Assembly: GCA_030613245.1 (NCBI GenBank)
Contig: JAUWMI010000010.1
Location: forward strand, 1-64,000
Source: Candidatus Sumerlaeota bacterium
GTDB lineage: Bacteria; Sumerlaeota; Sumerlaeia; MWCT01; JAUWMI01
Direction of reading: 5' to 3'
DNA length: 64,000 bases
The translations under genes and the position numbers were made by a program. Positions 1-64,000 of this stretch are shown here, piece after piece; positions within the stretch are counted from its first letter, which is position 1, and each line of letters starts with the position of its first letter. The notes beneath the pieces were generated by a model. It ran no database searches and was not told the origin of the DNA. It saw nothing but the letters and a program-made list of their open reading frames with translations.

Positions 1-87
1 CCCCACTGGGGAGAGGAGTAAGGTGAGGGGTATCTCTCCCAAAATGGTAACTCATTTGAAAAAAAGCCGGATATTTAAAAAAAACAC

Positions 88-125
88 TTGACAGGCTCCA
101 TCCGAATATGTAATTCAGTATATTC
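88..125 (+). promoter_or_regulatory. Putative arsM operon promoter with overlapping dyad operator
   Basis: A TTGACA hexamer at 88-93 is followed after 17 nt by a weak -10 candidate, TAATTC (111-116). A perfect 6-bp inverted repeat, GAATAT (104-109) and ATATTC (120-125) separated by 10 nt, straddles the -10 region. Its position suits a repressor site for ArsR-type or AbrB-type control of the two genes downstream. Both the promoter and the operator role are inferred from position and symmetry. Confidence 0.45.
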
Positions 126-188
126 AGAATCATCAGAGATATCTAAATACCCCGAAAAATCAACCTATTACTTGGTGAGGTGATGAAG

Positions 189-470
189 ATGAAAAAGAAG
201 GCTGTAAAGAAGCCCTGCTGCATGCCGACGGATAGCGGAATATGCTGCTGTAAAGTTGAATCAGTCATCAGCATAGATGACAGGGGGCAGATGGTGCTTC
301 CCAAGGAGATACGAGACAAAGCAAATATCCACGCAGGTGATAAGTTGGCTGTTGTAACCTGGGAAAAAGGTGAGAAGGTATGCGGCATTTCTTTAGTGAA
401 AGCTGAAGATTTTGGGGAAATGGTAAAGGACCTACTCGGTCCTGTGATGAAAGAGATAATCGGAAGATGA
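189..470 (+). CDS. Cys-rich AbrB/SpoVT-type DNA-binding protein (HgcAB-associated-like)
   Basis: A 93-residue protein. The start is placed at ATG 189 because GGTGAGG (174-180) lies 8 nt upstream; GTG 180 and ATG 183 are too close to that site. Residues 22-60 carry the swapped-hairpin AbrB signature (SIDDRGQMVLPKEIRDKA). The N-terminus has clustered cysteines (C10, C11, C19-C21) and C65 lies in the C-terminal half. Small proteins of this kind occur next to arsenite methyltransferases or hgcAB in anaerobes; hgcAB is not in this window. With arsM 30 nt downstream it is probably co-transcribed. A metal- or arsenic-responsive regulator is a plausible role, inferred from the cysteines and the operator-like dyad upstream; no sensing function is proven. 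Confidence 0.8.
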   Translation: MKKKAVKKPCCMPTDSGICCCKVESVISIDDRGQMVLPKEIRDKANIHAGDKLAVVTWEKGEKVCGISLVKAEDFGEMVKDLLGPVMKEIIGR

Positions 471-500
471 TATTGGCAAATACCCTTGGAGGTGGAGAAA

Positions 501-1352
501 ATGAAGGACAAGAAGATCAAGAAGGTCGTAAGAGAAGGCTATGCTAAGATAGCCAAAGAGAAGAGTTCCTGTTGCACTCCTGTGACTTCGTGCTGTGGAA
601 GCACTGATGTAGCGCAGGATATTAGTAAGAAGATGGGGTACACAGAGGAAGATCTCAAAACAGTTCCCGAAGGGGCGAATTTGGGTCTTGGTTGTGGTAA
701 TCCCATTGCTCTGGCTTCTTTAAAAGAGGGCGAAACTGTGCTTGACCTTGGCTCTGGCGCAGGTTTTGACTGCTTCCTTGCAGCCCAAAAAGTAGGTGAG
801 AAGGGAAAGGTCATCGGCGTGGACATGACGTCGGAGATGGTTGAAAAGGCAAGCGAAAACGCCAAGAAGGGCAACTACGGAAATGTGGAGTTCAGGCTCG
901 GAGAGATTGAAAAGCTACCAGTTGCTGATAATTCCGTTGATGCAGTCATCTCAAATTGTGTTATCAACCTATCGCCTGACAAGAGAAGCGTTTTCATGGA
1001 AACATTCAGAGTGCTAAAACCAGGTGGAAGACTGATGATCTCGGATATAGTTTTGACGAAAGAACTTCCGGATTTCATCAAGAACTCTATTGAGGCATAT
1101 ATAGGTTGTCTTTCTGGAGCAATAATGAGGGACGAATACATGGAGGCCATAAAAGCGGCAGGATTTCAGGAGATCAGGATAGTTGATGAGGCATCTTTTC
1201 CTATCGAGTTTATGGCTAATGATCCAACTGCAAAGGCGGTCATTGAGGATTTGAAAATCCCATCCGAAAAAATAAATGAGATTGCAAATTCGGTTGTGAG
1301 TATAAAAGTCCATGGAATCAAGCTAAATGAGCAGTCGGGGAGTTTTCTATAA
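501..1352 (+). CDS. arsM: Arsenite S-adenosylmethionine methyltransferase
   Basis: A 283-residue SAM-dependent methyltransferase that methylates As(III) for detoxification. The start is ATG 501, with GGAGGTGGAG 3-12 nt upstream; an in-frame TTG at 486 precedes that site. SAM motif I is VLDLGSGAGFD (residues 80-90). The three arsenic-binding cysteines of the family can be placed at C65 (GLGCGNP), C153 (SNCVINL) and C203 (IGCLSGA); the 50-residue spacing of the last two matches characterised ArsM. Extra Cys pairs C24-C25 and C31-C32 are common in bacterial homologues. It follows the AbrB-like regulator in a probable two-gene operon. The last codons (residues about 277-283) and stop are formed by the left arm of a palindromic repeat, so the native C-terminus may have been altered by that insertion. 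Confidence 0.95.
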   Translation: MKDKKIKKVVREGYAKIAKEKSSCCTPVTSCCGSTDVAQDISKKMGYTEEDLKTVPEGANLGLGCGNPIALASLKEGETVLDLGSGAGFDCFLAAQKVGEKGKVIGVDMTSEMVEKASENAKKGNYGNVEFRLGEIEKLPVADNSVDAVISNCVINLSPDKRSVFMETFRVLKPGGRLMISDIVLTKELPDFIKNSIEAYIGCLSGAIMRDEYMEAIKAAGFQEIRIVDEASFPIEFMANDPTAKAVIEDLKIPSEKINEIANSVVSIKVHGIKLNEQSGSFL

Positions 1353-1477
1353 CGCCGACTGCTCATCCTGAGGAGCGAAGCGACGAAGGACCTTAATAAT
1401 GAGATCCTTCACGGAGTTTATCCTGAGCGAAGCTGAAGGGTTCAGGATGACGGGTCAGAAACTCTCCGACCCGTCAA
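1327..1477. repeat. Dispersed palindromic (MITE-like) element, copy 1
   Basis: The element begins inside the arsM 3' end with a perfect 12-bp inverted repeat (1327-1338 and 1355-1366) and ends with an 8-bp hairpin, GACGGGTC (1449-1456) and GACCCGTC (1468-1475). The two terminal hairpins resemble each other in inverted orientation (GTCGGGGAGTTTTCT against GTCGGAGAGTTTCT). The body contains CCTGAGGAGCGAAGCGACGA and TTAATAATGAGATCCTTCAC. The second half recurs nearly identically at about 27690-27763. No ORF or transposase is inside, so any movement would need a transposase supplied in trans. Confidence 0.75.
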
Positions 1478-1748
1478 TTAAATAGTGGGTTCACGCGAGG
1501 ACTCCTCTGCATTTAGTTATGTTCCGCTCTAAAAGATCGCCAGCCCGATAGCTCATATCAGCAGCCGATTCCGTGGTCAGGCGAAGTCATGGTGCCAATA
1601 ATAATGCATGGCGTCAGCGCGTCTGATAGAGTTCATACTCGTTCAGGAGCAACGGCGAATTCATGGCGAGAGACATGGTAGCAAGAAATCGCTCACGGGG
1701 TCAGCGGCAGTCTTGCTTCGGGGTGGTCAGACAAGGTGGGGAGATACG
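1478..1748. other. Intergenic stretch, nothing recognised
   Basis: This lies between repeat copy 1 and the M16 terminator, in a convergent gap. I see no ORF with a family match, RNA gene or clear promoter. Confidence 0.5.
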
Positions 1749-1787
1749 AAAAGAGCGCTGAGGTAGGCCAGACCTCAACGCTCTTTC
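1749..1787 (-). terminator. Rho-independent terminator of the M16 peptidase gene
   Basis: On the minus strand a stem AAAGAGCG-TGAGGT pairs with ACCTCA-CGCTCTTT, with one mismatch and a 7-nt loop, followed by TTTTC. A second perfect 9-bp hairpin (TTGCCATAG, 1799-1807, with CTATGGCAA, 1817-1825) lies between it and the M16 stop codon. Confidence 0.7.
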
Positions 1788-1838
1788 CTCTATTGAAGTT
1801 GCCATAGGCGAAGTGGCTATGGCAACAGCAAAGAAGGC

Positions 1839-3098
1839 TTAGAAAGTCACACTGTCGACGTTCTGTGTGTCAGGTGGATCAGGGCCGAGCGTAACCAGCG
1901 CGACATCAGCATTGCGCAGGTATTTTTCAGCTGCTTCAAGAACGTCGTGCTTTGAGACAGCATCAATTTCCTGAATGACCGTATTGACAGGAATGTGCTT
2001 GCCGAAATAGAGTTCGTATTCTGCCAGTCGCATCATGCGGTTTCGGGTGTTTTCAAGTCCCAGGAGGATTGCCGCCTTAAGTTGAGCTTTTGCACTGGCG
2101 AGTTCTGAATCGCTCACTTCATCGCGATAGATTTTGCGAACTTCGCGCAGAACGACCTCCAGGACTTTTGGCAAATTCTTAGGGCTGGTAGCGCCTGAGA
2201 TTGCAAAATATCCCACGTCGCGATAGCCGGTTTGACTCGAACCGATGGTATAAGCCAGGCCGTGTCGTTCTCTGACTTCTTGAAAGATGCGCGAGCCCAT
2301 GCCACCGCCCAGAATAATATTCATGACCTCAAAACGATGCCGATCTGCCGACATGCGTGGTAAGCTTATTGTTCCCAGGCAGAAATGAGATTGGTTCAGC
2401 TCCTGCCCAATTCTTCTGATGCCAAAGCGATGTTCCGGCGGCTGAAAGCCGTTCCCTGGTTCTGAGCCATTTGGCAGCTCATCAAAATAGCCTCTTATCA
2501 CCTCTTCAACTATAGCGGTATCAAAGCTTCCTGCGATGGAAACCACCAAGCGCTTTGGCGGGAATTCCTTACGGGCAAACTCGGTTACTGTCTGATGGTC
2601 AAAGCGCGAGACGTTCGATGCACAGCCGAGAATTGGCCGGCCCAGGCCATTCCCCTTCCAGAGGTCTTCCGTAAAGAGGTCAACAACCCGCTCCTCGGGG
2701 GTATCGTTATAGAGATTAATCTCCTCGAGCACAACACCGCGCTCGCGTTCAATTTCCTCAGGCTCAAATGCTGAGTTCAGATACAGGTTTGCCAGCAGTT
2801 CGATAGCGCGGGGGAGATGCTCGTCAAGAAGTTTGGCATAGAGGCAGAGCATTTCATGGGTGGTAAAGGCATTAACATCGCCCCCGAGTTCGTTGATCGC
2901 AGTGGCAATTTGAAAGACGTTCTGGGAGTGGGTGCCTTTAAAAAACATATGCTCAACAAAATGAGTAATTCCGTTTTCATACTCGTTCTCCACACGGCTC
3001 CCTGCATCCAGCCACAGGCCGACGGACACGGAGCGGACATGCGGAATATACTCCGTAACAACACGAACGCCACTGTTTAAGACACTTTTGCGAAACAT
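1839..3098 (-). CDS. M16 family zinc metallopeptidase (processing-peptidase-like)
   Basis: 419 residues, the usual length of single-chain M16B peptidases. The inverted zinc motif HFVEH is at residues 46-50, and the third ligand E126 follows 76 residues later (GVVLEEI), so the site looks active. The second half (about 190-400) is the second M16 domain with the flexible-loop segment. It belongs to the YmxG/MlpA group that often follows rpsO-pnp, and the order rpsO-pnp-M16 is kept here on the minus strand. A terminator after pnp and a 590-nt gap suggest its own promoter. The start ATG 3098 has a weak TAGGTG site upstream. The substrate is not predictable. Confidence 0.92.
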   Translation of the reverse strand: MFRKSVLNSGVRVVTEYIPHVRSVSVGLWLDAGSRVENEYENGITHFVEHMFFKGTHSQNVFQIATAINELGGDVNAFTTHEMLCLYAKLLDEHLPRAIELLANLYLNSAFEPEEIERERGVVLEEINLYNDTPEERVVDLFTEDLWKGNGLGRPILGCASNVSRFDHQTVTEFARKEFPPKRLVVSIAGSFDTAIVEEVIRGYFDELPNGSEPGNGFQPPEHRFGIRRIGQELNQSHFCLGTISLPRMSADRHRFEVMNIILGGGMGSRIFQEVRERHGLAYTIGSSQTGYRDVGYFAISGATSPKNLPKVLEVVLREVRKIYRDEVSDSELASAKAQLKAAILLGLENTRNRMMRLAEYELYFGKHIPVNTVIQEIDAVSKHDVLEAAEKYLRNADVALVTLGPDPPDTQNVDSVTF

Positions 3099-3496
3099 TA
3101 TACACCTACACTAAAGCCAGAATAATTCTGGTGTCTCAGGCTGAGAGTAGCAACCTGGCCGCTCGGAGCCTGCCTGGGGTTAACTCTTTTTGGTTTCCTT
3201 TTAGGCAATCTTACTTTCTTGATCTGGGCGCGCTCGGGAACAATGTGCGGTCAGCCGATCAGGCTGAATCACCCGGGCCGGGAAAGAAAAAAGAGTAAAC
3301 ATATTCCCGGTTCAGGGGAAAGAACCGCATCGAATTTCACGAGTTCAGTATAATGGAAATAAGAAAACCCGTGTGAATGATGCTCAATCCGTACAAAAAC
3401 AACAGACGAGAAAATTTGAATGGCTCAAGGTTGCTCACTATTCTTCATGCCATTTCTACCTTGAGATAGTAGCAGATTTTTTGTGGTTGTCAAAGC
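3099..3496. other. Long spacer upstream of the M16 gene
   Basis: This lies between the pnp terminator and the M16 start, on the minus strand. It must hold the M16 promoter if the pnp terminator is efficient. A TATACT hexamer on the minus strand (plus 3346-3351) is a possible -10, but no good -35 stands at 16-18 nt. Nothing else is recognised. Confidence 0.3.
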
Positions 3497-3538
3497 AAAA
3501 AAGAGCCTTGAGATAAGTTCTAGCTTCTCAAGACTCTT
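3497..3538 (-). terminator. Rho-independent terminator of pnp
   Basis: On the minus strand AAGAGTCTTGAGA pairs with TCTCAAGGCTCTT (one mismatch, 12-nt loop), followed by a run of T residues. It lies about 150 nt after the pnp stop codon. Confidence 0.75.
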
Positions 3539-3688
3539 GCAAAACTAAGTATTTGGCAGGAAACTGTTGCAATTTGCAATACAAAAGGAATAAAATGGAA
3601 TATATGGCCAATTTTTCACAGGCATGTCAATATGTTGTACGCTTTTGCAAAAGCTTCGCTTTGAGGTTAAGGAAGGGGCTTTTTGCTG

Positions 3689-5767
3689 CTATTTCATGGC
3701 AGCTTTTCTACTGAGGCGAACGCGGCCGGTATCCTTGTCAATGCCGATAACTTTGACAAGTATGCTATCGCCAGGGCGGCAGACATCTTCGACGCGGTCG
3801 ATGCGCTTATTGTCGAGTTCTGATATGTGAACTAATCCATCGCGTCCGGGGAGAATCTCCACGATAGCGCCGAAGTTCGCTACCCGGGTGACCTTGCCCA
3901 TGTATATCTTATTAAGCTCAACTTCTGCAGTAAGGGCGTTGATCATTTCAATGGCGCGAGCAGAGGCTTCATCACCAACAGCGGCGACATTGACCGTGCC
4001 GTCGTTTTCCACGTCAATCTGCACGCCGGTCTTCTCAATGATGCCCCTAATAACTTTGCCTCCCGGTCCGATGAGGTCCCTGATGCGATCCGGGTTGATG
4101 TGGAGCGTCGTGATGCGTGGGGCATAGGGGGAGAGTTCAGGACGGGGAGCGCTTAGGGTCTCGCGCATTTTCTCTAGCACCACGTGACGTGCGGCTTTTG
4201 CCTGATCCAGGACCTGGTCGAGAATCTCAAAACTGACGCCGTCTGTTTTGATATCCATTTGCAGTGCTGTGACGCCCTTTTCCGTTCCTGCTATCTTCAG
4301 GTCCATGTCTCCCATGTGGTCTTCGAGGCCCGTAATATCGGTAAGGATGACGAAGCGATCGTCTTCTTGGACCAACCCCATGGCTATTCCAGACACCGGG
4401 GCTTGTATGGGGACCCCAGCGTCCATAAGGCTGAGGGTTCCGCTGCTCAGCGCGGCCATGGAGGAGGAGCCGTTGGATTCGAGGATTTCTGAGACCACGC
4501 GAATGGTGTAGGGGAAACTCTCATTGTCGGGGATAACGGGCTCGAGGGCGCGTTCTGCGAGTGCCCCGTGGCCGATTTCGCGCCGTCCGGGGCCGCGGAC
4601 TGGCCGTACCTCGCCAACACTATAGGAGGGGAAGTTATAGTGCAGCATAAAGTGTTTTTCTGAGACACCAAGAATATTATCTATGGTTTGGCGGTCTTGG
4701 CTTGTGCCGAGAGTGACGGTGGAGAGCGCCTGGGTCTGGCCGCGTGTGAAGAGTGCAGAGCCGTGCGTGCGTGGTAAGATACTCACTTCGCACGTGATGG
4801 ATCGGATATCCAGCGGGCCTCGCCCATCCTGGCGCATCTTTTTTTCGAGGATCATTTGCCGGACTATTTTGCTGTCCAGGGTATTAATGAAGTTGCTAAT
4901 GGTCTTTTCTTGATCCGGAAAGGCCTCTGCCAATTGTTCGTTGACCGTCTGATGGATCTCCTGAAGGCGCTGCGAACGCTTTTGTTTATCCTTCATGACG
5001 CTCAGTTGTTCGAGAAGCGGGAGAGCCAGGGTTTCGACTTGAGAGACCAGGGTTTCATCCTGGGTGACAGTGGGGACTGGCGTTTTTTCCTGGCCAAGTT
5101 GCTCGCGGATTTTCTCCTGTATCTCAATGATATTTTGAATCTCGGCATGTGCCAGGCGCAATGCTTTGGAAATTACGGCCTCGGGAAGTTCCTTAACCCC
5201 GCCCTCCACCATGATTATGGCATGCTTGGTGCCGGCGGCAACAAGGTCCAGCTGGCTCTTTTCCAGATCCTTATAGGTCGGATTAATAATGAACTGGTCA
5301 TCAATCATGCCGATGCGCACACCAGCAATCGGGGTGGTAAAGGGGATGTCCGAAATGTAGAGAGCAGTGGAAGCGCCAATCAAGGCAGGGAGTTCTGCCG
5401 GGTTTTCCTGATCCATAGAGAGGATGGTGACGTAGATTTGGGTTTCGGTAGAATAGCCTTCGGGGAAAAGTGGGCGAATGGGACGATCAATAAGGCGAGC
5501 CTTGATCATTTCGCTATCCCCGGGTCGGCTTTCTCGTTTGATAAAGCCGCCGGGGATGCGACCGGACGCATAGAATTTTTCTCGGTAGTCAACTGTAAGA
5601 GGAAGAAAATTAACGTTTTCAAGAGGTTTTGATGCGGCTACTACCGCGACCAGGGCAACGGTTCCGCCAACCTGAACCAGCACTGAGGCATTGGCCTGTT
5701 TGGCCATTTTTCCGATTTCAATTGTTAGAGACTTGTCTCCGAATGGGACCTCAAATTTTGCTGACAT
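3689..5767 (-). CDS. pnp: Polyribonucleotide nucleotidyltransferase (PNPase)
   Basis: 692 residues. PNPase is a phosphate-dependent 3'-5' exoribonuclease and RNA polymerase of the RNA degradosome, acting in the cytoplasm as a trimer. The layout is complete: first RNase PH domain (about 12-140) with GRIPGGFIKRE, helical linker, second RNase PH domain (about 310-535) with the catalytic-site segments GSALFTRGQTQ and PVSGIAMGL, KH domain (about 548-605) with the GPGG turn (DLIGPGGKVI), and S1 domain (about 615-690, NFGAIVEILPGRDGLVHIS). It ends soon after S1 without the long acidic tail of many homologues. It follows rpsO; a 20-bp hairpin 66 nt upstream of the start may serve autoregulation. Confidence 0.98.
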   Translation of the reverse strand: MSAKFEVPFGDKSLTIEIGKMAKQANASVLVQVGGTVALVAVVAASKPLENVNFLPLTVDYREKFYASGRIPGGFIKRESRPGDSEMIKARLIDRPIRPLFPEGYSTETQIYVTILSMDQENPAELPALIGASTALYISDIPFTTPIAGVRIGMIDDQFIINPTYKDLEKSQLDLVAAGTKHAIIMVEGGVKELPEAVISKALRLAHAEIQNIIEIQEKIREQLGQEKTPVPTVTQDETLVSQVETLALPLLEQLSVMKDKQKRSQRLQEIHQTVNEQLAEAFPDQEKTISNFINTLDSKIVRQMILEKKMRQDGRGPLDIRSITCEVSILPRTHGSALFTRGQTQALSTVTLGTSQDRQTIDNILGVSEKHFMLHYNFPSYSVGEVRPVRGPGRREIGHGALAERALEPVIPDNESFPYTIRVVSEILESNGSSSMAALSSGTLSLMDAGVPIQAPVSGIAMGLVQEDDRFVILTDITGLEDHMGDMDLKIAGTEKGVTALQMDIKTDGVSFEILDQVLDQAKAARHVVLEKMRETLSAPRPELSPYAPRITTLHINPDRIRDLIGPGGKVIRGIIEKTGVQIDVENDGTVNVAAVGDEASARAIEMINALTAEVELNKIYMGKVTRVANFGAIVEILPGRDGLVHISELDNKRIDRVEDVCRPGDSILVKVIGIDKDTGRVRLSRKAAMK

Positions 5768-5832
5768 GAATCATGGACCTTTCTGCATCGCCAGCGAACC
5801 AATGAGTCTGCTCTCGCATGAACGGGTCACCT

Positions 5833-5906
5833 GTTTCGGGCCTTTGAGTTTTCGTGGTATTGGAGCACCGTGCCCTATTGAACACGAAACCTCAAAACCC
5901 CGAAAC
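5833..5906 (-). promoter_or_regulatory. Long hairpin in the rpsO-pnp spacer (possible RNase III/PNPase control site)
   Basis: On the plus strand GTTTCGGG, TTTGAG and TTCGTG (5833-5856) pair with CACGAA, CTCAAA and CCCGAAAC (5883-5906). This makes 20 bp broken only by two symmetric 2-nt internal loops, capped by a 26-nt loop. In pnp mRNA it ends 66 nt before the start codon. Leader hairpins cut by RNase III mediate PNPase autoregulation in Escherichia coli; the same role here is inferred from position and shape. Confidence 0.55.
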
Positions 5907-5944
5907 CGATACCCCGTTAGTTCGTGGCGCGCGTTTTTTTTTAT

Positions 5945-5979
5945 GTCATTCCTCTGTTATATTCCCTCAGGGGAATGAC
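5945..5979. repeat. Second inverted repeat in the rpsO-pnp spacer
   Basis: GTCATTCCTCTG (5945-5956) and CAGGGGAATGAC (5968-5979) form a 12-bp stem with one G-T type mismatch and an 11-nt loop. There is no T-run on the minus-strand side, so it is not a standard terminator for rpsO. It may be an RNA-processing or stabilising stem between rpsO and pnp. Confidence 0.5.
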
Positions 5980-6106
5980 TGAATGCTTCAGAGTACTCTT
6001 CTTCTCTTTGATTTTGGAACTATAGAAAGGGAGTCTGCTTTAGGTTTGCGAGCTATTCCGGATTCAATCACACACAGACACCATTAAAGCATAAGCGACA
6101 TCGCGA

Positions 6107-6388
6107 CTATTTCCGTAACCCAAGTTTTTTCAGTAGATCGCGATACCGATTCATATCTACGTTACGCAGATAGTGTAACAGGTTCTTGCGTTTCCCGACC
6201 AGTTTGAGAAGACCACGTCGTGAGTGGTAGTCCTTCTTGTGAGTTTTGAAATGCTCGGTGAGATTCTGGATGCGTTTAGTCAGGACGGCGATCTGGACTT
6301 CAGGCGATCCGGTATCAGTTTCGTGAGTTTTGAATTGCTCGATCAGTTCCTTTTTTTTCTCAGCTGTAATAGACACGGCTGTCTTCAT
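6107..6388 (-). CDS. rpsO: 30S ribosomal protein S15
   Basis: 93 residues from ATG 6388; S15 is usually 89. The whole S15 fold is recognisable, including [20 protein letters not shown] and the ending [20 protein letters not shown]. The protein binds 16S rRNA in the central domain of the small subunit. An in-frame GTG at 6376 would give exactly 89 residues beginning SITAEKKKE, like most family members, and the AAAGGG touching ATG 6388 is then a better-placed ribosome site, so the shorter form is a serious alternative. It is the first gene of the rpsO-pnp unit, with a promoter candidate at 6503-6531. Confidence 0.97.
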
Positions 6389-6502
6389 CCCTTTCTAGGA
6401 CTCACCAGTTGCCAAGAAAGACGTCGGGAGCTCGTCATTCCTAGCAACAGGCGAAAAAATTTAGGTCGTTCTTATCTCCATTCACTGACAATACAATATC
6501 CG

Positions 6503-6531
6503 ATTGAATCAGAATTACGATGCGATGTCAA
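6503..6531 (-). promoter_or_regulatory. Putative rpsO promoter
   Basis: On the minus strand a perfect TTGACA (plus 6526-6531) stands 17 nt from TTCAAT (plus 6503-6508, four of six matches to TATAAT), about 115 nt before rpsO. Confidence 0.45.
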
Positions 6532-6866
6532 TAGTTTAGTAGGGTGAGGGCGAAGAAGGCATTTTTAGCCGTAAGTGGTGTTGTGCCAGAAGCTTATGGC
6601 AGCGTGTTGGTCCCAGATCGGGCCGCACAAGATAATCTGCGTTGGGTTTCAGTGTCGGGAGACATCTGCAGTATGGCGAGCGGCAAGATCGTTACCGTTG
6701 CCAGGCAGGCGAGATTGGCCTTAAAAAGGGAGCTGAAGAGAGTAAAATTTCTGTTGCAAAGTTGTTTTGCTATCAGGTAATTCCCAGGGTTGTGGGCATT
6801 AGTCATGATGCAAGAATAATTGGATGCCTGCTGTCCAGGAGACCGATCTGAAGGAGGGCGGAGCGC
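6532..6866. other. Intergenic region between divergent rpsO and permease
   Basis: About 335 nt. Several short overlapping reading frames exist, but none has a ribosome site plus family resemblance. AAGGAGGG at 6851-6858 is the ribosome site of the permease. No RNA gene is recognised. Confidence 0.4.
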
Positions 6867-8318
6867 ATGAATGGGCTGAATCGCTTCTTCAAGTTGGACG
6901 AATTGGGGACAAACGTCCGCACAGAAGTGGTTGCAGGGATAACCACCTTCATGACCATGGCGTATATTGTGTTTGTTAACCCGGCGATACTGTCAGCGGG
7001 TGGGGTGCCATTTGAAGGAGCTGTGGTGGCGACGTGTATCGGATCGGGGCTAATTACAATTCTGATGGGCCTGTTTACCAATTATCCACTGGCCCTGGCA
7101 TGTGGAATGGGGCTGAATGCAATGGTTGCGTACACTATTGTGCTCAGCATGGGCGAGACGTGGCAGGTGGGTATGGGTGTGGTGGTTGCAGAAGGGATTC
7201 TGGTGCTGATCCTGAGCCTTACCAATCTACGGACGATCATTATGAAAGCGATTCCGCAGAGTTTAAAATACGCGATAGGAGTGGCGATCGGGTTGTTCAT
7301 AGCGTTGATCGGACTGAAAGACGCGGGGATCATTGTGTTCGACCAGGCAACCCTGTTAAAGTTAGGTAATCTGACTTCCGGGGCGACGCTGCTGGCATTG
7401 CTGGGGTTGATGATTACGGCGGTCCTGGTGGCGCTGCGGATTCCCGGGGCGTTGCTGATCGGGATTCTATCTACGGCGGTCATTGGGGCGTTTTGGCCGT
7501 TTCAGATAGTCCAGCGGCCTGAGACTGTTTTTGCACTGCCCAGTGATTTTTCGACTATGTTTCGGTTCGACCTTGCCGGGGCACTGAAAATTGCGCTGAT
7601 TCCAGTGATTTTTGCGTTTTTCATGACTGACTTTTTCGACACCATGGGAACAGCAATTGGTGTTGGTAAGCAGGCGGAGTTTCTCGATGCCCAGGGTAAT
7701 ATTCCGAAGTTGAAGAGGCTGCTAGTTGTAGATTCGCTGGGTGCAGTATCTGGCGGGATGTTGGGGTGCAGTTCAGTGACGAGTTACATTGAAAGCGCTG
7801 CGGGAGTGTCATCTGGCGGACGAAGCGGGTTAACCGCCGTGGTAACGGGGTTGCTCTTCTTTGTCGCGCTCTTTTTTACGCCGATTATCGCCATTGTCGG
7901 GGGCGGCTACATGGTGATGCAGGAGTTTGCAATCGCTGGACAGCAGGTGTTGTCGGGTGATGGTAGAGTGTTGATAGAGCAGCTGGGGTTAGAAGGGTGT
8001 AATGTGCTGAAGCAGGGCTATTTGTATCCGATCACGGCGCCGGCGCTTATTATCGTCGGATTTCTCATGTTTAAGGTGATTACGGAGATCAATTTTGCAA
8101 ATATAGAAGAAGGGCTGCCGGCATTTCTGGTTATTCTCGTCATGCCACTTACACTGAACATCTCCTACGGGATAGGATTTGGCTTTATAAGTTTTTCTCT
8201 CATTAAGGTGCTGATCGGCAAAGGGCGTGAAGTGCATCCTCTCATGTATGTCGTGTCGCTTCTTTTCGCTCTCTGCTTCATAAGTCCGTGGCTGACGAAG
8301 ATTGTCAGTGGCGCGTAG
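6867..8318 (+). CDS. AzgA/PbuG-type purine (hypoxanthine/guanine/adenine) permease
   Basis: 483 residues, highly hydrophobic with about 12-14 predicted membrane segments. It belongs to the NCS2-related AzgA branch of nucleobase:cation symporters of the inner membrane. Family signatures are the start LDELGTNVRTEVVAGITTFMTMAYI (given in part: TEVVAGITTFMTMAYI, residues about 18-33), NPAIL, and the substrate-site segment FFDTMGTAIGVG (about 258-269). The motif SVTSYIESAAGVSSGGRSG (about 305-323) is strongly conserved in this family. The start ATG 6867 has AGGAGG 9 nt upstream. It stands alone between minus-strand operons. Exact purine specificity cannot be read from the sequence. Confidence 0.93.
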   Translation: MNGLNRFFKLDELGTNVRTEVVAGITTFMTMAYIVFVNPAILSAGGVPFEGAVVATCIGSGLITILMGLFTNYPLALACGMGLNAMVAYTIVLSMGETWQVGMGVVVAEGILVLILSLTNLRTIIMKAIPQSLKYAIGVAIGLFIALIGLKDAGIIVFDQATLLKLGNLTSGATLLALLGLMITAVLVALRIPGALLIGILSTAVIGAFWPFQIVQRPETVFALPSDFSTMFRFDLAGALKIALIPVIFAFFMTDFFDTMGTAIGVGKQAEFLDAQGNIPKLKRLLVVDSLGAVSGGMLGCSSVTSYIESAAGVSSGGRSGLTAVVTGLLFFVALFFTPIIAIVGGGYMVMQEFAIAGQQVLSGDGRVLIEQLGLEGCNVLKQGYLYPITAPALIIVGFLMFKVITEINFANIEEGLPAFLVILVMPLTLNISYGIGFGFISFSLIKVLIGKGREVHPLMYVVSLLFALCFISPWLTKIVSGA

Positions 8319-8590
8319 TTTTGTGATTGGTCAACAGAACCATCTTGCACAAGAGTCACAGGCCCATTCTTTAGCTGACCGCGGATGTTCTCAGTGGCCC
8401 CACGCAAGTCATTTCCCCCAAACCCGTCATGATGCGGTGGCTTGGCGGGTTATGTCATGCTTCCAGCCTCTAGCGAGTTCCGCGTATTTTCTTTCTTCGT
8501 GTATTCTAACCCGGCAATATGTGCATTCACAGATGCAGGGTTATGACTGCGTGGTGGCGAGCGGACACAGTGGGCTGGTGGAGTCACAGC

Positions 8591-9706
8591 CTACTTGGAG
8601 AGGCCACCATTTTCGACGTGAAAGGTTTTGTCCATGGGGAAACGGCTGGTAATGGGTTGACGGTCAGTGGCGGTGATAATGGTCTGGAGGTTCTGGGTCA
8701 GCAAGGAGAGGAGCTGGATTTTGCGATGTTCGTCGAGTTCGGAAGTGATGTCATCCAGAAGGAGGATAGGTGTCTGGCCGGTAAAGTCGTGCATGAGGTG
8801 AATTTCCGCAAGGCGGATGGCAACGATGGCGGAGCGCTGCTGACCCTGGGAAGCGTAGGTGCGCGCGTCGTTTTTATTGATGAGAATCTGGATATCATCA
8901 CGGTGAGGGCCGACGGTGGTTTGTGCGCGATAGAAATCGTCCTCGCGGCTTTCGCACAGGCGTTGGGAATAGGCGAGCATTGCTTGCTCCGGAGAAAGTT
9001 TGTTGTGCGTTTCAAGAAAGTTCTGATAGGAGAGTTCGAGGTGTTCCTGTTCCTGTGATAGAAGGCCGTAGTAGCGTGCTGCATGCGCTGAGAGTTGCTG
9101 AATCACCTGGTAGCGAAGGTGGAAGATTTCCGCAGCACTTTCAACGAGCTGTTGGTCAAGACCCTCGAGCATCGTGTTGATCTGATTGGGCTCTGCTTCG
9201 GCTCTGAGGAGGAGATTACGGCGTTTGAGAATCTTGTGAAGGAGCTGAAGATGAGTGAGGTAGGCGGGGCTGATCTGGCTGATTTCCATATCCAGGAAGC
9301 GTCGGCGTAAGGCCGGGGGGCCTTTGACGATCTGAAGATCATCGGGTGTAAAGAGAATAGCATTGATCTTGCCCCAGAGGAGGCCGAGGCGGTTAATTTG
9401 CTTTTCATCTACAAGGACTGCCTTATCCGTGGGGGAAATGGCGACAGTAATGTTGTGTTCACCTTCTGAGCGATGAATCGTACCTTTGATGATGGCCACG
9501 GTATCGTCGGCGCAATTCCAGGGGAGGCATTCACGGTCAATGCGGGTGCGAAAGGAACGACCCGTGGCGAGATAGTAAATGGCCTCGAGAATGTTGGTTT
9601 TCCCCTGAGCGTTGTCACCCCAGAAGAGATTCGTCCCGGGAGCGAGCGAGAGTTTGAGGGACTGGATATTGCGAAAGTTCGTTATCTGTAGTGCGCTAAG
9701 GTACAT
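8591..9706 (-). CDS. recF: DNA replication and repair protein RecF
   Basis: 371 residues from ATG 9706 (MYLSALQITNFRN); an in-frame GTG at 9715 is also possible. RecF loads RecA at gapped DNA together with RecO and RecR. Walker A is GDNAQGKTN (about residues 31-39), the ABC signature region precedes a Walker B at LLLDDITSELD (about 320-330), and the C-terminal TATD segment is present. Length is normal. It is not next to dnaA, dnaN or gyrB, so this is not an ordinary origin-region arrangement. A palindromic repeat (9768-9801) separates it from ubiA upstream, so it may be transcribed apart from the quinone genes. Confidence 0.97.
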   Translation of the reverse strand: MYLSALQITNFRNIQSLKLSLAPGTNLFWGDNAQGKTNILEAIYYLATGRSFRTRIDRECLPWNCADDTVAIIKGTIHRSEGEHNITVAISPTDKAVLVDEKQINRLGLLWGKINAILFTPDDLQIVKGPPALRRRFLDMEISQISPAYLTHLQLLHKILKRRNLLLRAEAEPNQINTMLEGLDQQLVESAAEIFHLRYQVIQQLSAHAARYYGLLSQEQEHLELSYQNFLETHNKLSPEQAMLAYSQRLCESREDDFYRAQTTVGPHRDDIQILINKNDARTYASQGQQRSAIVAIRLAEIHLMHDFTGQTPILLLDDITSELDEHRKIQLLSLLTQNLQTIITATDRQPITSRFPMDKTFHVENGGLSK

Positions 9707-9767
9707 GAGTGACACCAGTGTTGCGTGTGCTTAAAATAAGTCCTGCTGACTGAGGACATTCTCTATA

Positions 9768-9801
9768 TTGTGTAGGGGCGTTCAATTGAACGCCCGCACA
9801 A
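9768..9801. repeat. Palindromic intergenic element (GTAGGGGC family), copy 1
   Basis: TTGTGTAGGGGCGTTCAA (9768-9785) is followed at once by TTGAACGCCCGCACAA (9786-9801), an inverted repeat with a 2-nt bulge and no loop. It shares its outer GTAGGGGC motif with the perfect 30-bp palindrome at 26032-26061. Confidence 0.7.
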
Positions 9802-9809
9802 TCACCTGG

Positions 9810-10679
9810 CTAACTGGCAAACCGGACGAGAAAATCTAGTGCGCCACAGGCGAACAGAAATACGCTGATCAGGCCGTTGACCGTGAAGAACGCGGTATTT
9901 ATGCGCGAGAGGTCGCGCGGACTCACCAGATGATGTTCGTATAAGAGCAGTCCGCCGGTGACAAGGACACCGAACAGGAAGAACCAGGAAAGTGTACTGA
10001 GAAAATAGACCATCAGGAAAGAGCAGAATGCGCCAGCATGAGCGAGCCGTGCTACGCGCAGCGCCGCAGGAATTCCAAGTCGTTGAGGGATTGAGAGGAT
10101 GCTGAGTTTAACGTCAATGTCATAATCCTGGCATGAGTAAAGAATGTCAAAGCCTGCGGTCCAGAGCAGCACGCCCAATCCCAGCACCAGCGGAGGCACG
10201 GCAAAGGCTCCACGCACTGCCACCCATGCCCCAATCGGAGCCAGGCTGAGTGCCAGGCCTAGAATGAAGTGCGAGTAGATAGTAACGCGTTTCGTGTAGG
10301 AATAGCCAAGGATGATAATGAGCGCCACTGGAGAGAGGGCGAAGGTTAACCGGTTGAGCTGCGAAGCGCAGAAGATAAAGAGCAGGGCCATTATTGCTAC
10401 AAATCCACAGGTGAACGTCAGGCTGAGCTTGCCGGTAGGAAGCGCGCGAGTGCGTGTGCGCGGATTCTGGCGGTCGTAATCAAGATCAACGATGCGATTG
10501 AAGGCCATGGCAGCAGAGCGGGCAAACACGCAGGCCAGCACAATCAGCACGATGATGCGCAGCGAAGGAATCCCATGTGCCGCAAGAAGAATACTGATCA
10601 GGGCAAAAGGCAGCGCAAAGACCGAATGCTCGAATTTAATCATTTCCAACACCAAGGCAATCTTGCGTACGAGTTTCAT
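9810..10679 (-). CDS. ubiA: UbiA-family prenyltransferase (quinone biosynthesis; MqnP/UbiA type)
   Basis: 289 residues with about 8-9 membrane segments. It transfers a polyprenyl chain to an aromatic ring precursor at the inner membrane. The first Asp-rich motif is NRIVDLDYDRQNPRT (residues 61-75, D65, D67, D69) and the second is around CQDYDIDVKLSI (about 183-194). It overlaps ubiX by 4 nt and lies in the operon ubiE-ubiX-ubiA. No chorismate lyase, UbiC or men gene is present. The same trio serves the futalosine (Mqn) menaquinone pathway, where the homologue is called MqnP, so the aromatic acceptor may be dihydroxynaphthoate rather than hydroxybenzoate. Confidence 0.93.
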   Translation of the reverse strand: MKLVRKIALVLEMIKFEHSVFALPFALISILLAAHGIPSLRIIVLIVLACVFARSAAMAFNRIVDLDYDRQNPRTRTRALPTGKLSLTFTCGFVAIMALLFIFCASQLNRLTFALSPVALIIILGYSYTKRVTIYSHFILGLALSLAPIGAWVAVRGAFAVPPLVLGLGVLLWTAGFDILYSCQDYDIDVKLSILSIPQRLGIPAALRVARLAHAGAFCSFLMVYFLSTLSWFFLFGVLVTGGLLLYEHHLVSPRDLSRINTAFFTVNGLISVFLFACGALDFLVRFAS

Positions 10680-11290
10680 GTCAGGGGGTCCTCAGCAGAC
10701 CACTGAATTTTCCCAGGATGAGGCAACCCAAGGTGGGTAAAGATTCTGGAAATAAGAAAGTCCGCCAGGTCGTCAATTGTTGTGGGATGATGATAGAAAG
10801 CCGGCATAGCAGGCAGAATACAGGCACCAGCATGGGCGAGGGTCAGCATATTCTCGAGATGGATTGCGTTGAGGGGTGTTTCGCGCGGAACGAGTATCAA
10901 AGGTCGGTGTTCCTTGAGGCAGACATCGGCGGTGCGCGTTAGAAGATTAGCAGCGTAGCCTGTTGCCACTGCGCTAAGGGTTTTCATGGAGCAAGGAATG
11001 ATGACCATGGCGTCGTAAGGGGTTGATCCGCTGGCTGGTGGTGCGAGCAGATCATCATTGCGATGATGGGTGAGCTTTGCCAGCGCATCGGGGCTGACCG
11101 AAAGAAAGTTCGCAAGACGCAATGTCTGCTGAAATCCGGTCACTTTGAGTTCTTTTTCGATGAGCAGGGCAGCGGTTTGCGTAATGATGAGGGACACAGT
11201 AACCGGCAGATTCAGGACAGTTTCCAGGAAGCGCCTGGCATAATAGACCCCGCTTGCACCGCTAATGCCGACGATGAGACGTGTTATCAT
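10676..11290 (-). CDS. ubiX: Flavin prenyltransferase UbiX
   Basis: 204 residues. UbiX joins dimethylallyl phosphate to FMN to make prenylated FMN, the cofactor of UbiD-type decarboxylases. The Rossmann-like start VGISGASGVYYARRFLE (about 7-23) binds FMN. The segments DAMVIIPCSMKTLSAVATG (about 93-111), RPLILVPRETPLN (about 131-143) and PAMPAFYHHP (about 164-173) are characteristic. It overlaps both neighbours by 4 nt (ATGA), so translation is coupled to ubiE and ubiA. The matching UbiD decarboxylase is not in the window and should be elsewhere in the genome. Confidence 0.97.
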   Translation of the reverse strand: MITRLIVGISGASGVYYARRFLETVLNLPVTVSLIITQTAALLIEKELKVTGFQQTLRLANFLSVSPDALAKLTHHRNDDLLAPPASGSTPYDAMVIIPCSMKTLSAVATGYAANLLTRTADVCLKEHRPLILVPRETPLNAIHLENMLTLAHAGACILPAMPAFYHHPTTIDDLADFLISRIFTHLGLPHPGKIQWSAEDPLT

Positions 11291-11988
11291 AGCACCTCTC
11301 CCAGATAGTAGCAGACGATTCCGTGCGTACGCGGGATTACGCGCACGTTGTGAAGACCGGAGGCCAGCAGCAGACCCTTGAGCTGCTCAGGATCGGGAAA
11401 TGTGTGAATAGAATGCTGTAAATAGCCGTAGGCGTGGGTGCGTGTTAACCAGTAGCCAATGCGAGGCAGCACGCGGGTCAAGTAGAGGCGATAGAGATTT
11501 CGGAAGACTCCACGTGATGGAAGTGAGAATTCAAGGATAAGCACTTTCCCTCCGGGTCGGGTGACACGAGCCATTTCGCGTATTCCCTGGGCTAAATCAC
11601 TGAGGTTGCGAAATCCAAAGGCAACAGTGACCAGGTCGAAAGATTGATCGGCGAAGGGGAGAGAAAGGCAATCAGCCTGAACCAGACATGGCGAGTTATT
11701 GAGCGATGCGCGCTGGATCTTGAGCCGGGCTTTTGTGAGCATGGCACGGGAGAAATCAAGGCCGACGATTACGGCATCAGGGCGAGCGGCTGCGGCAATA
11801 CAGAGGGCCAGATCAGCTGTCCCGGTACACAAGTCAAGGGCGCGGGTGACGTTGCCATTGAGCACCATTCTAGTTGCAAGGTGACGCCAGTGCGTATCAA
11901 TATTTGCGCTGAGTATATGATTCAGCAAATCGTAGGCTGGCGCTACGGTGTCGAACATTTTTTGAATCTGACGGGCTGTTTCATCCAA
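11287..11988 (-). CDS. ubiE: Demethylmenaquinone/ubiquinone C-methyltransferase
   Basis: 233 residues of the UbiE/MenG family, which performs the last C-methylation of the quinone ring using SAM. Motifs: FDTVAPAYDLLNHILS (about 12-27), SAM-binding ALDLCTGTADLA (about 49-60), and FGFRNLSD with RPGGKVLILEFS (about 126-155). No ATG lies near the N-terminus; the start is TTG 11988, supported by GGAGG 9 nt upstream. It is the first gene of the ubiE-ubiX-ubiA cluster and overlaps ubiX by 4 nt. Whether the substrate is demethylmenaquinone or a benzoquinone is undecided, but anaerobic context favours menaquinone. Confidence 0.95.
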   Translation of the reverse strand: MDETARQIQKMFDTVAPAYDLLNHILSANIDTHWRHLATRMVLNGNVTRALDLCTGTADLALCIAAAARPDAVIVGLDFSRAMLTKARLKIQRASLNNSPCLVQADCLSLPFADQSFDLVTVAFGFRNLSDLAQGIREMARVTRPGGKVLILEFSLPSRGVFRNLYRLYLTRVLPRIGYWLTRTHAYGYLQHSIHTFPDPEQLKGLLLASGLHNVRVIPRTHGIVCYYLGEVL

Positions 11989-12509
11989 TTGTGTATGCCT
12001 CCGCCGGATGAAAGTTATCCGCTACACCTAAGACGCGTGTATCATGAATCTGACGTATATCCTGGCGGCTGCATGAATTGCAAGGCAGAATTCAGAGTAT
12101 GCGGGTTTATCCGGACGGGCAGCGGTGGGAAGAGAGTTCCCATGGCGAAATGAGTGGTTAATTAAGCCCGATATAGGGAGTTTGTTGGAAAATGGCATAC
12201 GCAAAGGTGCAGAGACTCGATGTGCGTAGGTGCGTATTTTAATGGGGTTGAGGCGCATTAATGTTTGACAGGCAACGTGCAATCTTTTAAGAGTGCATGC
12301 TAGTCATTTGACAAGAGGGATAGAGGTAGAGCAAGCAATTTCAAGTCGGTAGATTGGCACGAGCAGGAAGAAGCACCTATTGCGAGGTGTTTAATGCGCC
12401 CAGGCGCATGGATGTGAGCAATGCTGGCATGTACTGGTGGCGCAGCGTGGATATTGCGTGTCAGCGGCCAGCGGTGTAATGAGTCTATCGTGCTACAAGG
12501 TGGTGTGTC
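11989..12509. other. Intergenic region between divergent units, nothing recognised
   Basis: About 520 nt upstream of both ubiE and the TM/coiled-coil gene. It must contain promoters for both directions, but I see no convincing -35/-10 pair. The short reading frames here have no family resemblance. Confidence 0.4.
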
Positions 12510-13025
12510 ATGGCAAAAGAGAGACAGCGGCCGTCGGCGTTAGTCATTTTTACGTTCATTCTGGCATTGATGGCGTTTTTAATGGCTGCTGCGGCCCTGT
12601 TCTTGGCTTATGACAGTGGGAAGTTTACACGTAGAGTCCGCGCTCTGATTGAATTACCGGGATCGGTGAATAAGAAAACGCTGGAGGATGAATGGGGTCA
12701 GATTCAAGAGAAGTTTGCTGATGCGAAAGAGTCTCTGGTGGAATACAAGGATACGAATCTTACGGCTGCCAAGCTGGAAGAAGCAAAGGCGATGTTGGTG
12801 AACTATAAGGAAAAGATCACACCGGAATATCAGAAGAAGGTTCAGGCGCTAGCCGAAAGGACCAACTCGGTCATTGAGGCAGTTAAAGAACGGGGCAAGA
12901 ATGCGGGAGAGAAATTAGATAGATTGATGCGGGCGGTGGATCGGGTGTTTAAGCCTGAAGTCGCGGAGCCGGAGGAAGAAGTCACGTTGCAAGAGACAGC
13001 ACCCGAGGGCACGCCGACAGACTAA
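12510..13025 (+). CDS. Membrane-anchored coiled-coil protein of unknown function
   Basis: 171 residues. A single membrane span (about 10-32, VIFTFILALMAFLMAAAALF) is followed by a charged helical region (about 50-150) rich in Lys/Glu with heptad-like spacing, then an acidic tail (EPEEEVTL). The likely topology is a short cytoplasmic N-terminus and the coiled coil outside the inner membrane, but the reverse cannot be excluded. GGTGGTG lies 5-11 nt before ATG 12510. The next gene begins 61 nt downstream with its own strong ribosome site, so the two may be co-transcribed. I do not recognise a family. Confidence 0.65.
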   Translation: MAKERQRPSALVIFTFILALMAFLMAAAALFLAYDSGKFTRRVRALIELPGSVNKKTLEDEWGQIQEKFADAKESLVEYKDTNLTAAKLEEAKAMLVNYKEKITPEYQKKVQALAERTNSVIEAVKERGKNAGEKLDRLMRAVDRVFKPEVAEPEEEVTLQETAPEGTPTD

Positions 13026-13086
13026 GAATAGAGCAGCCGCGCACGGTTAGGTAGAAGCGGCGATCAACCATAAGGAGGATTTCTGA

Positions 13087-15693
13087 ATGCAAGTTAGAGA
13101 AAGGTGCGCCAGTTTTTCGCGATGGCTTATAGGACCGGTGGGACTGATTTTAATAGTTCTTTCGGCGTGTACGTTTTTTGTTCAGCGAGAAGGCGAGCTG
13201 CGGCCGAGAGTTAAAGTGACGAACCCAGCAGTAGAACGGGGTGAACTGCGGGCTGAAAAGATTACTGATCGGCGAGACCTAACGATGGGAGGCTGGACAC
13301 AAGGCACGCTGGGCGATTACCTTTTGGAGAACAAGCGGATCAAGATCGTTGTGAGTAATCCATTGCACGTAACGGGTAAGGCGCAGAGTGGTGGCGAGAT
13401 TATTGATATCGCCAGAACAGAAGATAACCTGGACTACTTCGGGCATCTCTATCCACGCTATACGAGCGGCAATATCCTTCCCTACCGATTCACAGGGATT
13501 TCAGCGAAGCTCACCGGCTACGAAAACGATGCGGTTGGGGTAATCGTGACAGGGGAAGACGTTGAACACCCGGGGATTCTGGTGCAGAATGAGTACATTC
13601 TGGAGCCGAATAGCAGCGTCTTGCGCATTGTAACGCGCCTGACGAATACAACTACGGCCACGCTGTCAATGACCCCGGTTGGTGATGACGTTGAGTGGGG
13701 TGCTACGAGTATCTTTGTGGGCGGATACGGCGTTCCACATCAACGTGGTGCTGTTGTTACAGAATCGGATTGGCTGTGCGGCTTTGCTGATGACTTTTCC
13801 GTGGGCATTGTGACAAAGCAAGGGAAGATTAAAGGAACTCACATGGGCACAACCTCAGAGCTGACATACCAAGAGGCGACTCTGGGGCCTCACCAGAGCC
13901 TGAGCTACGAGCGGTATCTTATGGTGGCGGATAAGAGTCTTTCAAGAATCTCAGACTTTGCTTACGAGTTAAACGATATTCCGTACGGCTACATTGCCGG
14001 CCGGGTGCTGGAGATGGCGACCCAGAAGCCGATTGCGGACGCAGATATACGCATTATTTCAGGCCGGGTGAAAGGCGAGCCGCTGCCGGCAAGGCCGTTT
14101 ACGCGTTGCTATACGAATGCGGATGGGGAGTTTAACCTGATGGTCCCCGGCGAGGCGAGTTATTTCATACAGGTGAGGGCGTTCGGACGCGAAGCAGAGC
14201 AGCGCCGTACGAGTTTTAACGTCATCACAGGGGCGTCGTACGTAACTGAGGTCAAGGTTTCGCCGCCGAATGTTTTCTATTATCGGGTAGTTGATGCAGA
14301 TACGGGGAAGCTGCTTCCATGCAAGATAACGTTTCTCGCTATTCCTCCAACAGAACACCTTGATTTTGGGGCGCCGGTGAAGGCTGAAGGAGCCCGGAAT
14401 GCCTATTGCTCTGCAACGGGTGAAGGCGAGATAGTTGTATCGGCAGGGCAGTATCGAGTAATTGTCAGCCGCGGGATTGAATATGCAACATTCGAGAAGG
14501 AAATGGCAATTACGTACGGTCGCGAGAATCGGCTGGAAGCACAGTTGAAACGCGTAATAGACACGTCGGGTTACGTGAGCGCGGATATCGGGGTGCGAAC
14601 TGAGCAGTCGTATGACTGCCCGGTTTCTGCGCGTGATCGGGTGATTGCCGCTGCTGCAGAAGGTGTAGAATACATTGTAACGGGGGATAGTAATTATGCA
14701 ACCGATCTGGGGCTTACCATTCGGGAGCTTGGCCTCGAGACGGTTCTGAATAGCTGTACAGGGAAACGTATCGAGTTTATGGGAGAGGAGACGACGGGTA
14801 AGTTTCTGGTGTTTCCTGTGCAGGCTGATACAGGTAGTGTCGCTGAGGTTTCGCAGGCCCCAGAAACAATACCTGCAAGGCTTTTTCAGTATTTGCGAAA
14901 GACGTATCCAGGCGCTCTGGTGGCTGTTGACCGTCCGCTTTTCCCTGACGAGGGTTACTTTACTCTGTTTGGATATAACCCTAAATCAGGGCAGGTGGAG
15001 CAACAGAAAGGGTTTTCGTATGATTTTGATGCATTGTTGATCTGGGAGGGCAAGCGCATGGGAGCGATCCGCGATGCGCGTGAGCTGATGTATCAGATGC
15101 TATTCCAAGAGCACTCCTATATACCAATCGGGGGCTCGAATTCGTGCTTTACTTTTGGAGAGGAGACGGGCTACCCGCGGGTATATTTTGCGTCGCCGTC
15201 GGACAACCCGGCGGAGGTTACGGAGGAGGCATTCGTGAAAGCGATCCAGGCGGGGCGGGTCATCGTTACGAATGGCCCTTTTATTCGCTTTACGGTGAAT
15301 GGGCAAGGCCCTGGATCGCTGGTGACGGACACGGACGGCGTGGTGGATTGTGTGCTGGAGGTGTATGCTGCGCCCTGGGTAGATGTGGAAGTGATCGAGA
15401 TAAGTAAGGACGGAATTTTTGCAAAACAAATCTATCAGCCTTCAATCACGGAGATTCAGCGCTATCCACGCCAGCGGACGCCGGATGCGGGGCGATTCCA
15501 ACTGCGGGCGACGCAGGACGTGATTATTGACGTGATAGTACGAGGTCGCAAGTCCATGGATCCGGTGGTTGCGCCATTCTCCTATGAGGAGGGAGGGGGC
15601 GTCGTGCCTTTTGCGATAACCGGGCCGATTTTTGTTGATGCTAATGGAAACGGAAAATATGATCCTCCGCCTGCGGACAGGCGCGGCTGGTAA
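13087..15693 (+). CDS. Large lipoprotein with carboxypeptidase-regulatory-like domains and a ligand-less PHP/CehA-type domain
   Basis: 868 residues. The lipobox LSAC (25-28) predicts lipidation at C28. Residues about 40-290 form a beta-rich region of unknown family. One or two Ig-like carboxypeptidase-regulatory segments follow (about 300-400; GYIAGRVLEMATQKPIADAD). Residues about 490-770 align with CehA/McbA-type PHP metallohydrolases: GYVSADIGVRTEQSYD stands where GDLHVHTxxSDG is normal, VEYIVTGDSNYATD where IALTDHN is normal, and the later SDSH-type site reads GGSNSCFTFG. The conserved frame GYPRVYF and GRVIVTNGPF remains. All expected histidine ligands appear replaced, so this is probably a non-catalytic binding or structural protein. 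A calcium-loop-like DANGNGKYDPP ends the protein. AAGGAGGA precedes the start. Confidence 0.8.
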   Translation: MQVRERCASFSRWLIGPVGLILIVLSACTFFVQREGELRPRVKVTNPAVERGELRAEKITDRRDLTMGGWTQGTLGDYLLENKRIKIVVSNPLHVTGKAQSGGEIIDIARTEDNLDYFGHLYPRYTSGNILPYRFTGISAKLTGYENDAVGVIVTGEDVEHPGILVQNEYILEPNSSVLRIVTRLTNTTTATLSMTPVGDDVEWGATSIFVGGYGVPHQRGAVVTESDWLCGFADDFSVGIVTKQGKIKGTHMGTTSELTYQEATLGPHQSLSYERYLMVADKSLSRISDFAYELNDIPYGYIAGRVLEMATQKPIADADIRIISGRVKGEPLPARPFTRCYTNADGEFNLMVPGEASYFIQVRAFGREAEQRRTSFNVITGASYVTEVKVSPPNVFYYRVVDADTGKLLPCKITFLAIPPTEHLDFGAPVKAEGARNAYCSATGEGEIVVSAGQYRVIVSRGIEYATFEKEMAITYGRENRLEAQLKRVIDTSGYVSADIGVRTEQSYDCPVSARDRVIAAAAEGVEYIVTGDSNYATDLGLTIRELGLETVLNSCTGKRIEFMGEETTGKFLVFPVQADTGSVAEVSQAPETIPARLFQYLRKTYPGALVAVDRPLFPDEGYFTLFGYNPKSGQVEQQKGFSYDFDALLIWEGKRMGAIRDARELMYQMLFQEHSYIPIGGSNSCFTFGEETGYPRVYFASPSDNPAEVTEEAFVKAIQAGRVIVTNGPFIRFTVNGQGPGSLVTDTDGVVDCVLEVYAAPWVDVEVIEISKDGIFAKQIYQPSITEIQRYPRQRTPDAGRFQLRATQDVIIDVIVRGRKSMDPVVAPFSYEEGGGVVPFAITGPIFVDANGNGKYDPPPADRRGW

Positions 15694-15793
15694 TGGGCAA
15701 TTATGCGCAGGGCAATAGTGCGCGATGGCAGTGGGCAGTTGCCAGACGATGGCGGAATGCTTGTACGCCTCTGGCGTATTGGCGGTACAACGG

Positions 15794-15820
15794 GAGGGGC
15801 TGTGCCCCTCTTATTTTTTT
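15794..15820 (+). terminator. Rho-independent terminator after the PHP-like lipoprotein gene
   Basis: GAGGGGC (15794-15800), loop TGT, GCCCCTC (15804-15810), then TTATTTTTTT. This is a textbook intrinsic terminator 100 nt after the stop codon, and it separates this unit from the M15-like gene. Confidence 0.85.
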
Positions 15821-15955
15821 GATACATAAATGACGTGGCTGGCTAACCTGGGCATCCAATGTGTATGAGGATCGTCTCTCAGGTAACCGTTCGGGCGCAA
15901 AGATGCACCTTTACCTCGCCACGAACCAGAACGGAATCCACAAGGGGTTGAGACG

Positions 15956-17161
15956 ATGAAGCGGGCGATTGTGATAGTAGTTCTGGTTATCCTTGCTGTA
16001 GGCATTACACTTTACGTTTTAAACTCCGCACACTTTCGCAAACTCCTGATCGAGCGTATTAATCAATATCTGAAAGTAGAGATAAGCGTACCGGCAGTTA
16101 ACCCCGGGGCGCGTTTGCTGCTTCTGGAAAATTGCCAGCGCATCGAGCTGCGGGCGAACGCCTGGCTTCCTCAACCCGGCACCCTTGGAGTTCGAACGCG
16201 CAAGGAGGAATTACAATGGAGCGCAAGCGCAGGCCGGTTGTCCGTCAGGTCAGGAGTTACAAATAATGTCTGGTGGCCGCCGGCCGCAAGCACCCTGACC
16301 ATCATTCGCACGGATTACCGAGGGTGGTTTGAGCGGTTTCCTGAAACTTTGCTGTGGGGTTCTGTTGTTGTGGAGAAGTCGTGTGAGGTGAGTGTTTTGC
16401 CTGCGACGCCGTTGCACCTGCTTCGTGACGGCGTGATCGACGGTTTTACAATAGGTGAATATTTAGACCCTCGCAGCACAGCGACTTTGCAGCGCTACGG
16501 TGACGAGGCGGTCTGGATTCGTCTTTATCCCGAGGCATATTTACCGCCAGATGGTTTCTATAAAGTGACAGTGGAAAACAAAGACTTGCCAATTTCCAAG
16601 CATTTCACCTTAGGGACATTTGCCATGGACTACCCGTGGTATTCGCTTGGTTTTCCGCAATACATTGCACTCGATTATGGTCTGGTTGAAAAGTTAGAGG
16701 CATTAATTGCACTGATGGAAGCCGATGGGTATCCGGCGTCGAATTTTGCTCTCATCTATGGATTTCGGTCGCCTGCTTTCAACCTTGGCACCATGGAGGA
16801 GGATCACGAGTATACGCTGAAGGTTCCCTTTTCTCTGCACCAATATGGGAAAGCGGTAGATTTACTAATTGATCATAATCACGATCTGGTCATGGATGAC
16901 TTGAATGGTGATGGGCGTGTTGATATTCATGATGCGGCAGTGATTATGCATTACGTAAATATTCTTGACCGCCGGTATCGAGAGAAAGGGAGCCGGCTGG
17001 TTGGAGGGGCCGGACTATACGAGCGCCATGATTTTCGGGGCCGCGTGCAGTCGCCCTATATTCACATTGACGTGCGGGGATTCACCAATGAGAGGGGCCA
17101 GCTGATTCGATGGCCAGGGTTCTGGCCTGATGGAACGCGTATTCGATTCGGCCAGATATGA
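15956..17161 (+). CDS. Membrane-anchored M15-like (D-Ala-D-Ala carboxypeptidase type) peptidase with a calcium-loop insert
   Basis: 401 residues. An N-terminal membrane anchor (4-22) is followed by an unassigned region (about 30-220). The C-terminal domain carries the zinc-site pattern of M15/hedgehog-type peptidoglycan peptidases: SLHQYGKAVD (H295 and D302, SxHxxGxAxD) and YIHIDVRG (H370, D372), preceded by IYGFRSPAFN. Between them sits a dockerin/EF-hand-like stretch, DLNGDGRVDIHDAAV. The protein probably trims or binds peptidoglycan stem peptides in the periplasm. Related family members elsewhere, as I recall, also carry such an acidic loop. AAGGGG lies about 9 nt before ATG 15956. It has its own transcription unit after the terminator at 15794-15820. 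Confidence 0.8.
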   Translation: MKRAIVIVVLVILAVGITLYVLNSAHFRKLLIERINQYLKVEISVPAVNPGARLLLLENCQRIELRANAWLPQPGTLGVRTRKEELQWSASAGRLSVRSGVTNNVWWPPAASTLTIIRTDYRGWFERFPETLLWGSVVVEKSCEVSVLPATPLHLLRDGVIDGFTIGEYLDPRSTATLQRYGDEAVWIRLYPEAYLPPDGFYKVTVENKDLPISKHFTLGTFAMDYPWYSLGFPQYIALDYGLVEKLEALIALMEADGYPASNFALIYGFRSPAFNLGTMEEDHEYTLKVPFSLHQYGKAVDLLIDHNHDLVMDDLNGDGRVDIHDAAVIMHYVNILDRRYREKGSRLVGGAGLYERHDFRGRVQSPYIHIDVRGFTNERGQLIRWPGFWPDGTRIRFGQI

Positions 17162-17319
17162 TTTCCGAATCATCTGTGGAAAGCAGAAAAAAGATTGATT
17201 TTTCTATGCCTTTCCGATGATATCCAGAGAGATTTTTATAGCTGCTTTATGAGGGGAGGAATTTAATTTTGAGTTAGGCGCTCTCAACATAGGGTATGAG
17301 GTGCGCATGAAGTTATATA

Positions 17320-20300
17320 ATGGGGGATGAGCGTTTGGAACTGAGATGCAAGGGAAGAGAGGCGTGGTGGTCGCGGATTGCAGGGCCGTTCGTGGTGGCT
17401 GTGTTGCTAGTGCTCTGCGGAAGTGCACTGGCCGAATCAGACTACCCTGTTCTCTGGCAGAAACGACTTGCCCTGCGGGTAATGAATGATGCTGTGGTAG
17501 CGGATCTCAATGCTGATGGGGAGTACGAAATTGTCCTGTCGGATGTTCGAGGTAACTTGGCTGCCCTTTTTGCATCAAACGGGAAGCGCTACTGGACATC
17601 CAGCGTTTGCCGGGCAGGATTGACTGCGCCGGTGGTGGGTAATTTTACTGGTGACGGGACGTGGGACATAGCAGTGGGTGGAGCAGACGGAAGACTGTAT
17701 TTAGTGGATGGAGCAACGGGCAAGAGTATGGGAAGCTGGCAGGTAGGGAATAGCATTTACAGTGCGCCGACCGTGTTGGCTTTACCTGGTGCAGATCTGA
17801 ATGGTAAGGATGGGCTATTAATCATTGATGGCCAAGGGACGGTTCTCCTGTACGAGATTGATTCCGGAGCGGCAGTGGAGCAATGGCGTTTCGCTACGGC
17901 TGCGCGTGTCACTGCACCCGTCTCGGTGGGCCATGTGAGAAACCAGGAGAAAATGGATGCGGTATTAGGCACTGCGATAGGGGAGATCTGGGTTATTGAC
18001 GTCGGCAGACCGGAGAACGTGCTTAAATATCAGCATCCTGCGGGGATGGTACCTTTGACAATTCTAGCGCTAGGGGATGTGAACGGAGATGGGCTGGATG
18101 AGGTGGTGTTTGGCGATACCAGTGGGAATCTGTATGCCTTGAAGGCGACTGCAGAGGGTCTCCGGCCTGTGTGGAAAGAACGTGCGCTGTTCAATGTGCC
18201 GACGACTGATCCGATATTGACTGACCTGAATAACGATGGGAATGTGGATATTGTGATTGCGACTGCGAAGAGTTTAGTTGCCTTTGATGGAATGACAGGC
18301 TCAAGGCTGTGGCTAAAGGATTATATTTTGCATTTTAGTATGACTACGTCGCTCGGGCTAGTAACTACGGATCAGGCAGAGAGTTTTCTGACGTTCGGGG
18401 ATGAAGAGGGCAACTGGCACGTGGTGAATGGGGTGGATGGTAAAGAGACTGCATATCTTTTGCGCCGGGGTCCGCCTGGGCGGACGCCGCTGGTACTGGA
18501 TGCAACTGGTGATGGGCATGCTGACGTCTTGTTAGTTGCGCCCAATACACGGAAGGTAACGGTGTTTTCGACCCCATTTTCTTTGCCAGGGCGGACTGGG
18601 CTGGTGTGGCAGACGCGCGGGGGAAATCTCGCTCGGAACTGTCGGTGGGATGAAGGGTATTTTGCCAGGATCGCAGCCCAGAACGCCGAGTTACGCCAGC
18701 AGATTGAGATTTCCCTGCAAGCTGCAAAGACGGAGGCGAGTCAGAAGAACTGGGAAGCTGTTCTTTCGGCGTCTGCCGATGTGCTGCGGATTAATCCACG
18801 GCATCGCGAGGCGAGGTGGCTACGGCTGTACGCTTGGGTGCGCTCCCACATTGCACTACTTTTGCTCTCTTGTGTGGCCGGCCTGTCGGTAGTCTTGTGC
18901 GTGATGCTGATCGGGCTTAGAGAGCTGCGGCGCTATCGGACAGTGAAAAAAGCAGATACGGCTGTTACTCAAGATCGCCTGGACGAGGCGGCCAGACTAT
19001 ACCTGAGAGTTCTTGCAAAGGATCCAGTTAATCAACGGGTAAATGTTTCGTTGGCTCTGGTGTTAATCAAGCTGGGTGATTTTGGTCGCGATTCTATTCC
19101 GGTATTTGAGCGGGCGTATCGTGCTCGGTCTGGCGATCCCGCGATACTCAAGGCGCTGGCCACGGCCTACTCACGGGCTGCGCTGGTTGACGATAATGCG
19201 CTGAGAGTTTACCTGGATGCGGTGGAGTTGTCTGAAGAGAGAGGCGTTCTGGAATATCTGATCGGGAAGATTTACGAGCGCAAGAGACAGCTAGAATTGG
19301 CCGCGCGCTATTTTCGGAATGCGCTTCGGGCTGGGTTGGAGCATGATGACGTGTATAGGACTTTGGCTGACGTATATCTACAGCTTGGGTTCCGGACGGC
19401 CCGCAATCTAGCGGTATTCGAGCGTGTCCACCGCGCGAATCCCTCGAATCAAGCATACCTCGAGGCGCTGTGTGACGCATACGTTGATGCGAAAAAGATG
19501 GATGATGGGGCACAACGTATCTACAAGCAAGTGCTTGCGGTGAATCCTAGCTATATCCCTGCAATGCGACAGTTAGCTGAAATTCGGATTCACAACGGTG
19601 CGGTAAAAGAGGCTACAGGATTTGCGCAACAGATTCTGTCTCTTGATCCTGACAACGCGCACGGGCTGTTGCTGTTAAGCCATTGCTATCTGCGTGAAGG
19701 GCGAAATGATCCCGAGGCCCTGGGCATATACGAGCAGGCGCTTGAACATTTTCCAGACGATCATGAGATTCTGAAGACGATAGCGCAGATTTACTTTTCG
19801 CAAAACCGGCTGAATGATGCAGCAGTCGAGCTGTATCATCGATCATATAGTGCCAATCCCAAGGATGTTGTAGTCCTGCTCGCCTTGGCTAGGGTTGCCC
19901 GGGAGAGAAACAACGCAGATCTGGGCATTAAGGTGATTGAACAGCTCAACGCACTGGGTCACTGGTCAAATGATCTGGCATTGCAGCTGGCAGAGGCTTA
20001 CGCACAGAACAATGTCGTGGAGCTGAAAGCCGAACGGGTTTACCGTGAGGCTGTGAAGGCGTTTCCGCACGACACCCGTTACAAGACGCTACTTTCCCAT
20101 GTGTTCCTCAAGCAAGGCAAAACGATTCCAGAAGCCATTGCAATGTATGAAGCAGTCCTGAAATCGAATCCTCTTGACCTGGCATTTGGGCGCCAGTTGC
20201 TGAAGGCGTATAATAAGAACGCACGCTATGAAGATGCTCTTCGGCTGGCTCCGCAGATGTTAAAGGCTTACCCAGACGACAGTGATCTGCAGCGATCGTT

Positions 20301-22134
20301 GGCGTACGCAAATTTGTACTACAACCGGCTGGATGACGCGATTCGCGAGTATCAGACCATTCTTGAGCGAAACCCCACGGATGAGGAGGCGCTTGTGAAT
20401 CTTGCGCTGGCCTTTGCCCAGCAGCGCAAAGTGGACGAGGCCTCAGCGCTTTGCTACCAGCGTGCCTTGAAGATCGCTCCGACAAATGAGAGCCTGCATA
20501 TGATTATGGCCCGTGTGCATGCGCATCGGGGCGATATGGCGTTGAGCGTGGAGGAGTATAAACGGGGACTCCAGGCCAAACCAAAGATTGAGGAGAAGAT
20601 CGCTGCGGATTGTTTGGCGCTACTGGGCCAGCATCCCGAAGCGATAAGATTGCGTTGGTTTCTCTGCCACTTATTGGTTTCCGTAGGGCGTCTTAAAGAG
20701 GCGATCGAGCAGCTCGATGCGATTTTTGAAGATCATCCCGACCAGGTGAAGGAGATCATTGAGTGCCATAGGCAGATTCTGGCAAAGGATCCGCGGAACG
20801 TTGGTGCACACTTGCGCAAAGGGATAATGCTGAAGATTCAGGGACGTCTGGAAGAGGCGCGAGAAGCCATCGAGCGTGCTCATGAACTTCAGACATCGGA
20901 CGCTGACGTGCGCGCAGAGCTCCAGGATCTTTATGAATTCTTGCTGAACGAGCACGAGGATATTGATATCCGTTTTAAGCTAGCACATCTATATTATCAA
21001 GAGGGCGACTACGACAAAGCGATTGGGAATTACCAGAAGGCAGGCCAGGATTACCGGTTGGAGAAGGAGAGCACTAGGATGCTGGGCAAGTGCTTCCTGG
21101 CTAAAGGGATGCTGGATCTGACGTTGCAGGAATTCAAGAAGTTGACGGTTGACAATGAGCTAAAAGACCTTCTCTATGACCTTGCAAGCCGCTACGAGGC
21201 GAAAAATGATCTTGTTGGCGCCAAAACGGTCTACAGGCAGCTGTTTGCGGCGGACATTGATTACAAGAACGTACGCGAGAAACTCGAGGCGCTGGCTGGC
21301 TCAACCAGCGATCCAATAGTGTTTGAGAAGACAACGATCCTGAACAGCTTAAGTGAGGAGGCAAAACGTCGCTACGAACTGCTTGACGAACTGGGACGCG
21401 GCTCAATGGGGATTGTCTATAAGGCGCGTGATAATGAACTGGACGACGTGGTCGCGCTGAAGATTTTGCCCGACAATCTGTCGAACAATCCCGAGGCGGT
21501 AGCCCGATTCAAACAGGAAGCGCGGTCGGCACGCCGCTTAAGTCACCGCAGCATTGTACGCATCCACGACATCGGGGAAGAGATGGGGCGCAAGTACATC
21601 TCCATGGAGTATGTTGACGGGACGAATCTGAAGGACATGTTGCGGAAAAGCGGGAAGTTGCCCTATAAGTCGCTGGTTTTGTATATGCGCCAGATCTGCC
21701 AGGCGCTCTCGTATGCGCACAGCATTGGTATTATTCATCGCGACATCAAGCCGGCGAATATTATGATTACGCGCGACGATCAGTTGAAGATCACGGATTT
21801 CGGCATTGCCAAGATCATGGAGTCGACCGAGGCAACGCTGGCGGGCATGGTAATCGGCACGCCTCTTTATATGTCGCCAGAACAGGTGGAGGGGCGGCCA
21901 GTGGACAATCGAGCGGACATCTATGGGTTCGGAGTTATGTTCTATGAACTGGCATCTGGGGTTGTGCCTTTTGCTGAGGGGGATCTGGCCTATCAGCACT
22001 TGCACGTGGAGCCGAAACCTCTGACGGGCTATCCGCCAGAATTCGTGCAGATCGTTATGAAATGTTTGAAGAAAAAGCGGGAGGAACGGTGGAGCTCGGT
22101 GGACGAAATCCTGTTGAAGCTCGAACAACTATAA
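17320..22134 (+). CDS. Giant beta-propeller / transmembrane / TPR / Ser-Thr kinase protein
   Basis: 1604 residues. A signal or anchor segment (about 22-42, FVVAVLLVLCGSALA) precedes a beta-propeller of VCBS/FG-GAP and PQQ-like repeats (about 45-430; ADLNADGEYEIVLSD, LGDVNGDGLDEVVFG, LTDLNNDGNVDIVIA). A membrane span at about 508-532 is followed by a long TPR array (about 545-1335). The C-terminal Hanks-type kinase (about 1350-1604) looks active: glycine loop LGRGSMG, K1381, HRD 1473-1475, DFG 1493-1495, and SPEQ. The likely topology is an outside propeller and an inside TPR-kinase. In most bacterial kinases of this class the kinase is N-terminal, so this order is unusual. The start is ATG 17320 without a good ribosome site; TTG 17335 after GGGGGA is possible. 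Ligand and targets are unknown. Confidence 0.9.
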   Translation: MGDERLELRCKGREAWWSRIAGPFVVAVLLVLCGSALAESDYPVLWQKRLALRVMNDAVVADLNADGEYEIVLSDVRGNLAALFASNGKRYWTSSVCRAGLTAPVVGNFTGDGTWDIAVGGADGRLYLVDGATGKSMGSWQVGNSIYSAPTVLALPGADLNGKDGLLIIDGQGTVLLYEIDSGAAVEQWRFATAARVTAPVSVGHVRNQEKMDAVLGTAIGEIWVIDVGRPENVLKYQHPAGMVPLTILALGDVNGDGLDEVVFGDTSGNLYALKATAEGLRPVWKERALFNVPTTDPILTDLNNDGNVDIVIATAKSLVAFDGMTGSRLWLKDYILHFSMTTSLGLVTTDQAESFLTFGDEEGNWHVVNGVDGKETAYLLRRGPPGRTPLVLDATGDGHADVLLVAPNTRKVTVFSTPFSLPGRTGLVWQTRGGNLARNCRWDEGYFARIAAQNAELRQQIEISLQAAKTEASQKNWEAVLSASADVLRINPRHREARWLRLYAWVRSHIALLLLSCVAGLSVVLCVMLIGLRELRRYRTVKKADTAVTQDRLDEAARLYLRVLAKDPVNQRVNVSLALVLIKLGDFGRDSIPVFERAYRARSGDPAILKALATAYSRAALVDDNALRVYLDAVELSEERGVLEYLIGKIYERKRQLELAARYFRNALRAGLEHDDVYRTLADVYLQLGFRTARNLAVFERVHRANPSNQAYLEALCDAYVDAKKMDDGAQRIYKQVLAVNPSYIPAMRQLAEIRIHNGAVKEATGFAQQILSLDPDNAHGLLLLSHCYLREGRNDPEALGIYEQALEHFPDDHEILKTIAQIYFSQNRLNDAAVELYHRSYSANPKDVVVLLALARVARERNNADLGIKVIEQLNALGHWSNDLALQLAEAYAQNNVVELKAERVYREAVKAFPHDTRYKTLLSHVFLKQGKTIPEAIAMYEAVLKSNPLDLAFGRQLLKAYNKNARYEDALRLAPQMLKAYPDDSDLQRSLAYANLYYNRLDDAIREYQTILERNPTDEEALVNLALAFAQQRKVDEASALCYQRALKIAPTNESLHMIMARVHAHRGDMALSVEEYKRGLQAKPKIEEKIAADCLALLGQHPEAIRLRWFLCHLLVSVGRLKEAIEQLDAIFEDHPDQVKEIIECHRQILAKDPRNVGAHLRKGIMLKIQGRLEEAREAIERAHELQTSDADVRAELQDLYEFLLNEHEDIDIRFKLAHLYYQEGDYDKAIGNYQKAGQDYRLEKESTRMLGKCFLAKGMLDLTLQEFKKLTVDNELKDLLYDLASRYEAKNDLVGAKTVYRQLFAADIDYKNVREKLEALAGSTSDPIVFEKTTILNSLSEEAKRRYELLDELGRGSMGIVYKARDNELDDVVALKILPDNLSNNPEAVARFKQEARSARRLSHRSIVRIHDIGEEMGRKYISMEYVDGTNLKDMLRKSGKLPYKSLVLYMRQICQALSYAHSIGIIHRDIKPANIMITRDDQLKITDFGIAKIMESTEATLAGMVIGTPLYMSPEQVEGRPVDNRADIYGFGVMFYELASGVVPFAEGDLAYQHLHVEPKPLTGYPPEFVQIVMKCLKKKREERWSSVDEILLKLEQL

Positions 22135-22323
22135 CCCTCACCAGAGGGCGGGGATGGAATCCCACAAGAAGAATCTTCGAATTGTGACCCGGCGTATCTG
22201 CGGTACATTCGCAGTAGCGGTTCGGAAATAAAGCGGGAACGATCGAAGCTACGTCTGGTTCGGTTGAATTGCCGCACGATGTGGTGTGGGTACTTGAGCG
22301 GTTTTTTCGAAAGAGGCTGATAC

Positions 22324-22983
22324 ATGGGACAGCGGATAGCTAGGTGGCGAGGATTCGGGGCACTGGTGAGTCTAGCAGTAGTTATGGTGTGGGCTGGCGG
22401 GTGTCATCGGCAAAGGGGGCTTCGTCAGCTTCCGGAGGCGGTCAGGATTGCTGTGCTAGATTTTGACGTGCCCGAGATCTTTAACACCGCGAAGGAAATT
22501 CGAGGATGGTGGTTTGGCGCACACGATATTTATCGTAATCCATATGCGGGCGAAGCCTTCGCGGATGTTCTGGCGCGGCGACTGCGGCAGTTGGCCTTTG
22601 TTGACGTTTACTCGCGCAAAGACCTGAAGGTCTACATAGTGATGCAGAGGAACCGAGTGATGAGGGCGTATCCTCAGCTATCAGAGAAGCAGATTGAGGA
22701 GCTACTGGAGCAGATCGAGCCATGGGAGTGGGGGAAGGATTTGGGTGTAGACAAGGTGATCAAGGGGAAATTGCTGGTTGGCCGAACCGTACATAATCGC
22801 ACTATTCACTGGTGGTATAGTTCAGTGGAGGCACAGATTCAGCTGATTGATGCTGAGACTGGGTCTATTGACTGGGAGACAACGGTGCACAGCACCAAGC
22901 AGTTTGCGTCGCAGCAGCGCACCCAGGAGCGGCTGGCAGATCGTTTCGTGCGACAACTCAAGAAGCGACACCTCCTTGAGTAA
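22324..22983 (+). CDS. CsgG/LpoB-like lipoprotein of unknown role
   Basis: 219 residues with an N-terminal signal and lipobox-like WAGGC (C27). The mature part has the layout of CsgG/LpoB-type outer-membrane lipoproteins: first strand [10 protein letters not shown] (about 40-49), [21 protein letters not shown] (in part [10 protein letters not shown], about 78-87), then [11 protein letters not shown] and [16 protein letters not shown] (about 167-182). Such proteins form secretion pores or activate penicillin-binding proteins; nothing here decides between them. It lies between the giant kinase gene and hslU, with 64 nt to hslU. Confidence 0.65.
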
Positions 22984-23047
22984 GGGCCGGACAACAGCTA
23001 AGGATATCGAGAACCGTGCAAGGCAGATGCCTTGCGTGCGTGAGGTG

Positions 23048-24469
23048 ATGACGTTGACAAACATGGATAAGGGGCTCAAACCCAAAGAGATAGTTCAGGC
23101 GCTGGACAAGTACATTATCGGTCAATATCGGGCGAAGAAGATGGTTGCCATTGCGTTGCGGAATCGAGCGCGGCGCAAGGAGCTTTCCGAGGAGCTGCGT
23201 GACGAGGTGAGTCCGAAGAACATCATCATGATCGGCCCAACGGGTGTGGGCAAGACGGAGATTGCGCGGCGACTGTCGCGCCTGGCGCAATCGCCGTTTG
23301 TAAAGGTAGAGGCGACGAAATACACGGAAGTCGGGTATGTTGGGCGCGACGTGGAGAGTATGATACGCGACCTGACGGATATAGCGGTGAATATGGTACG
23401 CGAGGAGCGGACCGGGGAAGTTCTAGACAAGGCTAAGAAACACACAGAGGAACGGCTGCTGGATTTGCTGCTGCCTGCTCCGCCGACTATCAGGCGTGTT
23501 GTACGGCGACGCAACGGCAAAGAGACAGAGACGTACGACGTAGATGAGCCGGCTGAAGGGGAGGCATTGACGCCGCACCAGAAGTGGATGCGCAATCGCG
23601 GGAAACTGCGTGCGAAGCTGCGCGATGGCAAGCTTGAGGATCGCGAGGTTGAGTTCGAGATAAGGGCGACATCGGCCCCGATGATTGCGGGATTTTCGAT
23701 TGGCACGGGCATAGAAGAGATGGGACTGGATTTGAAGAATTTTTTTGACAAGGTAATGCCGCCGAAGACGAAGCAACTAAGAATGCTGATCAGTGAAGCA
23801 CGCCGTGTCCTGACCGACGAAGAGGTAGAGAATCTCCTTGACATGGACAAGATTATCAAGGATGCACTCACGCGCGTGCAGGAATCGGGGATTGTCTTCA
23901 TTGACGAGTTCGACAAGATTGCGGGCCGGGGCACGGCGTACGGCCCTGACGTATCAAGAGAAGGTGTGCAGCGCGACATCCTTCCGATCGTTGAGGGCAC
24001 AACTGTGTTTACGAAATACGGGATGGTATCGTCGGATCACATTCTGTTCATTGCTGCAGGTGCGTTTCATCAGACGAAGCCGGCGGATTTAATTCCGGAG
24101 TTGCAGGGGCGTTTTCCGCTGCGTGTTGAATTGAGTTCTTTGACGGTGGAGGATTTCAAGCGAATTCTCACTGAGCCGGCAAATGCTCTGGTGAAGCAAT
24201 ACCAGGCTCTGCTGGCTACTGAAGGGATCGAACTGGTTTTTACAGACGACGGCATTGTGGAGATTGCGGAGTCGGCCTACAGGGTGAATTTGCAGTCGGA
24301 GAACATAGGTGCGCGCCGGCTCTATACGGTCATGGAGAAGATTCTTGAGGATATTTCATTTGAGGCCCCAGATTTGCCAGAGAAAAGGGTGGTTATTGAT
24401 CGGCAGTACGTACAGAATACGCTGAAGGATATTCTCAAAGATGAGGATCTAAGCAAATTTATTCTCTAG
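23048..24469 (+). CDS. hslU: ATP-dependent protease ATPase subunit HslU (ClpY)
   Basis: 473 residues from ATG 23048; TTG 23054 (GAGGTG 6 nt upstream) and ATG 23063 are alternative starts. HslU is the AAA+ unfoldase that feeds substrates to the HslV peptidase. Walker A is GPTGVGKTE (about 63-71), followed by the pore motif in [12 protein letters not shown] (GYVG). An I-domain runs about 110-230, Walker B is [11 protein letters not shown] (about 283-293), and the arginine-rich RFPLRVEL segment follows. The C-terminal tail EDLSKFIL is the canonical HslV-activating peptide, so a partner hslV should exist although it is not adjacent. eno follows 37 nt downstream. Confidence 0.97.
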
Positions 24470-24506
24470 GCATGTACAAATAGTTTTGGGCAGGAGGAGT
24501 GGTTGA

Positions 24507-25820
<1,314 letters not shown>

Positions 25821-26205
25821 GCCGCAGGGATCAAGTCTTGACGCGAAGTCGCGGTGATAATCTGAAGGCGCTAGTGTGCTGACTCATTGACTTTGTCTAT
25901 AGCGGCTGGCACGGTCCTGAAGGATTTTGTAATATCGGCTAGTGCATGGCCAAGGTTATTTTGACGGATACGTGCCCGCCAGTGGCGCATAGTCGGGAAA
26001 GCATCCTCCTGCATTAAAAGGCGAAAGATTTTGTAGGGGCACGCCGCGGCGTGCCCCTACATGCTCTCGAACAGTCCGTCATTGTTCCTATGTGCAACTG
26101 CAATCTCAGCGCGATGGCATGCGTATCCTCGATCTGCTGTAGGTAATCAGCAGAGGATTTCAGACTGCCATGTATGGTGAATGGAAACAGGCCAGGGGGA
26201 CTTTC
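25821..26205. other. Intergenic region downstream of eno
   Basis: About 385 nt holding the palindromic element at 26032-26061. No terminator with a T-run follows eno, though the palindrome could act as one in part. An in-frame ATG at 26170 precedes the better start of the next gene at 26206. Confidence 0.5.
26032..26061. repeat. Perfect 30-bp palindromic intergenic element (GTAGGGGC family), copy 2
   Basis: TGTAGGGGCACGCCG (26032-26046) is followed directly by its reverse complement CGGCGTGCCCCTACA (26047-26061). There is no loop and no mismatch. It is related to the element at 9768-9801 by the outer GTAGGGGC motif. Confidence 0.8.
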
Positions 26206-27000
26206 ATGGCGGAGTTGATACGTGTCAGGCACTGGTACCTGGTCTGGCTTGTATTGCTCGGACTGGGGGCGTGTGCCACGCAGCCGATTGTGATACGAGA
26301 AATCATAACGGTCACGGGCAGAGGATACGCTCGCGATTTTGTAGCACCGGTAATTGAGACGCCATCGCGATATGTGAAGAATCTCTGGGCAAATTTGTCT
26401 ATTGAAGCGAGGGGCACGGCGAAGCCACAGGCCGTCATTGCAAATCCGCTGCAGCGCAAGTTAATGGGGCAACTGCACGCCAGGAGTAATGCCAAGCGTG
26501 CGCTGGCGCAGAAAGTGGAAGAGTTAAGAGTAACAGAAGATATCACACTGGCTGAGTACCTGCAGACTTATCCTGCTCTTCGCCCGCAGGTCGAAGCGCT
26601 CATTGGGAATGCTGATATCGTCCGGGAAGACGAGCTGCCTGATGGCATCTGGAGTGTGCGTGTGAAGTTGAAGTTGGCTGCGCTGGCAGAGCTGATCGAA
26701 CCTCAGAAATTGCCAGAGTCGAGCAAGCAGAAGCAGACGCTCCCGCAGACAACTCGGGAGAAGGCAGAAACGCAGGCAATCTGGAATGCACGCGACAGGC
26801 TCCTGTACTATATCGCAGGACTTGAAATTCAATCCGGGACAACAGTTTCCGAATGGATGCGGCGAAATCCGAGGTTATACCAGCACGTGCGGGCTATGGT
26901 GCAAAATGCTCCAATTGTTGATACGCGTTACTCAGGCGATGAGATCTGTGAGGTGGATTTAGAATTTAATATCGCTGAGATTCGTGCACTGCTCCATTAA
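26206..27000 (+). CDS. Lipoprotein with two LPP20-like repeats
   Basis: 264 residues. The start is ATG 26206, with AGGGGGA 5 nt upstream. Lipobox LGAC (20-23) predicts lipidation at C23. The mature protein has two similar halves. The first (about 90-190) has RSNAKRALAQKVEELRV, then YLQTYPALRPQVEALIGNA, then strands ending VRVKLKLAALAELI. The second (about 190-264) has IWNARDRLLYYIAGLEI, WMRRNPRLYQHVRAMVQNA and CEVDLEFNIAEIRALL. This helix-then-strand pattern recalls LPP20/FlgT-N-like lipoproteins, a low-confidence match. The role is unknown; it probably sits on the inner face of the outer membrane. Confidence 0.65.
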   Translation: MAELIRVRHWYLVWLVLLGLGACATQPIVIREIITVTGRGYARDFVAPVIETPSRYVKNLWANLSIEARGTAKPQAVIANPLQRKLMGQLHARSNAKRALAQKVEELRVTEDITLAEYLQTYPALRPQVEALIGNADIVREDELPDGIWSVRVKLKLAALAELIEPQKLPESSKQKQTLPQTTREKAETQAIWNARDRLLYYIAGLEIQSGTTVSEWMRRNPRLYQHVRAMVQNAPIVDTRYSGDEICEVDLEFNIAEIRALLH

Positions 27001-27054
27001 GTGTTTTAGAGATATAGATTGTTAAAAAGCATGTCCTGTTGTACTTTGTGATCT

Positions 27055-27663
27055 ATGAAACCTATTATTCTTGCCTCAAGCTCACCTCGCCGAATTGAAC
27101 TTCTAAAAGCCACGGGCTTGAAGTTCGAGATTCAGCCGAGCGCGATTGACGAAGGCCAGATCAGTCTTGTGCGGCCGCGCGACCGGGCTATCAAGGCTGC
27201 TCTTCTCAAGGCGAACGCGGTGGCCACGAGCCTTGGCACAGGCGTGGTGATTGGTGCTGATACCATTGTGTGCCTCGGAGACAAGATTTACGGTAAGCCG
27301 GCTGACCGCCTGAGTGCTGAGCAGATGCTACGCTCGCTGAGCGGTCAGACGCATTGTGTGATTACCGGCCTGGCGATCCGCGAAGTGCAACATTCGACTG
27401 CGTTCCTGGATGCTGTGGAAACTCGGGTAAAGATGCGGCACATTTCGGACGAGGAGCTGCAGTGGTATCTGGATTCAGGGGAGCCTTTTGATAAAGCAGG
27501 CGCGTATGGTATCCAGGGGCTTGCCGGAAAATTTGTGGAGCACATAGAAGGATGTTACTTCAATGTGGTGGGACTTCCTTTGCCACGCCTGATTGAAATG
27601 CTGTCGCAATTCATTGATACCTCATCGCTCACTATTCCTGATAAGTTCTATCGGTCGGAGTAG
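27055..27663 (+). CDS. maf: Maf family nucleoside-triphosphate pyrophosphatase
   Basis: 202 residues. Maf proteins hydrolyse dTTP, UTP or modified nucleotides to monophosphates and pyrophosphate. Signatures: LASSSPRRIELLK (6-18), VIGADTIVCLGDKIYGKPAD (about 63-82), SGQTHCVITG and DKAGAYGIQGLAGKFV (about 145-160). It is a complete single-domain protein. The start is ATG 27055 without a strong ribosome site. The gene is convergent with the small membrane protein gene, and repeat copy 2 lies in the gap between them. Confidence 0.95.
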   Translation: MKPIILASSSPRRIELLKATGLKFEIQPSAIDEGQISLVRPRDRAIKAALLKANAVATSLGTGVVIGADTIVCLGDKIYGKPADRLSAEQMLRSLSGQTHCVITGLAIREVQHSTAFLDAVETRVKMRHISDEELQWYLDSGEPFDKAGAYGIQGLAGKFVEHIEGCYFNVVGLPLPRLIEMLSQFIDTSSLTIPDKFYRSE

Positions 27664-27689
27664 GACGTACAATAGACCCACCATGAGAG

Positions 27690-27763
27690 AAGGCGAAGAA
27701 TCTTAATAATGAGATCCTTCACTTCGTTCAGGATGACGGGTCAGAAACTCTCCGACCCGTCAA
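27690..27763. repeat. Dispersed palindromic (MITE-like) element, copy 2 (short form)
   Basis: TTAATAATGAGATCCTTCAC (27703-27722) and the adjoining GGATGAC...GACCCGTCAA (27731-27763) match copy 1 at 1393-1412 and 1445-1477. The terminal hairpin GACGGGTC/GACCCGTC is identical. The left half of copy 1 is missing. Like copy 1 it lies between two convergent genes, and its right end touches the stop codon of the minus-strand gene. Confidence 0.75.
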
Positions 27764-28138
27764 CTACTTATCAAATATCTCGGGTTTGTGGTCTTGCGCA
27801 CGAGATTTATACTGGTCTTGTTGCGTGGAGAGTTTAAGACGATAGCGGCGGATGATGAGTCCACCGACAATTCCGAGGATAAGGAACAGGATAAGGTTTA
27901 TCACGAGAGCGCGCACACTATCCAGGCCGTAGATATTTTCAATGGCGTTATAGACAGACCAGAAGAGCAGATTCAGAGGCCCAGCGGCTCCGCCAAGCAC
28001 AAGCCATAACCTGGCTTCACCGGTCCAGATTCTCTCGCGCAGGAGCGCAACCAGAATGACCACAATAGATGGTGTTAGAAATGCCAGCATGAAGAACAGA
28101 AAGTTGATAAAGCCCTCGTTGAGTATTAGCTTCAGCAT
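27764..28138 (-). CDS. Small predicted membrane protein, unknown function
   Basis: 124 residues with three hydrophobic segments (about 10-32, 44-64 and 75-96), the last including NLILFLILGIVGGLII. A charged tail (about 97-124) begins RRYRLK. Distribution of Arg/Lys suggests the tail is cytoplasmic. No family is recognised. Its stop codon abuts repeat copy 2, so the C-terminus may be recent or truncated. No good ribosome site lies before ATG 28138, so I hold it with moderate confidence. argS lies upstream on the same strand, 132 nt away. Confidence 0.55.
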   Translation of the reverse strand: MLKLILNEGFINFLFFMLAFLTPSIVVILVALLRERIWTGEARLWLVLGGAAGPLNLLFWSVYNAIENIYGLDSVRALVINLILFLILGIVGGLIIRRYRLKLSTQQDQYKSRAQDHKPEIFDK

Positions 28139-28270
28139 CGAGCTTACTTACTCCCCAGTGGACTGATTATTTAAACTCAATATCCTACTCCCCAGGCCTT
28201 TACATCTTCCTAAACAGCACTTCCTCAGGAGCTAAAGCAATATAAAAACGCGCAGCGACGTATTCGATAG

Positions 28271-29947
28271 TTACATGCGCTCTGGTGCCGATACTCCCAA
28301 AATAGATAACCCGTTGGCAATTGTAATGCGAAGACATTCAATCAAGGCGAGCCGTGCCTGGGTTAATTCTTGATTGTCCGGGACCAGGACACGATACTCG
28401 CTCTTTTTTGTTCCAATTGTAAAGTATTGGTGAAAGGCGCCGGCCAGCTGGCGCAGGTAGAGAGTAAGATGATGCGGCTCAACCGCTTCCGCAGATTTTC
28501 TGATCACCTGCGGCAGCTGCGCCAGTAGCATGATGATTTCTTTCTCTTCAGCAGTTTCAAGGAGTGCGAGATTAGCGCGCTCGGCTCCCTGGTACTGAAT
28601 GCCAAGTTCAGCGCCCTTTTTGAAGATCGAGCAGAAGCGGGCATGGGCGTATTGGACGTAGTAGACCGGATTGTTCATTGAGGTGTCTTTTGCCAGCTCC
28701 CAGTCAAACACGAGGTGGCTATCGGCACTGCGCATGAGAAAGAAGAAGCGGACGACATCGCGTCCAAGCTCGTTGATCATCGATTTAAGAGTAATGAACT
28801 CGCCACTGCGGGTGGAGAGCTTGGTGCGCTCGCCATCTTTGAGCAGAGTGACCATTTGTATGATGACGCAGCGGAGCGCGGAGCTCGGATATCCGAGGGC
28901 TTCGATACCTGCGGCGAGTCGCGGAACGTAGCCGTGGTGGTCGCCACCAAAAGTGTTTACCAGGATGTCGTAGCGGCGTTCGTACTTGAATTTATGGTAG
29001 GCGAGGTCAGGAGCGAGGTAGGTTGGCTCGCCATCGCGTTTCACGAGCACGCGATCTTTTTCGTCTCCGTATTCTGAGCTGCGGAGCCACCATGCACCGT
29101 CGTGCTGGTAGGCTTTATTGCGTGCTTTGAGTTCGTCGAGCGTTTCGCGGACTTTGCCCTCATGGTGCATTGCCGATTCGCGGACCCATTCATCGAACGC
29201 AATACCCAGGCTCTTCATATCCTCGTCAATAGAGCGGAGGGTTTTCTCTGTGGCGTAGTTGGTGAAGAAGCTAACGTCAGTTTCGTTCTTGCGACTATCG
29301 CCAATCTCGCTGACCAATGGCCTGGCAATTTCCACGAGGTATTCGCCCTGATAACCATCTGGTGGCAGTGCGGCCTCAACGCCGAGTTGCTGTAAATAGC
29401 GAGCACGCAGCGATTCGCCCAGTTTTTTCATCTGCACGCCAGCGTCGTTAAAGTAGTACTCGCGTGTAACTGCGTAGCCAGCGGTCTGGAGGCATCGGGC
29501 TATGGTGTCGCCCACCACGGCATTGCGCGCATGGCCAATGTGGAGCGGGCCCGTAGGATTGGCGCTAACGAATTCCACAAGGGCACGCTTTCCGTGTCCA
29601 ATGTCGCAGTGGCCGTAGTGTGCCTGCTCGTTGGAGATGTGGCGCAAAATTTCACCGTGGGCATTGCTCGTAACTGTAAAATTGATAAATCCCGGGGGAG
29701 CGACATTCACGCTCGCAATCATAGGATCAGCAGCAACTAGTTCTGAGATTGCCTTGGCGATTTCCATGGGTGATTTCCGCAAAGCTCGCGCCAGCAGCAT
29801 GGCTACCGGAGTGGCAAAATCACCGTAGTCTTTATTCTTTGGGATTTCAATGGTAATGGGGGTAGGAACTTCTTCTCGTCCAAGCGCTCGTACGTAGCGT
29901 TGCGCAGCATCATGAACAAGCGATTCGATATGCTGATTGATGTCCAT
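28271..29947 (-). CDS. argS: Arginyl-tRNA synthetase
   Basis: 558 residues from ATG 29947 (MDINQHIES). A GTG at 30010 would add 21 residues with no family similarity. It is a class Ia synthetase charging tRNA-Arg. An N-terminal Add-1 domain (about 1-100) precedes the ATP site EFVSANPTGPLHIGHARNAV (HIGH motif at about 132-135). The catalytic domain contains SYAT-type spacing and the KMSKS region reads ERTKLSTRSGEF, the degenerate form common in ArgS. The C-terminal DALR anticodon-binding domain (about 435-558) ends with LSILGVSAPERM, as is typical. Length and all domains are normal. Confidence 0.97.
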   Translation of the reverse strand: MDINQHIESLVHDAAQRYVRALGREEVPTPITIEIPKNKDYGDFATPVAMLLARALRKSPMEIAKAISELVAADPMIASVNVAPPGFINFTVTSNAHGEILRHISNEQAHYGHCDIGHGKRALVEFVSANPTGPLHIGHARNAVVGDTIARCLQTAGYAVTREYYFNDAGVQMKKLGESLRARYLQQLGVEAALPPDGYQGEYLVEIARPLVSEIGDSRKNETDVSFFTNYATEKTLRSIDEDMKSLGIAFDEWVRESAMHHEGKVRETLDELKARNKAYQHDGAWWLRSSEYGDEKDRVLVKRDGEPTYLAPDLAYHKFKYERRYDILVNTFGGDHHGYVPRLAAGIEALGYPSSALRCVIIQMVTLLKDGERTKLSTRSGEFITLKSMINELGRDVVRFFFLMRSADSHLVFDWELAKDTSMNNPVYYVQYAHARFCSIFKKGAELGIQYQGAERANLALLETAEEKEIIMLLAQLPQVIRKSAEAVEPHHLTLYLRQLAGAFHQYFTIGTKKSEYRVLVPDNQELTQARLALIECLRITIANGLSILGVSAPERM

Positions 29948-30034
29948 ATAGAAAAGCGATTTTTTTTGCTTACTGATATTCTCTGCGCTCTCTTCTATTA
30001 ATGAGGGCACTGAATAGGTTACAGATTTTAAATA

Positions 30035-30099
30035 TTTCGCAAAGATGCCAAGGACGCAAAGTTGTCGTTTTCTTTGTGACTTTGCGGCTTTGCGAGAAA
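30035..30099. repeat. GCAAAG-motif inverted repeat upstream of argS
   Basis: TTTCGCAAAG...GACGCAAAG (30035-30061) faces CTTTGTGACTTTGCGGCTTTGCGAGAAA-like sequence (30072-30099), an imperfect inverted repeat. GCAAAG units recur every 8-10 nt. It lies between the OB-fold gene and argS. Confidence 0.55.
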
Positions 30100-30154
30100 C
30101 CTTAATAAATCATACAGTGTCACCAAGATGCACATTGGATGCTATATTCGGGTC

Positions 30155-31321
30155 TTACTTGGAAACCTCAATGATATCGAGTGGACTTCCGAGCTGAATC
30201 TCCAGTCGGTTAGACCGTTCATATAGAATAACAGTTCCTTGAAGTATTATGTTTGCTCCTTCTGTAATTTGATTGCGCTTCTTAACTCTAGATGCAATAC
30301 TATCCCATAAGGGCACAACAATGCTTCCGGAAGAATCGGTAACAGTGAGCAGAGTGCCACCGCTCACGGAGCGGGCTGCTGTAATCTTACCTTGAATGGT
30401 GACCTTCTTGCCAGTGGTGGCTTTTGTAATCTGGTTTATAGGAGTTATCTGGTGCGGAGTGGGCGCGGGAGTCGGTGCGGAGGAGAGCTGCGCAAGTTCT
30501 TCGGGCGGAACAACGCGAAGATTCTTGTGATCGAAGAGCCTCAGCTGGAGCTGACCGCGATATTCATTCACGGTGCCTATCACATCAACGAATTCGCCAA
30601 CTTTCGGCCGCTGCTCTGGTTTAAGTTGCTCGGCAAGGTCTTTCCAGTAAACAATCGGAAGCGAGGACGTTCCATCGGAGATGGTCAGGACGTTCGGGGC
30701 AGTCTCACGCCAGGACGCGCGAAAATTAACCACCTTGCCACGAACTCGTACGACCTGGTCGAGCTTGCTTCGGTCAATAGCCTTTAGTGAAAGGATCTCC
30801 TGCTTCTTTTCTGTCAGTTTCTCAGGCTGCACGACCAACATGGGAGTCGGTGCGACATCCGTGGCGAGCCGAATGGAGACTGAATTCTCCAGATGAATTT
30901 CCAGATTGTTATGATATTTACGCACCTTACCGGTGATGCGAACGCGAGAGCCAATGGTAAATTGGGAAACGTTAGGAATACTTTTATAGATATCCTGCCA
31001 GATAGCTATTCGAATGGTTTCGGTTCCATCCGTGACGTACAAGGAATACGGGGCCTGTGGTGTTCTTGGGCCGTAAATATTCGTGATTTGGCCCACAATA
31101 GTGACAGTTGAGTCAATTGACTTCGCGGTGATCTGATTGATGGTGATCACGGAACCCGCGCCAGGCGAAGCTGAGGCTGGAGGCGAGGCGACATCCTGGG
31201 CGGTAATAGCGGTGGCAGCGACTATGGGAAATAGCGCTATTATGATGGCAAGAAAAAGGGCCCTTTCCTTCCGTCGTTGCGCGTACTTTAGGCGGGAGGT
31301 AAACGGATTGAGATGATGCAT
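30155..31321 (-). CDS. Exported protein with three OB-fold domains
   Basis: 388 residues. The start is ATG 31321, 7 nt after AAGGAG; an ATG two codons earlier sits too close to that site. A signal or anchor segment (about 22-42, ALFLAIIIALFPIVAATAIT) precedes three similar OB-fold units at about 60-155, 172-265 and 290-386. Each follows the pattern TVTIVGQI ... LYVTDGTETIRIAIW ... GSRVRITGKVRKYHNNLEI. The second and third repeat it (VRVRGKV / VTIQGKI, LTISDGTSSLPIVYW / LTVTDSSGSIVVPLW). This is the tRNA_anti/Nfn-type nucleic-acid-binding OB family. A secreted nucleic-acid-binding role is possible, but ligand and function are unknown. Confidence 0.75.
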   Translation of the reverse strand: MHHLNPFTSRLKYAQRRKERALFLAIIIALFPIVAATAITAQDVASPPASASPGAGSVITINQITAKSIDSTVTIVGQITNIYGPRTPQAPYSLYVTDGTETIRIAIWQDIYKSIPNVSQFTIGSRVRITGKVRKYHNNLEIHLENSVSIRLATDVAPTPMLVVQPEKLTEKKQEILSLKAIDRSKLDQVVRVRGKVVNFRASWRETAPNVLTISDGTSSLPIVYWKDLAEQLKPEQRPKVGEFVDVIGTVNEYRGQLQLRLFDHKNLRVVPPEELAQLSSAPTPAPTPHQITPINQITKATTGKKVTIQGKITAARSVSGGTLLTVTDSSGSIVVPLWDSIASRVKKRNQITEGANIILQGTVILYERSNRLEIQLGSPLDIIEVSK

Positions 31322-31394
31322 TGCCATGCTCCTTTTTACTGTTTTAAGCCCTGGGTTTTAGCGCTATGGGCAAGATAGCTTTCAGAGAAAAGGC

Positions 31395-31437
31395 TTGTCA
31401 GGGCTTTAATCAAGCTATACGATATACAATTTGTATA
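31395..31437 (+). promoter_or_regulatory. Putative promoter with palindromic operator upstream of the GT-C gene
   Basis: TTGTCA (31395-31400) stands 17 nt before TACGAT (31418-31423). The near-perfect palindrome TATACAATTTGTATA (31423-31437) overlaps the expected transcription start. Outer arms GCTATAC and GTATAGC widen it to 31414-31439. It lies between the divergent OB-fold and glycosyltransferase genes, so a regulator bound here could control either. Confidence 0.4.
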
Positions 31438-31604
31438 GCAAGGCTGGCTCAAAGGTGCAAATGAAATTTTGTGCATTTGGTGTGGCAGTTTAGCAGACTC
31501 GAAGAACAAAAGCCAGCATTATCACAGATGCGCGGATTTATACGTTAGCCATACTGATAGAAAGTGTGCGAAACATGGTGTGGCTGGAAGTGGGCATATA
31601 ATCT

Positions 31605-32672
31605 ATGTATAGAAAGCATATGCTGAGCCTTATAGGGCTTGTGATTGTGTCCCGAGTTGTGTTGATTGCCGGGACGCTGTGGTGGAATGCGGTGAGTCTG
31701 CCACAGTACGTCTCAATGCACGATGGGCGCGAGTATCTTGTCTATTCCACCCGGATAGATGAGTATAACCTGGCAGATTTGCCGCACGAAACTACGCGGC
31801 TGTTTCCTGGCTATCCAGTTGCTATCAGCGGTCTGGGCCGGATGTTTGGGAAACCGCTTGCCAGCGTGGCTGTATCAGTTCTTGGTGCAGTGCTGGCTGT
31901 GATGATCTTTCACGCGCTGTTCCGGGATTTCTGGCTGAGCGCCTATTTTGCCGTGTTCACACCATCGTGGTTGCTTTATAGTTCGCTGGCCATGTCGGAG
32001 GGACTGTTTCTGGGATGCTCATTGCTGGGGCTATATTTGTTTCACGAGAATCGGGACATCCAGGCCGCGATGGTGCTCGGTTTTGCTACGGTAGTTCGGC
32101 CAGTGGGCGTGTTGCTGTTTCTTGCCATAGCCGTAGCGATGTTTATGGAGCGGGATTTCAGAGCATTGGTGCGGTTTGGGATTGCATTTCTTGTGATCCC
32201 GCTTGTGTGGGCGTTCATTTCGAAGCTGACATGGGGCGCGTTCGGAAAGAATTTCGCTACCTATCTGGAGCGCGACTTTGACATACCATTGCGCGCACTC
32301 ATAGTTGAGACGCTGAGGCCGCAGGTCTCGCTGCTCAAGAAGCTGCTGGTCTGGGGACATGTGCTGCTTGGGATTGGGGGATTCATTTTGCTTGTGTGGA
32401 GCTGGATGCGCGAGCGAACCACTTTGAAGTTTGTTCTCATAGTCTGGCTGGGGCTGAGCCTTGTGTTTTATTTCATGCTTAGCAGCCAGTGGACATTCGG
32501 CTGTCTCGATCGCTTTTTAATTACGTGTCTGCCACCGATCCTGTTGGGGCTTCGACGCATTCTTCCGCGTCATCCCGTGGTTTATGCTATTATTCTCCTT
32601 CTGGGCCTTGCGATTGGGCTGTATTGGAATCACAACATGATCCATGCTCTTGATACGAAAGGCCTGATTTAA
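31605..32672 (+). CDS. GT-C type integral membrane glycosyltransferase (PIG-V/mannosyltransferase-like)
   Basis: 355 residues with about 9-10 membrane segments. The first extracytoplasmic loop holds a polar stretch with an acidic pair (MHDGREY, about 40-46) and RLFPGYP (about 66-72). AMSEGLFLGCSLLGLYL (about 128-144) and VVRPVGVLLF follow. This layout is that of GT-C glycosyltransferases using polyprenyl-phosphate sugars, close to bacterial PIG-V/GPI-mannosyltransferase-like proteins. Donor and acceptor cannot be named. It stands alone; the next gene is convergent. Confidence 0.75.
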   Translation: MYRKHMLSLIGLVIVSRVVLIAGTLWWNAVSLPQYVSMHDGREYLVYSTRIDEYNLADLPHETTRLFPGYPVAISGLGRMFGKPLASVAVSVLGAVLAVMIFHALFRDFWLSAYFAVFTPSWLLYSSLAMSEGLFLGCSLLGLYLFHENRDIQAAMVLGFATVVRPVGVLLFLAIAVAMFMERDFRALVRFGIAFLVIPLVWAFISKLTWGAFGKNFATYLERDFDIPLRALIVETLRPQVSLLKKLLVWGHVLLGIGGFILLVWSWMRERTTLKFVLIVWLGLSLVFYFMLSSQWTFGCLDRFLITCLPPILLGLRRILPRHPVVYAIILLLGLAIGLYWNHNMIHALDTKGLI

Positions 32673-32792
32673 GCAGGCGGCCAGTTTTTGCATGTATGAC
32701 CACGCTCTGATTCCTTTCGAGATTTTCTTCCGCTCGGATTTCTCCCATCATTAGATGCTCAGGGAACGCCACCAGGTGAGGAATAATATACG

Positions 32793-33905
32793 CTAGCCGC
32801 GGCCTGTGTGGGAAAAGAGCGCTTTGAGGCGCTGGAAACCCTCGGACTCTCTGGGATTGGCATGAGAAGAGGGGCACAAGAGGTCATAAGAGAAAATGGC
32901 GACTCCTCTGGAGGGTGGAAGAAGGGCGAGATGTACCACTTCGAGGAATTCGCTGAGAGGGAGTTCAGCAGGTTTATATATTCTGCCGGCCTGAATAGCA
33001 GGCAGGATATGTTTATGAGTTGTTTGGGCTAGATATTGGATATACTGGTGAACCCACCCGGGCGATTGTTGGAGAACCTGATGGTAGAGAAGGGGATGGA
33101 TCGTGTCTACCTCAGGGGAGAGAGCCGCGAGGCGTTGGCCGAGGCGCTGTTGGACATCGAAAGGAAATGCAGGGCCATCGAGCGGGATGAAATGGAGAAT
33201 CGGCGAGGTTTCCAGGGATAGTTGCCTCGCCAGGGAAAAGGTCTTTTTTACGAAACTCTTGATCACGCGCCCCTTCCACTCATGCCACTTTGTAGGGAAT
33301 GTCTGGAGAATCTGGGTAGCAGCTTTAGCTGACGATTCGTGGTCTGAAAGCGCGACATGCATGGTTATTTGAAATGCTTTGAGGCATCGGGAACAGAAGC
33401 AAAATTCCGGGATCGCAGTCCCAGGTTGGGTGTAGTCCAGTGTTTCCCAGAAGAGTGGAAAGCGGATGAAATCGAGAGAAAGGCCGTCTGGCTTCATAAT
33501 GCGTAACAGCTCGCGAAGCTGTCTGAGCCGCAGCTCGCGAAACTCACGATCGGACGGGCAGACCGGTTTATACCAATCCGTAGGCTGAAAGGGGTTACCA
33601 AGCTGATCAACGGGTGCTCGATCAGGATGCGCATCAAAATACTGCGGGTCGTGGAAAATTGGTGCGGTGAGAATAGTTCGAATGTTATATTGCTTGAGGG
33701 CTTTTACGAGCTGAGGCAAGTAGGGCGGGGTCTCGGATTTTTTTAAAAATGACGAAGGATAATGGGGGCCGGTTTCATCATACGCCGGCGTCATAATAGC
33801 GGTTACACCGAGGTCGTTGAGATCCTCTGCCAGCTTATTGCAGTTGTAATGATAGTACTGGCTTCCGATTGTTGTGCGGTAAATTTTGATGATACGTTCT
33901 TGCAT
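32793..33905 (-). CDS. Putative glycoside-hydrolase-like TIM-barrel protein
   Basis: 370 residues, no signal peptide. The fold pattern fits the glycosyl-hydrolase-like barrels near GHL10/DUF4015: GVTAIMTPAYD (about 33-43), a strand leading to KPVCPSDREFREL, and PDGLSLDFIRFPLFW (about 139-153) with the characteristic DxIRFP. A CFCSRCLKAF segment (about 169-178) gives a CxC..C cluster, often seen after that strand in this group. Later strands include SPILHFIPLDG and VDTIHPLLYHQ. It could act on a polysaccharide or be a non-enzymatic relative. A promoter candidate lies at 34027-34056. Confidence 0.65.
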   Translation of the reverse strand: MQERIIKIYRTTIGSQYYHYNCNKLAEDLNDLGVTAIMTPAYDETGPHYPSSFLKKSETPPYLPQLVKALKQYNIRTILTAPIFHDPQYFDAHPDRAPVDQLGNPFQPTDWYKPVCPSDREFRELRLRQLRELLRIMKPDGLSLDFIRFPLFWETLDYTQPGTAIPEFCFCSRCLKAFQITMHVALSDHESSAKAATQILQTFPTKWHEWKGRVIKSFVKKTFSLARQLSLETSPILHFIPLDGPAFPFDVQQRLGQRLAALSPEVDTIHPLLYHQVLQQSPGWVHQYIQYLAQTTHKHILPAIQAGRIYKPAELPLSEFLEVVHLALLPPSRGVAIFSYDLLCPSSHANPRESEGFQRLKALFSHTGRG

Positions 33906-34026
33906 TGGGATCTATTGGCCTTGAAACATTATTTTTCCATAGTTCACTTCGCTCGTAATATGTATTAAAAAAATTACTGTGTGGCTATTCAGCAGAAGTA
34001 TATAGCTTTTTGATGAATCACGCCAT

Positions 34027-34056
34027 TTTTTAGAGAAGCTTGCGGCCTAATGTCAA
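34027..34056 (-). promoter_or_regulatory. Putative promoter of the GH-like gene
   Basis: On the minus strand TTGACA (plus 34051-34056) stands 18 nt before TAAAAA (plus 34027-34032), about 120 nt before the start at 33905. The -35 is perfect and the -10 is weak. Confidence 0.35.
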
Positions 34057-34136
34057 CATGAATAAAGTGCGATTGAGTACATGGCTGTTTTGATCAGGAG
34101 GTGGAAGGGAAATGCCGGTAAGAAGTAAGACGGAGA

Positions 34137-35183
34137 CTAAAGGGTCTCGGTGAGCACGGTGATCTGCGTGGGATCAGCGGTGCCGAGCTTGAGTTGAGCG
34201 GCGTGCTCGATGTACTTTGGCGTACGTCCTTCAGCGGCAAGAGATTTGAGGCCGCTGGCCTGGCGTTGGTTCTCGATGATCTTCCATCCAATAGCATCCA
34301 GGGCAACGGGATCCGTGGCTGCGAGCAGTCCACCGTAGGTCCAGCGATACTGTGGGCGATCGCTCGGGCCACCGTGGCAGAGTGGGCGGAACGCGTCGCA
34401 AAGGATCAGACGCGTTTTTTCGCGAATAGGAGGAAGTGCGTTGATTTCCGCAACATAGGGAGAGCAGTTGTTGCTGTGAAATTTCCACGGATTGTTGAAT
34501 GAGCCATAGTGATTCTTGAGCGCCGCTGTTGTACCCGCTGCTCCGTGATCCTTCAGAATGGGCACATTGATCAGAATGGAAATCTGTTCGGACAAAATCT
34601 TGCTGAAGGAGAGCTCAGTGCCCGATACCGTAAATGTTTTTTCACTAAAACGCGTGGTGGGCAGCGTTCCATAACATCGCACACCGCTTGTGCCGGTATT
34701 GATCGCGAAGCCACACTTCTCGAGTTCGTCGTTGCGTCGGTCCCAGACGATGATGTTCTGTTCGGCAACGCCAATGGATTTGAGGCTCTGGAGGATTTCA
34801 TTGACCAGAACCGGCGAGGTACAGCAATTCCGGCCGCCAATGCAGTTGATTTTAATGCCAATAACGTCGTCCTTTGAAGGTGAAAGCAGTTTCGCCCAGG
34901 CGTCCTTGGGGGTTTTTGTGTCGGCAAGCCGCGTCATTGCACGATCAAGAACAAGGCGGGCCTGATGAGCATCAACGTCCTGGCCTGGAGCAAGGCGCAT
35001 CTTCGGGTTCCGACTGATTACCACGCGGCTCTGGGCTGTTATTGTTTGATCAGCAGCAAAGAGTGACGAGATGTCCAGTCCCGCTACGCTAAGCAGGCTA
35101 AGTCCGCCGATACCTTGAAGGCTAGTTGCGAGAAAAGAACGGCGCGTTAAGCGATGGTGGTGCTTCGGGCTTTTTTCACGCAT
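34137..35183 (-). CDS. Tat-exported DUF362 protein (paralogue 2)
   Basis: 348 residues. A twin-arginine signal (TRRSFLATSLQGIGGLSLL, about 14-32) predicts Tat export of a folded protein. The DUF362 domain (about 70-345) shows GIKINCIGGRNCC (about 109-121), NIIVWDRRNDE, ILINVPILKDHGAAGTT, LKNHYGSFNNPW and ATDPVALDAIGWK. The start ATG lies inside the last codons of the upstream paralogue (8-nt overlap), so translation is coupled. DUF362 proteins are sometimes fused to ferredoxin domains, but no Fe-S motif is present here. Function is unknown. It shares roughly the same core as its neighbour but lacks the Pro/Thr tail. Confidence 0.85.
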   Translation of the reverse strand: MREKSPKHHHRLTRRSFLATSLQGIGGLSLLSVAGLDISSLFAADQTITAQSRVVISRNPKMRLAPGQDVDAHQARLVLDRAMTRLADTKTPKDAWAKLLSPSKDDVIGIKINCIGGRNCCTSPVLVNEILQSLKSIGVAEQNIIVWDRRNDELEKCGFAINTGTSGVRCYGTLPTTRFSEKTFTVSGTELSFSKILSEQISILINVPILKDHGAAGTTAALKNHYGSFNNPWKFHSNNCSPYVAEINALPPIREKTRLILCDAFRPLCHGGPSDRPQYRWTYGGLLAATDPVALDAIGWKIIENQRQASGLKSLAAEGRTPKYIEHAAQLKLGTADPTQITVLTETL

Positions 35184-36351
35184 ATTGGTTCCAATCTATG
35201 ATGCGAGATGGTGTTGGAGTCGGGGTGGGCGTCTGGGTTGGTGTGGCAGTTGGCGTGGGAGATGGCGAAGGGGTTGGGCTTGGAGTTGGAGTAGGAGTAG
35301 GTGTTGAGGATGGATTGGTTATGTCAATAACGGTAATCTGGTTGGGATCGTTCGTGCCGATGCCCAGATCGTTTGCAGTCTGGATATGGGCGGCCATGCT
35401 GGTAAGGGGGGACAATGGGGGGTGAGCGGCACGTTCCTGGTTGATGAGCTGGAGCAACTGATAATCAATAGCTACACGGTCGGTGCTCAGGTAGACGGCA
35501 TTGGGGGTAAAGGCATAGCCAGTCCAACCGGATGATGGCCCTCCTTGATAAAGGCCGTAGAGCGCATCGCACACGACGATTTTTGTCTTGCTTGTCACGA
35601 GGGGCACGTTGTTGAGCTCTGCAATCGCTGGGTTGCAGTAAGTGCTGTGAAGCGACCCTGGCGAGTCGATCGCGCCGTAGTAATTCTTCATGCTGAACGT
35701 TACTCCAGCGCCGCCGTGATTTTTCACAATCGGCACATTGATCAAGTAGTCGCATAGGCTCGACAGAATCTTGCTGAAATGAATAGTATTACCGTCAACC
35801 GTTGCGGTTGCGGCGGAGTCGTAGCCAGCCCCAGAGGGGTTCGTGCCGAAATAGCGCACACCACTTGTAGAGGTATTTATCGTATAACCCGCAGTGGTCA
35901 TCTCTCCATCAGTGCGATCCCAGACAATGATATTATTCAGCGGGAAGGGTGAACCGTCAACGTCCATAGCCTGCAGCCCGTTGATGATTGCATCAACCAC
36001 CTCAGGATGGCTTGAGAGTCCGGTGGCGTAGATGCAATTTATCTTTATGCCAATAGTGCTGGAGGACGTGATGCCCGGGAAGAGAGCCTTCCAGGCATCG
36101 CCAACGCTGGCCTGGCTGGTCAGTTGTTTAATTCCGGCGTCTACCATGGTCTGCACCACGCTGGAATTGATGGTAGTAAACCCACTTGTGGCAGCGGAGT
36201 CGGTGACTCGAATGACTGTGCTAGTGCCAGCTTGAGCGAGGGCGGGTGTGGGGCGGTTCACCAGCGCGTGGAGTGCAGGTGTTAATGTGAGTGCCAGACC
36301 GCTGCGGGCAAGTTTCGCAAGGAATTCACGTCGGCTGCATTTGTCGGTCAT
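35176..36351 (-). CDS. Tat-exported DUF362 protein with Pro/Thr-rich tail (paralogue 1)
   Basis: 391 residues. The Tat signal is SRREFLAKLARSGLALTL (about 6-23). The DUF362 core (about 45-345) has GIKINCIYATGLSSHPEV, NIIVWDRTDGEMTTAGY, YLINVPIVKNHGGAGVT and MKNYYGAIDSPGSLH, closely parallel to the next gene. Residues 350-381 are a TP/SP repeat of low complexity (DNA 35209-35304), followed by a short end, SRIIDWNQYA. Such tails are typical linkers or O-glycosylated spacers of surface proteins. The gene lies 14 nt after the pseudopilin gene and overlaps its paralogue by 8 nt, which suggests that the three are one operon of exported proteins. Confidence 0.85.
   Translation of the reverse strand: MTDKCSRREFLAKLARSGLALTLTPALHALVNRPTPALAQAGTSTVIRVTDSAATSGFTTINSSVVQTMVDAGIKQLTSQASVGDAWKALFPGITSSSTIGIKINCIYATGLSSHPEVVDAIINGLQAMDVDGSPFPLNNIIVWDRTDGEMTTAGYTINTSTSGVRYFGTNPSGAGYDSAATATVDGNTIHFSKILSSLCDYLINVPIVKNHGGAGVTFSMKNYYGAIDSPGSLHSTYCNPAIAELNNVPLVTSKTKIVVCDALYGLYQGGPSSGWTGYAFTPNAVYLSTDRVAIDYQLLQLINQERAAHPPLSPLTSMAAHIQTANDLGIGTNDPNQITVIDITNPSSTPTPTPTPSPTPSPSPTPTATPTQTPTPTPTPSRIIDWNQYA
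35209..35304 (-). repeat. Low-complexity Thr-Pro/Ser-Pro coding repeat
   Basis: A run of TP and SP codons in paralogue 1, with degenerate 6-nt periodicity on the DNA level. It is expected to be a flexible linker and prone to length change. Confidence 0.8.
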
Positions 36352-36365
36352 GTGAGGATCGCCCT

Positions 36366-36908
36366 TTATCGTATACTTGTCCGGACCACGTCGCCGTCGC
36401 TTATCGTCCCATTGGTTGGATCGTAAAGTTTGAGTTCGAGAAGCGAGAAGTCATAGAGCGTTTCCGAGAAATCGAGCCGCTCTTTGATGTCGCCGCGTTC
36501 GAGGCTGTCGAGATCCGGCCCGACACTTGCTACAATCCATCTGCTCTTGCTTGAGCCGTACTGGAAATATTGATCCGGGCCTACGGCCCAGAACGGATCC
36601 TTCGGGTAGCTTGTAAGATAGGCGACCGGTGTGGTGATCGGCGTAGCGAACCAGAAGGTGAAATCAATTCCACCGTTATCAGGGCCGGCATCGCGCGTGT
36701 CCAGTGGATAGCGGTTATAGTCAACGTGATAGGCTTCGAGTCCGGTCGCGACCGTACGGATGTCGGCCTTCACGCGTGCGACTTTTGAGCGAGTCTGTGC
36801 CTCAAGAAAGTTCGGGATCGCGATTGCCGCCAGAATGGCAATAATTGCGACCACAATCAGGAGCTCGATCAGGGTAAAACCCCTGCTTTGCTTGTACGAA
36901 AATGGCAT
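36366..36908 (-). CDS. Type II secretion GspG-like major pseudopilin
   Basis: 180 residues. The prepilin signal SRGFTLIELLIVVAIIAILA (about 8-27) has the peptidase site after G10 and E at +5, followed by the hydrophobic spine and IPNFLEAQTRSKVARVKADI. The C-terminal part has the GspG-like AYHVDYNRYPLD segment (about 54-65) and ends with TNGTISDGDVVRTS, a tail common in pseudopilins of uncultured PVC- and FCB-type lineages. AAAGGAG precedes ATG 36908. It heads an operon with the two DUF362 genes; no other secretion component is in the window, so it may be one of many scattered pseudopilins. Confidence 0.9.
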   Translation of the reverse strand: MPFSYKQSRGFTLIELLIVVAIIAILAAIAIPNFLEAQTRSKVARVKADIRTVATGLEAYHVDYNRYPLDTRDAGPDNGGIDFTFWFATPITTPVAYLTSYPKDPFWAVGPDQYFQYGSSKSRWIVASVGPDLDSLERGDIKERLDFSETLYDFSLLELKLYDPTNGTISDGDVVRTSIR

Positions 36909-37244
36909 GTGCGTCAGCTCCTTTATGGATTTGCAAAAAATTGGGAATGTTTCGCATATATAAGCTGCAAAGATTTCTTTTGAACCAGAGTACTTTGTGA
37001 AAGTCTGTGCGATGCATTACAAGGATTTCTATCGGATCCTCCAATAACCCTCTCTAGATAACTTATGGAGTATAACAAGGGAAGATTCAGAAGTAAAGGA
37101 GAGATATCCCGTCCGGCCCTGCATCAAGGGAATGCAGCTATTTATAAAGGGGCAAGTGACTTCTGGTTTCGGCCTTAGAATCCTTTGGTCATTCTTCCCT
37201 GCAGCCAGGGCTGAGGTGTTGGAAATGTCTTCAACAGCCAGAGA
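36909..37244. other. Intergenic region upstream of the pseudopilin operon
   Basis: About 335 nt between the hydrogenase protease gene and the pseudopilin gene. It should hold the pseudopilin promoter and the end of the hydrogenase operon. No clear terminator or promoter is seen. Confidence 0.35.
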
Positions 37245-37742
37245 TTATTGCATATTCTCCCGGAGGAGCCGCTGGAGATCGCTTAATATGCGTTTGGTGT
37301 GCTGGGGGAGTGTGGCCGCCACCTGTGGAGTGCAACCTTCGTGCATCGTTTCATTGTCGCTAATTTCCACGGCGTATATGATCACTTTGCGTGGCATGGC
37401 ATAGCCAAGTTGTTTGCCGAGCTCGAAAACTGTGGGCAAGGAGATCGTATGGCCTAAGCTTGGGTGGGGATCGGGCGATTGCAGATCTTCAATGGTAAAC
37501 TGATAGATGTGTCCCGGTGGGTTCTTGCCTGTTTTGATGGAATCTATGATCACCGCGATTTCGTAGTTGGGCAGAAGGTCGAGAAGCCGTAATCCACCTG
37601 CTGAGGATTCCTGGAAATCACAACTAGGGTTCTTGAGCTGCTCTTTCAGATTCTGCAGGATGAAAATGCCAATCCCATCGTCGCTGATCAAGGTATTGCC
37701 GAGTCCGAGAATAAGAATTTTTGGTTCATGTGTCATTAGCAT
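37245..37742 (-). CDS. Hydrogenase maturation protease (M52, HycI/HyaD type)
   Basis: 165 residues. This endopeptidase removes the C-terminal tail of the NiFe large subunit once nickel is inserted. Motifs: LGLGNTLISDDGIGIFI (about 12-28) with the first acidic ligand, AVIIDSIKTG (about 63-72) with the second, and the histidine in SLGHTISLP (about 95-103). The start is ATG 37742 or the ATG two codons later. It is the last gene of the hdr-mvh operon, directly behind mvhA, whose 25-residue C-terminal tail is its likely substrate. Confidence 0.92.
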   Translation of the reverse strand: MLMTHEPKILILGLGNTLISDDGIGIFILQNLKEQLKNPSCDFQESSAGGLRLLDLLPNYEIAVIIDSIKTGKNPPGHIYQFTIEDLQSPDPHPSLGHTISLPTVFELGKQLGYAMPRKVIIYAVEISDNETMHEGCTPQVAATLPQHTKRILSDLQRLLRENMQ

Positions 37743-37909
37743 TGAGTATGTAGTAAGAAGGATCTTTTAGGCATTACGTAAAAGTCGCCTGATTTGCCTG
37801 CATATTATAAAACATCCCCGCCTAGCTTAACACATGAGTCATTTCGTTCGCAATTCTTATTACAGCTTAGGCGGGGTAGAGTCAATTCGCAGTTGTTCTT
37901 ACACTGAAA

Positions 37910-39370
37910 TTACCGTTTGATAACCTGGATCAGCTCACCGCGGCTATTGTGAATGTTGACTTCAAGTGGCATCTGACCTGGGAGCGAGTGTGTGGCGCAG
38001 CCAATGCAGGGATCGTAGGCGCGAAAAGCCATTTCGATCATGTTCAGCAATCCTTCGCTGACTTGCGTTCCCTTCTTGATCAGTCCCTGGGCGGCTTTTT
38101 TAATCGACATGTTAATTGCCGCATAATTATTCACTGTGCCAACGATCAAATTTGCTCTCTTAACAAAGCCCTTCTCATCGGTTACGTAGTGATGAAAGAG
38201 TGTGCCACGTGGGGCTTCTACCACGCCGATGCCTTCATCCGGTGTAGCGGTCGGGATGGTGCGAATCTCGTCGCTGGTTATTTCCGGATCATGGATCAGT
38301 TCGAGGATGCGCTCCGCAGCATAGAGAAGTTCAATGAGGCGAGCCCAGTGAGTCGCCAGGGTTGCATGGACGGGTTTGCCCCCGAGGGTGTCGTACATCT
38401 TTTCAAACGCCTCCTGTGCTTGAGGCGTTGCCATGCCATCGCTGGCGTTAAGGCGAGCCAGCGGAGCGACTCGATACACGCCGCTATCCTTTCCGTCCAC
38501 GAAGCCCTTCCATCCGACTTTTTTCAAGAATGGGAATTTTAGATAGCTCCAGGGTTCAACGTGCTCGGACAGATGCTGGAGGTAGTCGGCAGCAGCAAAC
38601 TTGGCAAATTCCTTTCCGTCTGGATCCACAACGCGCAGTTTTCCATCGTAAAAGTTTACCTTATTCTGGTCATCCACAAGTCCCATGTAGTAGGTCTTAT
38701 GAGTGAAGGAATCGCTGAGGATCAGGTCAACGTATTCTTTGTTCTTCAGCACGATATCGTCGAAGATCTTGAGGGAAAATTGGCCGAACTCCACGGAGCG
38801 CTTGCCGATCTTGATGATTTCTTCCTGCTCTTCTTTGTTCAGTCCTTTACTCACCCCGCCAGGGAGTCCGCAAATGGGGTGACACTGACGTGCAGCGAGA
38901 ATTTCAATCACGCGGTTTGCCTCTTTGCGTGCTTGGATGACGCGTTTGCCGATCTCCACGCCTACTTTTGCAATGAGGCCCAGGATGTTGCGCTCTGCAA
39001 CAGGTGCCTGAGGGCCGACCACGAAATCAGGCCCGGCGAGGATGTAGAAGTGTGTCGTATGGTCGCTGACGTAGAAGGCGCTGTAGAGTAATTCGCGCAG
39101 TTTCTTTGCGGTTGGAGGCGGATCAACGTGGAAGACAGCGTCGAGGGTCTTGCTGGAGGCGATGTGATGCGCTTCAGGGCAGACGCCACAGATGCGGGGC
39201 GTTATATGGGCCAGCTCTTCCACAGGTCGCCCTTCGCAGAATTTCTCAAAGCCACGCAACTCTGGAATCTGGAAATAGGAGTTCGCGACCTCGCCATCAT
39301 CGTTCAGAAATATTTGGATCTTTCCGTGTCCTTCCAGTCGTGTAATAGGATCAATAGTAATCGTCTTCAT
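37910..39370 (-). CDS. mvhA: NiFe hydrogenase large subunit, Mvh (F420-non-reducing) type
   Basis: 486 residues. It holds the NiFe active site that splits or forms H2. Nickel-binding cysteines are C61 and C64 (RICGVCPEAHH) and C455 and C458 (DPCIGCATH). A 25-residue tail follows H461 and should be cleaved by the protease encoded just downstream. The N-terminus DPITRLEGHGKI is typical. Gene order and small-subunit type place it in the group 3c-like hydrogenases that partner heterodisulfide reductase. AAGGAG lies 8 nt before ATG 39370. The mature enzyme should be cytoplasmic, since MvhG carries no Tat signal. Confidence 0.96.
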   Translation of the reverse strand: MKTITIDPITRLEGHGKIQIFLNDDGEVANSYFQIPELRGFEKFCEGRPVEELAHITPRICGVCPEAHHIASSKTLDAVFHVDPPPTAKKLRELLYSAFYVSDHTTHFYILAGPDFVVGPQAPVAERNILGLIAKVGVEIGKRVIQARKEANRVIEILAARQCHPICGLPGGVSKGLNKEEQEEIIKIGKRSVEFGQFSLKIFDDIVLKNKEYVDLILSDSFTHKTYYMGLVDDQNKVNFYDGKLRVVDPDGKEFAKFAAADYLQHLSEHVEPWSYLKFPFLKKVGWKGFVDGKDSGVYRVAPLARLNASDGMATPQAQEAFEKMYDTLGGKPVHATLATHWARLIELLYAAERILELIHDPEITSDEIRTIPTATPDEGIGVVEAPRGTLFHHYVTDEKGFVKRANLIVGTVNNYAAINMSIKKAAQGLIKKGTQVSEGLLNMIEMAFRAYDPCIGCATHSLPGQMPLEVNIHNSRGELIQVIKR

Positions 39371-39429
39371 CGAATCACTCCTTTATCTTCGCTTCTCTTT
39401 CGAGAGGGGTTAGATTGCAGCCTTGCAAT

Positions 39430-40446
39430 TCATCGGCGCGCCGCGACAGTGTTGCGCTGTTTAGTCTCCTCCGGCGCTTTTTCTTCTGCCATTCTTGTCC
39501 GTTTCATCAGCGAATGAGCCAGACTGAAGCGATAGAATGTTCCAATCGGATCCACGATCTGCTTGATAATCCTGTCAATCTCCTCTGGCTCTTTAGCGTC
39601 AATCACGGAGGCAATAGCGCTAAGAAACTTAGCGCCCTGATCCATGACACCCTCGGGTGGGCCGTAGCAGCCTCGACATGGCATATTGGCCCTTATGCAT
39701 CGAGCATCGCATCCACCTCTGGTGGCCGGGCCAGCGCAGATAATGCCCTGTTCCAGAAGACACTTCTTTGGTTCGGGAATTATTTCGAATGGACGGTAGA
39801 ATTTAGTAATTTTCTTTTCTTCTTTCTCCAGCTTACACTCGTCGCACACAGTTTTTTGAGTTGCACCAAGCACTGCGCCTTTGGGTGGCAGAGGTTTTCC
39901 CTGGATGATATGCTCCAGGACAGCCCAGGTTTGCTCTGGTACCGGCGAACACCCGGGAATGAAGTAATCAACGTCCACGGTCTGTGCAAGGGTCTTAACT
40001 GTATCATAAAATTCGGGGAGGGTGAGCGTGCCTTCGTCTACCTTCACAGTGGTCTTGGGCTGGACATTGTTTGGATTATCGGTTGAGGCTGTATATTTAT
40101 ACACGCAGTCGAAGACGCCTTGCTTATTGGTCATATTTGCCAGAGCAGGGATTCCGCCCAAGTGGCTGCATGCACCATAGGCCACAAGGATTTTCGATTT
40201 GCTTCGCAAAAGATGCGCCATGTGTTCGTTTTCTGAGGTGCGCACTGCACCATTAAAAAGACAGACGTCAATATGCTTATCGGGAAACGCCTCAACATCC
40301 TTGTATTTTACATCAATGGCCACGGGCCAGAAAAGGATGTCTGCTGCGGCTGCTAAATCGAGGATTTTTTCATAGAGTTCCAGGATTGCCATATCGCAGC
40401 CACCGCAGCTGGCGGCCCAATATAAGGCGAGTTTTAACTTACCCAT
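39430..40446 (-). CDS. mvhG: NiFe hydrogenase small subunit, Mvh type
   Basis: 338 residues. It carries the Fe-S clusters that lead electrons from the active site. The proximal-cluster pattern begins ALYWAASCGGCDMAILE (about 7-23; C14, C17) and continues with GACSHLGG (about 91-98) and PGCSPVPEQTW (about 166-176). Further cysteines lie in CDECKLEK, GIICAGPATRGGCDARC and CRGCYGPPEG (about 215-265), enough for two more clusters. No signal peptide, consistent with a cytoplasmic enzyme. A 50-residue charged tail ends the protein. It lies between mvhD and mvhA. Confidence 0.95.
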   Translation of the reverse strand: MGKLKLALYWAASCGGCDMAILELYEKILDLAAAADILFWPVAIDVKYKDVEAFPDKHIDVCLFNGAVRTSENEHMAHLLRSKSKILVAYGACSHLGGIPALANMTNKQGVFDCVYKYTASTDNPNNVQPKTTVKVDEGTLTLPEFYDTVKTLAQTVDVDYFIPGCSPVPEQTWAVLEHIIQGKPLPPKGAVLGATQKTVCDECKLEKEEKKITKFYRPFEIIPEPKKCLLEQGIICAGPATRGGCDARCIRANMPCRGCYGPPEGVMDQGAKFLSAIASVIDAKEPEEIDRIIKQIVDPIGTFYRFSLAHSLMKRTRMAEEKAPEETKQRNTVAARR

Positions 40447-40510
40447 AGGCTCTTTTCTCCCTGAATCAGGATATTTATCTTACGACTTTTATACATAAAC
40501 TCGCGTGAGG

Positions 40511-40963
40511 TTATGATGCCTTGGAAGCGGTTTCGGCTGTTGCCTGCTCAGCAGGTGCCTTTTGCCTATGGAACGGGCCAAGGGCGCGAACCTGGGCAGT
40601 CATGTCATTGACCACCTGGGCAAAGCGGTCGCCTTCAGACGCAGAGATCCACTCAAGGCGGACGCGGCCTTCTTCCACTCCGAAGTCGCTTAGCATTTTC
40701 TTCAGGAGATGATACCGACGGAGGGCACTGTAGTTGCCTTCCTGATAATGACAATCGCCAGGATGGCAACCCGCGATCAGGACACCGTCTGCACCGGACT
40801 CCAGGGCCTTCAGGACAAACGTTGGATCAACCCGACCACTACACATCACACGGATCACATGGATGTTCGGGGCGTACTTTATCCGGGCGGTGCCGGCCAG
40901 GTCTGCGCCTGTATAGGAGCACCAGTTGCAGAGAAATCCCACAATTTTTGGTTCAAATGTCAT
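40511..40963 (-). CDS. mvhD: Hydrogenase delta subunit MvhD (electron transfer to Hdr)
   Basis: 150 residues. MvhD joins the hydrogenase to HdrA through a [2Fe-2S] cluster. Motifs: GFLCNWCSYTGADLAGTAR (about 9-27), VMCSGRVDP (about 39-47) and GCHPGDCHYQEGNY (about 65-78), which supply five cysteines. The C-terminus (about 130-150) is an Ala/Glu/Thr-rich tail. AAGGAG precedes ATG 40963. In known complexes MvhD contacts HdrA, yet no hdrA is found here; it may be fused or encoded elsewhere. Confidence 0.95.
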   Translation of the reverse strand: MTFEPKIVGFLCNWCSYTGADLAGTARIKYAPNIHVIRVMCSGRVDPTFVLKALESGADGVLIAGCHPGDCHYQEGNYSALRRYHLLKKMLSDFGVEEGRVRLEWISASEGDRFAQVVNDMTAQVRALGPFHRQKAPAEQATAETASKAS

Positions 40964-41114
40964 CGCAGCACTCCTTCGGCCTCTGAGAGGAGATTCGCAC
41001 CGGGAAGGTGCTTTGCGTGAACAACACTATGCGGTCACGCAGCCGCACAGGTACCTCTCACCACTTTAATCAGATGTCATCAATAACCTTGATCTCTTTA
41101 TCCTTTTCTGCTCG

Positions 41115-42008
41115 CTATTTACGCTCCAGCAATGCTTGATATTTCTCCAACAGCGGTTTTGCGGGTACAATGTTAGTGCGAAGTCCGAGATCCTCATTGG
41201 GCACACCAAAGGCCAGCCCAATAAGCTGGGTGAAGAATAAAATGGGTATCTGGAAATTGAGATTGTATTGCCGGCACACCCGTTCTTGATAGGCATCGAG
41301 GTTAATCTGGCACAACGGACACGCTGTAACTATACAATCTGCCTCGTATTGATCGGCACAAAGCAAGATGTTCTTAATCAGGCGTAGTGCAACGTCTTCC
41401 GTTGAGCCGATCAAGGATCCGCCGCAGCACTTCGCCTTCATTGGGAAATAGACGGCTTCTGCCCCAAGCTGCTCGAACAAGGTATCCATGGTGGTTGGCA
41501 TTTCCGGATCGTCGAATTCGTGAAGGGGTCGGACAATCTGGCACCCGTAATAGCATGCCACCTTGAGACCGCGCAAATCGCGCTTGGCTTTGGCCTGGAT
41601 GGCCTCTGTTCCGACGTCTTGCGTAAAGACGGATAGAAGATGACGTACCTGGATGGTGCCATTGTACGTCAGACCTCCTTCGTCAAGTATCTCATCAATT
41701 TGCTCTTTTAATTTCGGGAATTCCGCCAGGTAGGTGTTTGTCTTATTTAGTGTGGTAAAACAAGCGGCACAGGGAGTAACAAGAGGTCGGCCGTATTGCT
41801 CGGCCAGAGCCAGGTTCCGTGCAGAAATAGCGAACGAGAGAAGCTCCTGGACCGACATGTAGGCCGTAGCGCCGCAACAGTTCCAATCTTCCAGCTCTAT
41901 CAGCCGAATGCCAAGCCGTTCGGCCACTGCCCGCGTTGAGCGATCATACGCTTTTGAGGTTGCCTCAAGCGAACACCCGGGATAGTAGCTATACACCAGT
42001 TCTTCCAT
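41115..42008 (-). CDS. hdrB: Heterodisulfide reductase subunit B-like (CCG domain) protein
   Basis: 297 residues with two CCG (cysteine-rich) domains that bind non-cubane [4Fe-4S] clusters. The first has SYYPGCSLEATSKAYD (about 7-22), EDWNCCGATAY (about 40-50) and TPCAACFTTL (about 78-87). The second has ACYYGCQIVRP (about 151-161), KCCGGSLIG (about 192-200) and TACPLCQINLD (about 228-238). In methanogens this subunit reduces CoM-S-S-CoB; in bacteria without that disulfide the acceptor is unknown. It starts on the last base of the hdrC stop codon (TAATG), so translation is coupled. Confidence 0.95.
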   Translation of the reverse strand: MEELVYSYYPGCSLEATSKAYDRSTRAVAERLGIRLIELEDWNCCGATAYMSVQELLSFAISARNLALAEQYGRPLVTPCAACFTTLNKTNTYLAEFPKLKEQIDEILDEGGLTYNGTIQVRHLLSVFTQDVGTEAIQAKAKRDLRGLKVACYYGCQIVRPLHEFDDPEMPTTMDTLFEQLGAEAVYFPMKAKCCGGSLIGSTEDVALRLIKNILLCADQYEADCIVTACPLCQINLDAYQERVCRQYNLNFQIPILFFTQLIGLAFGVPNEDLGLRTNIVPAKPLLEKYQALLERK

Positions 42009-42583
42009 TAGAAGCCTCCTAAGGATTTCGCCTTACGAATGATTTTCTGTAATTGTGATATGTTGCGGATTTTGGTCGGCAGCAGGGGAAGGCGGCCGTG
42101 AGTAAGTAGTTTTAATCCAATCGGGATATTTTGCAGCAGCTTGAGAGGTTTGGTCTTGAGAAAATATCGCTGGATGAGTTCCAGCTCGTGGTTGCGTCCG
42201 TACTTATTTACAATGTGAGTGAACATCTTGGAGAGCTCTTGTGCATCACTACCTTTGGGGTATTTGCCGTCCTTTATAGAGATACGTTTGAGGGCATACA
42301 TGATGTCGGTTATTTTAATATCCTGCGGACATCGAACGTAGCAAGAATAGCAGGACGTACAGAGCCAGAGCGTGTTGCAGCTTAGCACCTCGTCACGCAT
42401 ACCAGCGCGGATCATCGCAAAGACCTTACGCGGGGTATAATCCATAACGTAGCTGGTGGGGCAGGAGCCACTGCATGTGCCGCATTGAATGCAATCTTTG
42501 ATTTTTTCGCCACCTGGGATGCTGTAAATTTCCTCAAGGAAATCAAGGTGCATACTTTCTTCAAGAACGACGTCACTTTTCAT
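42008..42583 (-). CDS. hdrC: Heterodisulfide reductase subunit C-like ferredoxin protein
   Basis: 191 residues with two [4Fe-4S] motifs, CIQCGTCSGSCP (about 31-42) and CTSCYSCYVRCP (about 75-86). They pass electrons from HdrA to HdrB. The C-terminal half is helical and contains no further cysteines. AAGGAT stands before ATG 42583. It is the first gene of the operon hdrC-hdrB-mvhD-mvhG-mvhA-protease, with a divergent promoter pair about 60-90 nt upstream. Confidence 0.95.
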   Translation of the reverse strand: MKSDVVLEESMHLDFLEEIYSIPGGEKIKDCIQCGTCSGSCPTSYVMDYTPRKVFAMIRAGMRDEVLSCNTLWLCTSCYSCYVRCPQDIKITDIMYALKRISIKDGKYPKGSDAQELSKMFTHIVNKYGRNHELELIQRYFLKTKPLKLLQNIPIGLKLLTHGRLPLLPTKIRNISQLQKIIRKAKSLGGF

Positions 42584-42643
42584 AGCTTATGATCCTTAAT
42601 ATGTATTGTAGAATGGTTTGTAATTCCTAGTCATATATTGTGA

Positions 42644-42693
42644 AACATAGGTTAGGGAGATTATTGACATCAATGTACTTAGAGCCCTATAAG
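42644..42693. promoter_or_regulatory. Back-to-back promoters sharing a TTGACATCAA palindrome
   Basis: Minus strand: TTGATG (plus 42668-42673), 18 nt, TATGTT (plus 42644-42649), reading toward hdrC. Plus strand: TTGACA (42664-42669), 18 nt, TATAAG (42688-42693), reading toward the hypA antisense strand. The two -35 hexamers overlap, so polymerases would compete. The plus-strand pair is the nearer to consensus. Confidence 0.45.
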
Positions 42694-43052
42694 AGAATGA
42701 TGAAAGAATCTCGGTTTTGGGCGCGCGTGTGGGCGTCTTTCGTGATTTGTTTCACAAAAGACCCGAAAAATAAAAAGGTATATATTGCCTGATTTAATGC
42801 TTACCCTTCAAGTCAGCTTACAAGGCTAGGGACGCACTTTCAGGTTGTCAAGAGAAAATTTTTTGGCCGAGCGGGCTACTCTGCGTCTTCCTGGGTACCT
42901 ACGAGATCTTCTGGACTGTGTTTAATGGTTGAAACACAGAATTAGCTTCATCGCAATCGGCGACTTAGGGTTGAAAATGAAAAGGAAAGCCTGGGGATGA
43001 AAAGAGGTAAAGCTCGGTCTGGCACAATATTCGGCGTATGTGCCGTGGGGCA
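42694..43052. other. Intergenic region with hairpins between hdrC and hypA
   Basis: About 360 nt. It contains a hairpin GTCTTTCGTG/CACAAAAGAC (42735-42762) and another GGCACA/TGTGCC (43021-43044) just after the hypA stop, which might be a weak hypA terminator. A 31-codon plus-strand frame (42697-42792) follows the plus promoter, but I do not call it a gene. Confidence 0.4.
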
Positions 43053-43295
43053 TTATTCGCCATCAAAATTGATGACTTGGATCGCGTTTCCTTTTGTTCC
43101 CTGCATGTCAACTTGAGCATCCTGAGCTATAGTGTTTTTGCTCACGATGCCAAAGGCAAACTGAAGCGACTCTGCACTGAGGTTATTCGCTTCGCCAATC
43201 TGGACACGGATTGTAGCGACTTTCTGTATGTTGTGCTGCTTTGCTTCATCAATGACCAGCTTGAGAATTTTTTCTGCGATGCCAAATTCGTGCAT
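43053..43295 (-). CDS. hypA: HypA-like nickel chaperone lacking the zinc-finger domain
   Basis: 80 residues from ATG 43295; HypA is normally about 113-118. The N-terminus MHEFGIAEKILKLVIDEA gives the nickel-binding Met-His-Glu, and the next part VATIRVQIGEANNLSAESLQFAF (in part, VRVQIGE-like, about 29-48) is standard HypA. After SKNTIAQDAQVDMQ (about 52-65) the usual two CxxC pairs are absent, and the protein ends with a strand (AIQVINFDGE) like the normal HypA C-terminus. This points to an in-frame loss of the zinc finger rather than simple truncation. It lies upstream of the hydrogenase operon on the same strand and should aid nickel insertion into MvhA, if functional. Confidence 0.8.
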   Translation of the reverse strand: MHEFGIAEKILKLVIDEAKQHNIQKVATIRVQIGEANNLSAESLQFAFGIVSKNTIAQDAQVDMQGTKGNAIQVINFDGE

Positions 43296-43494
43296 TCCGG
43301 GCGCTCCAAACTGAGAATTGATGGCCGCTGGCAAACTCCCCGGCGTGTTGACCGAGCGCGACGTGAAATTGTATTGATTTTCCGATCTTCGTGTTCTATA
43401 AGCTTGTTGACTTACTTAGCCTAGCCATGCTTTTACAGTCAAAGGAATTCTTCTTACTGATACGCGCGGGGATTTGGTAAAAATGAAGGAGACG

Positions 43495-43992
43495 ATGAAG
43501 CCAAAAATCGCATTATATCCGGGTACGTTTGACGGGTTGACCTATGGTCATCTTGATTTGATAAATCGCAGCTGCAAATTGTTTGACAAGCTAATCGTGG
43601 CAGTTGCTCACAACGAATTTAAAAAGCCGTGGTTTACGGTAAACGAACGCGTGGAGATGCTCAAGAAAGTCACTGAGGATTTGGCGAACGCCACGGTTGT
43701 GGACTTTAAAGGTCTGACAGTCAAATTTGCGGTACAGGTTGGAGCACAGTTTATTATTCGAGGCCTGCGGGCGATCTCGGATTTCGAATTCGAATTGCAA
43801 ATGGCCTTAATGAATAGGAAGATTGACGACCGGGTTGAAACGATCTTCCTGGCGCCGGCCACGGAGTTTTCGTTTTTGAGCTCCCACTCAGTAAAAGTGG
43901 TTCTTAGACACAACGGCGATATCAGCGACTTTGTCCCGCCAGTTGTAGAAAAATACTTTCGGCAGAAACTCAAGCTGAAGGGTGCAACATAG
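43495..43992 (+). CDS. coaD: Phosphopantetheine adenylyltransferase
   Basis: 165 residues from ATG 43495 (MKPKIALYPGTF), a normal length. In-frame starts at 43474 (TTG) and 43483 (ATG) are less likely; AAGGAG at 43486-43491 favours 43495, though the spacing is short. CoaD adenylates phosphopantetheine in coenzyme A synthesis. Motifs: YPGTFDGLTYGHLDLI (about 8-23; the nucleotidyltransferase TxGH), AVAHNEFKKPWF (about 37-48), IIRGLRAISDFEFE (about 86-99) and the C-terminal FSFLSSHSVK (about 123-132). It is followed by panB, also of the CoA pathway. Confidence 0.96.
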   Translation: MKPKIALYPGTFDGLTYGHLDLINRSCKLFDKLIVAVAHNEFKKPWFTVNERVEMLKKVTEDLANATVVDFKGLTVKFAVQVGAQFIIRGLRAISDFEFELQMALMNRKIDDRVETIFLAPATEFSFLSSHSVKVVLRHNGDISDFVPPVVEKYFRQKLKLKGAT

Positions 43993-44147
43993 TGTGGCGT
44001 CTCCAGGCATCTCAGTTTCGGTAGGGTGGAGAAGGGTCTGAGCTTTTGGCTGATGTGTTATGGTGAAGGGGAGCGTTAGCACCAACACGCTGTGTATTAG
44101 CCGGTTTTTTAAGGCCATGGTAGTTTGAATGGACGGTGAATTGATTT

Positions 44148-44948
44148 ATGGCAGGCAAGATTCGCATAACAACAATCCAGAAGATGAAGCAGGATGGGCA
44201 GAAAATTGCCATGTTAACGGCATATGATTATCCGATGGCACGCATCCTGGATATGGCAGGCATTGAGATCATACTCGTTGGCGACTCGGTAGGGTCTGTT
44301 GCCCTCGGCTATGGTAATACGGTTCCCGTGACGATGGCTGACATGATTCACCATTGCCAGGCAGTACGGCGGGGTGTAACTAATAGTCTGGTGGTTGGTG
44401 ACATGCCGTTTATGAGCTACAAGATCAGCCAGAAGCAGGCAATGACAAATGCCACTCGACTTGTGCAACGCGGCGGCGTGGAGGCGGTAAAAATGGAAGG
44501 AGGTGGGGAAATTGTCCCCATCATCCAGACCATGGTGCAGGCGGGCATTCCCGTGATGGGTCACGTCGGTCTTACGCCTCAATCTATTCATCAACTTGGT
44601 GGCTACCGGATCCAGGGGAGAGATGATGAGGCAGCTACGAAGCTCCTGAACGACGCGCAGCGACTTGAGGCAGCCGGCGTGTTTGCTTTGGTTATCGAGG
44701 CGGTGCCTGAGGAGGTGGGCAAAACCATTACGGGAGCGCTTCGGATTCCGACTATTGGCATTGGAGCTGGCCGAGGCTGCGACGGCCAGGTTCTCGTACT
44801 CGGAGATTTCCTGGGATTGACTTTCGGAAAAGTGCCCCGGTTTGCAAAGAAGTACGCGGATCTTCAGCAGATCATTGGGAACGCCGTTGAGCAATACATT
44901 CGTGAAGTGCGCGAAGGCCACTTCCCTGATGAAACGCACCACTACTGA
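44148..44948 (+). CDS. panB: 3-methyl-2-oxobutanoate hydroxymethyltransferase
   Basis: 266 residues. PanB makes ketopantoate using methylene-tetrahydrofolate, the first step of pantothenate synthesis. Motifs: LTAYDYPMARILDMAGI (about 23-39), VGDSVGSVALGY (about 44-55, Asp metal ligand), GDMPFMSY (about 84-91), VKMEGGGE (about 113-120), GHVGLTPQS (about 136-144) and IGIGAGRGCDGQVLVLGD (about 205-222). The protein is complete. It follows coaD, so two CoA-pathway steps are grouped, but panC and panD are absent. Confidence 0.97.
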   Translation: MAGKIRITTIQKMKQDGQKIAMLTAYDYPMARILDMAGIEIILVGDSVGSVALGYGNTVPVTMADMIHHCQAVRRGVTNSLVVGDMPFMSYKISQKQAMTNATRLVQRGGVEAVKMEGGGEIVPIIQTMVQAGIPVMGHVGLTPQSIHQLGGYRIQGRDDEAATKLLNDAQRLEAAGVFALVIEAVPEEVGKTITGALRIPTIGIGAGRGCDGQVLVLGDFLGLTFGKVPRFAKKYADLQQIIGNAVEQYIREVREGHFPDETHHY

Positions 44949-45212
44949 GGCGGATATTTTGCGACTGGGAGGCAGTCTGGCTGGAACGAGACGTTGTGAA
45001 CCTGGGGAATGATGCCTGGCAGGAGAAAGGCACAGGAGCCGGTGGGCGGACTTTGAGTCGGTACACGTTCTGGATCGGGATATGTCTTCAACGGACGGAG
45101 GATGTTCTTAGGACCGAGAGCGACAGTTTTCTCTCAGGGACAGGAAAAGACAATAGGCCGGGCGAGCTAGCAAGCACTCCGGCCATTTCGCTATTAACCG
45201 AGCGGGAGTAGC

Positions 45213-46061
45213 ATGAGAGAACGTGACGTTGCGGCGCGGTTTGGGTGGCAGATTCGCCGGGCACTGGCCGAGGATATCGGTAAAGGGGATGTCACCAGCC
45301 TGAGGCTGGTGCAGACCAATCAGCATGGGCGTGCGCACATTGTTGCCAAGGCTGATGGAGTGCTTTGCGGAATGCCGGTGGTACAGTGTGTGTTCCATTG
45401 TCTTGACCCACGGCTCCGCATCGAATGCCTCGGGCGTGATGGTAAGCAGGTGCGACGGGGGGAAGTTGTGGCCAGGATTAGGGGACGTGTGCGCCCCATA
45501 CTATCGGGGGAGCGGGTGGCGCTAAACTTTCTGCAGCACCTTTCGGGGATTGCGACACAAACGGCCCGATTCGTTGCGGCCGTGCGCGGATCAAATACGA
45601 AGATTTACGATACGCGGAAGACCACGCCGCTCTGGCGTGGACTGGAGAAATATGCTGTTCGGACTGGAGGCGGCTACAATCATCGCATGGGTCTCTTCGA
45701 CATGATTCTCATTAAGGACAATCACATTGATGCAGTGGGGGGAATCGGGCCAGCGGTTGCGCGTGCGCGTGCTCGCAAGAAACGCGGTCTGCGTATTGGT
45801 GTGGAGGCGCGGACGCTTGAGGAGGTACGCGAGGCCGTCACGAGTCAGGCGGATCTGATCTTGCTCGACAATATGCCCATACACCAGATCAGGCAGGTGC
45901 TCAGGATCGGAAAGGGAAAGACCGAGATCGAAGTTAGTGGCGGGATCAACATTGCGCGAGCAAAGAAAATGGCAAGCCTGGGAGTCTCACGTCTCTCAAT
46001 TGGCGCGCTCACTCATTCGGCGCCGGCTTTGGATTTCTCGCTTGAATATATAAAGGCTTGA
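45213..46061 (+). CDS. nadC: Nicotinate-nucleotide pyrophosphorylase (quinolinate phosphoribosyltransferase)
   Basis: 282 residues. NadC converts quinolinate and PRPP to nicotinate mononucleotide in NAD synthesis. Motifs: ALAEDIGKGDVTS (about 17-29), ERVALNFLQHLSGIAT (about 100-115), YDTRKTTPLWR (about 132-142), GGGYNHRMGLFDMILIKDNH (about 152-171), and VEARTLEE followed by ILLDNM and EVSGGIN (about 230-252). GGGAG lies 5 nt before ATG 45213. The 264 nt between panB and nadC hold no recognisable gene. nadA and nadB are not present. Confidence 0.97.
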   Translation: MRERDVAARFGWQIRRALAEDIGKGDVTSLRLVQTNQHGRAHIVAKADGVLCGMPVVQCVFHCLDPRLRIECLGRDGKQVRRGEVVARIRGRVRPILSGERVALNFLQHLSGIATQTARFVAAVRGSNTKIYDTRKTTPLWRGLEKYAVRTGGGYNHRMGLFDMILIKDNHIDAVGGIGPAVARARARKKRGLRIGVEARTLEEVREAVTSQADLILLDNMPIHQIRQVLRIGKGKTEIEVSGGINIARAKKMASLGVSRLSIGALTHSAPALDFSLEYIKA

Positions 46062-46087
46062 CGCGTTTAGAATGTTATACTTATATG
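46058..46087 (+). promoter_or_regulatory. Putative promoter of the CHC2/TPR/DnaA gene
   Basis: TTGACG (46058-46063, overlapping the nadC stop codon), 18 nt, TATATG (46082-46087), about 105 nt before the start of the giant gene. Confidence 0.35.
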
Positions 46088-46193
46088 ACCTGTTAATGGT
46101 TTTGAATTATGTATATTCCCAGGGTTTTTAATTGGAATAGTGCGTATCATATTGTTTCTTCCTACCGCATGATATAGGTTTTCCGGTGCTGCT

Positions 46194-49100
46194 ATGAGTG
46201 TATATCCCGAGAACACGCTCAAATCTGTTCTGAATCAGCTCAAAATCATGAAGATGTTAGAGCTGATTAATTATCGAACGGATACCATGCAGGAAGCGGA
46301 GGATACAATCAGGTGTTTCTGCCCGATTCACAAAGAAGTGGTCTTTCGTACGCTGATCATCAACACGAGCGATAAACACTTCCGATGTTCGTACAGCTTA
46401 TGCGCGGGTCATAAGGGTGGAGACCTGATTTTGCTCTACGCACTTGCAGCTGAGAAGGATTACGACGAGTGTGTGGATTTCCTGGTGGACCACTTTGGCT
46501 TAGATGTAGAATTGCCCACCTCGAAGGAATTCGTCGAGAAGACCGTAGAGATAGCTGAGAATTATCTGGAGCTTGGTGCTCTTGACGAAGCGGAGCACGG
46601 ATTCAAGAAAGTTATTTCTATTGATCCCAAAAACCTTACCGCGCATAAAGGGCTGCTGGAAGTATATACATTGCTCAACAATGAGCCAAAGAGACTCAAA
46701 TCTCTGCGGGATCTGGTCAATCTCTATGCTGAGCAGAAGGAGTACAAGGAGGTTATTGAATTTGGCCGGAAAGTGCTCGAGAAGGAACCGGAGGATGTAC
46801 AGATCCAAGAGCAGTTGATTGATGGCTATCTGGGATTGGGTGACCATGCGACGGCTGTTAACGAATGTATGATGCTGGCAGACACGTACGAGAGTAAGGG
46901 GAAGTTCGCTGAAGCGCTGTCGCTATATCGCAAGATTGACCAGTCAAGTCTGGATTTAGTGGACGTTTATCCGCATATCATTCAAGTTCTTGTGGCGGCG
47001 AGCAGAACTGACGAGGCAACCAAAGAGACCATACAGCGTGCAGAGCGTTTGGTGAGAGAGGGTTCCTATGAGCAGGCTCTGGAATATTACAAATACGTGC
47101 TTGAGATAGATGATACGCGCAACGATATCCGCCGTCAGTATGTGAAAGTGTCGCTGGCCCTGGGGTTAAATGAGAAGCGCATTGTGACGTGCCTCGCAAT
47201 GGTTAATGAGATGTTAAATCAAGAGACGTTTAGTGATGCAGTGCCGACCTTGAATGACATGGTCACCGAGGCGCCGAATAATCTTTCGATCCTCAACAAG
47301 CTGAGCGAGGTGTATGAACGTCAGGGTAAAGATGAGGAGCGCCGGCAGATACAGCTCAAAATGGCTGATATTTGTCAGGATCAAAGTCGCACGCGGGAGG
47401 CTGTGGATTTGCTCGAGCAGCTGTTGACCCGAAACTCTGAGGATACTGATGTCCTGGGGCGCATGGCAGCTATCCAGAGGACGCAAGGGGAGAAGAAATC
47501 CTCGAGCAAAACCTACCGTAAGATGGCAGAAATTTTCAAGACGCAGAACCGGTATGAGGAGGCGGTACAGATTTATCAATCGCTAGTCGAGATTGAGCCA
47601 AAGGATCTGGGGAGCCGGCGCGAACAGATTCAATTATACCTGGCGGCAGGAAACGCAGAGCATGCAGTTGCAAAAGCTCAGGAGCTCATTGACCATCTCT
47701 GTAGCAAGAAGCAGTACGAGTCGGCCATTGAGGAGATTGGGCGATTGATCGAGGCCTTGCCGGACGTTGGGGAGTTGCATGTGAAGCAGGCAGAACTCTT
47801 CGAGAAAATCAGGCGTGCAGACGAGGCACGAGAGGGCTATTTTCGTGCACATGATCTTTTCAAACAACAGGGCCAGTTGGAGAAGGCGGCAGTGCAGCTC
47901 GACCGGATTCTGGCAAGCGATGAGACGAACTTCCGCGCTCTTAAGGCGCAGGCTGAGCTACAGGCGCAGATGGGCGATGGTGTAAAAGCTCTGGGTACTC
48001 TGAGCGAGCTCGCCACGTCGCTCATTGACAAGAATGATTTAGAAGAGGCGCGCGCTGTGGTGCAGAAGATTCTGGAAATCAAGCCCGACGATTTGGCAAG
48101 CCTCGATCGTCTGGTTGAGGTGAACCAACGGCTGAAGGACAACCAGGGGCTGATTTCGGCTTATACACAGCAGATCGATGTTTTTCTACAGCGCGAAGCA
48201 TTCAGTAAGGTCGTCGAAATCTGTCAGAAGATTCTCGCCATTGACTCCTCAGATACAATGGCACGGCTGAGTCTGATTCGAGTGTACGAGCTTACGAATA
48301 AGCAAGAGATGGCACTTGAGCAATACTGCCAGCTGGCCGAGCTTTACCGAAAGTGCCAGGACCGTGAGAAGGAGCGAGAGGTTTGCGAAAAAATTCTTAC
48401 TCTTAAGAGTGACGATGCTGAGGTGCGGCGGCATTACTGCGACCTTTTGCTTGAGACCGGTCACATGCAGGAAGCCTGTACGCAGCTGGGGGCAATCGTA
48501 GAGCAATACTGCGCGCAGGCAGATTTCCAGCAGGCTACTGATCTTTTGCAGCAGTACTTGGAGCGCACCCCTGAGTGGGCTGAAGCACTGGTGGAGTTAA
48601 TTGAGGTGTGCCGGCGGGCCGAGAAGCCAGCCGAACAGCGCGACGCAACGCTGCGGCTGATCAAAGTGCACGAGCAGCGGGGCGAGCTGGCCAACGTTGC
48701 GAATCTCTATCGTGAGCTGCTGGTTCTTGAACCCCAGAATTTCACGTTTCATAATAATCTGATCCATACCTTGCTGGAAGCTGGCAAGACTGACGAAGCG
48801 AAAGGGGAGTACGTAACTCTTGCCCAGCTCTATTGCGAGGCAGAACGCTACGATGACGCTGAAGCTATTTATAGTGAACTACTTGAGCAAGATGCCGACA
48901 ACGAGACTGTGCATCGCGGTCTCATTACATTGTATCGCAAGCAGGGCAATATGCAGCGGGCGATAGAGCAGATTTACCGATTGAGCAGTATCAAACAGGA
49001 GCAAGGGACAATTGACGACGCGATCAGCGTGTTGCGGGAGGTTGTTGAGATTGATCCTCAGAATGTTGATGTACGGCGCAGAATCATCGATCTCGACAAA

Positions 49101-50279
49101 GAGGCGAAGAAGGTAGACGATGCTCTTAAGGAATTTGCAGTGCTCTACGACATGCACATGCAGAACAAGGAGCTGGAGGCTGCCGTTGCAGTGCAGAAGG
49201 AGGCGGTCAGTCTCAAGCCTGACGAGCCCACATTGCGGCGGGTGCTGACTGATACGTACCTGAAACAGGACAATGTTGATGAAGCGGTGGAAGAGCTCTT
49301 TGCGCTGGTTGACCTCTATAATGAAAAGGAAGAGTATGAAGAGGGCATGAAGGTTCTGGGCGAGGTTCTCGAGCTTGACCCGCAGAATCTGCGTGCGAAA
49401 CGTAGGCGAGCAGAAGGGTATGCCCGGTTGGGAAAGGACAAAAAGGCACTGGAGGAATTCCTTCGGCTTGCCATCGTGTTTGACAACATGCCGGTGACAG
49501 ACGGCAAGCAACGAGACAAGATAGCTGAGGAGCTCCAGAAATTCCGTGAACTTCCTGTTGTTAAAGAATATTCCTTCGATCAGTTCGTGGTGGGAGATCG
49601 AAACAATTTTGCATTTGCAACAGCGATGGCCGTGGCAAAATCGCCGGCCAGAAGCTATAATCCGTTATTCTTCCATAGCGATGTGGGCCTGGGCAAAACG
49701 CATTTGCTGCATGCCATTGCTAACTACGTAACGATGCACAGTCAGGATCTCAAAGTCCTTTATACAAACTCTGAAGAATTTACCAGTGAATTGATTGATG
49801 CGATTCAGAACAACACGGTCATTGCATTTCGCAACCGTTATAAGAACACCGATGTGCTGCTGCTCGACGACGTGCAGTTTTTGGCTGGAAAGGAACGCGC
49901 CCAGGAAGAGTTCTTCCATATCTTTAACACTCTCTTTCAGGGCAAAAAGCAGATTGTGCTGACCAGCGATCGCCCGCCAAAAGATATGGCCCACCTGGAG
50001 AAACGGCTGCGCTCGCGCTTTGGGGGTGGTGTCATCGTTGACATTCAGCCTCCAGATTTTGAGACCCGCACTGCAATTTTGCACAAGGATGCTCAGGCCT
50101 ATCCTGGGATTGACATTGCCGATGATGTGTTCAATTTGATTGCTGAACGCATCCGGAGTAATGTTCGGGATCTCAAAGCGGCGCTCAATCAGGTGATTGC
50201 CGTCCACCAGATTACTCAAGAGCAAATTACACTTAATATGGCGAAACGCGTTCTGGAGAGCATCCTGGAAAAAGTATAG
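46194..50279 (+). CDS. Giant CHC2-zinc-finger / TPR / DnaA-type AAA+ fusion protein
   Basis: 1361 residues, no signal peptide or membrane span. Residues about 38-100 resemble the DnaG CHC2 zinc-binding domain: CPIH (C43, H46), then HFRCSYSLCAGHKGGDLILL with C65 and C70 (spacing 4, not the usual 2). A TPR array of roughly 20 or more units fills about 105-1105. The C-terminal part (about 1122-1361) is a DnaA domain III: FDQFVVGDRNNFA, Walker A VGLGKTHLLHAI (K1168, T1169), Walker B DVLLLDDVQFL (D1225, D1226), sensor 1 IVLTSDRPPKDM, and RLRSRFGGGVIVDI. The DnaA DNA-binding domain IV is missing. A role in a replication- or RNA-linked assembly is inferred; no such system is known to me. Confidence 0.88.
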   Translation: MSVYPENTLKSVLNQLKIMKMLELINYRTDTMQEAEDTIRCFCPIHKEVVFRTLIINTSDKHFRCSYSLCAGHKGGDLILLYALAAEKDYDECVDFLVDHFGLDVELPTSKEFVEKTVEIAENYLELGALDEAEHGFKKVISIDPKNLTAHKGLLEVYTLLNNEPKRLKSLRDLVNLYAEQKEYKEVIEFGRKVLEKEPEDVQIQEQLIDGYLGLGDHATAVNECMMLADTYESKGKFAEALSLYRKIDQSSLDLVDVYPHIIQVLVAASRTDEATKETIQRAERLVREGSYEQALEYYKYVLEIDDTRNDIRRQYVKVSLALGLNEKRIVTCLAMVNEMLNQETFSDAVPTLNDMVTEAPNNLSILNKLSEVYERQGKDEERRQIQLKMADICQDQSRTREAVDLLEQLLTRNSEDTDVLGRMAAIQRTQGEKKSSSKTYRKMAEIFKTQNRYEEAVQIYQSLVEIEPKDLGSRREQIQLYLAAGNAEHAVAKAQELIDHLCSKKQYESAIEEIGRLIEALPDVGELHVKQAELFEKIRRADEAREGYFRAHDLFKQQGQLEKAAVQLDRILASDETNFRALKAQAELQAQMGDGVKALGTLSELATSLIDKNDLEEARAVVQKILEIKPDDLASLDRLVEVNQRLKDNQGLISAYTQQIDVFLQREAFSKVVEICQKILAIDSSDTMARLSLIRVYELTNKQEMALEQYCQLAELYRKCQDREKEREVCEKILTLKSDDAEVRRHYCDLLLETGHMQEACTQLGAIVEQYCAQADFQQATDLLQQYLERTPEWAEALVELIEVCRRAEKPAEQRDATLRLIKVHEQRGELANVANLYRELLVLEPQNFTFHNNLIHTLLEAGKTDEAKGEYVTLAQLYCEAERYDDAEAIYSELLEQDADNETVHRGLITLYRKQGNMQRAIEQIYRLSSIKQEQGTIDDAISVLREVVEIDPQNVDVRRRIIDLDKEAKKVDDALKEFAVLYDMHMQNKELEAAVAVQKEAVSLKPDEPTLRRVLTDTYLKQDNVDEAVEELFALVDLYNEKEEYEEGMKVLGEVLELDPQNLRAKRRRAEGYARLGKDKKALEEFLRLAIVFDNMPVTDGKQRDKIAEELQKFRELPVVKEYSFDQFVVGDRNNFAFATAMAVAKSPARSYNPLFFHSDVGLGKTHLLHAIANYVTMHSQDLKVLYTNSEEFTSELIDAIQNNTVIAFRNRYKNTDVLLLDDVQFLAGKERAQEEFFHIFNTLFQGKKQIVLTSDRPPKDMAHLEKRLRSRFGGGVIVDIQPPDFETRTAILHKDAQAYPGIDIADDVFNLIAERIRSNVRDLKAALNQVIAVHQITQEQITLNMAKRVLESILEKV

Positions 50280-50397
50280 CTGTCTGGATTTACCAGTGCA
50301 GGCCTGGTAGCTGCCACCCGGGTTTCACCGAAGCAACCAGGTGGGATGTGTTGATAAGCACTGGTACGATGCATAAGATGCAGGGTAGGGTTAAGCA

Positions 50398-50946
50398 ATG
50401 GATGAGTACTATCGCGGGGTACAGCAGGCGCTGCAGCAGCCAGAGATGGGTTTCGTTGAGCTGCTCTTATGGGGTTTTGGCATTTTTATTGCAGTTCTTC
50501 TCGTTATTTTCGTTGGGAAAGTCATCAAGACAATTATCACGCAACGGGTTCAACAGATACGGTATTATGGGGTGGATTTTGAAGGGCTCAAGCAAATGCT
50601 TGACACTGGCTTGCTGAGCGAAGAGGAATATCAGAAGGTTCGAAAGAAAGTTGCAGAACGATTGGCCGAAGAGATGGCACAGGAGAGGAGGCCCGCAGCG
50701 CCAGGTCTTTCCGTGCCTGCGCAAAAACCCGCTACGACACCTAAGCCTGGCTGGCCCCGGGAAACTCCTATCCCGCGTGGCGTTGGACCCGGCAATGAGA
50801 AGATCACTGTACCATCAATGCCTGCGGGTCGCGGTCCTTCCAAGGGCAAGAAGGCGCTGGACCTCGATGGGATGTTCAAAGCCGGTCTTATCACAGCGGA
50901 GGAGTATGAGAAATTGGCGCAGTTTTTTCGCGATAAGGAGAAGTAG
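50398..50946 (+). CDS. Membrane protein with two SHOCT-like motifs
   Basis: 182 residues. One membrane span (about 18-44, FVELLLWGFGIFIAVLLVIF) is followed by two copies of a SHOCT-type helical motif: DFEGLKQMLDTGLLSEEEYQ (about 60-79) and DLDGMFKAGLITAEEYEKL (about 155-173). A Pro-rich linker (about 97-145) separates them. SHOCT motifs commonly lie at the ends of small bacterial membrane proteins and may bind other proteins. It starts 118 nt after the giant CHC2/TPR/DnaA gene and may belong to the same unit, hence could anchor it to the membrane; that is speculation. Confidence 0.65.
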   Translation: MDEYYRGVQQALQQPEMGFVELLLWGFGIFIAVLLVIFVGKVIKTIITQRVQQIRYYGVDFEGLKQMLDTGLLSEEEYQKVRKKVAERLAEEMAQERRPAAPGLSVPAQKPATTPKPGWPRETPIPRGVGPGNEKITVPSMPAGRGPSKGKKALDLDGMFKAGLITAEEYEKLAQFFRDKEK

Positions 50947-51073
50947 TTGGAGGATGCGCGGCAGGGCACACGCTTCCCCTGTCTTTCGTATCATTGAGCC
51001 CCAAGGGTTCTGATTGTTGCTCTGCAAAGAATTCACGTTAAGATTGTACGAGACCTAGATATAGAGCTAATGG

Positions 51074-51820
51074 ATGGCTACGATCCTGACGTATCATCAT
51101 ATCGGCGATGTTCCTCCCGATTATCGTGAACGCAACCTTTGTGTGTCGCCTGCTCATTTCGAAGCCCAAATGGGATTTTTGCGCCGTAAGGGATGGTTGG
51201 TTGTTTCGCTGGATGCGGTGCGCAGAGAGTTGCTGGGTGAAATTCGTCTACCTGCGCATGCAGTGGCGATTACCTTTGATGACGGTACGCACAGCGTGCT
51301 GATGCATGCGATTTCGATTCTTAAGCGTTATGGTTTTAGCGCTACGGTGTTTGTAGTGGCGAATCAAGTGCAGGCACAGTCAGGAGGTACAGCGCCACGC
51401 GACCAGTTCGCCCCGCTCACCAGAGATGAACTGGTGACGCTTTCGCGTGAGGGCCTGACCATTGGATCGCACTCGCAAACTCATCGGCGTCTGACGGAAC
51501 TGTCGGCAGACGAGTGTGAACAGGAAGTGGCAGGCTCGAAGCAAAGCCTCGAATGCATATTGGGCAAGCCTGTGCACTGGTTCTCGTATCCCTACGGAAG
51601 CTTTAATTTTCAAATTATTGAGAGCGTGCGGAGGGCTGGCTATCATGGGGCGGCCTCAGTGATTCGTGACAATCGCAACAGCGCGAAGCATCTCTTCTGC
51701 CTCCAGCGTGTAATGGTAATGCAGGATACTACGCTGACCCGCTTCTGCTATTACTTCAGCCAGCTTTATCACTATATTCACAAGCGCAAAAATCAACGCC
51801 GGTGGAAGCCTTACGTATGA
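51074..51820 (+). CDS. Polysaccharide deacetylase (NodB/CE4 family)
   Basis: 248 residues, no signal peptide. CE4 enzymes remove N-acetyl groups from polysaccharides or peptidoglycan. Motif 1 is VAITFDDGTHSVL (about 63-75; catalytic and metal Asp), motif 2 is IGSHSQTHRRLTEL (about 130-143; HxxxH metal ligands), and motif 3 is WFSYPYGSFN (about 170-179). The order and spacing look active. Its stop codon overlaps the start of the glycosyltransferase gene (ATGA), so the two are translationally coupled and probably act on one polymer, such as exopolysaccharide or lipopolysaccharide. Confidence 0.93.
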   Translation: MATILTYHHIGDVPPDYRERNLCVSPAHFEAQMGFLRRKGWLVVSLDAVRRELLGEIRLPAHAVAITFDDGTHSVLMHAISILKRYGFSATVFVVANQVQAQSGGTAPRDQFAPLTRDELVTLSREGLTIGSHSQTHRRLTELSADECEQEVAGSKQSLECILGKPVHWFSYPYGSFNFQIIESVRRAGYHGAASVIRDNRNSAKHLFCLQRVMVMQDTTLTRFCYYFSQLYHYIHKRKNQRRWKPYV

Positions 51821-52956
51821 GGATATTGCACACGAATTTTCACCGGGGATGGGGAGGGCAATCGAATCGAATTTTACTCGTGTGCGAAGGACTACGCCAG
51901 CGGGGACATGAAGTAACGATTGCGGCGCCGGCAGAGTCGCCTCTTATACAAAAAGCGGCGCAGGTAGGAATTGACGTGGTGGGCGATGTGGCATTCAGGC
52001 GGGGATTCCGTCCGCTCTCGTTTTTCCACGACGTGTATGTACTGCGGCGTTGTCATCTCACCGCGCCATTCGACATCATTCATCTCCATGGGTCGCAGGA
52101 TTCCTGGGCCTGTGCATTTGCGTTCCGGGAAATGAGAGATGGCATTTCAATTGTACGCACGAAGCATAACATATTTCCGATTCGCAACCATGTCATGAAT
52201 AGGTGGCTCTATGGAAAGTTCATCAACCACATGGTCTGCATTTCGAGCGAGATTTATCGCTACTGCACTGGTAACTCGTATTTATCTCCAGAGCGTTTAT
52301 CAATAATTCACAGTGCAGTGAGACAGGATATGTTGGAGACTGATCAGGAGGCAAAGGATTTACGCGAAGAGTGGCATATTGGCGGGAAGTTTTGCGTCGG
52401 TACGATTGGTCGGCTGCGAGAAGAAAAAGGTCACTGCTATCTGCTGCAAGCGATACCGAAGATTGTTGAAAACCAGCAGGACATTATGTTTGTGATCGTT
52501 GGCGATGGTTCGTTGCGAGGAGAACTGCAGGCGCTTGCCCAGCAGCTGGGCATCGCACAATACGTCTTGTTCACAGGGTTCCGGGACGACATCCCGCGGG
52601 TATTAAAAACGTGCGACCTGTTTGTCCTGCCGTCAGTTTCAGAGGGTCTGGGAACGGTTCTGCTGGAAGCTGCTGCCGCCGAGGTACCTATTATCGCAAC
52701 CCGTGTAGGGGGCATTCCAGATATTATTCAGAATGGGAAACACGGGCTGCTTGTCCAGTCGCAGTCTCCGGACGAGTTAGCTCAGCATATCCTTGATCTG
52801 TGCCATGATCGTACACGAGGCAGGGAGCTTGCGAGATGTGCCCGAGAGTTTGTGCTTGAAAATTTTAGTGAAAAGCAGCTAGTGGATAAAACGATAGCCC
52901 TATACGAGCGGCTTATGTTTGAGCGCACTCAGCCGAGTCTCAAGAAGGAATCATGA
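51817..52956 (+). CDS. Glycosyltransferase family 4
   Basis: 379 residues from ATG 51817 (MRILHTNFHRGWGGQSNRI); a start 15 nt earlier would add five residues. The GT-B fold has an N-terminal acceptor domain with GGQSNRI and an HLHGSQD segment. The C-terminal donor domain has VGTIGRLREEKGHCYLLQA (about 193-211), VGDGSLRGELQALAQQLG, VLFTGFRDD, and the GT4 signature PSVSEGLGTVLLEAAAAEVP (about 270-289). It retains the glutamates of the EX7E motif. It is coupled to the deacetylase gene. The sugar donor is not predictable. Confidence 0.94.
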   Translation: MRILHTNFHRGWGGQSNRILLVCEGLRQRGHEVTIAAPAESPLIQKAAQVGIDVVGDVAFRRGFRPLSFFHDVYVLRRCHLTAPFDIIHLHGSQDSWACAFAFREMRDGISIVRTKHNIFPIRNHVMNRWLYGKFINHMVCISSEIYRYCTGNSYLSPERLSIIHSAVRQDMLETDQEAKDLREEWHIGGKFCVGTIGRLREEKGHCYLLQAIPKIVENQQDIMFVIVGDGSLRGELQALAQQLGIAQYVLFTGFRDDIPRVLKTCDLFVLPSVSEGLGTVLLEAAAAEVPIIATRVGGIPDIIQNGKHGLLVQSQSPDELAQHILDLCHDRTRGRELARCAREFVLENFSEKQLVDKTIALYERLMFERTQPSLKKES

Positions 52957-53070
52957 CAGCGGCGATTGCCGAGGCCGGATTATTTGGCCCGGATTATCAA
53001 CCTCATGAAGGCACGAAGATTGGGGGAGTGCCAAGGAACAGTGAAAACATAGGGCCATTAAACTTTTCTA

Positions 53071-53098
53071 TTTACAAATACCAACCGACTAATATAGG
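53071..53098 (+). promoter_or_regulatory. Putative mreBCD-rodA promoter
   Basis: TTTACA (53071-53076), 16 nt, TATAGG (53093-53098), about 60 nt before mreB. An AAGGAG-type site (53143-53148) follows. Confidence 0.4.
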
Positions 53099-53159
53099 GT
53101 AAGGCCTTGAAAAATACGGGGAATGGCGATTTTTAAAAAAATAAGGAGAGCGGTGGATA

Positions 53160-54191
53160 ATGTTCAACTTCCTGTACAATCTCTTCTCGATGGATATTGG
53201 AATTGATCTTGGCACTGCGACTACGCTGGTCTATGTCAAAGGCGAAGGGATCGTGCTATGTGAGCCCTCGGTAGTTGCCATTCAGCGAGACAAGAACGTT
53301 CTCCTTGCGGTGGGTGCAGAAGCCAAGCGAATGATCGGCAGAACGCCTGGTAACATTGTGGCAATCCGGCCGATGAGAGATGGAGTGATTGCTGATTTTG
53401 AGATTACCCAGGATATGCTCCGCTACTTTATTAAGAAGGTGCATATGAACCGCCGGCGTTTGGTGCATCCGCGGATCGTGATCAGTGTGCCTTCGGGAAT
53501 CACTGAAGTAGAGAAGCGCGCGGTGCGGGAATCAGCGTACCAGGCGGGCGCCCGTGAGGTCTACCTCATGGAGGAGCCGATGGCCGCGGCAATAGGTGTC
53601 GGTCTTCCGGTCACTGAGCCATCGGGCAGTATGGTGATTGACATTGGTGGCGGGACTACTGAGGTGGCGGTGATCTCGCTGGGCGGTATTGTGGTCAGCA
53701 AATCTGTACGGGTGGCTGGCGATGAGATGGATAATGCAATCGCGCAGCATATCAAACGCAAATATAATTTGATGATTGGCGAGCGAACGGCTGAGGAGAT
53801 CAAGATCAAGATTGGCTCTGCGGATAAGTTGCCGGAGGAGTATGTCCAGGTGATTAAAGGGCGGGATCTTGTTGCAGGATTGCCGCGCACGATTGAGGTT
53901 ACCTCGGAGGAGATACGCGAAGCTCTGGCCGAGCCTATCACGACGATTGTTGACGCGGTCAAGGCCACGCTGGAGAAGACGCCGCCTGAGTTATCTGCGG
54001 ATATCGTAGATGCGGGTATTATCATGGCTGGTGGAGGCTCTCAGCTTCAGGGTATGGACACGCTTTTGGCCAGTGAGACGGGGCTGCCGGTTCGGCTTTC
54101 CGAAAATCCTGAAACCGCGATCGTGCTCGGCACTGGGAAGACTCTCGACTCGTTGGAAATGCTGAGCAAGTTAGAGAGCATGAAGCGTTGA
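53160..54191 (+). CDS. mreB: Rod shape-determining protein MreB
   Basis: 343 residues. This actin-like ATPase organises cell-wall synthesis along the cell side. A short amphipathic N-terminus, [16 protein letters not shown], agrees with membrane binding. Actin-fold motifs: phosphate-1 [15 protein letters not shown] (about 14-28), phosphate-2 [18 protein letters not shown] (about 160-177), and adenosine [15 protein letters not shown] (about 288-302). The start is ATG 53160 behind AAGGAG and a promoter candidate. It is followed by mreC, mreD and rodA. Confidence 0.98.
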
Positions 54192-54441
54192 GCCTTGGGA
54201 CGCCGGGCAGTGCAGCAGCGGTTGTCGTGGGCGCAGTTCGGCCGGCCGGACATCAGCTAGGTTTGTGCCCGAGCGGTTACTTTCTTGAGGGGCCACGGTA
54301 GTGATGGGTTGTAACTGTGGTTCTCAGGGGGATTCAGGGGCGCGAACCGCGGCTGCAAGATTTTCGTCACCCCTATTCAATTCCCCATATGCATCGGACT
54401 GGGTCCTGGAGACAGCCCGTTATGGCTAACGGGTGCTCATC

Positions 54442-55275
54442 ATGAATCTTAAGCGATTGTGGACGTATCGGAAACTCATTCTTTTCTTCCTGCTAATATT
54501 TCTCTCCTTTCTTATCCTCATGGCGCAACAGAGACAAGCACTGAGCGAGAGTCAGGCAGGGCGCATTGCGCTGGTGATCTTCGATCCGCTATTTAAGGCG
54601 ACAGCTTGGGTGGATGAACGCGTGGTGGATTTCTTTGACGTGGCGTTGAGCCGCTCGTCGCTTCGCCGTGAGAATGAAGCCTTGCAGCAAGAACTGGCCG
54701 CACTGGAGGTTAGATACCGGCTACTGAAGCATGAGATGCTAAAGCTACAGAGTCTGTCAGATCTACAGACGCTTGATCTTACCAGGTCGCTTCGATTGCT
54801 TCCGGCGAGTGTCACGGCCGTGAGTCCGAGCCCCTGGAGTCGAACTGTGGTCGTTGATAAAGGTATCATTCAAGGAGTACGGACAAACATGGCAGTTGTG
54901 CACGTGACGGGGCTGGTTGGAATTGTTCGCGAGGTGACACCGAATAGCGCAGTGGTTCAACTTCTTATTGACCAGCGAAGCGCCGTGGGTGTGAGGGTTG
55001 AAGAGACCCGTGAGCGTGGCATCGTGCGTGGTCTCGGTACGCCGGAGCGCTACGAACTGCTGCTTGAGGAGTCTGGTGAGGGGCCGCAAGAAGGGGCGAC
55101 TGTGGTGAGCTCGGGACTGGAGGGATCGCATTTCGCTGGTGGGTTGCTTGTGGGAACCGTTCATGGCGCTAAGAAAAACAAGTATGGTCAGGTTATTGCC
55201 ATGGTCAAGCCAGCCGTGAATATGAATCGCCTGGAAGAGGTTCTGATTATTCTGGGCAGCGAGGAGGGGAGTTGA
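54442..55275 (+). CDS. mreC: Cell-shape protein MreC
   Basis: 277 residues from ATG 54442; a GTG at 54433 would add three residues. MreC is a periplasmic scaffold linking MreB to penicillin-binding proteins. A membrane anchor (about 12-32, LILFFLLIFLSFLILMA) is followed by a coiled coil (about 72-107) and the beta-rich MreC core (about 120-275), with ASVTAVSPSPWSRTVVVDKG and VVSSGLEGSHFAGGLLVGTV as typical segments. mreD begins on its last codons (TTGA overlap). A 250-nt gap after mreB contains no terminator. Confidence 0.95.
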   Translation: MNLKRLWTYRKLILFFLLIFLSFLILMAQQRQALSESQAGRIALVIFDPLFKATAWVDERVVDFFDVALSRSSLRRENEALQQELAALEVRYRLLKHEMLKLQSLSDLQTLDLTRSLRLLPASVTAVSPSPWSRTVVVDKGIIQGVRTNMAVVHVTGLVGIVREVTPNSAVVQLLIDQRSAVGVRVEETRERGIVRGLGTPERYELLLEESGEGPQEGATVVSSGLEGSHFAGGLLVGTVHGAKKNKYGQVIAMVKPAVNMNRLEEVLIILGSEEGS

Positions 55276-55784
55276 ACAGTTACAGTACGATATCCCCCGC
55301 TCGGCTGTTTCGCATCGGCAGCACGGTTAAGCTGCTTCTACTTGTAGTAGCTGTCCTGTTTTTTGAGTTCGCGGTGCAATACCTGGTGCGCTATCGCGTG
55401 CCTGTTCCTCATCTGCTGGCTCTGTTGGTAATATTTATCGGCCTGCAATGGGAAGAGACTAGGGGAGCGGTGCTGGGATTCGTCTTCGGGATGCTTTACG
55501 GTCTCCTTGCGTATGAGCCAATCGGGCTGTCGGCATTCGGGCTGACGCTGATCGGGTTTCTGAGCGCGCAGTTGAAGAGGCATTTCTTTGTTGATACGTA
55601 CGCAGACAAAACAGTTCTTGCAGTCTGCTTGCTCGTTATGCACAACGTTGCTATCGTGATAGTGGCGTGGCTCACACTGGGATTGCATCTTCCGCTTGGC
55701 CTGCTTCAGTGCGCGATCACCGGTATATTCGCCGCGCCTTGTTTCGTTATTTTTGACTGGTTGTTTCAGACGAGGGAGAGATAA
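55272..55784 (+). CDS. mreD: Cell-shape protein MreD
   Basis: 170 residues with about five membrane segments. MreD is an inner-membrane partner of MreC in the elongasome. The start is TTG 55272 overlapping the mreC stop; GAGGAGGGGA immediately upstream supports it. Segments LLALLVIFIGLQWEETRGAV (about 49-68) and GFVFGMLYGLL (about 69-79) match the family. MreD sequences vary greatly; position between mreC and rodA settles the call. Confidence 0.92.
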   Translation: MNSYSTISPARLFRIGSTVKLLLLVVAVLFFEFAVQYLVRYRVPVPHLLALLVIFIGLQWEETRGAVLGFVFGMLYGLLAYEPIGLSAFGLTLIGFLSAQLKRHFFVDTYADKTVLAVCLLVMHNVAIVIVAWLTLGLHLPLGLLQCAITGIFAAPCFVIFDWLFQTRER

Positions 55785-55790
55785 GACGAC

Positions 55791-56903
55791 GTGGCGCTGT
55801 GGCAGTATATACAGATTGATCGCCGATTGCTCAAACACTTTGACTCTTTCATTCTCATCCTGATCCTGCTGCTCAGCCTTGTTGGCATTATAGTGATGTA
55901 CGGGTCAACTCATGCGATCCCGCATTTGCAGGGGATTGCTAAGCGCCAGGCGGTATGGGTGCTGGTTAGTCTGATCGGTTTCGGGATCGCCATTAGTTTT
56001 GATTACCGTCATCTCAAGCGATTTGCCTACCCGCTTTATGCGATTTGCGTGATCCTACTTGTCATCCTGCTGGTTAGAGGGATGACTATCAAAGGTTCAG
56101 CGAGCTGGTTCTCTTTTGGTAGAATACGTATGCAGCCATCGGAGTTTACCAAACTGGCGGTTGTCATAGTCCTGGCCGCATACTTCTCAAGCCGCACGCT
56201 GCGTATTAAGAGCATTCGTCAGGTTGCCATCCCGGTGCTTCTTGTGGCGGTGCCAACTCTGCTCATTCTGAAGCAGCCAGACATCGGTACAGCGGCACTT
56301 TTTCTACCTGCACTCTTTATTATGCTGTTCATTTGCGGCGCTAGAAAGCGTGTGTTAATTACGCTGATGGTGCTTTTTCTTGCTGGGGCGGGTGCGATGT
56401 ATCCGTTCCTCAAGCCCTACCAGAAACAGCGCATCTCGATTTTTCTCCATCCTGGATCGGACGCGCTTAATCGTGGGTATAACATCATTCAGGCAAAGAT
56501 TGCACTGGGTTCAGGCCAGCTGACGGGTAAAGGGTGGAAGCAAGGGACCCAAACAGCGCTACAATTTCTGCCCGAGCATCATACGGATTTTATCTTTTCC
56601 AGCCTGGGTGAACAGTTCGGCTATCTTGGATGTATGGGTTTACTTATGCTGTATGGCGTGTTGATAGCGCGGGGAATAAGAATTGCCCGCGATGCGCAGG
56701 ACTTCTTTGGCTGCTACCTGGTCATTGGACTACTTGCGATATTTGTTATTCACATACTGGTGAACGTAGGAATGTCGGTGGGATTATTGCCGGTGACGGG
56801 ACTCACGCTGCCGTTCATCAGCTACGGTGGATCGTCGCTTCTCACAAATTTTCTTCTGTTCGGGCTTGTTGTAAACGTGGGGATGCGGAAGTTTATGTTC
56901 TGA
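55791..56903 (+). CDS. rodA: Peptidoglycan glycosyltransferase RodA (SEDS family)
   Basis: 370 residues with ten membrane segments. RodA polymerises lipid II glycan strands during elongation and normally works with the transpeptidase PBP2. Motifs: GSASWFSFGRIRMQPSEF (about 103-120), KQPDIGTAALF (about 161-171), a loop with LPEHHTDFIFSSLGEQFG (about 265-282) and the C-terminal PVTGLTLPFISYGGSSLLTN (about 333-352). The start is GTG 55791 after GAGGGAGAG. The PBP2 gene (mrdA) that usually lies between mreD and rodA is missing; only 6 nt separate these two genes. Confidence 0.97.
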   Translation: MALWQYIQIDRRLLKHFDSFILILILLLSLVGIIVMYGSTHAIPHLQGIAKRQAVWVLVSLIGFGIAISFDYRHLKRFAYPLYAICVILLVILLVRGMTIKGSASWFSFGRIRMQPSEFTKLAVVIVLAAYFSSRTLRIKSIRQVAIPVLLVAVPTLLILKQPDIGTAALFLPALFIMLFICGARKRVLITLMVLFLAGAGAMYPFLKPYQKQRISIFLHPGSDALNRGYNIIQAKIALGSGQLTGKGWKQGTQTALQFLPEHHTDFIFSSLGEQFGYLGCMGLLMLYGVLIARGIRIARDAQDFFGCYLVIGLLAIFVIHILVNVGMSVGLLPVTGLTLPFISYGGSSLLTNFLLFGLVVNVGMRKFMF

Positions 56904-56990
56904 TGCAAGATGGCGGGCTTATCGGTTTCAACAGCGGCAGCTGTGGATATGTTGACGCTACATAAACAGCCAAGGTTTGGAGGAATTGTT

Positions 56991-59642
56991 ATGAGTTGCA
57001 AGCGAAGTATAAAGTGGGAGGGGCTCGTGTTCGTATGGCTAATCCTGGTGCAGTTGAGCATCAGTGCCTCCCCCATTATGATTACTGAAGGTGTGCGGCA
57101 GTTGGCACTATCACCCGACGGCAATCAGGTGGCATTTGTTCTTCATAATGCGCTCTGGGTCATGCCAAAAGCCGGAGGAGAGACCCAGCGGCTGGCTGAC
57201 GGTGAGATTCAGGATCCGAGCTGGACACCGGATGGGCAGCAGATAGTGTTCGCGATGAAGGAGCGCGAGACTCTAGATCTTTGGCAGGTGGCTGTCACAT
57301 CAAAACGTGTTGATCGGATAACATCGAGCACTGCGAATGAGATGATGCCGAGCGTGTCGCCGGATGGCCGCTGGATTGTGTGGGTTTCGGATCGAAGTGG
57401 CAATCCGGATCTTTGGCTTATGGATGTTGAGGGTAAGCACGCGAGCCGTCTGACCACGAACCTCTTTCCTGACACCCAGCCCTATTGGGATATGAAAGGT
57501 AAGACTATTGTTTACACGACGTTTCACAATCAAAGGGATCAGATTGCTACGCTCAAGGTAAAAGGTGACGAGCCGGAAATTCTCGCTGGGCTGCGTGGAC
57601 GTAATCCACAGTGGTCTCCGGATGGCCGATACCTGGCGTTTGTGAGAAGAGGCCTCAGTATTTACCATGTGACGGACAAGGCAGAGCGCACGATTGTGCC
57701 AGGTGAGGTGACTGCGTATTCCTGGTTACCTGATAGTACGGGATTAGTGTATGCGGAGGATGGAAAGATCTGGGAAGTCTCGATCAGCCTTGAGAGGCCG
57801 GAGACGAAGAGGATTTCGTTCGCGTGCCTGATGGAGCCGCAAGAGCTGTTCGAGCAGGTTTGGTCTGATCTGAATCAGCGCTATTATTTAGGGCGATCAG
57901 GCGAACAGGCTTGGAGAACAATGAAGACACAATACAGTGAGAAAATCCGTGACGTTTCAACGGAGGCTGAATTTCAAGAATTGATCTACAATATATTACT
58001 GCATCTACCGCAGATTAATGCCACGGCGACAGGACAGAAGGGTGTGGTTGCAGCTGCGAATCCGTATGCTCCTGAGGCAGGTATAGAGATTTTGAAAAAG
58101 GGGGGCAATGTGGTGGATGCAGCAGTGGCTTCCGCCTTTGTGAGCGACGTGGTGGAGCTGGGATCGTGCGGGATTGGTGGGGAAGGGATGATGTTGATTT
58201 ACCGGAGTGGAATGGCGGAGCCGGTAGTCGTGGATTTTCGCTCGCAGGCGCCGATCCACGCCACGTGGGACAACGCGGCGCTGAAGACCGAAGACGGGCG
58301 ATGGAAGCGTCACGGCCCTGAAGCAGCACTCATTCCTGGTGAAGTCCGCGGTCTGCATCTCGCGTTCAAGCGTTTTGGCAGCGGCAAGGTCGCCTGGCAC
58401 GAACTGCTTGCTCGGGCTATTCAGCTTGCCGATGAGGGATTTCCGCTAGATGAGCGGACTGCATTCGGCATTGAAAGGATGAGCGGATCTCTGGCCAGTG
58501 ATCCGGAGATGAACAAACTCTTTTTCCGAGATGGTCGTCCACTCCGTGCAGGTGAGCGATTCAGGAATCCTGATCTTGCCTCGACGCTGCGCAGTATTGC
58601 GGCGTATGGGTCTGACGCGTTCTATAAGGGCGCCATTGCAGATAAGATTGACGCTGATATGCGCGCGAACGGAGGACTGATCTTTAAGGAAGATCTAGCG
58701 CAGTATCGCGCGGTCATCCGCAGGCCCGTGGTTGGAGAATATCGGGGCTATACTATTTATGGCGGTTCTCCGCCGTGCGCGGGGGGGATAACCGTGATTG
58801 CCGTGCTTCAGATGCTAAACCATTATACCTTTGGACCAGAGCCGTATACTGCAGATCAGCGTAATTTCTTTTATTTGTCCGAGGCAATGAAGGTCGGTTA
58901 CGACATTGCACTCAAAACTGGAGACCCGGCATTCTGGGACTTTGAAACTGAGTATTATCTTTCGAAAACCTTTGCGCGGGAACAGTTCGGAGACATCCGG
59001 GCACGAGAGACGCAAAGCGTAGAGCCAACACCTATAGTGGCTAAACCGGGCCACACCTCTCATCTGGCAGTGGCAGACAGCGATGGTAATATGGTTGCCC
59101 TCACCCATACTCTGAGCGGGTGGTTCGGGAGCGGGCATATGGTAAAGGGTACGGGGATAATTCTGAATAACGAACTGCGGAACTTTAGGCATGAGCAGGG
59201 TGAGATCAACTCACTCTTGCCGCTAGTGCGCGTGCGGACGGATCTGGCTCCGCTGATTGTTTTTCGAAAAACACCCGAAGATGTAAAAAAACCCTATTTC
59301 ACGATTGGCGTAGCGGGTGGGGATTTTATTCCATCCACTGCTCTGGAGATTCTGATCAATATAATTGACTACGGGAAGTCGCTGCAGCAGGCCATCGAGG
59401 CGCCACGTTTTCTTCCGCCCGTGTGGGGTCGTCCGAGTTACGCGATTGAAGATTTCTTTTTTCCACGTGTATTGGACGCAATGATGGCACAGGGAGAGAG
59501 CTTTTCCAGACCTGCCGGGCTTGGGGAGCTCAGATTTGCTCGCGCGCAGGGAGCAATGATTGATCCAGAGAGCGGCTTGGTGGTTGGTGCGGCAGATCCC
59601 CGCGGCTCAAGGGGTCTTGCAGGGTATGTTTCAGCGTACTAA
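56991..59642 (+). CDS. Secreted fusion: tricorn/TolB-like beta-propeller + gamma-glutamyltransferase
   Basis: 883 residues from ATG 56991 (GGAGG 7 nt upstream); an ATG 27 codons earlier is less likely. A signal peptide (about 8-26) precedes a WD40-like/PD40 propeller (about 30-280; repeats such as SVSPDGRWIVWVSDRSGNPD). A short helical stretch at about 283-340 (ELFEQVWSDLNQRYYL) resembles the tricorn C1 region. From about 345 to the end lies a full gamma-glutamyltransferase: GVVAAANPYAPEAG, GIGGEGMMLIY, FRSQAP, IPGEVRGL and the catalytic threonine T689 in GHTSHLAVADSDGNMVALTH. GGT cleaves gamma-glutamyl bonds of glutathione-type compounds after self-processing at this Thr. The fusion is unusual. 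Confidence 0.85.
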   Translation: MSCKRSIKWEGLVFVWLILVQLSISASPIMITEGVRQLALSPDGNQVAFVLHNALWVMPKAGGETQRLADGEIQDPSWTPDGQQIVFAMKERETLDLWQVAVTSKRVDRITSSTANEMMPSVSPDGRWIVWVSDRSGNPDLWLMDVEGKHASRLTTNLFPDTQPYWDMKGKTIVYTTFHNQRDQIATLKVKGDEPEILAGLRGRNPQWSPDGRYLAFVRRGLSIYHVTDKAERTIVPGEVTAYSWLPDSTGLVYAEDGKIWEVSISLERPETKRISFACLMEPQELFEQVWSDLNQRYYLGRSGEQAWRTMKTQYSEKIRDVSTEAEFQELIYNILLHLPQINATATGQKGVVAAANPYAPEAGIEILKKGGNVVDAAVASAFVSDVVELGSCGIGGEGMMLIYRSGMAEPVVVDFRSQAPIHATWDNAALKTEDGRWKRHGPEAALIPGEVRGLHLAFKRFGSGKVAWHELLARAIQLADEGFPLDERTAFGIERMSGSLASDPEMNKLFFRDGRPLRAGERFRNPDLASTLRSIAAYGSDAFYKGAIADKIDADMRANGGLIFKEDLAQYRAVIRRPVVGEYRGYTIYGGSPPCAGGITVIAVLQMLNHYTFGPEPYTADQRNFFYLSEAMKVGYDIALKTGDPAFWDFETEYYLSKTFAREQFGDIRARETQSVEPTPIVAKPGHTSHLAVADSDGNMVALTHTLSGWFGSGHMVKGTGIILNNELRNFRHEQGEINSLLPLVRVRTDLAPLIVFRKTPEDVKKPYFTIGVAGGDFIPSTALEILINIIDYGKSLQQAIEAPRFLPPVWGRPSYAIEDFFFPRVLDAMMAQGESFSRPAGLGELRFARAQGAMIDPESGLVVGAADPRGSRGLAGYVSAY

Positions 59643-59745
59643 AGCTTATAGATATAGATTATGCGGCTTTTTGGTCCCGCGCGCAAAGGTGCTTAATCAT
59701 ACGCACGAGATGAAAACACGTAACAGGGAAATTGAGGTATTGGTC

Positions 59746-60507
59746 ATGAAAAAGATACATCTGCTCTCGATAGCCTTCGTCTGTATGGCTATATTGTTTT
59801 CGTGCGGTGAACAAGCAAGCGAGCAAGAAACCATGGGCCCAGTGATAGAATGGGATGAAGCGTGCGAAGAGTTCGCTGCACAGTTTCTCCAGAGGCTTGG
59901 CCCGGACTATGATCCCCGGGGCATCACGGGTCACGCCAGATACTGTTTTAAGACCATGACACCATTTTTCAGGGAACAGGGGCTTTCATTACATGAACGC
60001 GAGGCATTGGTGGCTCTCTGCTTGATGTCGGGGATAGAGTTTAGCCAGAGCCAGCTGGAGTACGATGGTTTGTTGGCCAAAGAGGAGAAGCGTCAGCTGA
60101 ATCAGGCGTGTATAAATGATATTGCTGCGATGGGTGAGCCGGCAGAACGTATCTGTCTTAGCCTGATCAAGGCGATTGCACCGCTGAAGAAAGGGGAGTA
60201 CCAGAAAGAATTCCCCTATGTTTTAACCGGATACTACACGATCTTTGTGCTGCAGCATATGAAGAGTAGTGAGGCCGTGCCGGTACTGATGGAGATAGCC
60301 AGCAGCCAGCTGGAGCTGCGGGGGGCGGCTGGCCGCGCATTGGGTCTTATCGGTGATCCGCAGGCCATACCGGTTTTGCGTAAGCTTGAGCGTGATCGTA
60401 AGGAGATTATTCGACGAGAAGCGAGGGATGCAATTCGCAGAATCGAGCAGATGCCTGGCGCGACACCGTTGAAGAATGATGTCGTAACATCTCCCACTGA
60501 AAAGTAG
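59746..60507 (+). CDS. Lipoprotein with HEAT-like repeat
   Basis: 253 residues from ATG 59746; longer in-frame starts lack a signal. Lipobox LFSC (17-20) predicts lipidation at C20. The region about 25-160 is helical with no known family. Residues about 175-240 form HEAT/PBS-type repeats: SEAVPVLMEIASSQLELRGA and AAGRALGLIGDPQAIPVLRKL, with a third degenerate helix pair. HEAT repeats bind proteins, so this could be an adaptor in the periplasm. The gene lies 103 nt after the propeller-GGT gene and may be co-transcribed. Function unknown. Confidence 0.7.
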   Translation: MKKIHLLSIAFVCMAILFSCGEQASEQETMGPVIEWDEACEEFAAQFLQRLGPDYDPRGITGHARYCFKTMTPFFREQGLSLHEREALVALCLMSGIEFSQSQLEYDGLLAKEEKRQLNQACINDIAAMGEPAERICLSLIKAIAPLKKGEYQKEFPYVLTGYYTIFVLQHMKSSEAVPVLMEIASSQLELRGAAGRALGLIGDPQAIPVLRKLERDRKEIIRREARDAIRRIEQMPGATPLKNDVVTSPTEK

Positions 60508-61076
60508 AACTTACGCCCATGCTCGGTCGGCCTGCCGAGATGTGTCTCGCAATGCGCGGTTGAGCCTCTTCGCAGGGCTTCAGCCGATTTTGTTTCTTGG
60601 TCTGCATCTCTCCTGGTCGAGCACTTGCGCGGATTGCTGTTCAGCCAGGCTATAATGACCAGAGCTACTTTGACAAGGTCTTCAAAAGATACGAAGGTAT
60701 TACTCCTGCACAATACCGAAAGAAGGTTCTAAAATAAGGCAAGCCTCCGATAGACATTTCTGGGAGACATTAAGTATATTAGGTATATTTAATAATCCGG
60801 GAATGGTAATAAGCACGGCAGGTTAAGGGTCTTAGTTTTATTGTCGGTTATATGTGCATAAGAGCTGAGCCGTCTTACAGCAAGAAATTACCAAAAAATG
60901 GCAATAATCTACTAGACAATTGTTATGTAGCTACAATAAAATCAGCCCCGATTGAACGATTAAACGATTATCTGTTTATAAGTTCTTCCCTATTCAGTGT
61001 GTGCGCGTCTTCTAAGATTTCATGATTTTTAGCTCCATTGGGGCTATCACATTAATAAATGCCAGGAGGATGTCCA
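60508..61076. other. Intergenic region upstream of the C1 cluster
   Basis: It holds the AraC remnant (60627-60737). About 340 nt of AT-rich DNA then runs up to the corrinoid gene, which should contain its promoter. No cobalamin riboswitch pattern is recognised. AGGAGGA at 61064-61070 is the ribosome site of the next gene. Confidence 0.5.
60627..60737 (+). pseudogene. Remnant of an AraC-family regulator C-terminus
   Basis: In this frame GYNDQSYFDKVFKRYEGITP then AQYRKKVLK and a stop codon read exactly like the second helix-turn-helix of AraC/XylS regulators (GYxDxSYFxRxFKKxxGxTPxxYR). The preceding residues ARIAVQP are a poor fit and no start or upstream HTH is found within the 120 nt back to the HEAT gene. 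It is a broken leftover of a transcription factor. Confidence 0.75.
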
Positions 61077-61754
61077 ATGGCAAATTTGAAAGATATTGCT
61101 GAGAATGTAATCTGCGGAAAGGCTGATAAGAATGCGGCATATCCGCCATCCAGGAAAGGTCAACCCGGGGTGCTTGAGCTGGTAGAAGAGGCCATAAAAG
61201 AAGGCGTCTCTCCGATCGAGATTCTCAACGAGGGGCTGATTGCCGGAATGGAAGTTGTAGGCAAGCGCTTCAAAGCGAATGAATGCTACGTGCCTGAAGT
61301 GCTGATTGCAGCACGTGCCATGAAGACCGGGATGGTGGTTTTGCAGCCGCTGCTGGTGGCTACCGGGGTAAAGCCGGCCGGGACGTTTATCATTGGCACG
61401 GTAAAAGGTGATCTGCACGATATTGGAAAGAACCTGGTAGCCATGATGCTCGAAGGGGCGGGTTTCAAAATTGTTGACCTTGGGATTGATGTTCCAGGGC
61501 AGAAATTTCTTGAGGCGAGTAAGGAGAACCGTGGTGCTATTGTAGGTATGTCCGCGTTGCTGACAACGACGATGGTGGGAATGAAGAGTAACGTTGATCT
61601 CATTCGCAGCGCCAGTTTAGATTTCCAGGTTCCGATTGTGATTGGTGGTGCGCCGGTAACGCAGGAATATGCTGATGAAATTGGCGTCGACGGATACGCC
61701 ACAGATGCAGCATCTGCAGTTGATCTTGTGAAAAGCTTACTGAAGGCAAACTAA
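61077..61754 (+). CDS. Corrinoid (cobalamin-binding) methyl-carrier protein
   Basis: 225 residues from ATG 61077, 6 nt after AGGAGGA; an ATG six codons upstream overlaps that site. It is an MtbC/MttC/MtmC-like corrinoid protein. The helical B12-binding cap (about 20-95) contains NEGLIAGMEVVGKRF and VPEVLIAARAM. The Rossmann part (about 100-225) has GTVKGDLHDIGKNLVAMML (about 109-127) with the base-off His ligand in DLHDIG, then VGMSALLTTTM and PIVIGGAPVT. It carries a methyl group on cobalt. The adjoining methyl-H4folate methyltransferase gene suggests exchange with tetrahydrofolate. Confidence 0.95.
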   Translation: MANLKDIAENVICGKADKNAAYPPSRKGQPGVLELVEEAIKEGVSPIEILNEGLIAGMEVVGKRFKANECYVPEVLIAARAMKTGMVVLQPLLVATGVKPAGTFIIGTVKGDLHDIGKNLVAMMLEGAGFKIVDLGIDVPGQKFLEASKENRGAIVGMSALLTTTMVGMKSNVDLIRSASLDFQVPIVIGGAPVTQEYADEIGVDGYATDAASAVDLVKSLLKAN

Positions 61755-61775
61755 TTACATGCCGGGAGATACAGA

Positions 61776-62579
61776 ATGATTATTATTGGAGAGCTGATTA
61801 ATTCAACGCGGAAGAGGATTCGGGCAATGATTGAGCAACGCGATACCGAAGCGATCAAAGATATTGCACTTAAGCAGATAGAAGCTGGTGCTGACTACCT
61901 GGACGTGAACGCTGGTGCTTTTGTGGCGAACGAACCGGAGCATATGGAGTGGCTGGTAAAGACAATTCGCTCGGTCACTGAGATTCCCTTGTGTATTGAC
62001 AGTCCTTCCTATGAGGCATTGGACGTCGGGCTTCGGCTGGCCGGGCCGAACGCTATTATCAACTCTATCTCCGGCGAACCTGAGCGTTATGAGAAGGTTC
62101 TGCCGCTTGTACGGAAATATGAGGCTTCGGTGATCGCGTTGAGTATGGACGAGCGTGGTCTCCTGGACGATGAGGAGCAGATTCTCGGTGTGATTGACAG
62201 GCTGATCGGACGTCTGAAAGACGACCAGGTTCCCGCGGAGCGTATCTACATTGATCCGCTTATTAGGCCGGTCAGCACAAATACCATCTATGGGAAGCTG
62301 GCATTGCGAACGTTGCGGGAAGTGACCAGACGGTATCCAGACGTTCGGACTAGCTGCGGGCTGAGCAATGTCTCCTATGGCCTGCCAAAGCGCAAGCTGC
62401 TTAACCAGACGTTTATGATAACGGCCATGGCCAGCGGGCTTAAGGCAGCAATCCTTGATCCACTGGACAAGCAGCTCATGGCCAATATCGCTGCGGCTGA
62501 AGCGCTTCTTGGAGAGGACGAGTTTTGCATGCGCTACCTGGAAGCGGATCGCAGCGGACGATTTGAAGGACTCACTTAA
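61776..62579 (+). CDS. Methyltetrahydrofolate:corrinoid methyltransferase (AcsE-like, pterin-binding)
   Basis: 267 residues of the DHPS/MeTr TIM-barrel family. It moves the methyl group between N5-methyl-H4folate and a corrinoid protein. Motifs: GELINSTRKRI (about 5-15), GADYLDVNAGAF (about 38-49), IPLCIDSPSYEALDVGL (about 69-85), INSISGE (about 95-101), and CGLSNVSYGLPKRKLLN (about 196-212), which is diagnostic. It starts 21 nt after the corrinoid gene and stops directly before folB. In acetogens AcsE works with the CoFeSP; here the single-domain corrinoid protein next door is the likely partner. Confidence 0.95.
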   Translation: MIIIGELINSTRKRIRAMIEQRDTEAIKDIALKQIEAGADYLDVNAGAFVANEPEHMEWLVKTIRSVTEIPLCIDSPSYEALDVGLRLAGPNAIINSISGEPERYEKVLPLVRKYEASVIALSMDERGLLDDEEQILGVIDRLIGRLKDDQVPAERIYIDPLIRPVSTNTIYGKLALRTLREVTRRYPDVRTSCGLSNVSYGLPKRKLLNQTFMITAMASGLKAAILDPLDKQLMANIAAAEALLGEDEFCMRYLEADRSGRFEGLT

Positions 62580-63002
62580 ATGGCTGATCTTGACTGCATC
62601 AAGCTTTCCAACATGGGGTTCTATGCTTTTCACGGTACCACGAAGGCGGAAAAGTCAGTAGGGCAACGCTTTTTCCTGGACGTATATATTTATTTGAATC
62701 TCCGCCCCGCCGGCCAGTCGGATAACGTGAAAGATACCGTGGACTACGAAAAGGTATACAACCTGATCCGCAACATGATGAACACCAGGAAATATCATTT
62801 GATCGAGGCACTCGCCGAGGACGTGGCGAATGTCATGTTCTCCAACTTCCACAATATTGAGAGAATTCAGGTTTCCGTACGGAAGCCGAATGTTCCACTC
62901 ACCGGCATTCTTGACTGCGTCGAGATGACCATACATCGCGAGAAAGGAACAGCTACACAGACTAAGTCTGGCACGGAGCCGAAGGAGAAGAGCAAACCAT
63001 GA
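62580..63002 (+). CDS. folB: Dihydroneopterin aldolase
   Basis: 140 residues. FolB forms 6-hydroxymethyl-dihydropterin in folate synthesis. Motifs: [21 protein letters not shown] (in part, [13 protein letters not shown], about 9-21), [12 protein letters not shown] (about 28-39), [11 protein letters not shown] (about 53-63), [14 protein letters not shown] (about 73-86) and VRKPNVPL (about 104-111). A hydrophilic tail of about 20 residues follows the family core. ATG follows the upstream stop at once (TAAATG), and its own stop overlaps the fhs start (ATGA). Confidence 0.93.
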
Positions 63003-64000
63003 GTCGTATTCCAGGCGCAACGCCGGAGATGAAGCCTGATCTGGAAATTGCGCAATCCGCACCTCTTAAGCCTATTCAGGACACCGCGGCATCTATGGGA
63101 TTGGAGGAGGAGGAGCTGGAGCTCTATGGGAAGTACAAGGCGAAGATTTCGCTGGATGCGCTCAAGCGACTTGAGAATCATTCGCACGGGAAATACATTG
63201 ACGTCACATGCATTACGCCCACTCCTCTGGGCGAGGGTAAGACCGTCACTACCATTGGGCTCAGCATGGCACTGAATCGGTTGGGGAAAACTGCGGTTGC
63301 CACGTTGCGCCAGCCCAGTATGGGGCCGACATTCGGGATCAAAGGGGGAGCCGCTGGCGGCGGCTACTCACAGGTCATCCCAATGGAGGATTTCAACCTA
63401 CACCTGACAGGCGATAATCATGCGGTGAGTGTAGCGAACAACCTGCTCGCTGCATTTATTGACAACCATATACACCATGGGAACGCCCTGGGGATACAGT
63501 CGCATACGATCAGCTGGAAGCGCGTGGTTGATATATCCGACCGTGCGTTGCGTAACATTGTCATAGGCCTGGGAAGACGGACTGACGGACCGATTCGTCA
63601 GGGGGGGTTTGACATTGCAGTGGCTTCGGAAGTCATGGCTATTCTCGCCCTGACCACCAGTTTGGCTGACCTGCGCCAGCGTCTGGGGCGAATTGTTGTT
63701 GCTGAGAGCTACGACGGTAAGCTGATTACGGCGGAAGATCTCAAGTGCGCAGGTGCAATGGCCGTGCTGCTCAAGGATGCAATCAAACCCACGCTGATGC
63801 AAACAATCGAGAACACACCATGTCTGGTACATACCGGACCATTTGCCAACATTGCGCATGGCAATTCGTCAATCCTGGCGGATCTCATCGGTCTGAAATG
63901 CGCGGATTATGTGATTACGGAAAGTGGTTTTGGAGCAGACATGGGATGCGAGAAATTCATGAACATAAAATGTCGCTCCAGTGGTCTTACGCCTGATGCC
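62999..64000 (+). CDS. fhs: Formate-tetrahydrofolate ligase, 5' part
   Basis: The first 334 codons are present; the window ends inside the gene (full length is usually about 555-560). Fhs activates formate with ATP to 10-formyl-H4folate, the entry of the Wood-Ljungdahl methyl branch. Motifs: [20 protein letters not shown] (about 72-91, nucleotide-binding), [20 protein letters not shown] (about 102-121), [14 protein letters not shown] (about 128-141) and [17 protein letters not shown] (about 201-217). An N-terminal extension of about 25 residues precedes the family core. It overlaps folB by 4 nt. The open frame is intact to the window edge. Confidence 0.97.

Follow-up and report, generated by a model that had tools for sequence, protein, structure and literature searches.

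Genes and features of the locus

Within the window (the whole stretch of 64,000 nucleotides that was analysed), an open reading frame on the forward strand at 46194–50279 starts with ATG and encodes 1361 amino acids without an internal stop. Its product is firmly assigned a three-part layout: a CHC2 zinc ribbon opens the protein, a TPR stretch of roughly 1000 residues follows, and the C terminus is an entire DnaA domain III. The features are as follows.

45213..46061, + strand: upstream neighbour, presumably nadC from reading of its sequence; adjacency kept in 7 loci
46194..50279, + strand: CHC2-TPR-DnaA(III) gene, 1361 aa; orthologues in 35/39 class genomes including its own
46215..46511, + strand: CHC2 (DnaG-type) zinc ribbon, residues 8–106, with putative ligands C43, H46, C65 and C70 (46320–46403); from PF01807, fold and alignment
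46524..49493, + strand: TPR solenoid, approximately residues 111–1100, from TPR family matches; near-constant length in most orthologues
49512..50270, + strand: DnaA domain III (AAA+ core and lid), residues 1107–1359, from profile and fold
49686..49700, + strand: Walker A GLGKT, residues 1165–1169 (K1168); kept in 35/35
49779..49847, + strand: initiator-specific motif helices, residues 1196–1218, from alignment; I/V at the E. coli V211 position in 32/35
49866..49871, + strand: Walker B, D1225-D1226; kept in 35/35
50016..50018, + strand: arginine finger R1275 (box VII); kept in 35/35
50166..50168, + strand: sensor 2 R1325; kept in 35/35
50398..50946, + strand: partner gene, 182 aa, with a single hydrophobic N-terminal segment and two SHOCT-like motifs (PF20612/PF09851)

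Conservation extends to the SHOCT gene, an operon-like partner: a gene of this TM and SHOCT type lies immediately downstream in 18/35 loci. The original prediction that the gene stands alone was therefore wrong, given this partner and the upstream nadC, although the nadC adjacency probably carries no functional link. No replication gene was conserved as a neighbour across the family loci, and no pilus gene was conserved next to the DnaA-type gene. The question had also been raised of whether a normal dnaA exists elsewhere in the genome; one was found, apart from the 1361-residue gene, and dnaG is likewise a separate gene.

Scanning the gene for promoters and terminators gave results near chance level. 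Neither the 1361-residue protein nor its SHOCT partner matched any family among the PADLOC models, and an anti-phage defence system was rejected on that basis. Phage origin was rejected because the N terminus had no phage match, and plasmid origin because all plasmid matches to the AAA+ part were below 60% identity and the annotated ones among the matches listed were dnaA genes.

Domain identity and conservation across the class

The C-terminal part matched Bac_DnaA (PF00308) with an E value of 4e-65 over residues 1124–1283 in a Pfam search, and the TIGR00362 DnaA profile at 329.3 bits over residues 1107–1359, below its equivalog cut-off of 343.9 bits. The Hda profile TIGR03420 reached 97 bits and missed its cut-off of 194.8. 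An AF2 model of this part (pLDDT 88.6) had as its top PDB match 8bv3, domain III of B. subtilis DnaA (54% identity, TM 0.87/0.95, E 3.5e-26); the best Hda match, structure 3bos, ranked under DnaA with E 1e-12. Profile and fold thus rule out an Hda identity and place the C terminus with DnaA. The protein terminates right after the lid subdomain, and 0–24 residues follow the AAA+ match across the family alignment. Domain IV (PF08299) was absent among 25 of the 45 Pfam families listed for the protein, and domain I is missing as well.

The motifs said beforehand to be intact are so: K1168 and D1225-D1226 had been named rightly, and R1275 and R1325 are invariant, as is R1271 (35/35 family members). 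At the ssDNA-contact positions, the lysine equivalent to E. coli K243 is kept in 33/35 and the arginine (R245) in 28/35. Fourteen fixed differences separate the family from canonical DnaA, two of them inside the sensor-2 helix.

At the N terminus, the putative zinc ligands follow the pattern C43-x2-H46-x18-C65-x4-C70. The PF01807 match of the protein itself (E 8e-5, 22.8 bits) lies slightly under the 24.9-bit cut-off, and 26/28 orthologous N termini matched the same family (best E 1e-7). An AF2 model of this region (pLDDT 89) matched DnaG zinc domains only (1d0q, E 2e-4; 2au3, E 1.4e-3; probability 1.00 each), with the next match at E 1.4. A search of a contig collection with the N terminus returned TPR-level chance relatives only. 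In family f12, the zinc ligands are lost while the alignment retains the domain itself, and several members are also altered at ssDNA-contact positions; this coincidence, confined to one clade, is a hint in favour of the assembly-factor reading set out below. The middle of the protein comprises about 30 helical repeats of near-fixed length, and the spacing from CHC2 to AAA+ is 1001–1033 residues in 18/26 orthologues. Profiles and predicted folds thereby uphold all three calls of the original prediction: CHC2, TPR, and a DnaA ATPase without domain IV.

In 35 of the 39 genomes of the class, which consists of uncultured bacteria and most likely belongs to the phylum Sumerlaeota, the gene is present alongside a normal dnaA, either whole or as a fragment truncated by a contig end, so that the search for the same domain order, suggested at the outset, found it class-wide. 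Besides the window, 26 loci have CHC2 and AAA+ in a single reading frame. The 35 AAA+ parts form a single clade outside canonical DnaA (support 100/97), and a dN/dS of 0.07–0.11 shows, at the level of sequence, that the gene is under purifying selection. Vertical inheritance throughout the class is part of the preferred explanation set out below. The identical layout in independent assemblies, including one genome (G035) that is a single contig of 3,289,105 bp, rules out an assembly chimera.

Both end modules also occur in other combinations. The CHC2-TPR module heads giant paralogues and is present in other phyla too; paralogues without AAA+ (L060, L063, L064, L066 and others) adjoin SPOR-domain envelope proteins or pilus-type (MshEN-T2SSE) ATPases. 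In other phyla, DnaA domain III has an MshEN or REC module attached (L084–L094, L117, L118). Among 16 such REC/MshEN-type domains of another phylum, the finger is kept in 6/16 and the ssDNA lysine in 2/16, so the DnaA domain III fold does not need either residue. The original prediction had overlooked the CHC2-TPR paralogues, as well as the membrane partner and the conservation throughout the class.

Proposed function and rival explanations

Our leading but tentative reading is of a membrane-linked AAA+ assembly factor that carries the filament and ssDNA faces of DnaA, with ssDNA or DnaA itself as its target. Domain III retains the parts for ATP binding, arginine-finger protomer stacking and ssDNA contact; domain IV, for origin recognition, and domain I, for recruiting the helicase, are absent, and the protein has instead a zinc ribbon of the primase type and a TPR solenoid of near-fixed length. 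The solenoid and the TM/SHOCT partner may tether the protein close to the membrane and engage a client or regulator. Upon release, ATP-bound AAA+ domains could stack on ssDNA, either with one another or by adding to a DnaA filament at its end, while the zinc ribbon would read or dock onto the same nucleoprotein. ATP binding, oligomerisation, binding to ssDNA or DnaA, membrane tethering and a role in replication are inferred; the protein would most likely control the initiation of replication or a different step that involves an ssDNA nucleoprotein. Of the three functional ideas raised earlier, namely recruiting replication-like factors, acting on a nucleoprotein and acting on DnaA, the conserved filament and ssDNA-contact residues suit the second and third.

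Favouring the assembly factor are the invariant finger, sensor 2, Walker motifs and R1271, an ssDNA lysine that is far commoner here than in the REC/MshEN-type domains, the DnaA domain III and primase CHC2 folds, dN/dS, the single clade, retention in 35/39 genomes and the TM/SHOCT partner. Against it stand the lack of a conserved replication neighbour, the loss of zinc ligands in f12 and the 14 fixed differences from DnaA, and the company kept by the AAA+-less paralogues points away from DNA. A more specific version is plausible but somewhat less likely: a lineage-wide second DnaA-type factor, membrane-linked and stacking on ssDNA or DnaA filaments, in which the zinc ribbon would read DNA and a ruler-like TPR would set the geometry.

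A close rival, itself a real possibility, is an envelope signalling hub without a DNA role, in which the DnaA-type AAA+ would be an ATP-driven oligomerisation switch, working by the logic of STAND ATPases, and the TPR a sensor or scaffold, for example with the numerous type IV pilus ATPases as targets of the complex. The TM/SHOCT partner, the SPOR and MshEN-T2SSE neighbours of the paralogues, the MshEN/REC fusions, the 18 strong T2SSE matches in the same genome and the dispensable zinc ligands of f12 all suit such a hub. However, ssDNA-contact residues mostly gone from the REC/MshEN fusions are retained here, and the DnaA-type gene has no conserved pilus-gene neighbour. An Hda-like inactivator, whose arginine finger would stimulate ATP hydrolysis by the resident DnaA, is unlikely: R1271 and R1275 are fully conserved and a PF00308 search of the genome found no other DnaA-type AAA+, but the domain is DnaA-like by profile (329 versus 97 bits) and fold, possesses a full ATP site itself, and is attached to TPR and CHC2 parts without counterpart in Hda.

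Still less probable is a replicative helicase or primase loader standing in for DciA or DnaC/DnaI. DciA was found in 0/39 class genomes, and CHC2 and DnaA domain III both come from replication proteins; DciA is short and divergent, however, and may be missed. DnaC/DnaI-like AAA+ proteins of 231–274 aa are present in the class genomes examined, and we lowered this explanation because the PF00308 side matches of 230–275 aa in relatives proved to be DnaC/DnaI-like. An assembly chimera or decaying gene, suggested by the strange composition only, is extremely improbable given the layout shared by independent assemblies, the dN/dS and the invariant motifs.

Comparison with known systems

The AAA+ domain of DnaA is usually regarded as dedicated to replication alone, Hda and DnaC being its offshoots. 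In this family it forms the C-terminal end of a giant TPR protein that almost the entire class retains alongside a normal DnaA, and it looks like the motor of replication put to a second use, in a machine seemingly described by nobody: our search of the open-access literature found no description of CHC2-TPR-DnaA, MshEN-DnaA or REC-DnaA proteins, in line with the original remark that no system of this design was known. The protein would be either an unrecognised control layer of replication initiation or a DnaA motor turned general assembly switch. A second DnaA-type factor, if real, would extend the control of bacterial replication by a new layer, and the family could be one offshoot of a broader, undescribed pattern in which the DnaA motor serves as a building block.

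With DnaA domain III (PF00308, TIGR00362; 8bv3, 3r8f) the protein has in common the AAA+ fold, all ATPase motifs, the finger, sensor 2, the initiator-specific helices and most ssDNA-contact residues; it differs in its length, its C-terminal placement of the AAA+ part, its lack of domains I and IV, its separate clade and its 14 fixed substitutions. The DnaG zinc-binding domain (PF01807; 1d0q) shares the zinc-ribbon fold and the C-x2-H...C...C ligands, whereas the second knuckle here is C-x4-C, identity to 1d0q is 17%, and residues 111–1361 are TPR and DnaA domain III, with no TOPRIM/RNA polymerase domain. Hda is likewise a DnaA-type AAA+ protein without domain IV, but it is about 230 aa long, lacks TPR and CHC2, and matches far less well by profile and fold. 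DiaA, also invoked originally, is not an AAA+ protein, and so that comparison gives no help.

The MshEN-DnaA and REC-DnaA proteins similarly carry a domain III freed from domain IV and fused elsewhere, but they have an N-terminal sensor domain without CHC2-TPR and have mostly lost the finger and ssDNA residues. The AAA+-less paralogues have the same diverged CHC2 followed by TPR, and no DnaA domain. STAND ATPases with TPR sensors (MalT type) combine an ATPase with a long TPR array and possible switch-like oligomerisation; the likeness is one of logic alone, as the NB-ARC/NACHT-type core is absent and the core here is Bac_DnaA by profile and fold.

Architecture of the CHC2-TPR-DnaA protein

The original prediction placed a CHC2 zinc ribbon (DnaG type), a long TPR array and a DnaA AAA+ domain in one chain, and Pfam, NCBIfam and AF2/Foldseek bear out all three. 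The gene and its downstream membrane-protein neighbour lie at:

46194-50279, + strand, CHC2-TPR-DnaA(III) gene, a stop-free ORF of 1361 residues
50398-50946, SHOCT partner gene, 119 bases past the CHC2-TPR-DnaA gene

Pfam placed Bac_DnaA at residues 1124-1283 (E 4e-65), and the NCBIfam model TIGR00362 matched residues 1107-1359, that is DnaA domain III and lid, over model positions 89-340 of 437. A better match to Hda had been considered; DnaA leads both by profile (329 bits for TIGR00362 versus 97 for Hda) and by predicted fold, with the C-terminal model far closer to DnaA domain III than to Hda in Foldseek (B. subtilis 8bv3, 54% identity, TM 0.87/0.95). AF2 models of both ends were confident. 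The PF01807 match in the N-terminal 117 residues was weak (22.8 bits, cut-off 24.9); 26 of 28 orthologous N-termini matched this family (best E 1e-7), and DnaG zinc domains ranked first in a profile search of PDB sequences. Compared with DnaG CHC2 by predicted structure, the N-terminal model matched 1d0q and 2au3 only.

TPR families (Pfam) cover the middle of the protein. Among 16 orthologs picked for similar length (about 1360-1400 aa), ~990 TPR residues align almost without gaps at 21-37% identity. With no length selection, CHC2-to-AAA+ spacing was 1001-1033 residues in 18 of the 26 orthologs carrying both domains in one frame, the other eight measuring 540, 1054, 1074, 1289, 1393, 1397, 1777 and 1778 residues; long forms of one family (f13) differ by ~385-residue steps. 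A solenoid length this nearly constant despite divergence suggests a geometric constraint.

The source genome (4.29 Mb in 97 contigs, completeness 96%) contains separate frames of dnaA size (460 aa, DnaA) and DnaG size (651 aa, CHC2), which settles the question of whether a normal dnaA exists elsewhere; a PF00308 search found no DnaA-type AAA+ there besides this dnaA and the window protein. The window also holds MvhG/MvhD-type hydrogenase and heterodisulfide reductase subunit-like genes (39430-42583, - strand, judged from translations), in agreement with the mvh/hdr genes reported, together with type IV pili, for Sumerlaeota (PMC8092238).

Distribution and conservation in the class

A search for the same domain order recovered the design class-wide: in 35 of 39 class genomes, the source genome included, a strong DnaA-domain match occurs in addition to that of canonical dnaA. 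The frames that contain it are mostly 900-2160 aa, shorter ones stopping at contig ends or being cut otherwise, and the CHC2 profile leads to these loci too, or to a piece of the gene on a different contig. One ortholog (G028) is split over two overlapping frames, L017:5572-7182 and 6980-12232, by a frameshift or assembly error. The gene is missing from G010, G011 and G031 (66-81% complete) and from G034 (92%), which seems truly to lack it. The only genome of the phylum from outside this class, G039, encodes CHC2-TPR proteins but not the DnaA type, and none of about 345 genomes showed the combination in other phyla; within the genomes searched, it appears restricted to the class. The AAA+ domains form one clade (n=35, support 100/97) outside the canonical DnaA group, where the dnaA genes of the class form their own cluster (support 100/99), in a midpoint-rooted tree whose deeper branching order is unsure. 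On this phylogeny the gene is old and did not arise by recent duplication of the genome's own dnaA.

Walker A K1168, Walker B D1225/D1226, D1259, R1271, finger R1275 and sensor-2 R1325 are invariant (35/35). At the ssDNA-contact positions that we take, by motif, to be E. coli K243 and R245, lysine is present in 33/35 and arginine in 28/35. By comparison, 16 DnaA-III domains joined to REC or MshEN in another phylum have the finger in 6 and the ssDNA-contact lysine in 2, so the fold is able to lose them; the CHC2-TPR-DnaA family has retained them. The AAA+ differs consistently from canonical DnaA at fourteen positions. These include E to K1328 and R to Q1333, both within the sensor-2 helix, as well as a GG-to-SD change immediately ahead of the P-loop. 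dN/dS was 0.07 for the AAA+ part of one close pair and 0.11 over the full length of another. Zinc ligands C43, H46, C65 and C70 are present in nearly all families. Family f12 has lost the histidine and second knuckle while keeping the CHC2 domain itself, and several of its members are also altered at ssDNA-contact positions of the AAA+; being limited to a single clade, this co-loss is no more than a hint.

Neighbours and module relatives

The SHOCT partner lies directly downstream in 18 of 35 loci, window included, usually a few bases past the stop; elsewhere that position lacks it or the contig ends. These proteins (138-232 aa) have one N-terminal hydrophobic segment and SHOCT-like motifs mid-protein, mostly also C-terminally. 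In families f11 and f12, 11 loci have a ~690-aa protein with no Pfam match after the gene. In 7 loci the upstream neighbour is nadC. Neither replication nor pilus genes are conserved among the neighbours.

CHC2-TPR paralogs and DnaA-III fusions elsewhere indicate that both ends of the protein belong to wider module families. Each genome has several paralogs that begin with the diverged CHC2: TPR giants of 2600-3080 aa, TPR proteins of 430-500 aa, a short stand-alone form and a GGDEF-like fusion (L065:8883-9743, where CHC2 precedes a weak match to GGDEF, E 1e-5, on the same chain; an ankyrin-repeat gene is adjacent). The giant of the source genome (L060:6742-15981, C48) adjoins a secreted SPOR-domain protein, as do CHC2-headed TPR proteins at L068, L076, L077, L063 and L064 (of the six, five are 2600-3080 aa and one 1251 aa); such pairs are not confined to the class, as a second phylum has them too. 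G221 and G076 share a gene order in which a CHC2-TPR gene adjoins an AAA_22 ATPase gene and a pair of genes for pilus-type ATPases (MshEN-T2SSE in the one locus scanned):

L066:8607-12311, CHC2-TPR gene
L067:9525-14686, CHC2-TPR gene

In other phyla, DnaA-III is fused to MshEN or REC (L084-L094 in genomes G325, G187 and G386; L117, L118) or stands in tandem. Three genomes of one phylum have 9-13 DnaA-type domains apiece. Chains with two DnaA-III-type domains are:

L113:1893-3998
L116:1442-3220
L114:2459-7570

Possible functions

For the function, which we infer, we tentatively favour a nucleoprotein factor, on account of the retained arginine finger and ssDNA-contact residues. The AAA+ would still stack, ATP-dependently, on either ssDNA or DnaA, with the zinc ribbon supplying DNA or protein docking and the TPR array and membrane partner positioning and controlling the factor. 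A serious, somewhat less probable rival is an envelope signalling hub using the AAA+ as an oligomerisation switch, a reading favoured by the SHOCT partner, the paralogs with envelope neighbours, the sensory DnaA-III fusions and the abundance of pilus-type ATPases (18 strong T2SSE matches in the source genome). About half of these matches are PilB/GspE-like and half PilT-sized; the source genome also has nine MshEN domains.

Less likely than either is an Hda-like action on DnaA, which we consider improbable, and helicase loading is more doubtful still. DciA was found in none of the 39 class genomes, which would suit a loader; against this, DnaC/DnaI-like loaders are present in the class genomes examined (L125, L126, L127, L128, L130, L132), most with a Cys-rich N-terminal stretch.

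Whichever reading holds, the case for an unusual design is stronger than originally claimed: it is conserved across the class and evolves under purifying selection, its motor residues are intact, and a membrane partner recurs beside it. We found no earlier description of it in the open-access literature searched. Two genomes of other phyla join CHC2 to a DnaB-like helicase domain in one chain (L071:7892-10180, L072:7921-10185), and these proteins resemble the T7-gp4-type primase-helicase.

Follow-up and report, generated by a model that had tools for sequence, protein, structure and literature searches.

This locus raises the question of whether a gene that joins a β-propeller to a γ-glutamyltransferase (GGT) through a tricorn-like segment encodes a genuine enzyme and, if so, on what such an enzyme would act. 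Within the window, by which we mean the whole 64,000-nucleotide stretch analyzed here, the propeller-C1-GGT fusion gene lies on the + strand at 56991..59642 as an open frame of 883 codons (883 aa) without interruption; GGAGG stands just 5′ of its ATG at 56991, and the base composition shows no break along the gene. Its product begins with a signal-peptide-like N terminus (residues 1-28; 56991..57074, +), in which KRSIKWE is followed by the hydrophobic stretch GLVFVWLILVQLSISA, and secretion is predicted from this segment. Residues 30-281 (57078..57833, +) comprise a PD40/TolB-like β-propeller with about six blades, as counted by reading the repeats; in Pfam it matched PD40 (E 1e-30) and DPPIV_N (2e-11), and in phmmer TolB structures, TolB-type propellers being its nearest relatives in sequence. 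Residues 282-341 (57834..58013, +) form a helical segment of the tricorn C1 type, in which the Tricorn_C1 match (PF14684, E 1.5e-9) covers residues 282-333, corresponding to model positions 4-55 of 59; a comparison of the C1 profile with the PDB gave no significant tricorn match.

The GGT-fold Ntn-hydrolase domain (residues 345-880; 58023..59630, +) follows C1 directly, with no Pfam match to a PDZ domain or an S41 core in the protein, and its G_glu_transpept match (PF01019, 1.5e-122) spans residues 366-873 and model positions 2-511 of 512, so that the GGT fold is complete. Its gene is the sole GGT in the genome, where the only other C1 resides in a propeller-less S41 peptidase. The original prediction of an N-terminal propeller, and of a GGT in place of the tricorn core, is thereby borne out. 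What it took for the start of C1 is indeed a C1-type segment, albeit a nearly complete one, and the proposed reuse of the tricorn design holds for the propeller (PF07676) and C1, which are shared, and not for the PDZ domain and S41 core, which are absent.

AlphaFold2 modeling of the window protein, from an alignment of this protein with related-locus sequences that included few propeller homologs, yielded a mean pLDDT of 80.9 and a pTM of 0.71, with pLDDT values of ∼95 over most of the GGT domain, ∼85-90 in blades 1-3, and low values in blades 4-6. Structure prediction had been proposed for the junction (residues 280-345), and three C1 helices were predicted there (283-298, 302-320, and 325-338; pLDDT 56-78), as well as in L085, a homolog from a Gemmatimonadota bin (307-326, 332-351, and 356-368; pLDDT 73-93), whose model had a mean pLDDT of 78.2 and a pTM of 0.73. 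Foldseek matched the GGT precursors 4y23 and 2e0w (TMt 0.87-0.89) and, further, 2nlz, 2i3o, and 6j3a, then TolB, with TMt values of 0.87-0.91 across the GGT-fold matches.

A first scan of contigs with the single window protein as query found no fusion, and a second scan recovered L085, a 964-residue protein that aligns with window residues 31-880 at 31% identity (E 2e-113). Sought in other genomes as had been suggested, the fusion proved to be present in 67 of 395 Gemmatimonadota genomes (threshold E ≤ 1e-70), mostly at full length (∼960 aa) and 48-86% identical to L085; 60 long sequences served as the alignment set for residue and junction counts. It was found in none of the 39 other Sumerlaeota genomes searched, nor in ∼346 genomes from elsewhere, where each further GGT examined was a standalone signal-peptide enzyme; long frames around these other GGTs turned out to be GC-rich noise preceding signal-peptide GGTs. 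The Pfam C1 signal is weaker in Gemmatimonadota (7 of 15 members at E ≤ 0.05). The window protein (YNILLHLPQINATATGQKGVVAAANP) and L085 (YNMLRDRPATRSSATGRAAVSSAHP) share a linker-free joint, and the junction is collinear, without a linker, in all 60 Gemmatimonadota homologs, which confirms a genuine join and refutes misassembly as the source of the architecture. The fusion family is thus real and conserved. As anticipated, the architecture is apparently undescribed: we found no account of a propeller-C1-GGT enzyme in open-licence PMC papers, and mention elsewhere is possible.

We then compared the active site with that of Escherichia coli GGT. The nucleophile proposed originally survives closer alignment: Thr689 (codon 59055..59057, +) corresponds to the autoprocessing nucleophile Thr391, and Thr707 to Thr409. 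The equivalents of Thr391, Thr392, Thr409, Asn428, Arg459, and Gly483 are invariant in 60/60 Gemmatimonadota fusions. The remaining pocket is altered, with N411S, Q430E (Glu at 430 is common in GGTs), D433N, S462T, and S463D in the window protein, so that of the γ-glutamyl donor set Arg114, Asn411, Asp433, Ser462, and Ser463 it retains only the first, as Arg417 (codon 58239..58241, +), along with the Gly-Gly oxyanion pair. The Gemmatimonadota fusions have lost the whole donor set except Ser462 in most cases: Arg114 is replaced by Met (57) or Leu (3), Asn411 by Gly, and Asp433 by Ser (59 of 60) or Thr, while Gln430 becomes Lys and Gly484 becomes Asn. Moreover, they carry four conserved cysteines shortly before the nucleophile (C696, C715, C743, and C754 in L085) that are missing from the window protein. 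An E. coli D433N mutant lost transpeptidation, kept ∼82% of hydrolysis, and gained glutaryl-7-ACA acylase activity (reviewed in PMC8062742), and the GGT homologs LmbA and Ant6 lack γ-glutamyl activity (PMC6085292, PMC5519988). The claim of an intact GGT therefore stands for the fold and the nucleophile, and is unsupported for an ordinary GGT.

Retention of the nucleophile and of Thr409, together with replacement of donor residues, suggests that the Ntn hydrolase still works but differs in donor specificity. With moderate confidence, we propose that the fusion encodes a secreted, self-cleaving GGT-fold Ntn amidase of nonclassical specificity, in which the propeller-C1 unit acts as a substrate-selecting cap. 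The secreted or periplasmic precursor would cut itself before Thr689, as the conserved Thr391 and Thr409 equivalents lead us to expect, thereby exposing the nucleophile, and propeller-C1, at the N terminus of the large subunit, would form a cap or a docking site through which substrates are chosen, by analogy with the propellers of tricorn, DPP-IV, and prolyl oligopeptidases. Because the residues that grip the α-amino and α-carboxyl groups of a γ-glutamyl donor are mostly replaced, free terminal γ-glutamyl compounds are probably not what the enzyme acts on, its substrate rather being an acyl or isopeptide-linked compound in which these groups are absent or masked. Hydrolysis would be expected over transfer.

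The protein might instead be a secreted GGT of the ordinary kind, which works on glutathione-type γ-glutamyl peptides and uses its TolB-like propeller as an accessory tether to envelope proteins or polysaccharide; this would account for the TolB-type propeller sequence, for the retained Arg114 and Gly-Gly pair, and for a score just above the cut-off of the NCBIfam equivalog TIGR00066. We nevertheless consider it unlikely, given the substitutions at 411, 433, 462, and 463 in the window protein, the wholesale replacement of the donor site in the Gemmatimonadota fusions, and the scores of the three Gemmatimonadota fusions tested, all of which fall below that cut-off. The retained Arg114 and Gly-Gly pair and the TIGR00066 score make it possible that the window protein keeps some γ-glutamyl activity, and the propeller may simply serve for binding or adhesion.

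The gene neighborhood bears on a further alternative. The fusion gene comes after mreB-mreC-mreD-rodA (53160-56903), a cluster without the usual gene for penicillin-binding protein 2, which is likewise missing from it in the three same-order genomes that have mreBCD-rodA. Among four same-order genomes, a fourth has rodA only; the fusion gene is in none of them, and a response regulator follows the cluster or rodA, together with a DnaK-like gene in the three. At 28 of 60 Gemmatimonadota loci, a HEAT-type/cyclophilin prolyl isomerase gene lies directly upstream, in most cases ∼20-160 bases from the matched region. In L210, L213, and L221 the cyclophilin is in frame, with no stop, and the propeller lacks its own signal peptide, so we read these as four-part proteins comprising a cyclophilin-type prolyl isomerase and propeller-C1-GGT. 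For the neighbor of L085, the Pfam match is to the cyclophilin domain only, and the part that appears HEAT-like is our own reading. MacB/FtsX-type permeases and S9 peptidases adjoin several other Gemmatimonadota loci. No cyclophilin gene adjoins the fusion gene in the window. A short HEAT-repeat lipoprotein-like gene (59746-60507) lies directly downstream of it; this gene did not align with the Gemmatimonadota HEAT-cyclophilin proteins by BLASTP, and we do not regard them as kin.

Following mreBCD-rodA, the fusion might be an endo-acting or isopeptide-specific enzyme for poly-γ-glutamate or for the γ-D-Glu bond of peptidoglycan stems, with the propeller gripping the polymer. CapD, a GGT relative, acts on poly-γ-D-glutamate (reviewed in PMC8062742), and an Asn in place of Asp433 would presumably accept a blocked α-amino group. 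This reading is rather improbable, however, since the cell-wall context is not conserved in the four same-order genomes or the sampled Gemmatimonadota loci, which also argues against membership in a cell-wall operon, and no substrate-specific signature was found. The poly-γ-glutamate specificity raised originally is thus unsupported as stated, the donor-recognition residues being largely replaced.

In a tree built from the GGT part only, the window protein groups with 11 Gemmatimonadota fusions in a single clade (support 100/99), with the window copy on a long branch. An earlier tree had placed it with Sumerlaeota GGTs carrying Asn at position 433 (95/85), a grouping that disappeared once the Gemmatimonadota fusions were added and that was rejected by test (p-AU 0.004). 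A Sumerlaeota-class clade of standalone GGT-like proteins (L003, L004, L005, L010, and L065) has Asn at Asp433 and Gly at Asn411 throughout. Placement with the standalone proteins L086 and L087 was not rejected (p-AU 0.07), and the case for a single origin therefore rests on the tree together with the shared joint. Purifying selection acts on each of the three parts in Gemmatimonadota, with dN/dS of ∼0.04-0.2 in propeller, C1, and GGT alike for most close pairs; the pair L227/L228 is an exception (0.28 in the propeller and 0.54 in C1). The fusion would appear to have been born once and maintained in part of Gemmatimonadota, and the Sumerlaeota copy to be long diverged, through either transfer or differential/multiple loss, both of which are possible. 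The sole occurrence in the phylum sample, the long branch, and the metagenome-type contigs might point to a chimeric join made during assembly, or to an in-frame fusion that is decaying within a single metagenome bin. This is very improbable in view of end-to-end homologs that share an identical junction and are under purifying selection in dozens of Gemmatimonadota genomes, decay of the window's own copy alone being possible.

We thus favor the capped, nonclassical Ntn amidase. More tentatively, it may be a new kind of propeller-gated enzyme in which a GGT core has acquired the tricorn-type propeller-C1 of a serine protease and cleaves isopeptide or acyl-amide bonds outside the cytoplasm, in concert with the HEAT-cyclophilin prolyl isomerase, which is fused to it in some Gemmatimonadota and would present peptide substrates. 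The architecture shows the tricorn propeller-C1 front end to be portable to a mechanistically unrelated hydrolase. The family defines a GGT subfamily, predicted to be secreted and common among Gemmatimonadota, for which automatic γ-glutamyltransferase annotation is probably wrong in substrate, although NCBIfam would still name the window protein a GGT, and it offers a testable case of a GGT specificity change tied to the gain of a capping domain.

Compared with tricorn protease and tricorn-like S41 peptidases, the fusion likewise places a propeller and then C1 ahead of the catalytic unit, but it has one propeller of about six blades, and the GGT starts where C1 ends. With bacterial GGTs (E. 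coli GGT, MEROPS T3, PDB 2e0w/2dbu; Bacillus licheniformis GGT, 4y23), it shares the whole fold, the Thr nucleophile, the Thr409 equivalent, predicted secretion, and, in the window protein, the oxyanion Gly-Gly pair, whereas it adds propeller-C1, replaces Asp433, Asn411, and Ser462-Ser463, and lacks the long lid-loop region. Class IV cephalosporin acylases and GGT-like acylases (PDB 2nlz) have the GGT fold and, like the window protein, Asn at Asp433; however, 2nlz lacks the Arg114 that the window protein has, carries no propeller, and belongs to a separate clade, with which the window protein does not cluster. The actinobacterial LmbA/Ant6-type homologs, to which the Foldseek match 6j3a is related, also combine a GGT fold with loss of classical γ-glutamyl chemistry, and differ in their secondary-metabolism context. 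We know of no propeller or C1 in proteins of this type. The standalone GGT-like proteins of L086 and L087 from Pseudomonadota MAGs (40% identity) likewise have Ser at 411, Asn at 433, and Thr at 462, but no propeller. At L087:683-6224, two AstE/AspA-type deacylase genes flank the gene for this nearest standalone relative, and a DctM-like transporter gene is close by, a context that suggests catabolism of an acylated compound.
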